A stretch of DNA of 40,468 nt from contig CAJJAV010000023.1 in the NCBI GenBank assembly GCA_905182125.1, positions 1 to 40,468 of the forward strand, given 5' to 3'. Positions 1-40,468 of this stretch are shown here, piece by piece. Position 1 is the first letter of the stretch. Every line of letters begins with the position of its first letter. The position numbers and the translations under genes are program-made. The DNA comes from an uncultured Candidatus Poseidoniales archaeon. GTDB taxonomy: Archaea > Thermoplasmatota > Poseidoniia > Poseidoniales > Poseidoniaceae. The notes below the pieces were generated by a model. The model saw only the letters and a list, made by a program, of their open reading frames with translations, ran no database searches and was not told the origin of the DNA.

Positions 1-660
1 AAGCATAGCATAGCCCATGACGCCTGCCGCCCCTACGACCGTGACAAGCGTGCCAATCATGGTTAATCCAACATAGCCATTGCCCGTCTTGTGACCCATT
101 GCGGGCAGGTTTTTGGCAGCGATTGAAGCAGCCCAGGCTGAAAAAGATCGTCCTTGAGCGACAGCCCAGAGAACAAACAGGCTTGCTAACACCACGGCAA
201 GAGCATCGACGGCGGAATCATTGGTCAGCATGATGAAGGAAAGTCCGAACACAGCAGCGACAGAAAATGGGAGGATCAGAATGCGTGAACTGAGGAGCAC
301 TCGTTTCATCAACGGCGGGCGTTCGCTTTCCCAAGGGGCTAATTGCGTCCATGATCGGATGGCTTCACTGTTGGAGAGGAAAGCAGTGGTTGCGTAGCCG
401 ATTGCAAGGGAGGTGAATCCAACAGCAGCGAGGCCTTCACTACCAGCAGCAATCGAATAAAGCAAAATCGAAGCCACGGTCAGGGCTAAGATATGCGGGA
501 GGGTTTTGACAGCGAGGAGCGTGAATAAAAGCCCGAGAAGAGATGAATCTCTCGAAGCGAGTTCACCAAGCCCCTCTTCGATTTGAGGGCTAGGAATCTC
601 CTCAAGTTGGCTGATCTCCTCTGGGGCCACGGTGTTCACGAACGATTCACTGGTTTTCAC
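1..660 (-). CDS. Polytopic membrane protein, C-terminus cut by the window edge
   Basis: I do not recognise this protein. The reading frame runs off the left edge without a stop, so only the N-terminal 220 residues are visible. After an acidic soluble stretch of about 40 residues there are at least five strongly hydrophobic segments rich in Leu, Ala, Val and Ile, pointing to an integral membrane protein. The start is uncertain. A GTG at 660 lies about 25 bases downstream of an AT-rich element at 678-690, the usual archaeal distance for a leaderless transcript. An in-frame ATG at 717 would add 19 residues, but it overlaps the start codon of the divergent RNase P gene, so I prefer 660. No catalytic motif is visible. 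Confidence 0.6.
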   Translation of the reverse strand, partial: MKTSESFVNTVAPEEISQLEEIPSPQIEEGLGELASRDSSLLGLLFTLLAVKTLPHILALTVASILLYSIAAGSEGLAAVGFTSLAIGYATTAFLSNSEAIRSWTQLAPWESERPPLMKRVLLSSRILILPFSVAAVFGLSFIMLTNDSAVDALAVVLASLFVLWAVAQGRSFSAWAASIAAKNLPAMGHKTGNGYVGLTMIGTLVTVVGAAGVMGYAML

Positions 661-677
661 TTTATGGCCCCTTTGAT

Positions 678-690
678 GATTAAATGTATT
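678..690. promoter_or_regulatory. Shared AT-rich TATA-like element between divergent genes
   Basis: The AT-rich stretch gattaaatgtatt lies about 25 bases upstream of the GTG at 660 on the minus strand and about 28-35 bases upstream of the ATG at 716 on the plus strand. It could act as a TATA element for both genes. This rests on position and composition only. Confidence 0.3.
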
Positions 691-715
691 GAAGGAGAAG
701 GTTTCTCCGGTTTTC

Positions 716-1108
716 ATGGCCAAGCGGTTATCCAAAGCCCTGAGGGGAAAACGCCGCTGGCTTGGAGTCGCATTCGATTCAAAGATTGAACAGCGCAACG
801 ACGCCAAAAAGGCAATTGAAGATGCCTTTGGCGAAGTTAGAGAAGGTTTCGAAATCCGTTTGATGGACTTCCATGCCTCCGAGAGTGACCAAGCCAAAAT
901 AAGTCATAGCTTCCTAGCCGCTGATGAAAATCGGCGCCTAGGCTACGGAATTCTTCAGGTACCGCATGAGATTTACACTGCAGTAAAAGGTCTCTGCCAA
1001 AGCACTGAATCGTTGTCTGAAATCAAGATAAAGAGCATCACCTCAAGTGGTAAAATACGCCTTGTAAGAGAACGACTCTGCTTGGAGCGACCACCTCGGC
1101 GCCGTTGA
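716..1108 (+). CDS. rnp2: Ribonuclease P protein component 2 (Pop5 family)
   Basis: Probable Pop5/Rnp2 subunit of archaeal RNase P, the ribonucleoprotein that removes 5' leaders from precursor tRNA; Pop5 pairs with Rpp30 to stabilise the catalytic RNA fold. The 130-residue length fits the family. The N-terminus has the basic patch and beta strand typical of Pop5 (KRRWLGVAF, residues 12-20). The central region ends in RRLGYGILQVPHE, which matches the family's 'G-I-hydrophobic-V' strand, and the C-terminus has the characteristic SSGKIRLVRERL, equivalent to 'SGTIrxxrxr'. A TTG at 689 could extend it by nine residues; the ATG at 716 is preferred. A small membrane-protein gene follows 37 bases later. 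The assignment is from motif recall, not alignment. Confidence 0.7.
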   Translation: MAKRLSKALRGKRRWLGVAFDSKIEQRNDAKKAIEDAFGEVREGFEIRLMDFHASESDQAKISHSFLAADENRRLGYGILQVPHEIYTAVKGLCQSTESLSEIKIKSITSSGKIRLVRERLCLERPPRRR

Positions 1109-1145
1109 CCACTACGTTCATGAGACGAAACCAGCACGCCAACTC

Positions 1146-1637
1146 ATGGCTGGTGGTGGGACTGCTCCGAGCATGAAGATGAGCGATGTCTTTCTGCTGG
1201 TTGGTACGAGTATACTTCTCGGTGGCCTCATCATGCACGCCTGGGTCGATCCTGTATCACTGGACACCGAAGAGCCCAGCCTTAGCGGGGGGGCTTCGAT
1301 GCTGAAAAGTGACACGGTCACATTTGATGTCATGGCCATTTCCGAATCCACGGTGACCATTGTCATTGAAGATGAATCAGGGGAGGACGTCCAAGAACAG
1401 TCCTGGAATGTGGCAGCAGGAGATGACCTCGAATTCGAATTCCAAGCCTCAGATGGCGGCTTCTACACCTACAATGTGACCTTTGTCAATGGGGAAGGAG
1501 AAGTTCTGGTTGACGTTGATCGACAAACAATGCTCGACTTCGTTGCATACCCTATCGGCATTGCCTTTGTCGGTTACGGTTTGTACAAGCGCAGCCTCGA
1601 GACAGAGGAAGTTCTCGATGGAGAACTTGAAGATTAA
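1146..1637 (+). CDS. Small membrane protein with an extracytoplasmic beta-rich domain
   Basis: A 163-residue protein with a transmembrane segment near residues 15-34, a central acidic region of roughly 90 residues rich in Thr, Val and Glu that looks like a beta-sandwich, and a second hydrophobic segment near residues 132-148 followed by a short charged tail. Both ends should therefore be cytoplasmic with the middle outside. No family is recognised. It lies 37 bases after the RNase P gene and is probably co-transcribed with it. Its TAA stop and the TAA stop of the convergent gene share the palindrome TTAA at 1634-1637. An internal Met (1173) is an alternative start that would still keep the first membrane segment. 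Confidence 0.65.
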   Translation: MAGGGTAPSMKMSDVFLLVGTSILLGGLIMHAWVDPVSLDTEEPSLSGGASMLKSDTVTFDVMAISESTVTIVIEDESGEDVQEQSWNVAAGDDLEFEFQASDGGFYTYNVTFVNGEGEVLVDVDRQTMLDFVAYPIGIAFVGYGLYKRSLETEEVLDGELED

Positions 1638-3136
1638 ATGGCTCTCAAGGCGGGCCAAATAAGGTCTTCACCATCAGCGATTCCTTCGGTTTGTCCATCA
1701 TCGCTGACAAGGGTCAAGGTCCCTTGGTCGTCGAGGTTAGAAACCTGCCAAGAAAGACCTCTATAGATAGGTCTTCCGAGAGGTCCTTGGCTCCGTTTAA
1801 TTTCAGCGAAGATGGCAGTAAGAATGTCCTGATTTTTATTGTCTCGGATGCCTTCTCTTTGTTCGAAAAATGAAGCAATAACCGCATGAATCACAGGTGC
1901 ATAAGATTCAGCACTAATGTGTGGAAGCTGATCGTTGAGATGGGCGATTGGATAGGTTCGTGAATCTGCGTTGTTTGTCGAAAGGTTCACGCCTATACCG
2001 AGGACGATGGCGCTTTTGTTTCCCTTGCTTGTCCCTTCAACCAACACCCCTGCGATTTTTCCGAGGTTGTCATCAATCGAGTGATAGACATCATTCGGCC
2101 ACTTCAGTGCGATCCCTTCGTTTGGAATGCCGAGCAATCTGTGTGTTGTTACAACAGCGTATCCACCAAGAATTTGCATCAGTCCAGGGGCCATCGATGG
2201 TTTGCCAGAGGCAATCAGCCATGATCCGGCAAAGCATTCGCTTTCACTCGACCACGACCTTCCTCGTCGCCCACGTCCTTCAGTTTGCACATCTGCTCTG
2301 AAAAAATCACCGACCGTTGTGGCGTGTTCCAGGGCAGTCTGATTGGTCGAAGCGACGGTTTCGAATGTTTGTATCCGTGATCCAGCATAAGGATGCCAAA
2401 CTGCAAGGACGCGCAGTTCTTCTCCATCGTCAAAGGTATGTTCCGCCACATAACGTGCTGCAAATCCATGCTTCTGAGCTTCCAGTTCGGCTTGCTTTCC
2501 GCGCTCATTTGCACTGACGAGAAGCAGCATAATGCCATTTTTTGCCAGAAGTTGGTTTTCGCTTACTTGGAGCATAAGACGGGATGAGAGGCCAATTTGA
2601 TCCGTGTCAAGAAGCGCTGCCTCTTCGAGCGGGCCGAGCACCTGATCGATTGTTTGATCGTGCGTCAGGTAGGGAAGGTTCCAAACCAGCACATCGTGGG
2701 TGTTCAGTCCTGCCCATTGTTCGATGCTTCCATCTTCAGCGGGTCCGGGGCCACCCTCATGGACGTCGACATTGAGGTTTGACTGCTCAGCGTTCGCACG
2801 GGTTGCTGCCACTGCGTAAGGGTTGATGTCACACGCCCGAACTCGGTAGCCCAAACAGGCTGCATAAAGGGAAGCAGCGCCTGAACCACATCCGATTTCT
2901 AACAATCGTTGGCCTTTCCCCGGGCCGAGGTTTCTTAACGCTCGGCAAAGTAAGTCCGTGTCCTCTTTTGGGGGATAGACAGTTGGGGGTGTGATCACTT
3001 CCAACGATACGCCATCTGGTGTGGTCCAATTCCGGTGTGTTGCCGCGCGTTTTAAACGAGAAATTTCGGCCTCGGAGTCGTCTGAACCAAAGATGCCATC
3101 GTTCATGTTTTGCCCCAATTTCGGCGAGATGGACAT
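1634..3136 (-). CDS. Fusion of a PrmC/HemK-like methyltransferase and a biotin-protein ligase
   Basis: Two enzymes appear joined in 500 residues. Residues about 50-250 form a class I SAM-dependent methyltransferase of the HemK/PrmC/Mtq2 type: PPKEDTDLL precedes the SAM loop LLEIGCGSG (78-86), and NLPY (153-156) takes the place of the family's (N/D)PPY, which in relatives binds the glutamine that is methylated in release factors. Residues about 255-500 form a BirA-type biotin-protein ligase, with the biotinyl-AMP loop GRGRRGRSW (287-295), KWPNDV (345-350), KIAGVLVE (360-367) and GIGVNLS (380-386). The DNA-binding helix-turn-helix of bacterial BirA is absent. The ligase would biotinylate a carboxylase carrier protein; the methyltransferase substrate is uncertain. 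Met11 (3106) is an alternative start. Confidence 0.85.
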   Translation of the reverse strand: MSISPKLGQNMNDGIFGSDDSEAEISRLKRAATHRNWTTPDGVSLEVITPPTVYPPKEDTDLLCRALRNLGPGKGQRLLEIGCGSGAASLYAACLGYRVRACDINPYAVAATRANAEQSNLNVDVHEGGPGPAEDGSIEQWAGLNTHDVLVWNLPYLTHDQTIDQVLGPLEEAALLDTDQIGLSSRLMLQVSENQLLAKNGIMLLLVSANERGKQAELEAQKHGFAARYVAEHTFDDGEELRVLAVWHPYAGSRIQTFETVASTNQTALEHATTVGDFFRADVQTEGRGRRGRSWSSESECFAGSWLIASGKPSMAPGLMQILGGYAVVTTHRLLGIPNEGIALKWPNDVYHSIDDNLGKIAGVLVEGTSKGNKSAIVLGIGVNLSTNNADSRTYPIAHLNDQLPHISAESYAPVIHAVIASFFEQREGIRDNKNQDILTAIFAEIKRSQGPLGRPIYRGLSWQVSNLDDQGTLTLVSDDGQTEGIADGEDLIWPALRAI

Positions 3137-3263
3137 GGGCTATATTGCTATCCACTCGAGAAAAATACTGCAACCCCGGCCATATCTCAACATTCGCAAT
3201 GTGAGAATATCCTTGTAATAGATAGACTGTGGTCGATTTACCTTCCAAGTTTCGCAGCCGTAA

Positions 3264-3270
3264 CCTATAT
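3264..3270 (+). promoter_or_regulatory. Candidate TATA box for tRNA-Lys
   Basis: The element cctatat lies about 45 bases upstream of the mature tRNA 5' end, leaving room for a leader of about 20 bases to be removed by RNase P. This is inferred from position only. Confidence 0.35.
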
Positions 3271-3312
3271 GAACAGTTGGTAAGTCGGGCCAAGAGCCCA
3301 AGGTGCACTATT

Positions 3313-3386
3313 GGGCCTGTAGCTCAGTCAGGTAGAGCGTCGGACTTTTAATCCGATGGTCGCGGGTTCGAACCCCGTCAGGCCCG
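3313..3386 (+). tRNA. tRNA-Lys(UUU)
   Basis: The sequence folds as a complete cloverleaf. The acceptor stem GGGCCTG pairs with CAGGCCC, the D arm begins GCTC and closes with GAGC, and the anticodon stem TCGGA/TCCGA encloses the loop CTTTTAA, giving anticodon TTT for lysine. The T arm is GCGGG-TTCGAAC-CCCGT. The discriminator base is G and no CCA is encoded, so CCA must be added enzymatically. No intron is seen. It lies 49 bases upstream of rpoH on the same strand. Confidence 0.96.
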
Positions 3387-3435
3387 CCTGACTGAACTAC
3401 TGGCCACGTAGAGTAGGGCTGAGCGGGGAATTTGG

Positions 3436-4086
3436 ATGGTAGTAAAAAGCGCAACGAAGAAGCGACTCATGGAACTCGGCGTCTCCGAGGAATTTGCACA
3501 TAAACTTGCAACTGATCGCAACATGACCGATATCAAGGCCATGTCATCTGACGAAATTGCCTCCACGCTCGGTGAATCAAAGGATTCAGAGCAATTCATC
3601 AGCACAATGTCCATCATCGCTGAACAAGGTTCCCGCCGACGTGCAGCGAAGAAGAGCAAGAAAATCACCATTCGTTCAAAGGCCATCGATGACTTCGATC
3701 GCCCTGAAATCACCCTCCGTTTCAACGCACTGAATCATTTCCTGGTCCCCCACCAAGAACTGGTTGGCGCCCCGAACATCTCTGAACAAGAGCAATTCGA
3801 TGTTGAAAGCGCAGAACTGACTCCTTGGAACATGATTCAACCTGATGACGAGACGGGCGAAGACCGCCTCGCTAAGGAACTGCTTCCAAAGATTTTGATC
3901 ACAGACCCCGTTGTTCAAGTCATCAAGGAATTGTCAGAAAACGAGGACAATGCTCGCCTCGCAGCAGACCCTGAACACAAACCACTCGCCGCCGGTTGGA
4001 TCGCTGACCGTGTGCTAAAGGTCGTCCGCCTGTCCCCATCGGCTGGACGTACCATCGCCTATCGCCTGATAGTAGAGGGCAACTGA
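3436..4086 (+). CDS. rpoH: RNA polymerase subunit H with an extra N-terminal domain
   Basis: Archaeal RNA polymerase subunit H, the counterpart of the C-terminal part of eukaryotic Rpb5, located in the lower jaw that contacts downstream DNA. The core is at residues about 98-214, starting LNHFLVPHQELV and ending VVRLSPSAGRTIAYRLIV, both typical of RpoH; LLPKILITDPVV lies between. Archaeal RpoH is usually only about 80 residues, whereas this one is 216. About 97 residues are added in front, and the first 43 share about 24 identical positions with the start of RpoA2 in the same operon. There is also an insertion around residues 165-190. It is the first gene of the polymerase operon, 49 bases after the tRNA. 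Confidence 0.93.
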   Translation: MVVKSATKKRLMELGVSEEFAHKLATDRNMTDIKAMSSDEIASTLGESKDSEQFISTMSIIAEQGSRRRAAKKSKKITIRSKAIDDFDRPEITLRFNALNHFLVPHQELVGAPNISEQEQFDVESAELTPWNMIQPDDETGEDRLAKELLPKILITDPVVQVIKELSENEDNARLAADPEHKPLAAGWIADRVLKVVRLSPSAGRTIAYRLIVEGN

Positions 4087-4093
4087 GGAGGGA
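4085..4093 (+). promoter_or_regulatory. Strong ribosome binding site of rpoB
   Basis: The purine run gaggaggga overlaps the rpoH stop region and ends five bases before the rpoB ATG at 4099. It supports that start and coupled translation of rpoH and rpoB. Confidence 0.7.
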
Positions 4094-4098
4094 TTATC

Positions 4099-7000
4099 AT
4101 GCAAGAAATTATTCAATCATTTTTCAAAGAACGCAGCCTTGTCAACCACCAACTCGCATCGTATGACGATTGTATCCCATCAGGGGACAACAGCATATCT
4201 CGTATGGAGAAAATCATTCGAAACATCCGTGTCGGTACAGATGAAGAAATCCACGACGACGACGGCGGCTTCATCAAGCTCGACGTTGTTGACCAAGACA
4301 TCACCATTCGCCTCAAGAACATCCAACTTGGCGAACCAACCATCCGTGAAGCAAACGGTGCCGAGCACCCGTCCACCCCTATGGAATGCCGCCTTCGCAA
4401 GTTGACCTACATGTCTCCAGTCACCATCGATTTCCAGATTTTCCGCAATGGCATCCCATCGCCTAAGGAAACCGGTGTTCAAGTTGGTAGCATGCCAATT
4501 ATGGTTCGTTCCAAGCGCTGCAACCTGCACGCAGGACACATCGCTGGTGACCGCCAACTCTACCCAACAACCTCCACTGAAGATTCCGCACTCTGGGACG
4601 ACCTGCTCCGTAAGAAGGGCGAAGATCCTCTCGACCCTGGAGGCTACTTCATCATCAACGGCACAGAGCGTGTCCTCATCTCTATGGAGGATCTTGCTCC
4701 AAACCGTGTCACCGTCGAAATCAACAAGCGGTACGCAAAGCGAACCGAAGTTGCTAAGATTTTCTCTCAGAAAGATGGAATGCGCAAGCCACTCAACGTC
4801 GAAAAGCGACGTGATGGAATGCTCATGGTGAAGATCAGCACCGCTGGAACAACCGCCATCCCTGTTGTCTTGCTCATGCGTGCACTTGGAATCGAAAACG
4901 ACCAAGAAGTGTTCCAGGCAATCGCAGGACCAACTGAAACGTTCAAGTACATCGTGGCCAACCTCAACGAAGTCAATGACAATGAAGAGTATGCAGTCCA
5001 ATCCATGACTGAAGCTCACGAATGGTTGCAAAAGAAATTCGCAGCCGGCCAACAACGAGAATACCGAGAGCAACGAGTCAACCAACTGCTTGACCGTGAA
5101 CTTCTTCCTCACTTGGGCGACCAACCAACTGCTCGCAAAAAGAAGGCAATCTTCCTTGGCCGCATCGTCCGCCAAGTTCTTGAGATGGCTCTCACCAACC
5201 GTGAACCAAACGACAAGGACCACTATGCAAACAAGCGTGTTCGCTTGGCAGGTGACCTTGTCGAAGATTTGTTCCGTGTTTCATCTGGACAACTCGCTCG
5301 AGATTTGAAGTACCAACTCGAACGCCATCACAACCGAAAGCGAGAACTCAAGATCACTTCCTGCCTTCGCCCGGACGTCTTGACTTCGAAGATCATGCAC
5401 GCTCTGGCTACTGGAAACTGGGTCGGCGGACGCTCTGGTGTCAGCCAGTTGCTCGATCGAACAACCTACCTCGCTTCGTTGTCACACATGCGCCGTGTCA
5501 CCTCTCCTTTGGTCCGAAGCCAACCTCACTTCGAAGCACGTGACCTGCACCCAACACAATGGGGCCGCTTGTGCCCTAACGAGACCCCTGAAGGTCAGAA
5601 CTGTGGTCTTGTGAAGAACGCAGCTCAAATGATTGACATCTCTGAACACATCAGCGAAATCGAGGTCCGACAACAACTCGATGAATTGGATGTCTTCGAA
5701 CCAGACGACTGGACCTCTGGTGACAGAATTCACGTCAACGGTGACATTTACGGGATTCACAAGAATGGAAAGAACTTGGTTCGCCACTTCAAGTCTGCTC
5801 GCCGACGAGGAACCATCCCTGCTGAAGTTTCCATCCGATACGACAAGGAAAACAAGGACATCTTCATCAATACCGACAAGGGACGTATCCTGCGTCCTCT
5901 TTTGATCCTCTACGATGGTGCACCTCGCTTGACTGGAGCTCACCTACAAGCACTGACAGCAGGTGAAATGACCTTCAAGAACCTCGTCAACGAAGGTATC
6001 GTTGAATGGGTTGACGCAGAAGAAGAAGAAGACCTCTTCGTCTCGGCACGTCCGTTCGTTCTACCGGAAACCATCCTTGACGGCCCACTCGCTGGACGTC
6101 CACTCACCAACGAAAACGTTGAATGGACCAACCTCGGTGAACCTGGCGCTACCGTCGCTAAACTGAAGGCACGCGTTCGCATGCCAAACGGAGAATGGCA
6201 AATTGCAGACATTGAAGTTGAATTGCTCTACACCGAAGAACACACACACTGTGAAATCGATCCACAACTCGTGCTCGGTGTTTGTGCTTCGTTGATTCCA
6301 TACCCGGAACACAACTCGACACCTCGTGTCACAGGTGGTACGGCCATGGTCAAGCAATCCTTGGGTCTGCCAAGCGCAAACTACCGCATGCGTCCTGACA
6401 CCCGTGCTCACATCCTCCACTACCCACACCGTTCGATCACTCGAACCCGTGCTATGGAGACCACGCACTTTGACGACCGACCCGGTGGTCAGAACTTCAT
6501 CGTTGCAATCATGTCATTGCATGGTTACAACATGCAAGACGCTGTGATCATGAACCGTGGTTCAATTGACCGCGCACTCGGACGCTCAACCTTCAACCGA
6601 ACATACAACGCAGAACGCCGCCGATTCCCTGGTGGTCAAGTTGAAGAAATCGAAAGGCCAGGAAGTTCCCTTCAAGAAGTGAAGGGCCTCAAGCCCGAAG
6701 AAGCCTATCGACACTTGGAAGCTGACGGTCTGCCACTCCCTGAAAAGGAACTCATCGGTGGCGAAGTGTTGGTCGGCAAGACCAGCCCACCTCGGTTCCT
6801 TGAAGAATCTGCAGGCGGTGCATTCTTGCTCGCTCAAGAACGTCGAGAATCATCCATGCTTGTTCGCCACGGCGAGCGAGGCTGGGTCGACAACGTCTAT
6901 GTCACAGAATCACTTGATTCTGGTCGCTTGGTGCGTGTCATGGTTCGAAGCCACAAGGTCCCTGAAGTCGGCGACAAGTTCGCTTCTCGTCACGGTCAAA

Positions 7001-7707
7001 AGGGTGTCATTGGACGCCTTGTTGATCCTGAGGACATGCCATTCACCGCAGACGGTGTTGTGCCTGATTTGATCATCAACCCTCACGCTATTCCATCCCG
7101 CATGACCGTGGCTCACGTCTTGGAAATGATTGGTGGAAAGGTCGGTGCCCTTGAAGGACGCCGAATTGACGGTACTGCTTTCCGTGGAGAAAAGGAAGGC
7201 AGCCTCCGAGATGGCTTGGTCCGAAACGGCTACGCTCACACGGGCCGAGAAACCATGATCAACGGTGAAACTGGTGAAGTCTATCCAGCTGAAATCTTCG
7301 TTGGTTGCATCTACTACCAACGACTGCACCACCTGGTGTCGTCCAAGATTCACGCCCGTTCCCGTGGCCGTGTTCAAATTCTTACCCGTCAGCCGACTGA
7401 AGGTCGTGCCCGACAAGGTGGTCTGCGATTCGGTGAAATGGAACGTGACTGCCTCATCGCCCACGGTGCTTCGATGGTTATCAAGGATCGTCTTCTCGAC
7501 GAATCCGATGGAATCGACATGTATGTATGCGCTCAATCTGGACACATTGCTTGGTACGATCCTAAGCGAAGAACCTACGTCAGCCCAATCCACGGTGACG
7601 GCGCTGAAGTCTACAAGGTGCAAACCTCGTACGCTTTCAAGCTGCTCTTGGATGAGATGAAGAGTTTAGGTGTTGCCATGAGACTCGAACTGGAGGACCG
7701 ACGATGA
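4099..7707 (+). CDS. rpoB: RNA polymerase subunit B, unsplit
   Basis: Second-largest subunit of archaeal RNA polymerase, forming one side of the active-site cleft. At 1202 residues it is a single polypeptide, unlike the B''/B' split found in methanogens and halophiles. Diagnostic blocks include ARDLHPTQWGRLCPNETPEG near the middle and GDKFASRHGQKGVIG (switch and nucleotide-entry region) in the last quarter, and the C-terminus ends in the conserved SYAFKLLLDEM clamp segment. The zinc ribbon just before it is unusual. The canonical CxxC...CxxC positions read C1144, S1147, S1162 and H1165, so zinc binding is probably lost or altered. It overlaps rpoA1 by four bases (ATGA). Confidence 0.98.
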   Translation: MQEIIQSFFKERSLVNHQLASYDDCIPSGDNSISRMEKIIRNIRVGTDEEIHDDDGGFIKLDVVDQDITIRLKNIQLGEPTIREANGAEHPSTPMECRLRKLTYMSPVTIDFQIFRNGIPSPKETGVQVGSMPIMVRSKRCNLHAGHIAGDRQLYPTTSTEDSALWDDLLRKKGEDPLDPGGYFIINGTERVLISMEDLAPNRVTVEINKRYAKRTEVAKIFSQKDGMRKPLNVEKRRDGMLMVKISTAGTTAIPVVLLMRALGIENDQEVFQAIAGPTETFKYIVANLNEVNDNEEYAVQSMTEAHEWLQKKFAAGQQREYREQRVNQLLDRELLPHLGDQPTARKKKAIFLGRIVRQVLEMALTNREPNDKDHYANKRVRLAGDLVEDLFRVSSGQLARDLKYQLERHHNRKRELKITSCLRPDVLTSKIMHALATGNWVGGRSGVSQLLDRTTYLASLSHMRRVTSPLVRSQPHFEARDLHPTQWGRLCPNETPEGQNCGLVKNAAQMIDISEHISEIEVRQQLDELDVFEPDDWTSGDRIHVNGDIYGIHKNGKNLVRHFKSARRRGTIPAEVSIRYDKENKDIFINTDKGRILRPLLILYDGAPRLTGAHLQALTAGEMTFKNLVNEGIVEWVDAEEEEDLFVSARPFVLPETILDGPLAGRPLTNENVEWTNLGEPGATVAKLKARVRMPNGEWQIADIEVELLYTEEHTHCEIDPQLVLGVCASLIPYPEHNSTPRVTGGTAMVKQSLGLPSANYRMRPDTRAHILHYPHRSITRTRAMETTHFDDRPGGQNFIVAIMSLHGYNMQDAVIMNRGSIDRALGRSTFNRTYNAERRRFPGGQVEEIERPGSSLQEVKGLKPEEAYRHLEADGLPLPEKELIGGEVLVGKTSPPRFLEESAGGAFLLAQERRESSMLVRHGERGWVDNVYVTESLDSGRLVRVMVRSHKVPEVGDKFASRHGQKGVIGRLVDPEDMPFTADGVVPDLIINPHAIPSRMTVAHVLEMIGGKVGALEGRRIDGTAFRGEKEGSLRDGLVRNGYAHTGRETMINGETGEVYPAEIFVGCIYYQRLHHLVSSKIHARSRGRVQILTRQPTEGRARQGGLRFGEMERDCLIAHGASMVIKDRLLDESDGIDMYVCAQSGHIAWYDPKRRTYVSPIHGDGAEVYKVQTSYAFKLLLDEMKSLGVAMRLELEDRR

Positions 7708-10700
7708 GCCAAACAAATACAATGATCCCAAAGCGAATTGCACAGATTCGTTTCGGCCTGATGGACCCAAGTGAAATCCGCAAGATGTCCGCTGTCGAAG
7801 TGAAGACAGCAGACACCTACAAAGACGACGGTCACGCCTACCGTCAGGGTCTTATGGACCCTCACATGGGTGTTATCGAACCTGGTTTGGTCTGTCCGAC
7901 TGACAACTGCAAGTACGATGAGTCCCCCGGTCACTTTGGCCACATTCAACTCGAACTTCCAGTTATGCACATTGGTTTCGTGAACCTCATCAAGACCGCT
8001 TTGAAAGCAACTTGCAGCAAGTGCAGCGAGATTCTTCTTCACAGCGAGAGCGGTTCTCACCCATCGAACCCAGAACTGTCTGAGCAAGACTACTTCCGAG
8101 CACGTATCCGTGACATCATCACCAAGCACGGTGTTGGATCCACAGAATTTGCAAAGATCATCAAGGAAGTCGAGAAGGTCACCACCGGTACAAGCCGTGG
8201 TGTGTGCATGCACTGTGGTGAAGCACAAGGCAAAATCGCCCTCGACAAGCCTACAACTTTCAAGGAAAAGAAAGAATCCCAAGGCCAAAGCGGCAAGGAC
8301 GAAGGATGGCGCAAGCTCAACCCTCGTGACGTTCGTGAATGGCTCAGCGGTATTCCATCGGAATCCTTGATCTTTATCGGTATGGACAAACAAAACCGCC
8401 CAGAGTGGATTGTCCTCAAGGTGCTTCCAGTGCCTCCGATCACCGTCCGGCCTTCGATCACCCTCGATAGCGGCGACCGTTCAGAAGACGATTTGACTCA
8501 CAAACTTGTTGACGTCCTCCGTATCAACCAACGCCTTCGTGAAAACCGTGACTCCGGTGCTCCACAACTGATCGTTGAGGACCTTTGGGAACTGTTGCAA
8601 TACCACGTAACCACCTACTTCGACAACCAAACGTCTGGAATTCCTCCAGCACGTCACCGGTCCGGCCGAACCCTCAAGACGCTCACTCAGCGACTCAAGG
8701 GGAAGGAAGGTCGTTTCCGTAGCAACTTGTCTGGTAAGCGTGTCAACTTCTGTGCTCGGTCCGTGATCTCCCCTGATCCGTTCCTCGGCGTCAACGAAGT
8801 TGGTGTACCAACAAAAATCGCAAAGGAACTGACCGTTCCGATCCGTGTTACATCTCGAAACCGAGAGCAATTGCGACAAATGATTCTACGTGGTCCTGAT
8901 TTTCACCCAGGTGTCAACTACATCATCCGTGGTGACGGTCGACGTGTTCGAATCAACGAGCGCAGCCGATTGATCAACGCTGGATTCCGATGTCATAACC
9001 CAGAATGCAATGACGAAACCACAACGCGTCTCGACTTGCACTCTGTGCTTCCTGCACCAAACTTCCTACCGGGATTGGTCATTAAGCCGCAGATCACCAT
9101 CGCAACTGATGGAACATCTGAAACATCTTACATCGTTGATGACGATGCAACCCTCGCTAACCTTCGTGGTGAAGACGCAGAAGGTCACCGCCTCCCTGAG
9201 GACGACCCACGTGCTAAGCTTCACTACCGCTGGATGTGGGACCTTGCAGAAGCAGACAAGGTTCACCCAGATGCTCTTCCTGATCATCTCAAGGTCAACT
9301 GCCCTCACTGCCACAGCCCTGCTGATGAATGGGGCGACAACACTCGGGTCGAAGATCGTCTCTCGACGATTGACCGCAACGGCAACCCAAAGCCTGGATT
9401 GCTTGTTGAGCGACACTTGATCGACGGTGACGTTGCTATCTTTAACCGACAACCTTCGCTTCACCGCATGTCCATGATGGTCCACGAAGTTCGTGTTATG
9501 GAAGGCAAGACATTCCGATTTAACCTTGCAGTTTGTACCCCGTACAACGCTGACTTTGACGGTGACGAAATGAACCTTCACGTGATTCAATCTGAAGAAG
9601 CACGGGCTGAGGCTAAGATTTTGATGCGTGTTCAAGAACACATCCTGACCCCTCGCTACGGCGGTGCGGTGATTGGTGGAATTCACGACCACATTTCCGG
9701 TGCGTACTTATTGTCACGCCCTGGTACCCTCATCAACCGACGTCACGGTTTGGAAATGCTTGGTAGCATCAACTGGGAAGGCGCACTGCCTGAGATCGTC
9801 ATGGATCACCGAGGCAAGGAATGCTTCCGTGGGCAAGACATCATCTCACTGATCATCCCCGACAACATCCACCTTCGATTCCGAAGCCGATCAAACGACG
9901 AAGTTGTCGTCAAGGACGGTAAGGTCGAAGGAACACTCGACAAGCGTGCCATCGGTGCAGAAGACGGACGATTGCTGGATGCAATTGTTCAAACCAACGG
10001 CCCTGAAGAAGGGGCTCGTTTCCTCGATGAGTTCACACGCCTCACCATTGCAGCGTGCACCTCACTCGGATTCACAACAGGTATTGATGACGAAGATTTG
10101 AGTGCCGATGCACTCGCAGCGATCATCAAAGCAAACGTTGACGCTGGTGAGTTGGTTGAAGAAGCTCTTGCCAAGTTCGGTAAAGACGGTCGCGGCTACG
10201 AATCCCGCCCCGGCCGTACACCTCGTGAAACCCTCGAAGAAGACATCATGGTCATCCTCGATGGTGGTAAGCAAGAAGCTGGTGACGTAGCAAAGAACGA
10301 ACTGGCTCAGTCCGGTTCAACCAACGCTGCAGTCAACATGGCAATCTCTGGAGCTCGTGGTTCCATGGACAACCTCAACATGATGGCCGGTTCCATTGGT
10401 CAAGCAAAGGTTCGTGGAAAGCGGCTTGAGCGTGGCTACAACGAACGTGTTCTACCCCACTTCCGTCGTGGCGGTCGTGCAGCAGCCGACCGTGGTTTCA
10501 TCTCGAGTTCATTCAAGCGTGGTCTTGAGCCTACGGAGTTCTTCATGCTCTCCGTGTCTGGCCGTGAATCACTGGTCGATACCGCTGTCCGTACTGCAAA
10601 GTCTGGATACATGCAACGCCGACTGATCAACGCTATGGACGACTTGAAGGTCTACGACGACGGTATGTTGTCGGTCCGTAACACTGCAAACCGAATCATC

Positions 10701-10907
10701 CAATTCAGCTACGGTGAAGATGGTATTGACCCATCCCGTGGTGTGCATGGTTCACCATTCAACATCGACGTCATTGTCGATGAAGCCCTAGGAACCGAAG
10801 GTGCAAAACTCGACGTACGCGATTCCTTTGAACCAACAACTGCCCGAATCGATTCTGATGATCTCGAGCATGGTGAAGCTGGAAATGCCGAAGGAGGCGA
10901 TGACTGA
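7704..10907 (+). CDS. rpoA1: RNA polymerase subunit A' with a Cys-containing insertion
   Basis: N-terminal part of the largest archaeal RNA polymerase subunit. The catalytic loop NADFDGDE is at residues 615-622, with magnesium-binding Asp617, Asp619 and Asp621. [11 protein letters not shown] precedes it, and the C-terminal part has [25 protein letters not shown]. It has 1067 residues, whereas A' is usually about 880. Much of the excess is an insertion at residues about 427-565, between [14 protein letters not shown] and [11 protein letters not shown], with Cys pairs C430/C435 and C533/C536 that could form a zinc ribbon. The first N-terminal zinc site is altered (C64, C69, then S74 where Cys is expected before PGHFGH), while the CxxC pairs at 104 and 168 remain. 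It overlaps rpoB by four bases and rpoA2 by one. Confidence 0.97.
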
Positions 10908-12469
10908 TGGTCGTAAAGAGTGCAACCAAGAAGAAGCTCATGGATTTGGGCATTGCAGAAAACTACGCTCACACCCTTGCAGATGACAAGAAGTGGGACG
11001 ATGTCAAGATCCTTGGCGCTGGAGAAATCGCACAATTGTGTGAAACAGATTCAGAAACCGCTGCAACCATCAAAGCAACCATCGACGCTGCCAGCAAGAA
11101 AGGCGGCGACTCAAACAGTGAAAACACAGGTCCCACAACATCCGTTCGACTCAAGCGTCGAACTGGTCGCTTGAGTGCCCGTGCTAAGACTGCAGCAGAT
11201 ATGGACACCTACGATTCCGGAGAGAAACTCTTGACCTCCATCGATCCATTGGCAGACGACCCCGTTTTCAAGTCCCTCGTCGCTGCTGTCGAGACCAACG
11301 GAACCGTTCGCTTCACAGACCGGATTTTCCACGACCTAACCGTGGCTATTCACGCTCGTGGAAAGAAGAAGTTGACCAAGCCTCAGGCTAAGAAAGTCGT
11401 CGATGAAGCAGTTGTCGCACTTGACAAAGCAAGCATCGATCCTTACGAAGCAGCAGGTATTATCACCGCTCAATCCATTGGCGAACCTGGTACACAGATG
11501 ACCATGCGTACGTTCCACTATGCTGGTGTTGCAACGGTCAACGTAACCCAAGGTCTTCCACGGATCATCGAAATTGTCGACGCCCGTAAAGTCCCGAACA
11601 CCCCTACGATGACCATCCGTCTTTCCGCTGAGAAGAAAACCTCAGCCGAGGAAGCTCGCAAACTTGCGGCTGCAATCGAGGTGACCACAACTGTCAACAT
11701 CGCTTCTCTTGAAACCGACGTCGCTCAACGCCGATTGGTTTTGAAGCTCAACAAAGGTAACCTCAAGCAGAAGAACATGACTGGTTTGGAAGTGAAAGAC
11801 AAACTCGAGCGTGCTACCCGATTGCTGGTTCAACCTGACAAGGACAAGAATCCGTCCACATTGACCTTGATTCCTGGTGTTCATTCACCAGAAGACCTCG
11901 CTGAACTTGCTGAAAACCCACCATCGTACACAATGTTGCTTCAACTTGAAGAAAAGATTCGTGACATGCGCCTCAAGGGTATTCCTAACATCGAACGAGC
12001 AAACGTTCAACTTGACGATAAGACGGGCGAATACTACCTTTCGACCATCGGTTCAAACCTCACCCGTGTGAGCGAAATCGAGACCATCGACCGCACACGA
12101 ACCTACACCAACAACATCATTGAAATTTATGAATTCCTTGGAATTGAGGCTGCTCGACAATCGATCATCAATGAACTGCAAGCGACCCTTGATGGCGCAC
12201 GACTCGAAGTCGACGTTCGTCACTTGTTGCTCGTCGCAGACGTCATGACCTCCGAAGGTGAAGTGCGGGCTATTGGCCGTCACGGTGTGTCCGGAACCAA
12301 GCACAGTATCTTGGCTCGGGCTGCTTTCGAAGTCACCGTCAATCACTTGCTCAAGGCCGGTATTATCGGCGAGCGAGATTACCTCACCGGTGTTGCAGAA
12401 AACATCATTGTCGGACAACCAATTTCTTTGGGAACCGGCAGTGTCGAACTGTATTACATCCCTGAGTGA
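10907..12469 (+). CDS. rpoA2: RNA polymerase subunit A'' with an N-terminal domain shared with RpoH
   Basis: C-terminal part of the largest RNA polymerase subunit, containing the trigger loop and bridge-helix region. The hallmark [20 protein letters not shown] is at residues about 184-203, followed by [18 protein letters not shown], and the end has [18 protein letters not shown] near the conserved C-terminal cleft segment. The recognisable A'' sequence starts near residue 105. The first 43 residues, beginning [15 protein letters not shown], match the start of RpoH at about 24 positions, and a basic linker follows (residues 80-95). The start codon overlaps the rpoA1 stop (TGATG), which indicates translational coupling. 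The end of the gene is 44 bases before rpl30e. Confidence 0.97.
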
Positions 12470-12500
12470 GTATCCAACCATGAGAAACAGAGTGGAGTAT

Positions 12501-12505
12501 GGAGG
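12501..12505 (+). promoter_or_regulatory. Ribosome binding site of rpl30e
   Basis: GGAGG lies eight bases before the ATG at 12514, which fixes that start. Confidence 0.6.
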
Positions 12506-12513
12506 AATAAAAT

Positions 12514-12813
12514 ATGGATCTAAGCCGACAACTAAAAAATGCAATTGCAACCGGAAACCTACGATTTGGACAACGTCAAGCACTCGATGCCTGTGCTCGT
12601 GGTGAAGCGAAACTCGTGATTTTGGCGGCGAACTGTCCGACCGAATTCGTGGATGATCTGCACGCTCGTCACCCTGAAGTGACCAAGTTCCGTGCAGCAA
12701 TGGTCAACCGAGAACTCGGAATCGCTTGTGGTAAGCCGTTTTCGGTTTCCACCCTCAGCATTATCGATGCTGGTGACAGTGATCTGCTCACCCTTGAAAC
12801 CAACCTCGAGTGA
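12514..12813 (+). CDS. rpl30e: Ribosomal protein eL30 (L30e)
   Basis: Large-subunit ribosomal protein of the eL30 family, an RNA-binding alpha/beta/alpha sandwich related to L7Ae. The 99-residue length is normal. The diagnostic AKLVILAANCP is at residues 32-42, and the end has GIACGKPFSVSTLSIIDAGDSD, matching the family's 'GKPFxVSxLxIxDPGDSD' signature. It follows rpoA2 as in most archaea. The usual next genes (nusA, rps12, rps7, elongation factors) do not follow here; a hairpin and then a surface-protein gene come instead, so the operon appears to end at this point. Confidence 0.95.
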   Translation: MDLSRQLKNAIATGNLRFGQRQALDACARGEAKLVILAANCPTEFVDDLHARHPEVTKFRAAMVNRELGIACGKPFSVSTLSIIDAGDSDLLTLETNLE

Positions 12814-12817
12814 CCCC

Positions 12818-12836
12818 AAGCGCCACTTTGGCGTTT
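12818..12836 (+). terminator. Hairpin after rpl30e, candidate operon terminator
   Basis: AAGCGCC and GGCGTTT form a seven-pair stem (one G-T pair) around the loop ACTTT, five bases after the rpl30e stop. There is no long T tract, so it may mark processing or termination rather than a bacterial-type terminator. Confidence 0.4.
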
Positions 12837-12887
12837 CAAGGCTCGCGGTCAATGGATGGAAGCCTTCTTGTCCTCTAGGCTCGAGCA

Positions 12888-15800
12888 ATGTCTATGGCAA
12901 CTGCCTTCCTCCGCTCTTCAGCAACCTCTGTCATGCTTTTGATGCTGCTATCGCTCTTTGCACCGCTGGTAAGCCTCGCTCCGGATTCACACTTGCAGAC
13001 CTCATCGGAGCTGGCTGAGCCAACCTCGGTGGAGCGTGTTCAAGCACGTGCGAGCAGTGCCAATCCAATGTTGATCAGCGGTGGCACCTCTGCTGGCGCA
13101 GAGTTCATTGAGGCACTGGAATACACTTCTGGCTCCTATGCCTTCGGCGGCACCTGGAACACAAGCAACGGACAGACCCTCACCTTCGGAAGCCAAACCC
13201 TTCCACCTACGAGTCCCTTCGGGCAGGAATTTTACATCGGTGCTGTGGAAAGTACAGGCCAATACCAATACGTCTTAGGAGCGGATCACAACCTTCCAAA
13301 CAATCCTGGAATTTCGATTTTCGGTGATTTAGCAGTTGGCATGGCCGGTGAGATTATTGTCGCTGGTTTTTACACAGGTTCGATTCAATTTGGCATGTCA
13401 ACCATCGCTTCTTCATCCGTAGACGGCTTCATTGCCATGGCCGACCCGAACGGTCAATGGCTTTGGGCCCATAGTTTCCAGACCGTGGTAAATAATTCTC
13501 AAGAGACAAGTCAAATTGAATCGGTTACAATTGATTTCAACGGTGACGTCATTGTCACAGGGGTTCACCAAGGTGAGACTGATTTCGGGGGGATCGTCTT
13601 GAACGTCAGCGATCAAGAAGTCTTCGTAGCGAAAATTGACGGCGTGACGGGAACCCTTGTTTGGGTGACATCGGGCGGCGGTGTTGGCAATCAGATTGTT
13701 TCTGGCGTAGAAGTCAATTCGATGGGCGATATTTTCATCACTGGAATCACCTTTGGCAACATGATTTTCGGTACCAATTCATACATTCCAGCAGGGAACA
13801 GTGACACTTTCTTCATCAAATTTGATCCCTCTGGTACCGTGAAAACTCTGAGTGGCCTTGGCACTCCGGGTCAAGACACTCAGGCCACGTCCATGGCCAT
13901 CAGCCTCAATGACGATCTCTACATCGGTGGATTGTACGACGGAAGGCTGCAAGGCAACGGTCCTTCCGGGTCATGGTCAATCACATCAACTCAGGGTGGT
14001 CAACAAGATGCTTTCGTCCTGAAGAACCCCTTTGCAACCCTCACTGGTACAAGTTGGGCTGCTACGGGGGGCAGTTCTTCAGTCGACTCCATTCGTGGCA
14101 TAGCCATCAACTCAATGGACGAGGTGTTCATTGTGACAACCCTCGATGCAACCTTCACCGGTGGCCAACAATCTGCTGTGGTCGGTGGTAATTTTGATGG
14201 GATGGTGGGGGCGTTGTCCTCCAGCGGGGTGTGGAACTGGATGGAAACAACCTCTGGTGCTGATTACGAAGTTCTCTATTCCATCGCTATCAATGAAAGC
14301 GATATTGTCACTGTCGGTGGTGGGCTTGCGGGCGGTTCCATGAGTAAGAGTGGGCTGACCCTCACCTCCCCTTCCAGTTGGGACGCCATCCTGTGGTCAC
14401 TTGATCCCAGTGCTAAGAAAGATGCAGACGTGGACGGTGTTCCTGATTCTGAGGATAACTGCCCGAATGTGTCCAACCCTGCACAAGGTAACACTGACGG
14501 GGATGCGAACGGCGATGCTTGTGATTCGGATGACGACAATGACGGAATCACCGACAATTTCCCTGATCTCTGCCCCCGTGGCGGCCAATTCAATTGGACG
14601 AGCGGACAAGACACAACCAACCCTTCAGCATCGACGGATTGGGACAATGATGGATGCAAAGATGATGTCGAAGATTCAGATGACGATAACGATGAAATCG
14701 ATGACGTCGATGATAACTGCCCTTGGACTTCCTACGCCCCCCCTCGCCCGACTTGGGTCTCTGATTCCAGTTCTGACAACGATGGCGATGGTTGCCGTGA
14801 CAGCGATGAAGACACCGATGATGATGCGGATGGTTTCAGCGACGTTAGCGATGATTGCCCTACAATCTCAGGTACCTCTCTGAACGGGACTCAAGGATGC
14901 CTCGATTCTGATGGTGACAGCTGGGCCGATGATTTCGACGACTGTCCGAACCAAGCTGGTGACTCAACCCTTGGCGGAAAGAACGCCTGCCCTGACGCCG
15001 ATGGCGATGGTTGGGCAGACATCGACGACGCTTTCGATGCTGATGCCACACAGTGGGCTGACGCTGACGGTGATGGTTATGGCGACAACACGCTTGGCAC
15101 CACTCCAGATGATTGTCCGAACCAAGCTGGGACCTCAAGCCTCGATCGACTTGGCTGTTTCGACGCAGATGAAGATGGCTATTCCGATGCCGATGGTTTT
15201 TGGTCCACCGAAGACGGAGCAGATGCCTTTGGAAATGATCCGACTCAATGGTCAGACTTCGACGAGGATGGCTTTGGTGACAATTGGGCGAACGCTTCGT
15301 GGACAGACCGCAACACAATGTGGCCGGGTCAATTTAATCAAGATGTCACTTCACAAGATGCCTGCCCACTCCAAGCTGGTACGTCCTGGCAAGCCGGAAT
15401 GATTGGGTGCCCGGATGCTGATGGCGATGGTTGGTACGATGTGATGGATGCCTTCCCACAGGAAGCAACCCAATACATCGACACGGATAATGACGGTTTC
15501 GGGGACAATGAATCAGGATTCGAACCTGATGCATGCCCAACCGTGGCCGGCACCTCAACCTTTGACCGATACGGTTGCCTCGATTCCGATGGTGATCTTC
15601 GTTCAGATCCCGACATCAATTGGATGCCTACACAAGGTGGGGATGCATTCCCTACAGAACCAACACAATGGGCTGATGAAGACCTCGACGGCTATGGCGA
15701 CAACCCAACCGGTGTCACACCTGATGATTGTCCAACTGTTCGCGACACATCAAGCATCGACCGCCTTGGATGCGCTGACACCGATGGTGATGGCTATTCC

Positions 15801-16400
15801 GACCCTGATGCTGAATGGACGCTTGCAGATGGTGCAGATGCTTGCATTAACGGCCGTGGCAACTCAACTTTGGACCGGTTCGGATGCTACGACAAAGACG
15901 GTGATGGTTATTCCAACCCAAGCACTGACTGGACCCTCGATGATGGCGCAGACGCTTACGTTGAAGATCCAACCCGATGGATCCTAGAAAAGCAAACATC
16001 AAGCGATTCTCTTTCAAGTGGTTCAGCCGTTATGTACGGCTTTGGTGGCTTAATTTTGATTGGTGCGCTCGCTGGCGGTGCTTTCTTCCTCCGAGGTCGG
16101 AGTGCCGATGATGAACAAAAAGCATGGGCGCAGCCTGCAGCCGGCGGTATGCCCAGCATGCCTTCGATGACTGCTCAACCCGCAGCCGTTGCAATGCCAA
16201 ACTTCGCAGCCCAACCAGTGGCTCAGCAGGCAGTTGCAACCTACGCAGCCCCAGCAGTCCAAGCAATCCAGCCAGTTTCACAACCAGCGCCAGTCGCTGA
16301 CCCTGCTCGGGATTATTACAATGGACTGTTGGCCCAAGGCTATCCTGCTGCTGACGCCATTGGCTACACGCAACATTACTACCCGACCTTCCAGGGTTAA
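12888..16400 (+). CDS. Large membrane-anchored surface protein with propeller-like and thrombospondin type 3 repeats
   Basis: A 1170-residue secreted and anchored protein. Residues 1 to about 30 form a signal peptide with a hydrophobic core (SVMLLMLLSLFAPLVSL). Residues about 60-500 contain beta-propeller-like repeats of the form 'G-D-hydrophobic-(V/I)(V/I)(T/A)G...G(T/S)xxFG' with xxDxFIxK strands, resembling SBBP repeats. Residues about 508-1040 are Asp-rich repeats of thrombospondin type 3 character (DADVDGVPDSEDNCP and many DxDGDG(Y/W) units) that should bind many calcium ions. A membrane helix lies at about 1048-1069, then a cytoplasmic Ala/Pro/Gln-rich linker and a final helical motif, DYYNGLLAQGYPAADAIGYT. 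No catalytic domain is seen. Possible roles are adhesion or substrate binding. Confidence 0.85.
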   Translation: MSMATAFLRSSATSVMLLMLLSLFAPLVSLAPDSHLQTSSELAEPTSVERVQARASSANPMLISGGTSAGAEFIEALEYTSGSYAFGGTWNTSNGQTLTFGSQTLPPTSPFGQEFYIGAVESTGQYQYVLGADHNLPNNPGISIFGDLAVGMAGEIIVAGFYTGSIQFGMSTIASSSVDGFIAMADPNGQWLWAHSFQTVVNNSQETSQIESVTIDFNGDVIVTGVHQGETDFGGIVLNVSDQEVFVAKIDGVTGTLVWVTSGGGVGNQIVSGVEVNSMGDIFITGITFGNMIFGTNSYIPAGNSDTFFIKFDPSGTVKTLSGLGTPGQDTQATSMAISLNDDLYIGGLYDGRLQGNGPSGSWSITSTQGGQQDAFVLKNPFATLTGTSWAATGGSSSVDSIRGIAINSMDEVFIVTTLDATFTGGQQSAVVGGNFDGMVGALSSSGVWNWMETTSGADYEVLYSIAINESDIVTVGGGLAGGSMSKSGLTLTSPSSWDAILWSLDPSAKKDADVDGVPDSEDNCPNVSNPAQGNTDGDANGDACDSDDDNDGITDNFPDLCPRGGQFNWTSGQDTTNPSASTDWDNDGCKDDVEDSDDDNDEIDDVDDNCPWTSYAPPRPTWVSDSSSDNDGDGCRDSDEDTDDDADGFSDVSDDCPTISGTSLNGTQGCLDSDGDSWADDFDDCPNQAGDSTLGGKNACPDADGDGWADIDDAFDADATQWADADGDGYGDNTLGTTPDDCPNQAGTSSLDRLGCFDADEDGYSDADGFWSTEDGADAFGNDPTQWSDFDEDGFGDNWANASWTDRNTMWPGQFNQDVTSQDACPLQAGTSWQAGMIGCPDADGDGWYDVMDAFPQEATQYIDTDNDGFGDNESGFEPDACPTVAGTSTFDRYGCLDSDGDLRSDPDINWMPTQGGDAFPTEPTQWADEDLDGYGDNPTGVTPDDCPTVRDTSSIDRLGCADTDGDGYSDPDAEWTLADGADACINGRGNSTLDRFGCYDKDGDGYSNPSTDWTLDDGADAYVEDPTRWILEKQTSSDSLSSGSAVMYGFGGLILIGALAGGAFFLRGRSADDEQKAWAQPAAGGMPSMPSMTAQPAAVAMPNFAAQPVAQQAVATYAAPAVQAIQPVSQPAPVADPARDYYNGLLAQGYPAADAIGYTQHYYPTFQG

Positions 16401-16568
16401 CGGGCCGACTGTGATGCCCCTGTTGTTCACAAATCGATCAACAGCCTCCAGTTTCACGGATGAGAGCAGCGACAAAATTCACGTTGTCAATGTCTTTGAT
16501 GTTGTTGTGAGGACAATCGCATTCTGGGACATACACACATAAGTGAACTTCACTACAAAATTAAACTC

Positions 16569-16576
16569 TTTTTATT
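16569..16576 (+). promoter_or_regulatory. Candidate TATA box before the SAP / zinc-ribbon gene
   Basis: TTTTTATT lies 32-39 bases before the TTG start at 16608 and 41-48 bases before the alternative GTG at 16617, compatible with a very short leader. Evidence is positional. Confidence 0.3.
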
Positions 16577-16607
16577 CCGGATAAATCTTTATGACACCTA
16601 CAGAGAA

Positions 16608-17012
16608 TTGGAATCTGTGTTTGACCTAAATTCCTTGACAGTTGTCGAATTAAAAAAACTGCTGAAGGACCAAGACCTTCCAGTTTCTGGAAAAAAGTCA
16701 GAACTCATCTCCCGGCTTGAAGAAACTGAGAACGTACCCCCCATTCAGGATGAAAAGGTAGAGAAATTAACGATTGCTTGCCCTTCGTGTAATTCTAATC
16801 TTAGATACCCGCATGAGTATTATGGTAAATTGAGATGCCCAACATGCAGTCGAACTTTCAACCCAGCATCTCCAAACACATCCGGTTCAAACATAAAGCC
16901 ACTTGGCGCAATATTGTTCGGAACCCTCGCATTAGTATTGATCACTGCACTCGTTTTTGTATATTTCATTGTGATTCCATTGAGTTGCGTGTGGAGTCAT
17001 GGTGGGTGCTGA
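16608..17012 (+). CDS. Small membrane protein with SAP-like motif and zinc ribbon
   Basis: A 134-residue protein with three recognisable parts. Residues about 6-40 (LNSLTVVELKKLLKDQDLPV followed by GKKSELISRLEE) match a SAP motif, a helix-extension-helix that binds nucleic acid in many proteins. Residues about 57-86 form a zinc ribbon of the MJ0042 type, CPSCNSNLRYP...LRCPTCSRTF. Residues about 97-120 are a membrane helix, followed by a short Cys-containing tail. The SAP and zinc parts would face the cytoplasm. The same ribbon occurs twice in the surface protein at 34976-37468. There is no in-frame ATG; TTG at 16608 or GTG at 16617 must be used. Confidence 0.7.
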   Translation: MESVFDLNSLTVVELKKLLKDQDLPVSGKKSELISRLEETENVPPIQDEKVEKLTIACPSCNSNLRYPHEYYGKLRCPTCSRTFNPASPNTSGSNIKPLGAILFGTLALVLITALVFVYFIVIPLSCVWSHGGC

Positions 17013-17037
17013 TAGTCAGATTTATTTCCTGAGGTAC

Positions 17038-17697
17038 CTATTGTGACGCCTCGCTGCGTTGTTTCTTCATCGCTGCTTCATGAAGCCACTTGAGTTCCAA
17101 AAGACGGCAGACTGCAGGTGCCCATTGACGTTTGAAAGCAGGATGGAAACGCAATTGGTTATCCCTTCGTAACATTTCCCGATAGATCTGGTCCAAAGCA
17201 ACGGAGAGATCGGGCATGTGCATATTGATCCGTTTTTTCTTCGGAGGTTTGTAATCCATTGATTCCCGCAAGAGACGCTCCAAGAACCCCACTTCACATT
17301 GAAACAATTTGTTCATTTCCCCTCTCAGTTGATGGGGCAATCCATTGGGCCTTTGCCCGCGCTGTATGAAAGAGTCATCCGGTGTTGCTCCAATCACACG
17401 GCTCGAACGTCGCCCTTTTGGCCCTGTGCGTTTTTTGAGGGCTGCAGCATAATCGATGCTTATACGCAGCGTGTGCAAGCGGTTGTTTTTGCTGTCCTCC
17501 CAGGCTTTCCCATGAGATACACCCGATTTGGCATGCTGACTAATCTTGCAATATCTACGTGAACGAAGCATCTCCCAAGTAGGTTGGACCACCATAGTGG
17601 GGCCTTGTTTGGGTCGCTTATAAACCGTCTGAAAGCGCCATAGTATTGTGTGTTTTTTTGAAGGCGGTTTCGCAGTATAGCGGACCCTTTTAGGCAT
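17038..17697 (-). CDS. Basic protein of unknown function, divergent from the phosphatase cassette
   Basis: A 219-residue, strongly basic protein without signal peptide or membrane segment. I do not recognise it. The N-terminus is Lys/Arg-rich (MPKRVRYTAKPPSKKH), there is a basic loop KKRTGPKGRRSSR near the middle, and the C-terminal 60 residues look helical, with LSVALDQIYREMLRR and VCRLLELKWLHEAAMKKQ. The charge suggests nucleic-acid binding, but no known fold can be named. The start is set at ATG 17697; a longer open frame to 17841 would run through the divergent promoter and into the opposite gene. It ends 25 bases from the convergent SAP gene. Confidence 0.6.
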   Translation of the reverse strand: MPKRVRYTAKPPSKKHTILWRFQTVYKRPKQGPTMVVQPTWEMLRSRRYCKISQHAKSGVSHGKAWEDSKNNRLHTLRISIDYAAALKKRTGPKGRRSSRVIGATPDDSFIQRGQRPNGLPHQLRGEMNKLFQCEVGFLERLLRESMDYKPPKKKRINMHMPDLSVALDQIYREMLRRDNQLRFHPAFKRQWAPAVCRLLELKWLHEAAMKKQRSEASQ

Positions 17698-17716
17698 TAA
17701 TATAAGGTGGAATGAT

Positions 17717-17727
17717 AGTATACATAA
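17717..17727. promoter_or_regulatory. Near-palindromic TATA element between divergent genes
   Basis: The element agtatacataa, containing palindrome GTATAC at 17718-17723, lies 21-26 bases upstream of the ATG at 17697 on the minus strand and 30-35 bases upstream of the ATG at 17753 on the plus strand. It could serve both directions. Confidence 0.4.
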
Positions 17728-17736
17728 GTACCTACA

Positions 17737-17745
17737 AAAGGAGAG
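17737..17745 (+). promoter_or_regulatory. Ribosome binding site of the first cassette gene
   Basis: The run aaaggagag ends seven bases before ATG 17753. It is a bacterial-like Shine-Dalgarno sequence, stronger than those at most single genes in this window. Confidence 0.6.
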
Positions 17746-17752
17746 AACAAAC

Positions 17753-18181
17753 ATGATCGGACAAGAACAGATATACACCCTAGCCAACGACGCCAGCCTT
17801 ACCCTTCCCGCGCTCAGCGAAGGCCAATTGACCATTGCCATGAAGGATGGATGGATCGGTTACATACGCCACACTGTCCACAACCCGAACCGCATGGGTT
17901 GGCCCGACCCGGCTGAAGAATACCCCACGTTGGGCATCATGCTCCAAGCCTTGAGTGACCGCACAGCCCGCGTCGTGCTTGTTGTTGACGATGAGTTTGC
18001 AGTGGGCAACCTTGCTGTCTACGTAGCTGCTTACGCACATTGGGGTTTTGAGTTGCTCATCGACACCGCCACATTCCTCCGAACGGGGATCACACGGGTT
18101 CCTGTTGAGGCCGCTATGCCAGCCGCGCAACCCCAGACCACCGAGCAACCCGCAGAGGTTTGCGGCATGGAAGTGGCCTGA
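17753..18181 (+). CDS. Unknown protein, first gene of the phosphatase cassette
   Basis: A 142-residue soluble protein that I cannot assign. It has a compact alpha/beta look: IGYIRHTVHNPNRMGWPDP near residues 35-53, TLGIMLQALSDRTARVVLVVDDEF at about 62-85 (a likely strand ending in Asp-Asp-Glu), and a helix around YVAAYAHWGFELLIDTATFL. The last 30 residues are Pro/Gln/Thr-rich and probably disordered. The next gene begins at the base after its stop, so the two are translationally linked. The strong ribosome site and tight packing differ from neighbouring genes and suggest the cassette arrived as a unit. Confidence 0.65.
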   Translation: MIGQEQIYTLANDASLTLPALSEGQLTIAMKDGWIGYIRHTVHNPNRMGWPDPAEEYPTLGIMLQALSDRTARVVLVVDDEFAVGNLAVYVAAYAHWGFELLIDTATFLRTGITRVPVEAAMPAAQPQTTEQPAEVCGMEVA

Positions 18182-18502
18182 ATGTGGCTGTTCGTCTCTG
18201 GAGGCTTTGTCTCCATCGTGGCCCACCGCAGCCAACCCATGCACGTGCTGGTTCGGGCGCGCCATGCCGACCACATTGGAGTGTTGTTTCCAGACCTCGA
18301 GCCAACCGTTCTGGCAACAGCCGACTACAGGTTCCGTGTCGTTGTCCACCGTACAGTGCTTCAGCGTGCCCTTTCGCACTATGTTGCCAACATGGAATAT
18401 GACAATTTCAAGGCGAGCATTCGCAACGAACCTTACCATGAGGTGTGCCTCGATGTGTGGCGTACCATGTGGGCCTATGGACGCCGAGAGAGGGGTGGGT
18501 GA
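18182..18502 (+). CDS. Conserved small protein of unknown function, second gene of the cassette
   Basis: A 106-residue protein beginning MWLFVSGGFVSIVAH and containing YRFRVVVHR (residues 49-57), MEYDNFKASIR (70-80) and VWRTMW near the end. From memory this pattern (W-hydrophobic start, Y-R-(F/Y)-R-hydrophobic-V-V, (I/M)-(D/E)-Y-x-N-F-K, V-W) belongs to a small family common in bacteria, especially Actinobacteria, and without known function. Its presence supports horizontal acquisition of the cassette. It starts at the base after the previous stop and ends at the base before the next start, so the three proteins are probably made together. Confidence 0.65.
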   Translation: MWLFVSGGFVSIVAHRSQPMHVLVRARHADHIGVLFPDLEPTVLATADYRFRVVVHRTVLQRALSHYVANMEYDNFKASIRNEPYHEVCLDVWRTMWAYGRRERGG

Positions 18503-19054
18503 ATGCGTACGAGCCTCACACACCCGTTGTACGTCTCATGGATCCCTCTCGATGGCGATGATGGTAAACTGGGCATGACATTGTGCCCTGGCAAGTACCA
18601 ACCCGTCGCCTCCACCGGAGCATGGGACCGTCAACTCGATGTCGATTTGACCGCACTTGTCACCATGGGAACCCACCGTCTGGTTAGCCTCGTCACTGAG
18701 GAGGACATGCGGGTGTTACGAGTAGAGTCCTTGGGCGTTGATGCCTTGGCAAGCGGAATGGTTTGGGACCACCTCCCCATCGAAGACACCACCGTCCCTA
18801 CCCCAGAATGGATGGAAGCGGCAATCCCCGTGCTTGAGAGATTGGTTGTCGATATCCCTGGGGGAGAAGTGGCCGTCGTGCATTGTATGGGCGGACTCAG
18901 TCGTGCTGGCACGTTCATGGCCCTGTACCTGTGGATGCGTGGGATGTCAATGCAACAGGCGATCGACCATGTCCGTGAGCACCGTTCACGAACCTGCATT
19001 AACATCAATCAGCAGATGTTTTTGTTAAGATTCGCATCACTGGACGATGATTGA
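18503..19054 (+). CDS. Protein-tyrosine / dual-specificity-phosphatase-like enzyme
   Basis: A 183-residue cysteine-based phosphatase. The signature HCMGGLSRAGT near residues 131-141 fits HCx5R, with catalytic Cys and phosphate-binding Arg. The Asp or Glu of PIEDTTVP about 40 residues earlier is a candidate general acid. The N-terminal LGMTLCPGKYQP and the 'xDLDxDLxxL' helix recall a bacterial subfamily of tyrosine phosphatases related to CDKN3-like proteins. The substrate cannot be predicted: phosphoprotein, RNA 5' ends or a nucleotide signal are all possible. It is the last gene of the tightly packed three-gene cassette, and its ATG follows directly on the previous stop codon. Confidence 0.8.
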   Translation: MRTSLTHPLYVSWIPLDGDDGKLGMTLCPGKYQPVASTGAWDRQLDVDLTALVTMGTHRLVSLVTEEDMRVLRVESLGVDALASGMVWDHLPIEDTTVPTPEWMEAAIPVLERLVVDIPGGEVAVVHCMGGLSRAGTFMALYLWMRGMSMQQAIDHVREHRSRTCININQQMFLLRFASLDDD

Positions 19055-19203
19055 TGGCGAAACTGTCACCTTCGAGGCTTGGAACAATCTTTGATTCAAC
19101 CAATCAATTCGGATATGTGGCAAGGCTTCGCAGTGGGTCTTGTCAGTCGCTAGGCAGTGTACTGGGGGACTGAACACCCATTGTACTTCTCCATAATGTC
19201 TTG

Positions 19204-19222
19204 AGGGGTTGGAAGAACCCTT
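19204..19222. terminator. Hairpin between convergent genes
   Basis: AGGGGTT and AACCCTT form a seven-pair stem (one G-T pair) around GGAAG. It lies between the end of the phosphatase cassette and the end of the convergent surface-protein gene and could terminate either transcript. Confidence 0.35.
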
Positions 19223-19258
19223 GCGATTTCATGGAAATGATATGTCGTTCCAATATAT

Positions 19259-21385
19259 TCAAACAAAGGAGACATCTTTGCTGAAGATCAGTCGCCAAAG
19301 TTCTCGGCCATCCCAGTTGTCTTCACCTGCGAAGTACACATGACCCTCGTGAACATGAATATCACCGATAAATCCACCCGTTGGTTTCAAATCGATGACT
19401 TGCCAAGTTGTTCCGTTGATTGAATTGTGCGCCCACAATTCTTCACCAGTCGTACCATCGTTGGCGGAGAAATACACGGTGTATTGATGCACCGTGAGTT
19501 CAGTTGGTCCATTGGCCCCGGAAGTTGATTGGATATCGGTTACTTCCCTGAATGAATTGTTTTGGCTTTCATAGACCCACATTTCGAAGTGAGTTCCTGA
19601 AGTTGCCTGGAAGTAAACTTGGGTGCCAAGAACGACGAGATCAGAAGGTGAACTGCCGGCACCTCCTGCGCGAATGTCAGCTGCAAGCCAGACTGAATTA
19701 TTTGTTGTCTCATAAGCATACAACTCAGTTCCATGGGTTGTGCCTGCGTTTGCAGACATGTAGATCGTTGTTCCCATCGCAACAAGGTTTTGAGGGCTTG
19801 AAGAGAGAGACCCGGGATTGATATCGTTCACCATAAAGGTGGTATTTGTGCTTGTCTCATGTTTCCATAATTCGATTCCAGTCACTCCAACCGATGGTTG
19901 AGCTGAGAAATAGAGGTCTGAATTGACGGCAAGCAGCGAGGATGGTTGGATGTCTGCTTCTACTTTCCACACGCTGAAATTAACAGTTTCATAGGCCCAA
20001 AGGTCAAACAATCCAATGCCCGTAGAACCAGCACTATCTCGAGCGCTAAAGAAAACAGTCGTGTCAATGAGCGTAAATTCGCCAGGAAAACTCGAGCCTC
20101 CTGGGAAAATTTCCTTAATCTGCCATGCTGTTCCGTTTGATGGTTCGTAGACAAACGGTTTGACGTTAAAGCCAGCGTCCTGTCCTGCAAACATCAATTG
20201 TGGACCAATCGCATGCAACGAGAGGACACTCCCTGGATACACCAGTGAGATGCTTCCATTATCATAGGCCCAAATTCCGCTTGCAGTTCCATTGTTTGCT
20301 GTGAAATACATGGTAGAATTAATCGTGACAAAATTGGCAGGAGTGCTGTGCCCGGACGGGTTGATGTCTTCGACGAGCGCCACTTCAAAGGTGGTGCAAA
20401 TCAGCATGCTTGAGATCACCTCTCCAGATTCCAGTGCTCCATTGAGCGCGATGCCGTTGCCTGCTCCATTATCCATGCCCTGCTGCAGCAATTCTCCAGT
20501 TCCGTTGCATCCAAGAAACGCTGGTGCAATGGAAAGACGAGCGACCATCATCGTGAGGGTCGAACTTCCATCAGCGCCATCTGCTCCGTCAGCACCGTCT
20601 GCTCCGTCAGATCCATCCTGGCCTGTTTCGCCATTGCATACAACGACAAATGAATCAACTTCATCAACGGAAAGCGTATTGTCGCCGTTGTCGTCAACAC
20701 CCGTTTCCACGATAGTTCCACCATTTTGGCACCCTTCGACAATTGGTTCGGTGCGTGTTGCAATAAGGGAGGTGAGGCCGTTTTCACCGTTGGTACCGTC
20801 AGCACCATTGGCACCGTTCTGTCCATCAGTACCATCACTACCGTCGACTCCTTCGTTTCCGTTGGTTCCGTTCAAACCATCGTTGCCGTCAGTGCCGTTG
20901 AGTCCTGCTTGTCCAGTAAGGTCCATTTCTTGCCACGCATTGTTTTGGCACACTTGAAACATTGCTTGTGAAGCAATAAAGAAAATTTGATTGTTGAGAT
21001 CTTCATTGCACGTCTGAAGTTCAGCCGCAGTGACAACGAGGTGGAAGCTTGACCCGTCGGTCCCGTTCGAACCATTCATTCCATCGTTGCCAGAAGCGCC
21101 TTCAATGCCTTCAGCATTGGAGATTGAATAGATGGAAAAAGGCACCAAGACAAGCATGGCTGCCAAAAGGATGGCAGACATTGGCGCCGGCATGGACGAA
21201 GCGATTCCAGATGATCCAAGGGGGGTGCTCAGGGCCTCAATTTTTTCCCCCACAATTGGGATTGAGGTGCTGACTTCTGGCAGTTCCGTCTGGGTGGTTG
21301 CGATTTCGGCGGCTTGTTCCACTCTGCGGATTGCAATTTGCTCATCAGTCCAACCTTGTTCACGTAACTGTTCGTCTGCCCACAT
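19259..21385 (-). CDS. Membrane-anchored surface protein with collagen-like and ELW-type propeller repeats
   Basis: A 708-residue protein. The first 66 residues are cytoplasmic and begin with a helical motif, LREQGWTDEQIAIRRVEQ. A single membrane helix follows at about 69-88, so the bulk is outside. Collagen-like Gly-X-Y runs occur at about 99-111, 158-203 and 252-273. Between and after them are two copies of a 'GCxxGGxxxxxGxDxNGDxxLxxxEV...C' module (218-250 and 293-330) resembling DUF7151. From about 335 to the end there are repeats of 'PxxLxxxGTxxYFSAxxGTxGxELWxxxxxN', a propeller typical of secreted bacterial proteins. The role is probably adhesion or surface structure; no enzyme motif is seen. 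Gly-rich triplets are encoded by degenerate codons rather than one exact repeat. Confidence 0.82.
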   Translation of the reverse strand: MWADEQLREQGWTDEQIAIRRVEQAAEIATTQTELPEVSTSIPIVGEKIEALSTPLGSSGIASSMPAPMSAILLAAMLVLVPFSIYSISNAEGIEGASGNDGMNGSNGTDGSSFHLVVTAAELQTCNEDLNNQIFFIASQAMFQVCQNNAWQEMDLTGQAGLNGTDGNDGLNGTNGNEGVDGSDGTDGQNGANGADGTNGENGLTSLIATRTEPIVEGCQNGGTIVETGVDDNGDNTLSVDEVDSFVVVCNGETGQDGSDGADGADGADGADGSSTLTMMVARLSIAPAFLGCNGTGELLQQGMDNGAGNGIALNGALESGEVISSMLICTTFEVALVEDINPSGHSTPANFVTINSTMYFTANNGTASGIWAYDNGSISLVYPGSVLSLHAIGPQLMFAGQDAGFNVKPFVYEPSNGTAWQIKEIFPGGSSFPGEFTLIDTTVFFSARDSAGSTGIGLFDLWAYETVNFSVWKVEADIQPSSLLAVNSDLYFSAQPSVGVTGIELWKHETSTNTTFMVNDINPGSLSSSPQNLVAMGTTIYMSANAGTTHGTELYAYETTNNSVWLAADIRAGGAGSSPSDLVVLGTQVYFQATSGTHFEMWVYESQNNSFREVTDIQSTSGANGPTELTVHQYTVYFSANDGTTGEELWAHNSINGTTWQVIDLKPTGGFIGDIHVHEGHVYFAGEDNWDGRELWRLIFSKDVSFV

Positions 21386-21558
21386 ACCTTCTGCTTAGGT
21401 TGAGTTCATATACCATTATTGGTGCATTAATTTGACAAACCTTCACCACGTATACGAAGTCAATTAGACACTGCTTTGGATTTCTTTCGGTTGCGACACC
21501 CTCTGTACATACAGTCCACGCGTCGGTACTCATAGCAACGACGTCGTTTACGAGGTAA

Positions 21559-22329
21559 TTATCTCTTCTTAACTTCGCCTAGAAATGGAATCCCTAACGC
21601 TTCCGAGTAATCTATTGCCAACTGCTTTGCTGTACCTTTGTGAGCGAAACTGTATTGTGCCAACACAGCGACTGAAGAAGACATATCTCCGTCTTTGCAA
21701 ATACAAACACTACGCCCACCTGGCCGACTAACTCCTGATTCAATACTAGAATATGGACGCTGGGAATAAATACGTATAGTATCCGAACTGGTATAATATA
21801 CAGAGGACATTAATTTAGAATCATGGAAAAAATCTCCTTCAACGTCATAAACATCTTTCATTATAATGATTAACCCCCTATTACTGTCTAACCAAGTACT
21901 AGTTAACATCTGTTCATGTCTAACAGGACTAATAAAACCTTCAAAACCAATACCCAATAACGCAACGCCATATAGAAGGAATGGAATTGTAAACAAACTT
22001 ATACCTATGGTCAATCCAATATCGGCGGGGTTATCATGTCGCATCGATGAATAGAGGAGAAAAAGAATGGAAATTATTCCGCCTACAAATACTAAACCAA
22101 GTAATGTAATAGGGACTATTTTAGACCAATCACGTCCACCTCTAGAAGTTACTCTTTTGTTCAATAATTCGACACCTTGAATATTTTCATTCTCTGTTAA
22201 GAGTTGAAAGAGGTTTTGTGCTTGGCTACCATGCATTTTAGAATTACCAGATAAGACTCTTTTCGATGGATTAGTTAGCACATTTGAAAATTCTCTTTCG
22301 AGTTCTTCAAACTCATCTAAACCGTCCAT
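21559..22329 (-). CDS. Two-helix membrane protein of unknown function
   Basis: A 256-residue protein with an acidic N-terminus (DEFEELEREF), membrane helices at about 71-92 and 105-127, and a C-terminal domain of about 125 residues in which alternating hydrophobic strands (GLIIIMKDVYDVEG, TIRIYSQRPYSS, GRSVCICKDG) suggest a beta-rich PH-like fold. I do not recognise a family. The gene is visibly richer in A and T, and in AAT/ATA/TTA codons, than the polymerase genes, suggesting a different history. Its flanks carry a shared motif, ACCCTCTGTACA, at 21498 and 22486. Confidence 0.65.
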   Translation of the reverse strand: MDGLDEFEELEREFSNVLTNPSKRVLSGNSKMHGSQAQNLFQLLTENENIQGVELLNKRVTSRGGRDWSKIVPITLLGLVFVGGIISILFLLYSSMRHDNPADIGLTIGISLFTIPFLLYGVALLGIGFEGFISPVRHEQMLTSTWLDSNRGLIIIMKDVYDVEGDFFHDSKLMSSVYYTSSDTIRIYSQRPYSSIESGVSRPGGRSVCICKDGDMSSSVAVLAQYSFAHKGTAKQLAIDYSEALGIPFLGEVKKR

Positions 22330-22349
22330 TTTAAAATCTTATACACATC

Positions 22350-22362
22350 AGAGTTTAACTCT
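22350..22362. promoter_or_regulatory. Palindrome AGAGTTTAACTCT, candidate operator
   Basis: A perfect 13-base inverted repeat lies about 20-33 bases upstream of the ATG of the 22329 minus-strand gene, overlapping where transcription machinery should bind. It may be a regulator site. Confidence 0.35.
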
Positions 22363-22544
22363 TGGCCCGTCAAAATTCCGAATTTAATTAATACTTGAAT
22401 GAGATTTTCGCACTCGCTAGAATGCAAGAGTTAGGTCTTATATTGAGAAATAAGTCTGGTCGAATGTTACGTATGTACTTCCATAACCCTCTGTACACCG
22501 TGAGTATTTCACGCGTGGGTAGCGTTCAATATGACCCACTCAGA

Positions 22545-22577
22545 GCCCTTCTGAATAAGCGTTTTGTTTAGAAGGGC
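22545..22577 (+). other. Hairpin with perfect eight-pair stem
   Basis: GCCCTTCT and AGAAGGGC pair perfectly around a 17-base AT-rich loop, about 115 bases before the lipoprotein start. It could be an mRNA leader structure, a terminator, or the remnant of a mobile-element end. Confidence 0.4.
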
Positions 22578-22693
22578 GTTTAGCATAACCCTCGTAAACA
22601 TAAGCAAACCACTTGTTCACTTGTGATTCGAAACATATGCGGCCGATCACTGTTGGCAATAAAGCATAAACGCCTCCGGCGGAGCGTAATGCC

Positions 22694-25150
22694 ATGGACA
22701 CTCAGCGCGCACTCCTAATTACACTGGTTTTACTTCTTTCAAGCATAGCCGGTTGCTTTGGTAGTGAACAAGAACTGGAAGAAGAATTTGATCTCAACAC
22801 GGAAGAACGAACCCTGTTGGGAATGGGTGACTCTGTCATGGAATGGAACAGGGAAGACGCCTCGACCATCCCGGAGGTCGTGGGAGAGGAAGCAGGGTTC
22901 GCAGTGCTGAACAACGCCGAAAGTGGTGCCAAAGTCATCGAAGAGAGTTACGCTATTCCGTCTCAGTTCGTCGAACAAAATTGGGATTGGGTCATCATCA
23001 ACGGTGGGGCAAACGATGTGGATGGCTACTGCGATGAAGATGAGGGGGCCGTTCTTGATGCAATCATATCTGATGATGTTTCACAAGGTGACATGGTGGA
23101 TTTGGTCAATAAGGTCTCAACCTTCGCAAAGCACGTGATGCTTGCATCCTACTATGACATTCCGTCTGATTCAGAGAGCATGGTTGGCTGTGAAGCGGTC
23201 ATGGAAGAGATGGAGCTTCGCTATGAAGCCCTTGCCAACACCCTTCCTAACGTTCACTTTTTCGACATGGGAGACGCTATTACACCCAGCAACCGTGAAT
23301 ATTACGACGAAGACTTACTTCACCCGTCCCCCGATGGATGCGTTGCTATTGGCATGATGATGGCAGAACGCATTGTGGAAATTGAAAGTACAGCCCGTCA
23401 GTCCGATTCTCCCGTGACGCTTGATCCACTCGAAACGGAAGAACGAACCCTGTTGGGAATGGGTGACTCTGTCATGGAATGGAACAGGGAAGACGCCTCG
23501 ACCATCCCGGAGGTCGTGGGAGAGGAAGCAGGGTTCGCAGTGCTGAACAACGCCGAAAGTGGTGCCAAAGTCATCGAAGAGAGTTACGCTATTCCGTCTC
23601 AGTTCGTCGAACAAAATTGGGATTGGGTCATCATCAACGGTGGGGCAAACGATGTGGATGGCTACTGCGATGAAGATGAGGGGGCCGTTCTTGATGCAAT
23701 CATATCTGATGATGTTTCACAAGGTGACATGGTGGATTTGGTCAATAAGGTCTCAACCTTCGCAAAGCACGTGATGCTTGCATCCTACTATGACATTCCG
23801 TCTGATTCAGAGAGCATGGTTGGCTGTGAAGCGGTCATGGAAGAGATGGAGCTTCGCTATGAAGCCCTTGCCAACACCCTTCCTAACGTTCACTTTTTCG
23901 ACATGGGAGACGCTATTACACCCAGCAACCGTGAATATTACGACGAAGACTTACTTCACCCGTCCCCCGATGGATGCGTTGCTATTGGCATGATGATGGC
24001 AGAACGCATTCTGGAAATTGAAAGTACAGCCCGTCAGTCCGATTCTCCCGTGACGCTTGATCCACTCGAAACGGTCTTCAACGGCATGAATTACGATGGC
24101 AATTACTACTATGCGGAAGCAGAATGGGTTGTACACGATCCTTCTGAAATCGTGGAAATTGATGGTATGTTGATGATTGCCAACACGGGAAAGGGGCAAG
24201 AAGATGGCTATAATTGCGGTCTAGAAACATGGTACATATTCCCCAATGAGACCTCCTTTAGCCCAGGTCAATGCCTGTTGAGCGAAAAGCCAGCATGGGT
24301 GTCCCAATCTGTTTCAAGCAACGATGGTGCCTATTGGGCTCCAGGATTCTTGGATGCCAGAACCATGTATTACACCGTTCCAGTTGGCAATGCAATGGGC
24401 AATCCAGACTCAACTGAATCGTGTATTGGAATGATCAAAGCCACTGGAACTGCTCCAAATTTGGTTTGGACAGATCACGGATCGCCGATTCTTTGCCAGC
24501 CGCTTGGTGAAGCGAATACCGACCAACCTGAGCCACCGGCTTTGGACCCTGCAACAATTACTGATGATGACGGCCGAACCTATCTCATCTACGGTGGTGC
24601 CCACATATGGATGACTGAAGTCAATTCGACAACTGGTGAGCACCTCACCGGTGAAGATTGGGATAACGGTGCTTCGGGCACCTTTGTTCATCTGGCAAAT
24701 GGCCCCCTCGATCCAGAAGCCGAAGAGGATACATGGACAGAAGCCGCCTACATTCACAAACAAGGCGACTTCTACTATCTCTTTGTCAACTGGTTCAGAT
24801 GTTGTGGAGGTCCAGAATCAACCTATGAGATCTATGTTGGTCGTTCTACAACCATCGACGGGCCCTATGTTGATGCAAACGGAGTTTCGATGCTTGAGGG
24901 TGGAGGCACATTGGTCATGGATCGAACATCAGGGTACATCGGTCCCGGCCACCCTTCAATTTTCATACACGGGGACACTCAGGTCTTTACTCATCACTTC
25001 TACCCAGATGGTGGCGATGAAGAAGAACCTTGGACTGACGGAATTGCTTGGGCTTTCATTCAAGCGAACACACTGACTTGGAGTGAGGAAGGCTGGCCAG
25101 TGGTCGGTGGGACTTGGGATCCAATGTCCTATTGGAACACAGCAAACTGA
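22694..25150 (+). CDS. Lipoprotein with two identical SGNH hydrolase domains and a GH43-like domain
   Basis: An 818-residue secreted protein. Residues 1-21 form a lipoprotein signal with the lipobox SIAGC, so Cys21 should be lipid-anchored. Two SGNH/GDSL esterase domains follow (36-247 and 248-459), differing by one residue. In the first, the catalytic Ser is in GMGDS (Ser47), the oxyanion residues are in NGGAND (103-108), and the Asp/His pair is in DLLHP (Asp207, His210). Residues about 460-815 resemble glycoside hydrolase family 43, with VVHDP, YWAPGFLDA, LDPATITDDDGRTYLIYG, WTEAAYIHKQGDFYYLFVNW and IGPGHPS; the first and second Asp and the Glu are candidate catalytic residues. A plausible job is removal of ester groups from, and cleavage of, arabinose- or xylose-containing polysaccharide at the cell surface. 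Confidence 0.85.
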   Translation: MDTQRALLITLVLLLSSIAGCFGSEQELEEEFDLNTEERTLLGMGDSVMEWNREDASTIPEVVGEEAGFAVLNNAESGAKVIEESYAIPSQFVEQNWDWVIINGGANDVDGYCDEDEGAVLDAIISDDVSQGDMVDLVNKVSTFAKHVMLASYYDIPSDSESMVGCEAVMEEMELRYEALANTLPNVHFFDMGDAITPSNREYYDEDLLHPSPDGCVAIGMMMAERIVEIESTARQSDSPVTLDPLETEERTLLGMGDSVMEWNREDASTIPEVVGEEAGFAVLNNAESGAKVIEESYAIPSQFVEQNWDWVIINGGANDVDGYCDEDEGAVLDAIISDDVSQGDMVDLVNKVSTFAKHVMLASYYDIPSDSESMVGCEAVMEEMELRYEALANTLPNVHFFDMGDAITPSNREYYDEDLLHPSPDGCVAIGMMMAERILEIESTARQSDSPVTLDPLETVFNGMNYDGNYYYAEAEWVVHDPSEIVEIDGMLMIANTGKGQEDGYNCGLETWYIFPNETSFSPGQCLLSEKPAWVSQSVSSNDGAYWAPGFLDARTMYYTVPVGNAMGNPDSTESCIGMIKATGTAPNLVWTDHGSPILCQPLGEANTDQPEPPALDPATITDDDGRTYLIYGGAHIWMTEVNSTTGEHLTGEDWDNGASGTFVHLANGPLDPEAEEDTWTEAAYIHKQGDFYYLFVNWFRCCGGPESTYEIYVGRSTTIDGPYVDANGVSMLEGGGTLVMDRTSGYIGPGHPSIFIHGDTQVFTHHFYPDGGDEEEPWTDGIAWAFIQANTLTWSEEGWPVVGGTWDPMSYWNTAN
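22799..23434 (+). repeat. 636-bp tandem repeat, copy 1
   Basis: This is the first copy of an in-frame 636-bp (212-codon) direct repeat coding for the first SGNH domain. Comparison by eye with copy 2 shows one difference, G at 23375 against C at 24011 (Val to Leu). Four further bases (ACGG) are shared at the junction. Confidence 0.95.
23435..24070 (+). repeat. 636-bp tandem repeat, copy 2
   Basis: Second copy, directly adjacent to the first and coding for the second SGNH domain. Identity continues through 24074 and then stops at the GH43-like domain. Confidence 0.95.
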
Positions 25151-25503
25151 GCAGCGCATCTGAACTGGCATCTGACCGGCAGGATGGAGTGGGCGCATGT
25201 GTAGTGTTGGACATCAAAGGGCTTGCAGTGGGTCCGTGCTAACGCTACCGTTGTGGTCGCTCGCATACACATGAGGTCCCGTTGAATATACTCATTTCTT
25301 AGTGTTCATCGCCTCTAATCTTCGTGCGATATCTTTCTCTTGATCTTCTTCTGCCAGGAATAAACGCAAAGGGTTTGGATAACCCCTCCTAACTTATCCG
25401 AAGAGCTTCGTTTGAAGATAGAAAATTACTGTCTGCGATGGAGAAAAGCAGTCATATCAAACACTCTAACAAGCATAATAAATAGTAGTGCCAAGGGTGA
25501 GTT
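25151..25503. other. Intergenic region, possible gene remnant
   Basis: A 353-base gap. Its middle holds a short minus-strand reading frame with coding character (25292-25393, listed separately). The stretch ggcttgcagtgggtc near 25228 resembles ggcttcgcagtgggtc near 19124. No other gene is seen. The last 60 bases are AT-rich and probably hold the promoter of the next gene. Confidence 0.4.
25292..25393 (-). pseudogene. Possible C-terminal remnant of a lost gene
   Basis: The minus strand encodes a 33-residue frame ending YPNPLRLFLAEEDQEKD then IARRLEAMNTKK and a stop. The helical, charged composition looks like the natural C-terminus of a protein, but a stop codon closes the frame just upstream and no good start is present. 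I cannot name a parent family. It may also be chance. Confidence 0.22.
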
Positions 25504-25902
25504 ATGCTGTATCCGATGCTCCTTGTGGGGGTCTTATTGTTTCTCGTCATTGCCCTCGCAATAATCACCACTCAATGGGACCCCCCTGTAGCAAAACAAT
25601 GCTCAATGTGTAACAAACGGGAGATCAGGGTCAGTCAATCACGATGTACACAATGCCTTTTGGGCATGATTTCTGGATATCAATGCGCTACCTGCTCAAC
25701 AAACTTTTCCTTGAAAAGAATCACTTTGTCAACGGTGTTTCTGGCGTTAAAATTGTACATCGTAATTATTGTTACTGCCCTTTTCAGCATCACAGGTGGC
25801 CCCCTTGTGGCAATGTACATGATGTTACTTTTTGGTTTTTTGACGTTAGCACGGCACCGATGGAAACTACGCAAGACAGTTTGTAAGAAGTGTAGCATTT
25901 GA
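25504..25902 (+). CDS. Small membrane protein with cytoplasmic zinc-binding cysteines
   Basis: A 132-residue protein of unknown function. An N-terminal hydrophobic helix (residues 3-23) is followed by a Cys-rich segment at about 33-64 with CSMCNK, RCTQCLLG and CATCS, which resembles two linked zinc ribbons. Two hydrophobic segments follow (about 74-95 and 97-112), and the last residues are CKKC. Zinc binding by three or more CxxC pairs is likely. The start is the ATG after an AT-rich region. It stands alone and is not closely spaced to either neighbour. Confidence 0.6.
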   Translation: MLYPMLLVGVLLFLVIALAIITTQWDPPVAKQCSMCNKREIRVSQSRCTQCLLGMISGYQCATCSTNFSLKRITLSTVFLALKLYIVIIVTALFSITGGPLVAMYMMLLFGFLTLARHRWKLRKTVCKKCSI

Positions 25903-26219
25903 ATCTTATCTGAAGCCTCTACAATGAGAATAAACGGATCGATAATATTTGAAAGAAGTTCGCTTCAAAACACCGGTGGTTTGATCGGTACCGCTCTTCG
26001 TACCAGGAGAATATCAGGAAATACCATGGTCTGAGTCGCTTAGGACTTCAAATTGTTTATCGAAGCGAGGTTTGACACGCTACGTGTCGTATTCAGCTGT
26101 ATGGAAATGGAATCTCGAAACCCATGTTCGCAGGCTTGGTTGCCGTCACAGCGTACGGTGTGGTCGCTCATGGTTCTGTATCCCATTTGAGAACTTGAAC
26201 GCTTGGCTGTCTTTTCCGA
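25903..26219. other. Intergenic region with inverted repeats, no gene seen
   Basis: A 317-base gap between convergent genes. It contains a perfect hairpin at 26074-26088 and the 12-base word AAATACCATGGT at 26019-26030, which recurs at 26873-26884 on the other side of the DUF805 gene. No open frame with coding character is convincing. Confidence 0.4.
26074..26088. terminator. Short perfect hairpin between convergent genes
   Basis: GACACG and CGTGTC pair perfectly around the three-base loop CTA, about 130 bases downstream of the DUF805 stop. It could terminate or protect a 3' end; function is not shown. Confidence 0.3.
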
Positions 26220-26759
26220 TCAAAGGGTGTTGGTTGGAACGGCGCCGTATTCGTTGTCATAGGGTTGTCCATCGGATACAAACCAAACGAGAAGCAAAAT
26301 GCCGCCCACAATTGGAATCAACCCAAGGAAGAACATCCAACCAGACTTGCCAAGATCGTGCAATCGTCGCACTGATACCGCGAGCAATGGTAAGAAGCAG
26401 CCGAGGTACAACACAAAGCTCAGGAAACTCAGAAACCCGGCAAGAGCATTCGCAACAAACAAAGAAACAAATGTCAGGATGAGCAGGCCCGTTGCTGCGA
26501 TGAAGAAACTCAGGTTGAAGAACCAATATTCAGAGCGGCTGGCTCGGCCGCTGAATCCGACATATTGTTGGAAACATGATTTCAAAGCGTCCATGAATGG
26601 CATCGTGTTGGCTGGTCGAGCTCCATAAGGCTGATCTTGCATTTGTGGTTGCATATTCCATTCGAACTCACCCTCGCAGTATGGACATGCAAACTCACCA
26701 CTCGCATCATCATCAAGTCCAATCCCTTCTTCACAGTGTGGACATAAAATATCTACCAT
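26220..26759 (-). CDS. DUF805 membrane protein with an N-terminal zinc ribbon
   Basis: A 179-residue protein. Residues 1-35 hold a zinc ribbon with C6xxC9 and C25xxC28. From about residue 55 the sequence matches DUF805: ALKSCFQQYVGFSGRASRSEYW leads into helices, then VRRLHDLGKSGW, which is diagnostic of the family, and GLIPIVGGILLLVWFVSDGQPYDNEYG. Four membrane segments are expected. DUF805 has no established biochemical role. The ATG at 26759 is preferred over 26783 because the ribbon begins there. A zinc-ribbon-plus-membrane design recurs in three other proteins of this window. Confidence 0.85.
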   Translation of the reverse strand: MVDILCPHCEEGIGLDDDASGEFACPYCEGEFEWNMQPQMQDQPYGARPANTMPFMDALKSCFQQYVGFSGRASRSEYWFFNLSFFIAATGLLILTFVSLFVANALAGFLSFLSFVLYLGCFLPLLAVSVRRLHDLGKSGWMFFLGLIPIVGGILLLVWFVSDGQPYDNEYGAVPTNTL

Positions 26760-26917
26760 GAGTTTACATGATTGTATACCCAATAAATGTTTACCCGGTG
26801 GCTGAATTTAAAATCCAGATTGAATTTTGGAGGCGTTTCTATCAAAATTGTTCATACCGGAATACTAGCCGCAAATACCATGGTATCGTCTTTTAAAAAA
26901 GCATATTCATTCCAATT

Positions 26918-26979
26918 TCGAGGAAGCAAGTTCTCCAGAGTCGGTTAATATCTGGGATGAAGTTCAACCAGAGTCCTAA
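26918..26979 (+). pseudogene. 3' remnant of a duplicate of the 27284 gene
   Basis: Nineteen codons and a TAA stop reproduce the end of the protein encoded at 27284-28528 (EEASSPESVNIWDEVQPES, one residue different). Nothing upstream in this frame matches the gene, so the rest of this copy has been lost. Confidence 0.75.
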
Positions 26980-27135
26980 CGATGGGTCAAATCCGCTGGT
27001 GGCGTTCAGTACCCTGATCGGTCTTCTCGTCGATGTTGGTGTATGGCAATGGCCATGTGAGTTGTGTTGATGTTTCCACAGCCCTTGTGAGTGGCGGATG
27101 ACGAGACCTTGAGTTAAAGATCTCACGTGAGGACT
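26918..27135 (+). repeat. 217-bp direct repeat, copy 1
   Basis: Nearly identical to 28467-28683, with about four substitutions and a short indel near 27090. It contains the 3' remnant of the membrane-protein gene and the spacer behind it. Confidence 0.9.
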
Positions 27136-27283
27136 CGAATCGCCAGCAAAGATCAATAGTACAGTGTTCAAAGGAATCCCCTTTGCATCAATAGGTGAGG
27201 GAACTGTTCGGTCCTGTATGCATCGGCACCAAAATGGCATGCGCCTAGGCAATCTTTAACTGGAATTGCGTACACAACACACT

Positions 27284-28528
27284 ATGAACAAGATCGTCAA
27301 GATCACATCAGTTCTCGGCGCTGCAATGATTTTGGCAAGTCTGATAAGCTTGTTTTTTTTGCCATTCGGAGACACTCGAATCGATGACTTACCAGGCGAG
27401 TTGATCACGAAAGAACAAGCTCCATTTACCTTTCAGTATGAATTCGATTGGGAAACAGTTTACGACGTCTATGTCGAGGAGGGCAAGGAAGTAAAGGTCG
27501 AAGTTTTGAATGTGTCAGAATACTATGGATTTGCTTCCTGTGAAGACAATCAGGAATATTGCACCGACCATGTGCAACAAATAGGCTCGGTAAATGGCTT
27601 CCAATACATTGGTGAACTCTTTTTCCCAAGCGCTGGAATTTATGAAGTAAACTTTACGCTGGAAGGCAACGATAGTGCGGATGTGATGATCCTCTCCAAC
27701 GGTGGAGTTGCAACTTTTGATATTGCTCCAATTGTTGGCACTCTTTTCGGCTTCATTCTGATTTTGGCCCCCAGATTCATTGCCTCTCGATTTAGGACTG
27801 GAATCTCAAACGGTAGGGGGCAAGGGTCCAGGACAAAAACCGATTATGCATCTCTAGCAGACCAGTCGGACGGCCTTGAAGAGAGGTTTAGGAAATATGA
27901 AGCATCAAACAATTATGATTCGCGAATAATTTGGGATGAAGGAGTTTTGAAAATTGCTGTTGGTATGAATCATGCCTTTTCCACCACCTATGGATTTTTG
28001 ATGGTGGGCGTTTTATGTATCTTTATTACAATTTCAAACCCCTTCCCTACCTCGGCTTTTACTGGTTTCTTTGCCCTCGTATTTACCTGCATAGGACTTG
28101 TAAATACCCTGAGAGGCCAACAACTCTTGAGGGTACATGAGCACCATCTCGAACTCCTCTATCAGCGGATGAATTTTGGCGTTCCTGAACACCATCTAAA
28201 TTCACCAATTTCGGATATAACGGGAATAAACTATGAGACGTACATGGAACTTTCCGAAAGTACTTCCGACCACAGTGACGGAACAACCACGACCCATTAT
28301 CACGAGCATAGAGTGGAGGCTACTTCCATCAATTTGAAGTCTTCAAAAACGGTTAGCAAGACTTGGAAAATTGAAATTCGATCTAAGTCGAAGTTCGAAG
28401 CCGAAGAACTTACAGAAGCACTGATTTTCTTAATCCCAAGAACCCGTGAGGCTGTGAAAAGCGAAGTCGAGGAAGCAAGTTCCCCAGAGCCGGTTAATAT
28501 CTGGGATGAAGTTCAACCAGAGTCTTGA
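27284..28528 (+). CDS. Membrane protein with extracytoplasmic and PH-like domains
   Basis: A 414-residue protein of unknown family. A membrane helix at 7-27 is followed by an extracytoplasmic domain (about 30-145) that looks beta-rich and has two Cys (86, 93). A second helix lies at 148-168, then a charged cytoplasmic stretch, two more helices (236-252 and 258-274), and a C-terminal domain of about 130 residues with His-rich strands (LRVHEHHLELLY, TTTHYHEHRVEA) that may be PH-like. ATG 27284 is preferred over TTG 27266. The 3' end and downstream spacer are duplicated upstream of the gene at 26918, showing that this locus was once tandemly duplicated. The lower GC content resembles the 21559-22329 gene. 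Confidence 0.7.
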   Translation: MNKIVKITSVLGAAMILASLISLFFLPFGDTRIDDLPGELITKEQAPFTFQYEFDWETVYDVYVEEGKEVKVEVLNVSEYYGFASCEDNQEYCTDHVQQIGSVNGFQYIGELFFPSAGIYEVNFTLEGNDSADVMILSNGGVATFDIAPIVGTLFGFILILAPRFIASRFRTGISNGRGQGSRTKTDYASLADQSDGLEERFRKYEASNNYDSRIIWDEGVLKIAVGMNHAFSTTYGFLMVGVLCIFITISNPFPTSAFTGFFALVFTCIGLVNTLRGQQLLRVHEHHLELLYQRMNFGVPEHHLNSPISDITGINYETYMELSESTSDHSDGTTTTHYHEHRVEATSINLKSSKTVSKTWKIEIRSKSKFEAEELTEALIFLIPRTREAVKSEVEEASSPEPVNIWDEVQPES

Positions 28529-28683
28529 CGATGGGTCAAATCCGCTGGTGGCGTTCAGTACCCTGATCGGTCTTCTCGTCGATGTTGGTGTATGGCAATG
28601 GCCATGTGAGTTGTGTTGATGTTTCCACAGCCCTTGTAGCGGCGGATGACGAGACCTTGAGTTAAAGATCTCACGTGAGGACT
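28467..28683 (+). repeat. 217-bp direct repeat, copy 2
   Basis: The intact copy. It covers the last 20 codons of the membrane-protein gene, the spacer, and the last 13 bases of the convergent purP gene. Confidence 0.9.
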
Positions 28684-29828
28684 TCGAGCAGTCGATCTTG
28701 CTCAGCAGCCATACGCAATTCCATAGCAATTCTTCGCCCACTGCTCATTGGCTTGCGCCATGTAGCGTTTCCATAGGGGTGTCCTACGCTGACGTGGACG
28801 TTTGTTCCGCCACCCAAACGAGGTGCGACATCGTAAATGTAGTAATTCATATCCTTGTCAATGCAGGTTTGAAGACAGAACGGCCCAATGATTCCAGGAT
28901 CATAGTGCTCTTTGCTGGCGGTGATGAATTTCTCACCGAGTTCGAACGCCTTTTCGAGCAATGATTCCCTGATGGTCGCCGTGTTGTGTCCAACGACGGT
29001 CATCTCAGGGATTTGCTGATGAGCAGGCATGGTCATTTGTTGAGGTGCAGGAAGACGAACGTGTCCGTCAAGTGAGGACTCGAATCGCCAGTCGACGCCG
29101 AGAAGTTCCAACTTTTCACCTTCTTCTGCAAGTGGGCTGTAGAAGAAGTTGAGATTGAACACTGGTCCGATGACGTAGCGTTCAATCCTTGCGCCTGAAA
29201 GCGATTCTTGATCGATGACACCTTCTGCGAGAAGTGTTTTTGATTTCTCGAGGTATTCCTCGTATGATGCACAGGTGAAGAAACCGCGTTCCAGTTTCTT
29301 TTGTGCGTGGTGCAACTTGACAATCACCAAGCAATCAATGTCTTGAGGGTCAGCGATTGCTTCTGGGTAGGGCAGACCTGCTTTATCGAGGATCCAATAG
29401 TAATCCTGCTCTTCAGTTCGCTCTTCCATGCGCAGCATGTTCCTCGAACCAAACAATGGGACCTTGAAGGTCTCTTCAACGTCCTTGATGGACGAGTAGG
29501 AAGTGAAGGAGCGGTTTGGTATGTAGACGACGTTCCGCTTTCGCATCTCAGCCTGCATCTCGGGCTTCATGACGTCGTTGAATGAAGGCATAACGATGGC
29601 CTTGTCAACCATTCCTCGTGTTACGCGTCCTGAAGCGCTTCGGTGAGCTTTGAAGTAGTTCGCATAGGTTTTGTGACGGCCCTCTTTACAGTAAGCAACT
29701 GTTGGAAATCCTTCTTCGATCGCACCATCACAAATGTCCAATGCAGAGTGGGATGCTGTCATCCCAATGCGGAGTTTCATTCGATCGTACTCATCGACAA
29801 TCCCTGCGATTTCATCTTTGGTGATCAT
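28671..29828 (-). CDS. purP: FAICAR synthetase PurP (archaeal formate-dependent)
   Basis: Archaeal ATP-grasp enzyme that converts AICAR, formate and ATP to FAICAR, the step before IMP in purine synthesis. The 385-residue length is normal. Family marks are GSRNMLRMEE (the GNRxLLRWE site), CLVIVKLHHAQ, RYVIGPVFNLNFFYSPL followed by LELLGVDWRFESS, GIIGPFCLQTCI, APRLGGGTNVHV and the end SSGRRIAMELRMAAEQDRLLEVLT. It is the last gene of the minus-strand row, 64 bases downstream of a coiled-coil gene, so it may be co-transcribed with it. Its 3' end lies inside a 217-bp repeat, and a 20-base internal stretch (29072-29091) reappears at 27127-27146. Confidence 0.95.
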   Translation of the reverse strand: MITKDEIAGIVDEYDRMKLRIGMTASHSALDICDGAIEEGFPTVAYCKEGRHKTYANYFKAHRSASGRVTRGMVDKAIVMPSFNDVMKPEMQAEMRKRNVVYIPNRSFTSYSSIKDVEETFKVPLFGSRNMLRMEERTEEQDYYWILDKAGLPYPEAIADPQDIDCLVIVKLHHAQKKLERGFFTCASYEEYLEKSKTLLAEGVIDQESLSGARIERYVIGPVFNLNFFYSPLAEEGEKLELLGVDWRFESSLDGHVRLPAPQQMTMPAHQQIPEMTVVGHNTATIRESLLEKAFELGEKFITASKEHYDPGIIGPFCLQTCIDKDMNYYIYDVAPRLGGGTNVHVSVGHPYGNATWRKPMSSGRRIAMELRMAAEQDRLLEVLT

Positions 29829-29892
29829 ATGAATACCCTCGGTAATCTTCCTTGTGGTCGGGGGGGTCTTTCATATCATCGCTGAACAATGC

Positions 29893-30786
29893 TCAGTCAA
29901 ATCTCTGGAGTTGCATCAGTTCGTCTGTTGAAAGGGTTTCACCAGACATCAATTTGCTCATGAGGTCTTGTACCTCAACGCGGGCTGACGGTCGTTGACC
30001 TGCACCAGCGCTTGCACCACGCATGGCACGGAGCATATCTTGTATCGAGTGCAGGCATCGCAGTGATACGATGTACAGATGGTGAGCTTTGTCTGCTTCC
30101 TTCTTTGACTTGCGGAGTTCTCGGTGAGATGATTCAGCCTTGTCTCGCTGACGATCGACTTCTTTGTTCCATTGGAGCATCAAGTCGTGAGCTTCCTGAG
30201 CTGCTTGTGCTGCTGCAGTCACTTCTTCGTGAGCCGACTCTTGGGCTTCCATCGAAATGCGGAGCAACTCTCGTGCTTCCTTGAGTTCAGTGTTGCCTTC
30301 TTCACTGGTTTTCATCTTCTTGACCTTGGCGCTGATTTCCTTCATGCGCTTCATGACCTTTGTCTCGTTGTTTCCAGTGTGCCGACCGCGTTCAAATTCG
30401 CTTTCAAGGCGACTAAGTTCGCGTCGGAGGGTGTGAATGGTTTCTGGTGGCTTTTCACGGCGACCACGTCGTCCAGGTTCTGGTGGAGCTGGTGCTGCTT
30501 GAGGTCCTTTTGCTGCCTCAAGCATTTCCTTTGCTGCACGAACCGAGGTGTTGGCTTCTTGGCGGGTGGATTTCTTGTCGCGAACAATTTCATTCATTTG
30601 TTCACGGATTTCACGTTGCTCACGTACTTGGACGATGAGTTCTCGAACTTCAGCATTCAACTCGTTGCGCGTACCGGTGAATGTCTTCGATTTGTCGTTC
30701 CATTCGTCGCGTGTTGTTCGGTACGTGGTCGCTTTTCCATCGACCAATTTTCGTCGCTCTTCGAGTTGAGTTTTGAGTTCTGACAT
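29893..30786 (-). CDS. COG1340-type archaeal coiled-coil protein
   Basis: A 297-residue, highly charged protein that is almost entirely heptad-like helix: residues about 1-92, then a Pro/Gly/Arg-rich break (PPEPGRRGRREKPP), then about 113-250. It resembles the archaeal coiled-coil family COG1340, whose function is not established. It ends in SGETLSTDELMQLQRFD, preceded by VEVQDLMSKL, a short acidic amphipathic motif; a similar motif, GGTFSLSDLDVLLNSGG, lies near the end of the Cid1-like protein. Two other coiled-coil proteins in this window (33990-34883 and 39759 onwards) look related. No signal or membrane segment is present, so it is cytoplasmic. Confidence 0.8.
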   Translation of the reverse strand: MSELKTQLEERRKLVDGKATTYRTTRDEWNDKSKTFTGTRNELNAEVRELIVQVREQREIREQMNEIVRDKKSTRQEANTSVRAAKEMLEAAKGPQAAPAPPEPGRRGRREKPPETIHTLRRELSRLESEFERGRHTGNNETKVMKRMKEISAKVKKMKTSEEGNTELKEARELLRISMEAQESAHEEVTAAAQAAQEAHDLMLQWNKEVDRQRDKAESSHRELRKSKKEADKAHHLYIVSLRCLHSIQDMLRAMRGASAGAGQRPSARVEVQDLMSKLMSGETLSTDELMQLQRFD

Positions 30787-30941
30787 TCTCTATCGCACCT
30801 GTTCAGTGGAAGACTCCCATCTTCTCACCGGTTTGGCGACCTTCCACCCCCATTTAATTCCTTCATTGGGAAGCGTTGATGACATCGGTTGGATGTTGGT
30901 CATTCGATGGGCCTAAAACCGAGTCTTTGGAGCCCCATTCT

Positions 30942-31259
30942 TCAGACAACCAATGCATTGAGGGCAGCAATCGCTTGGTCAAATGAGGCACGTACGGAAC
31001 CCAAGTTTGCTCCCGTTTCGCACTTGAGAACAAGCACTCGTTCTGCTTTCAAACGCTGTGCCATGATGCAGGCGTGTTCACCTTGCACCGTGATGCGTGC
31101 TGAGCCCGATGCATCGAGGGGGCCAACTGCTTGAGCGAGTTGATCCACGGTATCGTCATGGCGTGGTGCAGTGTTTGTGACAAAGCCATCTTTGTCGAGC
31201 AGCGCGACTTGTAGAACTGCCTGGTTTGCCAGGAGTCCGTCCAACACACGTTGTTCCAC
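30942..31259 (-). CDS. Roadblock/LC7-like protein
   Basis: A 105-residue protein with the length and pattern of the Roadblock/LC7 fold: an N-terminal helix LDGLLANQAVLQ, strand VALLDKDGFVTNT, a central helix DDTVDQLAQAVGPL, strand SARITVQGEH, strand RVLVLKCETGANLGSVRASF and a C-terminal helix DQAIAALNALV. In this family such proteins dimerise and often partner small GTPases or cytoskeletal regulators. No GTPase gene is next to it here; its neighbours are an acetyltransferase gene and a coiled-coil gene. The start is a GTG at 31259. It lies 55 bases after the GNAT gene on the same strand. Confidence 0.75.
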   Translation of the reverse strand: MEQRVLDGLLANQAVLQVALLDKDGFVTNTAPRHDDTVDQLAQAVGPLDASGSARITVQGEHACIMAQRLKAERVLVLKCETGANLGSVRASFDQAIAALNALVV

Positions 31260-31314
31260 AACCTGATGATGCTGAAGGGGCCGCTTAACCTTTGACCCTG
31301 TGCTGGAAGGTGGT

Positions 31315-31806
31315 TTAGGGAACAGGTGCAGGGACGGGTCCTTTCATCATGTAGCCTAATCCTGATTGGTAATAGTTTTCTAGATGAACTTCCACATCTA
31401 AACCCCTCGTTCTATAGAATTCCTGCGCTCTTTGGTTTGAAGCCTTAACCTCGAGTTGAATAAACGATTTTTTCTCGCCATGGCATGCTGCTACCAAATG
31501 GTTCCATGCTTGCGAACCCCAACCTTGGCCTTGCAAATCAGCGTGTATGGCAAAGGCTGCGATTCGCACACCCTCGTCCAAAAATGGTAACGCCCAGAGC
31601 AACCCACGCAGTGAACTTGGCTCCGGGTAAAGATCCATGTCAACGAGAAGCATGTTTCCATCCCATAAGGGGATTGGAAGTGAAGCAATCGAAGCATCAG
31701 CGTAGACCTCACCAGTTTCCTTGAGAAAGAGGTCTTTGACCATCGCTCGCCAATCAGCAGGCATTTTGACTGGTTCAACACCCAAAATCCATTGGATGTT
31801 CCTCAT
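31315..31806 (-). CDS. GNAT-family N-acetyltransferase
   Basis: A 163-residue acetyltransferase. The acetyl-CoA pyrophosphate loop is AFAIHADLQGQGWGSQAWNHL, with Q-x-x-G/Q-x-G-x-G/S spacing as in motif A, and the C-terminal motif B strand and helix are LEVKASNQRAQEFYRTRGLDV, as in RimI-like proteins. The substrate, protein N-terminus or small molecule, is unknown. ATG 31806 is chosen; a GTG at 31812 directly abutting the previous stop would add two residues. It immediately follows the Cid1-like gene, so the two are almost certainly co-transcribed, which makes acetylation of an operon partner a possibility. Confidence 0.85.
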   Translation of the reverse strand: MRNIQWILGVEPVKMPADWRAMVKDLFLKETGEVYADASIASLPIPLWDGNMLLVDMDLYPEPSSLRGLLWALPFLDEGVRIAAFAIHADLQGQGWGSQAWNHLVAACHGEKKSFIQLEVKASNQRAQEFYRTRGLDVEVHLENYYQSGLGYMMKGPVPAPVP

Positions 31807-31812
31807 GTGCAC

Positions 31813-33993
31813 TCATTCCTTTCGACCTTTCGTCGATTGTGAGCGTACGCCACGGTGAGCAGTGAGGTTGGTCGTATTGACCTTCTTTTTGCGCTCTTGC
31901 CGTCGCGATGATTTCGCAGTTTGTTGCTTCTTGGTCACCGTGCTGAGACCACCACTGTTCAACAGAACATCGAGGTCTGAAAGCGAGAATGTACCACCGG
32001 CCGCAGCTCGGTTCTGAACTTCTTCGGCTTTTGCACCGTTGCTCCTTGGCTTCCAATCGGCGGAGCCTGACTTGGTTCGCTTTTGTCCGCCACCCTTTTT
32101 CCCGTCTTGATTGGTCCTTCGTGGAGGGGGATTGGAACTGATCCTCACCCAAGCATCGAGTCGGCCCTTTTCACGGCGCAAACGTCGCATTTCAGTACGA
32201 CGCTTGTCGAGAACTTTCATCAAAGCACTTGCTTTCTTATCGAATTGCATGGCATCGCTGAAATTGATGTCCATATCTTTGAGCATTGGCTCAGCTTCAA
32301 GCAGTTCAGCTTTATGTTCGTCCTGCTTCTTTTCGTTTTCCTTGAGCGAACGAACTGCCGCTTTTTGCTCCTTGAGCAGATCGACAAAGGCTTTGTGTGC
32401 TTCTTGGGCTTTGAGTGCCTCTTGATGCATCGATTGGAGTTCAAAGAACCAAGAAAACTGGTCTTCTTCTCGGCGCAAGGATGGCACCTGGAACAAATCA
32501 ATTTCTCCAGTGAGTTGCTGATACACATCTTGCAGTAACTCATTGATTCTGTAGAGTGGTAAGCCTATACGCTTGTTTATTTCATCTCGCTGCTTTTGCA
32601 GTTCATCCATTTTCTGAGAGCGTGGGCGAAGGGTTCGCACAATGGTGCGCAGTTCATTTCGCAAATCGGTCGTGTCTTCGATTTTACCTCGAAGTGCGCG
32701 TGACATCTTGACGTTGCGTTGGCGCTCTTCCGTCAGAGCAGTCATCCGCTCATCCAATGCTTCTGTCGCCGTTGTGTTCTCCTGGACAAGTGCTGCGACT
32801 TCGTCTTTGGATTTTGTACGAAGGTCGGCAAAGAGGTCAAACTCCTCGACCGGCAAGAAGCGTTCTGGTCGCTTTGCTTCGACGATCTGTTCCCAACGTT
32901 GTCCTTCACCCAGTGCAATGCATGTTCTCAAAAATTCTTCTTGAATGTCCAAAGCGCCCGAAGGTCGCAGAACTCGGCTAAGATCGTGATCGAGGTCCAA
33001 TGGATCTTCAATTGGAAGCGAATGTTGACCTAAGCGGGTCTTTTTATCCATAAGAATCGCTTTTTCCGCACGGGGTGTGGCATGCTTCCACTTTTTCGAC
33101 TTACGGGTCAGGTAGGCACCGTTGCGAACAGAGACCACATGATCTTTGAATGGAGATTTCGTGGCGTGTTCGAATATGAACTCTACAAACAATTCACCGA
33201 TGCTCTGATCGTTTTTCGGATCCATGGTGATGGATGCCGGATCGGCCATTGTGAGGTCATATGTTTCCCCTTCGACTTCGACCATTGTTCGCTCTTCTCC
33301 AGCTTGGAGGACAGGGGCAACTGGTGGGTTGGTTTGTTGAAGGGATTGGACTGCGAGAAGTGTCCATGCATAGGAAGAGAAGGTCCCTGCGGCAGCATCG
33401 CACACATCCCGTCGCAAAGCCCAATGTTTCACAGACAAAATGAGCCAGCGAATTCGTTCATCGGATGAAGCATATCGCTTCAAAAGTTCAGTGTTATGAA
33501 GAGCGAGCGTGTTGTTGATGGAAATGTCAACTGGGATCTTGGTTCGCTCATCTGTGAACTTGATGATCGGTACCTTGGCCCTCGGCAACATGACGATATC
33601 TTCCATGTCGTGTTGTTTGAGCAGTCGGTTCACTTGACGCAGAACCTTTGCTGGTATTTCTCCTTTGAATTGAAGGCAGAGATCCAGGTCACCCGCTTGA
33701 AGCGTGAGTCCGGACTGAGATGAACCAAATTGCTGCAATGTGGCTCTTTTGAATCTGCGTTCAAGCGTTCGCTTGAGGTGTTGGAACAAACCCGCTCTTG
33801 CTTTGAGTTGTTTTGCAGTTGGACCCTCGGTTTTGAGCATCGATTCAATTCCTTGATTGAGGTTGATGATGACCTCTTCACTGATGGAAGAGGCTTCAGG
33901 AAGGGGGAGTTGGCCACAAAGGTGCTTGTGAACATGAGGCCAACGGGCAATTTGCTCGGGCGAAAAACCAGTGGTTTCACAATCGTCACTCAC
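31813..33993 (-). CDS. Cid1/TRF4-like terminal nucleotidyltransferase fused to a coiled coil
   Basis: A 726-residue protein whose N-terminal half has the eukaryotic-type poly(A)/poly(U) polymerase architecture. The catalytic domain shows FGSSQSG (89-95), DLDL with Asp102 and Asp104, and a third carboxylate, Asp156, in VPIIKF...IPVDIS. The central helices read NTLALHNTELLKRYASSDER, VKHWALRRD (188-196) and GTFSSYAWTLL (203-213). The PAP-associated domain has SIGELFVEF (264-272) and IEDPLDLDHDLSR (328-340), where His336 aligns with the residue that favours UTP in S. pombe Cid1. Residues about 395-610 are coiled coil, then a basic tail and a short motif at 666-682. Likely role: adding U or A to RNA 3' ends. 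The start is GTG, overlapping the previous stop by four bases. Confidence 0.88.
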   Translation of the reverse strand: MSDDCETTGFSPEQIARWPHVHKHLCGQLPLPEASSISEEVIINLNQGIESMLKTEGPTAKQLKARAGLFQHLKRTLERRFKRATLQQFGSSQSGLTLQAGDLDLCLQFKGEIPAKVLRQVNRLLKQHDMEDIVMLPRAKVPIIKFTDERTKIPVDISINNTLALHNTELLKRYASSDERIRWLILSVKHWALRRDVCDAAAGTFSSYAWTLLAVQSLQQTNPPVAPVLQAGEERTMVEVEGETYDLTMADPASITMDPKNDQSIGELFVEFIFEHATKSPFKDHVVSVRNGAYLTRKSKKWKHATPRAEKAILMDKKTRLGQHSLPIEDPLDLDHDLSRVLRPSGALDIQEEFLRTCIALGEGQRWEQIVEAKRPERFLPVEEFDLFADLRTKSKDEVAALVQENTTATEALDERMTALTEERQRNVKMSRALRGKIEDTTDLRNELRTIVRTLRPRSQKMDELQKQRDEINKRIGLPLYRINELLQDVYQQLTGEIDLFQVPSLRREEDQFSWFFELQSMHQEALKAQEAHKAFVDLLKEQKAAVRSLKENEKKQDEHKAELLEAEPMLKDMDINFSDAMQFDKKASALMKVLDKRRTEMRRLRREKGRLDAWVRISSNPPPRRTNQDGKKGGGQKRTKSGSADWKPRSNGAKAEEVQNRAAAGGTFSLSDLDVLLNSGGLSTVTKKQQTAKSSRRQERKKKVNTTNLTAHRGVRSQSTKGRKE

Positions 33994-34883
33994 TCCTCTT
34001 CACCTCCGCTCTCTGCCTTTGGGTTTGGTATTGCTTTTGATTTTGGCTTTGACTCTGGTTTGGCTTTGGAAGCTTGGCGACCTTTGGTCTTCTTTGGTTG
34101 ATCTTTTTTGGTCGGTTTACGATTGCGGACTGTGCTTGAAGCACCGCCTTCTTTGACAGTTGTAGCATTGACGAGCAAGCGTTCAAAGCCATCATCAATG
34201 ATTTTTTGCCAATGTTCCATACCACGTTGGCTGCTGTCAAGGGCCTCTGCCAGTCGCTTCGTGCGTCCATCGGCGCGGCGACGGTGGGCTTCATGCTCGA
34301 CGTAACTGGTGTGATGGTATTCGTTCTCATTTGCCAGTTCGACGATGGCATCATGGGCTTTTTGTGCCGTTTCGAGCAAGACCTTAGCATCCTTGAACGA
34401 GGCATCCATTTCTGCCAAGCCTTCTTGACTTGAACTTCGTTCTGTAACCCATTCATCATGTTGGCGAATGAGGTTTTTCATCTCTTTAATGTACTTCTGT
34501 TCGGTTTTATGGTTGCCCGCATTTGTCTCCAGTTCGGTTTCCAAACTGAGTAATTTCGCATCGAGCTTCTCTTTTGCCCATTTTGGATTCGGATCCTTGA
34601 TGCCGCCAGAGGCCTGGAGTTGGTCTCGCAGTTCGCCTGCCCGCTTGAACAGGCTTCGGGCTTTGGATTGGTTCTCAGATCGCTCTCGCTTGAGGTTGGC
34701 TACTTTGGCGTTGATGCCATCGCGCTTCTCCTTTGCAGCACGCGCCAGAGGTTCGGCTGCAACGAGTTCCTCCTGACGAGCATCGAGTTGTTCCGGGATG
34801 ACTTCAGCAAGCCGTTCGCGACGATGTAAAATGGACTTCGCCAGTAAGGCGGGGGTCACACCAAGCAACTCCTCGGGGGTCAT
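33990..34883 (-). CDS. Coiled-coil protein with a basic tail, partner of the Cid1-like gene
   Basis: A 297-residue cytoplasmic protein. Residues about 15-245 are long charged helices with heptad character (LAEVIPEQLDARQEELVAAE; DGINAKVANLKRERSENQSK; WVTERSSSQEGLAEMDASFK), resembling COG1340-type archaeal coiled-coil proteins. The last 50 residues are Lys/Pro/Ser-rich (KPTKKDQPKKTKGRQASKAK) and may bind RNA or ribosomes. It is the first gene of the minus-strand row and overlaps the Cid1-like gene by four bases (GTGA), so the two products are probably made in step and may form a complex through their coiled coils. ATG 34883 is preferred over a GTG at 34919. Confidence 0.75.
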   Translation of the reverse strand: MTPEELLGVTPALLAKSILHRRERLAEVIPEQLDARQEELVAAEPLARAAKEKRDGINAKVANLKRERSENQSKARSLFKRAGELRDQLQASGGIKDPNPKWAKEKLDAKLLSLETELETNAGNHKTEQKYIKEMKNLIRQHDEWVTERSSSQEGLAEMDASFKDAKVLLETAQKAHDAIVELANENEYHHTSYVEHEAHRRRADGRTKRLAEALDSSQRGMEHWQKIIDDGFERLLVNATTVKEGGASSTVRNRKPTKKDQPKKTKGRQASKAKPESKPKSKAIPNPKAESGGEEE

Positions 34884-34975
34884 ACAGTGTCCCCCCACCT
34901 TGCAACCTTGAATAAACACTGCGTAGCGTCTTCATTCGGCGTGAAGGTGAAGAACCCCCTTGCTGAGCCGGTCCT

Positions 34976-37468
34976 ATGGGGGCGCCAAAACAGACCAGTT
35001 GGCTCACTGCTCTCGGTCTCTTATCGGTGCTTATTCTGAGCCTATTCGTGCCACAGGTCGCTGCTTCTGGTGGTGAGGCTGCGATTGAAACCTCGAGTAT
35101 TTCTTTAGGCCTCTCCGAACAAACTGAATTGGCCACGCTGACCTATGCCTTTGACGTGGTCGAACAAAACGGCCAAAGCGCCGATGTGACCGCTCAATCA
35201 GTTTTGAAATCCATCGATGGGCTCATCTTAGAATCACTGAATGAAACAAAGACGGTTGCTCTCAACGGTGTTGAAACATTCACGGTCACGTTCACTTCGC
35301 TTCCATTTGGTTATTCAATCATTGAAACCACCATCACCGGTGATGTAGGGTCAACTTCCAGCAGTTACGTCCTTTCATTCAATCGCACAGTACAGCGACT
35401 TGTGCCACTTGACATCAGCATCGCACCTGTCGGTGATGTCACATTTACCAGCCTCGATACCGCAACGGGCCCAACAGGGAACCTCTCGATCAGTGATGGC
35501 GATTTTTTGGGAATGCAAATACCCGTTGTCAACAACGGGGACTATGCTTGGAATGGTTCCATGCAAATTGATGTGCAATCCGGTGATTCTGTTGAATCGA
35601 TAACCATTCACACCGTTGTGGTCCCGGGGATGTCGAGCACCCTTGTTTACGCCAATACCTCAATAAAAATGGCGGAAGGCCAAACATCAATCACGTTGAC
35701 ACTCAACGACACCGGCGATGGGGATTCCTCGGATGAGGCAAGGTCGATCATGCTTGATATTGCGCCACCGCCTTTGCCGCTGATGCAACTCTATCCTCAA
35801 CTCGTGACCACCGAGTACGTCGCTGGTGATGTTCTCGAATGGAACCTTTCAGTCACGAACAACGGTACGCAATCTTTCCTCGGATTGATTGTTTGTTCCT
35901 TCGGTGAGGTTTCGGTTTTGAATCAGAGTCTGGAATTGACCTTGATGGCATCAACTTCGATGACATTCACGACACAAGCCCGTCCTGCCACCCTCGATTG
36001 TGACGCCACAGGGACACGGATTTCAGTTCAATCCAATGCGCCCATTGTTCTCTTATTTGACGTCATTTCTGCCGTCTTCGAAGCTGCTGGCTCTACCAAG
36101 CCGGGTGTGCTTGATGGCCCTTGGCACGTTGGTGATAGTGCTCGTTTCTCGATGCTTGTACGAAATCATGGCGATGTTCAAGGGACGGTGGCATTGGAAT
36201 GCACAACCTCCCAATCAGTGTACACCAGCCAACCCCTTTCCCTCGATGTGGATGCAGCAGGTGAAGTCTCTGTGATTGTCCCACTGCTCAACGCAGGTGA
36301 TGAGATCATCGAATGGCGTCTGAGTTCCCAAGATGGCAGCATCGATCAGGGGTTGAACGGATCATTCGTCGTTCCAGTTGCTGCCAAACAGGTGCTTCAA
36401 CCCAGCGTCGATCAGGTTACTTGGGATGCAGAGGTTGGGGCGAGCATGAATTGGTCAATCACGCTGGGTGAAGGTGTGGACCGCTCGGTTCGAGTTCGTC
36501 TCGGCTACTTCGACTCTGGCGAAACCTATCTCTTGGATTACCTTGTGACGCTGGCACCTGGGGTGACCACTGGGTCCCTCGATTTGGGCTTCATCGACGC
36601 CGAACGAGCCACACTGCGCGTGGATGCCAGCAACTGGAGCGAGGCTTTCGGGCCATCCAGCGACAGCAAATCCATCCCCAGCAAGCGGCCTGTCCTTCGG
36701 CTCACTTTAGATCCAGTTGCCTCTCCATCACGTCCAGTTGCAGGTCAAAGTGCGACCATCCAAGTGTCAATTTCGAACGGTGGAACGGTCGCTGGTTCGG
36801 CGGGAGAACTTCTCTTGCTCGGTGAAGATGGAACGCTGTACGACACCAAAGCAACGCCGGTGCTTGACGCAGGTGAGTCGACCTTGGTCTCTATTACTCT
36901 GCTTTGGCCCGAAGGTGCTCGGGTCAATTTGGAGGCTGTTTGGTCTGTTGCAGGCGAGCAAATCAAAGATTCATCTTCCTTTACATCGGCTGAAGAAGAA
37001 ATTGAAGATGCAGCCTTTAGCGTCCCATGGGTCGGCATTCTTGGCGGCATTGCTCTGGCAGGAGCCGTTCTGGCAGCGATCAGAATCAAACAAGGTCAAG
37101 GTCTTGGCCCGTCTGGCAAATCCAAGGGTGCACTCAAATCAAAATCGAAGCCTACACCCAGCAAGATCGTATCAAGTGAAGAAAAAATTCAGATCGGTTG
37201 CCCTGAATGTGCTCGTCAACTGAGGGTGCCAGCATCCTACAATGGCTCAGTTCGTTGCCCTGATTGCTCCAACAGCTTTGAAGTTGAATCCGATCACAAT
37301 GGAGAAGAGATTGAGCCAGATGAAGTTGAAGAAGAGCAAGAACCTGATGAAGAAGCCAAAGTCGAATTGTCATGCCCTGAATGCCGTCAATCCCTCAGGG
37401 TTCCAAACAGCTATGCAGGTTCGGTCAGATGCCCTGCTTGCGAACATGTGTTCAAGGCAAAGGATTGA
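34976..37468 (+). CDS. Secreted and anchored surface protein with two cytoplasmic zinc ribbons
   Basis: An 830-residue protein. Residues 1-30 form a signal peptide (ALGLLSVLILSLFVPQVAASG). Residues about 35-675 are beta-sandwich repeats with CARDB/DUF11-like features, such as 'G(D/E)xxxxxxxVxNxG' (FLGMQIPVVNNGDYAWNGS; LEWNLSVTNNGTQSFLG; ATIQVSISNGGTVAGSA). A membrane helix at about 684-702 is followed by a basic linker, then two zinc ribbons (about 738-771 and 796-830) of the form CPxCxxxLRVPxxYxGSVRCPxCxxxF, separated by an acidic run. The ribbons should be inside the cell, so this may link an extracellular binding region to an internal partner. It is divergent from the coiled-coil/Cid1 row. 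Confidence 0.8.
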   Translation: MGAPKQTSWLTALGLLSVLILSLFVPQVAASGGEAAIETSSISLGLSEQTELATLTYAFDVVEQNGQSADVTAQSVLKSIDGLILESLNETKTVALNGVETFTVTFTSLPFGYSIIETTITGDVGSTSSSYVLSFNRTVQRLVPLDISIAPVGDVTFTSLDTATGPTGNLSISDGDFLGMQIPVVNNGDYAWNGSMQIDVQSGDSVESITIHTVVVPGMSSTLVYANTSIKMAEGQTSITLTLNDTGDGDSSDEARSIMLDIAPPPLPLMQLYPQLVTTEYVAGDVLEWNLSVTNNGTQSFLGLIVCSFGEVSVLNQSLELTLMASTSMTFTTQARPATLDCDATGTRISVQSNAPIVLLFDVISAVFEAAGSTKPGVLDGPWHVGDSARFSMLVRNHGDVQGTVALECTTSQSVYTSQPLSLDVDAAGEVSVIVPLLNAGDEIIEWRLSSQDGSIDQGLNGSFVVPVAAKQVLQPSVDQVTWDAEVGASMNWSITLGEGVDRSVRVRLGYFDSGETYLLDYLVTLAPGVTTGSLDLGFIDAERATLRVDASNWSEAFGPSSDSKSIPSKRPVLRLTLDPVASPSRPVAGQSATIQVSISNGGTVAGSAGELLLLGEDGTLYDTKATPVLDAGESTLVSITLLWPEGARVNLEAVWSVAGEQIKDSSSFTSAEEEIEDAAFSVPWVGILGGIALAGAVLAAIRIKQGQGLGPSGKSKGALKSKSKPTPSKIVSSEEKIQIGCPECARQLRVPASYNGSVRCPDCSNSFEVESDHNGEEIEPDEVEEEQEPDEEAKVELSCPECRQSLRVPNSYAGSVRCPACEHVFKAKD

Positions 37469-37493
37469 ATGCTAAGAATGCCGAGGGCTAACC

Positions 37494-38165
37494 ATGGGTG
37501 GGCATTTCCAGGAATTTGAGGATGAATACCTCGAGACCATGTATGAGTTCTATGAACGGGACCCATTGGCTTTGGTTCGAACTGGAGATTTGTCCGAGGC
37601 ACTCTCAGTATCACCCGCTTCCGCTACCGAAATGATTCAGAGGCTTGCTTCAAAGGGGCTTCTTGAATACACACCGTACAAAGGCGCTCGTCTAAGTAAA
37701 ACCGGCATGCGCCACGGTAAGAAAATGAAAAGACGCCACCGCCTCGCAGAAGTGTTGTTGGACATCCTACCGTTCGATGGCAATGCCCATGCCACTGCAT
37801 GTCGGCTCGAGCATGCCATTGATGATGACCTTGAAGTGGCTCTATCGCTGTTGCTTGGCCGTCCTGATCTGGATCCAAGCGGACGAGAGATACCAAAACC
37901 AACAGCTGAGATCCTTGCTCGTATTGAAGCCAATCACAGAGAAATCCGCCCCCTCTCGTGCATGGCTGTCGGCGACACTGGCGCATTTGAAGCCATGATG
38001 ATGTCACCCTCAAAGCGTGACCATTTGCGTGCACTCGGGGTCGTGATCGGTGCAACTATTTCACGCGATGCAGACGGATTTTTGTTGGACGACGGGTCAC
38101 GAATTGAATTGAGCAACGAACTTTCCTCCCAACTTCTGTTTCGGCCCTTTGGGCTTGAGAACTAA
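37494..38165 (+). CDS. DtxR/IdeR-type metal-dependent transcription regulator
   Basis: A 223-residue regulator. Residues about 8-72 form the winged helix-turn-helix (LVRTGDLSEALSVSPASATEMIQRL). The dimerisation and metal domain follows: H82 and E86 in RHRLAEVLL, and H99 with C103, E106 and H107 in AHATACRLEH, with exactly the spacing of the two metal sites of corynebacterial DtxR (H79, E83, H98, C102, E105, H106). GRPDLDPSGREIP is the family hinge. The C-terminal 70 residues look like the SH3/FeoA-like domain. The Cys in the primary site points to Fe(II) rather than Mn(II). Targets are not evident; it starts 25 bases after the surface-protein gene. Confidence 0.92.
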   Translation: MGGHFQEFEDEYLETMYEFYERDPLALVRTGDLSEALSVSPASATEMIQRLASKGLLEYTPYKGARLSKTGMRHGKKMKRRHRLAEVLLDILPFDGNAHATACRLEHAIDDDLEVALSLLLGRPDLDPSGREIPKPTAEILARIEANHREIRPLSCMAVGDTGAFEAMMMSPSKRDHLRALGVVIGATISRDADGFLLDDGSRIELSNELSSQLLFRPFGLEN

Positions 38166-38201
38166 TGTAAGGCTTTAGAACACAGCCACCACCCATTGAC
38201 C

Positions 38202-39698
38202 ATGGTGGATAAACCGACTGCGACCACATCCGGTGAAGAATCTGTTCTGTCGTCGGAGCGATTTTGGTTTGCCTTGGACCGCCAACTGATCGGTTCAGGC
38301 CTTCGGTTGCTCCTTCTCCTTCCCGCTTTCTCGTTTCTTACAGCCTTTGGAGCGTTGGCCTATGCGCAAAATTCTCCAAATTGGTGGTCAAAAATTGAGC
38401 CAACCATTAACCTCAGTTTTGCCATGACGCTTACCTCACTGACCTTCGTGATTCTTTTTGGTTACATCCTGGCCCAAATTGTCCACCGGCACCGGACCCA
38501 TTTGTCGATCGCAAGTTTTCAATCTGAAGTCAACCGACTGAATCAAGAGCACAGGGCGGTTCAGTCCCTTCACGGTTACGAAGGCCTTGCACATCACATG
38601 AACAGTGTTCGTACAAAGCACACTTTTTCGCTTCTCTATGCCGTTGTGTCAACCATGCTTCTCATCGGAATCTTCGTTGTCAACATCGAGACCTTGAACG
38701 GCCGAATCCTTCTCTTGTTGTCCTTTGCCTTCACCCTCCTTTCACTTGGGCAGCATTTGCCCACACGTTCCCGCCCGTTCAATATGGATGAGCGCACCGG
38801 TTTGCTCAGTGCCTACAATCCTCCGATTCATCCATCGACGTTGGAAATGGTGTTCAGCGACTTGGTCAAAACGCACATGGACCCTCTGCTTCGCTCCGAA
38901 TATGAAGTGTATTCGAAAGAGATTGAATCTTGCTTCCTGCCATCCATCGACCCACAGTTCGCCCGTGAAAAGATCCTCATGACCCTTTACCGCCACTCCA
39001 AAGGTTTGGATTTCAAAACAATGGAATCTGAACTCGGAGAGGTGCTGAATGAGGGGGGGATGAATTTGGTGAAGAACCACCCAGTTTTCACCATGGAAGA
39101 ATGGCTTTCAATTATCCACCACGTCGAACGCTCATGCCCGGCTTTCTTCCGTATGATTGGGCGAATCGAAGAGGACTTGGGGGCAGGTCGGGACACCACG
39201 ACCAACGACATTGTGTTCGAAGTGGATATGGAGAATGTCGTCCACGAACGAGCCAACTTGTTTACCTTGATGCACAACCTTTCAGATGAACCACGAACAA
39301 TTGTACTGAGAGTCCAATCTCCTGATTTCCGGCCTCACGACTTGGCTATGACTTACCGCTTGAACCCAGGGGAGAAGCGCTGGTGGTCGAACAAGAGTCT
39401 GCCGCTTGCTGCTGAGGGCGATGAGGATGTGCTCGGTTTGATGTCCGGCTTGCTCCGTGACGGAACGATGGCTTGGCAATCCCTGCTCCCTGAACGGTTT
39501 GGTGAAGCCACGGTTTCAGTTCGTTTAGAAGAGCAGAGTGGCGATCTTCTCATTGGTCGGCAGATCAATGTGCGCGTTCGTTCCAAGTATCGAGAACGTG
39601 TTCGAGCCTCCAGTACCATCACTGCGAATTTGCTTGGTGGACTCGGCCTCTTGCTCGGTATTTTCATTAAAATCCGCGATATATTTGGCGAGATTTGA
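38202..39698 (+). CDS. Four-helix membrane protein of unknown function
   Basis: A 498-residue protein. After about 30 soluble residues there are hydrophobic helices near 36-55, 70-95, 145-165 and 170-188; charged cytoplasmic sequence lies between the second and third, including a possible short coiled coil (ASFQSEVNRLNQEHRAVQSL). About 260 residues of soluble domain follow, with many charged helices and then beta-like strands (RTIVLRVQSPDFRPHDLAMTY), and a last hydrophobic segment near the C-terminus (ANLLGGLGLLLGIFIKI). I do not recognise a family. ATG 38202 is chosen over TTG 38196. It is 36 bases after the DtxR-type gene and 60 before a coiled-coil gene, so the three may share transcription. 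Confidence 0.7.
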   Translation: MVDKPTATTSGEESVLSSERFWFALDRQLIGSGLRLLLLLPAFSFLTAFGALAYAQNSPNWWSKIEPTINLSFAMTLTSLTFVILFGYILAQIVHRHRTHLSIASFQSEVNRLNQEHRAVQSLHGYEGLAHHMNSVRTKHTFSLLYAVVSTMLLIGIFVVNIETLNGRILLLLSFAFTLLSLGQHLPTRSRPFNMDERTGLLSAYNPPIHPSTLEMVFSDLVKTHMDPLLRSEYEVYSKEIESCFLPSIDPQFAREKILMTLYRHSKGLDFKTMESELGEVLNEGGMNLVKNHPVFTMEEWLSIIHHVERSCPAFFRMIGRIEEDLGAGRDTTTNDIVFEVDMENVVHERANLFTLMHNLSDEPRTIVLRVQSPDFRPHDLAMTYRLNPGEKRWWSNKSLPLAAEGDEDVLGLMSGLLRDGTMAWQSLLPERFGEATVSVRLEEQSGDLLIGRQINVRVRSKYRERVRASSTITANLLGGLGLLLGIFIKIRDIFGEI

Positions 39699-39758
39699 AT
39701 CGATTTTTGCTTCACGGCTCATCCGTAGCCTTGAAATGGCCTACGCATTGGACAAACC

Positions 39759-40468
39759 ATGCGCGGAATCAAAGAAGATGCCACACCCGGCCCTGATTCA
39801 GAGTTGAAGGATGAATTGCAAGCCATGGAAGCACGCGTTCGCAAGATGCGAGACGCCCGCAATGGCTACAGCGATCAAGCCCGCACTGCTGCCGATAAGC
39901 GCAACGCCATCCAAGGCCAGTACAAGGAGCACAGAGAGAAAGTCGATCTGGTCCTTGCTGAAGTCAAAGCGATACGTGCAGAAGTGAAAATGCATAAGGA
40001 AAAGCGCAACGCCATCCAAGCCCAACTCCGCGACATCATTGGCCAAGCTAAAGGCCAGCGAAAGGAAAAGGGCGACAAAAAATCTGCAACAGCTGAGTAC
40101 GCACAACTGAAGCGAGATGTGGCAGGCTTAGAGAAAACTTTTGAGACTTCATCCGTCGGTCAAAAGAAGGAAAAAGAAATGATCAAGACCATCAAGGAAA
40201 TGAGCCGACGCATTGAGGAACTGGCGCCAGATGTTGTCCAGTTCGAAATGATCGCTGTTGATCTGAGTGATATGGACACCGCCATCAAAACCCTCAAGTC
40301 AGAAGCCGACGCCTCGCATCAGGCCATGCTTGAAGCAGTTGGCCGTGCAGACGCAATGTCCAAGGAAGTTGACGAAGCATTTGCTCACCGAGACTTCCTC
40401 AAAGCAGAGGGCGACCGTTTCCACGAGGAATTCCTTGAACTGCGTAAAAAATCAGATCAGATTCACGA
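39759..40468 (+). CDS. COG1340-type coiled-coil protein, C-terminus cut by the window edge
   Basis: The frame is open to the right edge, showing 236 residues. After a short N-terminus (MRGIKEDATPGPDSELKDEL) the sequence is continuous charged helix with heptad character. The segment KRNAIQGQYKEHREKVD is echoed by KRNAIQAQLRDIIGQAK about 40 residues later, an internal repeat typical of the COG1340 family. It appears related to the coiled-coil proteins at 29893-30786 and 33990-34883 but is in a different transcription unit and on the other strand. The visible part lacks membrane or catalytic motifs. Confidence 0.78.
   Translation, partial: MRGIKEDATPGPDSELKDELQAMEARVRKMRDARNGYSDQARTAADKRNAIQGQYKEHREKVDLVLAEVKAIRAEVKMHKEKRNAIQAQLRDIIGQAKGQRKEKGDKKSATAEYAQLKRDVAGLEKTFETSSVGQKKEKEMIKTIKEMSRRIEELAPDVVQFEMIAVDLSDMDTAIKTLKSEADASHQAMLEAVGRADAMSKEVDEAFAHRDFLKAEGDRFHEEFLELRKKSDQIH

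Follow-up and report, generated by a model that had tools for sequence, protein, structure and literature searches.

In archaea, RNA tailing is known from exosomes acting by phosphorolysis and from the addition of CCA; enzymes dedicated to uridylation are, to our knowledge, regarded as eukaryotic. Human TUT7 and TUT4 are large proteins of several domains, among them zinc knuckles and a second nucleotidyltransferase unit that looks inactive, and CutA is a C-adding enzyme. We know of no coiled-coil extension in Schizosaccharomyces pombe Cid1, of no fusion of Arabidopsis URT1 to the archaeal coiled coil considered here and of no PAP-associated domain in CCA-adding enzymes. No earlier report of a terminal uridylyltransferase (TUTase) in the Poseidoniales was found in the open-access PMC literature, preprints excluded, and a report may exist elsewhere. 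The TUTase is not among the Poseidoniales-specific families described in the relevant part of PMC9258230, and the portions of PMC11646218 and PMC4442281 that treat the nucleotidyltransferase superfamily do not mention it. The catalytic module described below is a plain member of its family; it is the host and the fusion that are new.

The catalytic module and its active site

The window analysed is a stretch of 40,468 nucleotides, and its reverse strand carries at 31813..33993 a frame of 726 amino acids, identified from the open reading frame, Pfam and homologues, that opens with GTG where the homologues L010 and L018 have ATG. The preliminary description had read an ordered set of TUTase motifs in this frame and each is present at its place: FGSSQSG (residues 89-95), DLDL (102-105), D156, NTLALHN (161-167), VKHWALRR (188-195), SSYAW (206-210) and IEDPLDLDHDL (328-338). 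In the frame a complete TUTase catalytic module (approximately residues 4-372) is followed by a coiled-coil domain (residues 373-726; 31816..32877, reverse strand), which belongs to no Pfam family and was delimited by its stand-alone counterpart in the sister family. Neither this second domain nor the order-wide conservation of the gene cassette had been noted in the preliminary description. The module, delimited with AlphaFold2 and Foldseek (32878..33984, reverse strand), comprises a palm domain and a central/PAP-associated domain. On the same strand the Pfam scan places PF22600 at residues 45-175 (33469..33861; 1e-30, 107 bits, cut-off 27); the PAP-associated block of the preliminary description is recovered above its cut-off as PF03828 (PAP_assoc) at residues 264-336 (32986..33204; 1.7e-7, 31.8 bits, cut-off 22.6). 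The pol-beta palm features are the G-S motif F89-G90-S91 and D102, D104 and D156; by arithmetic the D-L-D codons of Asp102 and Asp104 lie at 33682..33690 and that of Asp156 at 33526..33528, and alignment with Cid1 puts the nucleotide recognition motif D-P-L-D-L-D-H (residues 330-336) at 32986..33006, all on the reverse strand.

Judged at the level of sequence, the motif and family matches lie far beyond chance. The best matches among PDB sequences were TUT7 (9.8e-52), TUT4 (3.2e-50) and URT1 (2.5e-39), followed by CutA (1.3e-36) and Cid1 (3.2e-34), with GLD2 also among the best; a search of NCBIfam assigned the protein to no family. A profile built from 13 archaeal modules retrieved URT1, TUT7, TUT4, CutA, Cid1 and GLD2 from the PDB sequences and covered URT1 at model positions 16-323 of 331, its best domain scoring 240.9 bits. 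The AlphaFold2 model of residues 4-372, made from 33 aligned sequences, has a mean pLDDT of 92.9 and a pTM of 0.91, and its top Foldseek match in the PDB is URT1 (7xs4; E 3.1e-24, TM 0.80 relative to the query and 0.90 relative to the target), after which come the TUT7 catalytic module, Cid1 and CutA and then mouse GLD-2 and human TUT1. The structure prediction suggested at the outset thus returned the fold of URT1, TUT7, Cid1 and CutA. URT1 is alike over the full length of the module (35% identity to that of the window) and is both the best single-domain profile match and the best fold match; the two share an IEDPF(E/D)xxHDLxRVV motif, ahead of which the archaeal module has a longer stretch. 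The catalytic modules of TUT7 and TUT4 are the best pairwise sequence matches and have NTLALHNT, SSYA and LQQxNPPVxPVLQ in common with it, but the archaeal protein, unlike these, has one nucleotidyltransferase unit and a coiled coil. Cid1 is alike in the Asp triad, the D330/H336 recognition pair and the fold, with 28-29% identity to the module, and GLD2 and CutA, of the same fold and family, are the next-best matches. The module therefore groups with URT1, TUT4/7, Cid1, CutA and GLD2 and not with the CCA-adding enzymes, of which both the class I archaeal and the class II bacterial types are kin only through the distant nucleotidyltransferase superfamily. The initial assignment to a Cid1/TRF4 family is upheld on its Cid1/TUTase side, whilst the TRF4 or mitochondrial PAP side falls away, TUT4/7, URT1, Cid1, CutA and GLD2 being nearest.

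The active site was surveyed at 160 loci, where 154 frames matched the module; the 92 sequences read from these are distinct, near-full-length modules with no case of one lying within another. The Asp triad (102/104/156) is kept in 89 of the 92 (for one of them a base is unread at the first two positions), and amongst the 89 triad-bearing modules Asp330 is invariant (89/89) and Tyr208 is present in 88, with one unread. Position 336 is His in 78 of them, Arg in seven, Ile in two, Leu in one and Val in one. Asp330 and His336 of the window protein align with D330 and H336 of Cid1, the equal numbering being a coincidence. The passages of PMC4357723 and PMC4605311 that deal with Cid1 give H336, with D330, as the main uracil discriminator and report that with the H336A or H336N substitution Cid1 becomes a poly(A) polymerase; the part of PMC7470959 on GLD-2 describes an enzyme with no such His and no UTP selectivity, unlike the window protein with its His336. 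Since 11 of the 89 triad-bearing modules are without His336, nucleotide choice may vary within the group. Across seven close pairs dN/dS of the module was 0.029-0.092, with dS above 1.5 in two of them, and the module is under purifying selection in most genera.

Gene cassette, fusion, decay and loss

The fused gene overlaps the stop of its upstream gene by 4 bases. That gene (33990..34919) encodes a coiled-coil protein that Pfam scores as DUF7121-like (23.8 bits, below the 29-bit cut-off), and directly downstream lies a GNAT acetyltransferase (31315..31812), with, beyond it, a small protein with a weak MglB/roadblock-like match (30942..31259; E 0.015), a Pfam DUF7121 coiled-coil protein (29893..30786; 3e-16) and a purP-like ligase of formate-dependent purine synthesis (28671..29828), all on the reverse strand. 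On the forward strand, divergent from these, are a CARDB/zinc-ribbon protein (34976..37468) and, next in the cassette, a DtxR/MntR-type regulator (37494..38165). A third DUF7121 or DUF7121-like coiled-coil protein occurs near the gene at 39759-40466, and elsewhere the window encodes a dual-specificity phosphatase-like protein (18503-19054), a protein combining collagen-type repeats with DUF7151 (19259-21385) and a glycosyl hydrolase family 43 domain fused to a GDSL lipase (22694-25150). At 39 loci of Ca. Poseidoniaceae, our family f1 (some of them one genome represented twice), the upstream coiled coil was found in 36, GNAT in 37, the downstream DUF7121 gene in 37 and CARDB in 36, several of the misses being locus or contig ends; by BLAST, the short g10 loci L045 and L046 have no upstream coiled-coil gene. 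Ten loci were read from f2, the sister family within the order, and in all ten the module is missing, while the coiled coil adjoins both the upstream coiled-coil gene and the divergent gene for the CARDB/zinc-ribbon protein. The cassette is conserved across the order and, as it is common to f1 and f2 loci, the module is flanked by two ancient neighbours.

The stand-alone protein of the sister family is orthologous to residues ~373-726, lies in the same cassette and is without the catalytic module. Among 145 genomes of the order the coiled-coil profile A3 matched 70 of 72 from f1 and 72 of 73 from f2, and the f2 open frames listed are at most 385 amino acids long. The coiled coil, which the sister family has by itself at the corresponding locus, is native to these archaea, and the fusion of the module onto it falls on the Poseidoniaceae stem. 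Its basic C-terminal tail, delimited by composition (residues 625-726; 31816..32121, reverse strand), has 25 K/R against 8 D/E in 102 residues and a pI of 11.5, and near its end an AHRGxR motif is conserved; the model of the coiled-coil domain has a pTM of 0.44. The upstream and downstream coiled-coil neighbours match each other with a profile-profile probability of 93%. Membership of residues 373-726 in DUF7121 was tested and found no support, there being no PF23435 match and hhalign probabilities against the neighbours' alignments of 21% and 2%.

In a sample of 292 genomes from the phylum PF22600 matched 150, none of them from f2; all matches of at least 98.7 bits lie in 32 f1 genomes, and the best elsewhere reached 37.2 bits. 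PF03828 matched 28 of 243 genomes and none of 14 control genomes; 27 of the 28 are from f1, and the match outside it, to a frame of 15 aa broken by three stops, is spurious; archaeal phyla beyond the phylum sample were covered by the two-pattern scan described below and four archaeal controls only. Within f1, 145 genomes divide into 93 with the module (truncated in one of them where the contig ends), six in which it is dead, 31 with the coiled coil only (two from g2, five from g5, two from g6 and 22 from g10) and 15 with no match. The module was not found in the 11 coiled-coil-only genomes that were read of these 31, and it is missing from g2, g5, g6 and most of g10; G036 gives no evidence of loss because its contig ends inside the module. 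In genus g7 Asp102, Asp104 and Asp156 are replaced by Gly, Glu and Arg in six of six genomes. The module is evidently dispensable, being dead in g7 and missing in g2, g5, g6 and most of g10. At the g7 loci L031, L032, L033, L218, L219 and L220 the fused module is retained as a pseudoenzyme, and at the g2 loci L041 and L043 low-complexity K-G-K/Q-S-K-G repeats of variable length occupy the place where the lost module stood.

With f2 as the root, the coiled-coil tree shows two groups within f1, one of g7, g2, g6 and the long-branched g5 and one of all the rest, the support of the latter (83/90) not being strong. It joins g7 with g2 and g6 (98/90, or 100/98 when g5 is left out) and the short g10 proteins with the fused g10 ones (97/95, or 91/96 without g5). 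In the module tree g3, g4, g7, g9, g10 and g11 form clades and g1 does not wholly, L074 standing apart. The simplest account is one gain on the f1 stem, followed by decay in g7 and loss in g2/g6, in g5 and in part of g10; in g5 the module may instead never have been present.

Competing explanations

The host is Ca. Poseidoniaceae (MGIIa), and that the gene might come from contamination or a chimeric contig is a negligible prospect. The genome is a 31-contig assembly, 82% complete with 3.4% contamination, which leaves nominal room for a stray sequence, but the same window encodes Rpo5, Rpo2, Rpo1N, Rpo1C, L30e and tRNA-Lys and the gene recurs with its conserved neighbours in many assemblies. 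A two-pattern scan of species-representative genomes matched 168 stretches, of which 108 were confirmed as relatives, and the 80 of the 108 that are listed carry titles of Poseidoniaceae, Poseidonia sp., Poseidoniales or Euryarchaeota archaeon/uncultured euryarchaeote, L157 excepted. One relative, L086, lies within the chromosome record CM001443.1, and L124, L143, L149 and L155 come from records without a MAG label, presumably single-cell genomes to judge by their names. The gene is present in most Poseidoniaceae genomes examined, which argues against contamination; a eukaryotic or chimeric contig, foreseen at the outset as the possible undoing of the archaeal claim, is rejected by the polymerase genes and the recurring cassette. 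L157 is filed under a Rhodobiaceae bacterium and is probably mis-binned, since a Poseidoniaceae cassette is on its contig. Scarcely any weight attaches, either, to the protein being a CCA-adding enzyme or another prokaryotic nucleotidyltransferase, into which a profile search of residues 80-365 might have placed it. A weak match to PF01909 (23.9 bits) leans that way, but it is outscored by PF22600 and PF03828, neither the class I CCA domain PF09249 (tRNA_NucTransf2) nor the class II CCA/bacterial PAP head domain PF01743 matched the window protein in the Pfam scan, and the Foldseek matches are TUTases; this identity too is rejected. As to origin, it is very improbable that the module is an ancient archaeal gene ancestral to the eukaryotic TUTases. 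URT1 scores 125.7-179.8 bits (median 150) against active-type archaeal modules and 26.3 and 9.7 bits against two g7 sequences, and by comparison 212 against CutA, 172 against the TUT7 module, 152-158 against Cid1, 134-138 against GLD2, 123-131 against C. elegans gld-2, 83 against Trf4, 80-82 against mitochondrial PAP, 68-71 against TUT1 and 47-50 against Tailor. By these bit scores, which are not a tree, URT1 resembles the archaeal modules about as much as it does Cid1 and GLD2, and more than it does the other eukaryotic branches; the scores agree with a place inside the eukaryotic TUT/GLD2 group and so favour descent from within eukaryotes. An archaeal ancestor gains what room it has from the comparison being one of scores and not of broad eukaryotic sampling in a tree, and against it are the confinement of strong matches in the phylum sample to one family (32 f1 genomes) and a coiled coil older than the fusion. 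An old eukaryote-to-archaeon transfer is, from these scores, most likely. The suggestion that the gene bears on the origin of eukaryotic tailing accordingly needs to be turned about: a module of one family, set atop a coiled-coil gene that the sister family keeps alone, bears more on transfer into archaea. A viral or plasmid source was also considered. When viral contigs were scanned twice by pattern, none of the 26 and 28 matches could be confirmed, and phages and plasmids had no match by tblastn; within the limited sensitivity of these searches, no such source was found.

The reading we prefer, with a probability of roughly 0.7, is that a eukaryote-type TUTase was transferred to the Poseidoniaceae stem, fused to the native coiled coil and acts there as an RNA 3'-uridylyltransferase. 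It is rather unlikely that the protein is a real RNA-tailing enzyme without U-specificity, making A, C or mixed tails or differing in its choice among lineages. The 11 modules without His336, the behaviour of GLD-2 and of the Cid1 H336A/N mutants, and the presence of CutA among the nearest solved structures would fit such an enzyme; the window protein, however, has both His336 and Asp330, the His is present in 78 of 89 modules, and the strongest full-length match is a uridylyltransferase, URT1. A good deal less probable again is a substrate other than RNA 3' ends at large, be it one RNA species (in tRNA or rRNA repair or quality control), a small molecule or a protein. The pol-beta-type fold does serve many substrates and no other recognised RNA enzyme is present at the locus, the neighbours being coiled coils, GNAT, purP and a metal regulator, but the closest relatives all work on RNA 3' ends and the CCA role is filled by another enzyme. 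The premise that the host uses a class I CCA-adding enzyme proved mistaken: none of 31 Poseidoniales genomes matched PF09249, against 4 of 14 controls, and the bacterial-type, class II PF01743 is present in 25 of the 31, at loci other than that of the TUTase, although the 82%-complete genome of the window itself gave no match to it. The CCA is not encoded in the window tRNA-Lys, and the TUTase is unlikely to be the CCA enzyme because f2, without it, still has the class II enzyme.

A possible link to RNA decay and the biology of the Poseidoniaceae

If the uridylyltransferase reading is right, a eukaryote-type module would have reached the Poseidoniaceae stem by horizontal transfer and become an in-frame 5' extension of the native coiled-coil gene in a cassette common to the order. 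UTP would be bound in the cleft between palm and central domains, with two-metal catalysis by Asp102, Asp104 and Asp156, and its uracil would be read by Asp330 and His336, the fused enzyme adding untemplated uridines to RNA 3' ends. The coiled coil and basic tail would most probably dock the enzyme on an RNA or RNP common to the neighbouring coiled-coil proteins, and the U-tails would either alter how the exosome or a nuclease of the RNase R type degrades RNA or serve as a mark at RNA 3' ends. Exosome-type RNase PH genes were found in 31 of 31 relatives, and tailing could therefore feed phosphorolysis or guard against it.

An RNB nuclease, nearer to RNase R than to DIS3L2, is present in 88 of 145 f1 genomes (13 of 19 in a smaller f1 sample) and in none of 12 from f2. 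By genus it occurs in six of seven with an intact module and none of four without, a pattern that may reflect one or two events in the tree. A strict link between TUTase and RNase R-type nuclease was entertained and is kept merely as a lead, as it is broken at the genome level by g9, g10 and g11: the nuclease is present in 15 of 22 coiled-coil-only g10 genomes and missing from two of two g9 and 17 of 23 module-bearing g11 genomes, MAG incompleteness adding noise to these counts. In the survey of L167 and the RNB loci the RNB gene of the window's own genome was split over two frames, and G110 has a different, stronger RNB match that may be foreign.

It is possible, and we advance it tentatively at somewhat less than even odds, that RNA uridylation is a trait of the whole family, in which a eukaryotic TUTase captured on a native coiled-coil RNP scaffold, as an archaeal enzyme dedicated to tailing RNA without a template, works with archaeal 3' nucleases in much the way that uridylation in eukaryotes works with nucleases there. 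If the enzyme is active, numerous archaea of the surface ocean would have a eukaryote-like layer of RNA control, and its history would offer a dated, polarised example of a catalytic domain captured from eukaryotes, attached to a native gene whose genomic place is fixed, maintained by selection and, in some lineages, decayed or deleted. The purpose of uridylation, an old question, could then be tested by comparing prokaryotes that have the enzyme with others that do not, and these archaea may, if it works as predicted, mark RNA in a manner thought special to eukaryotes.
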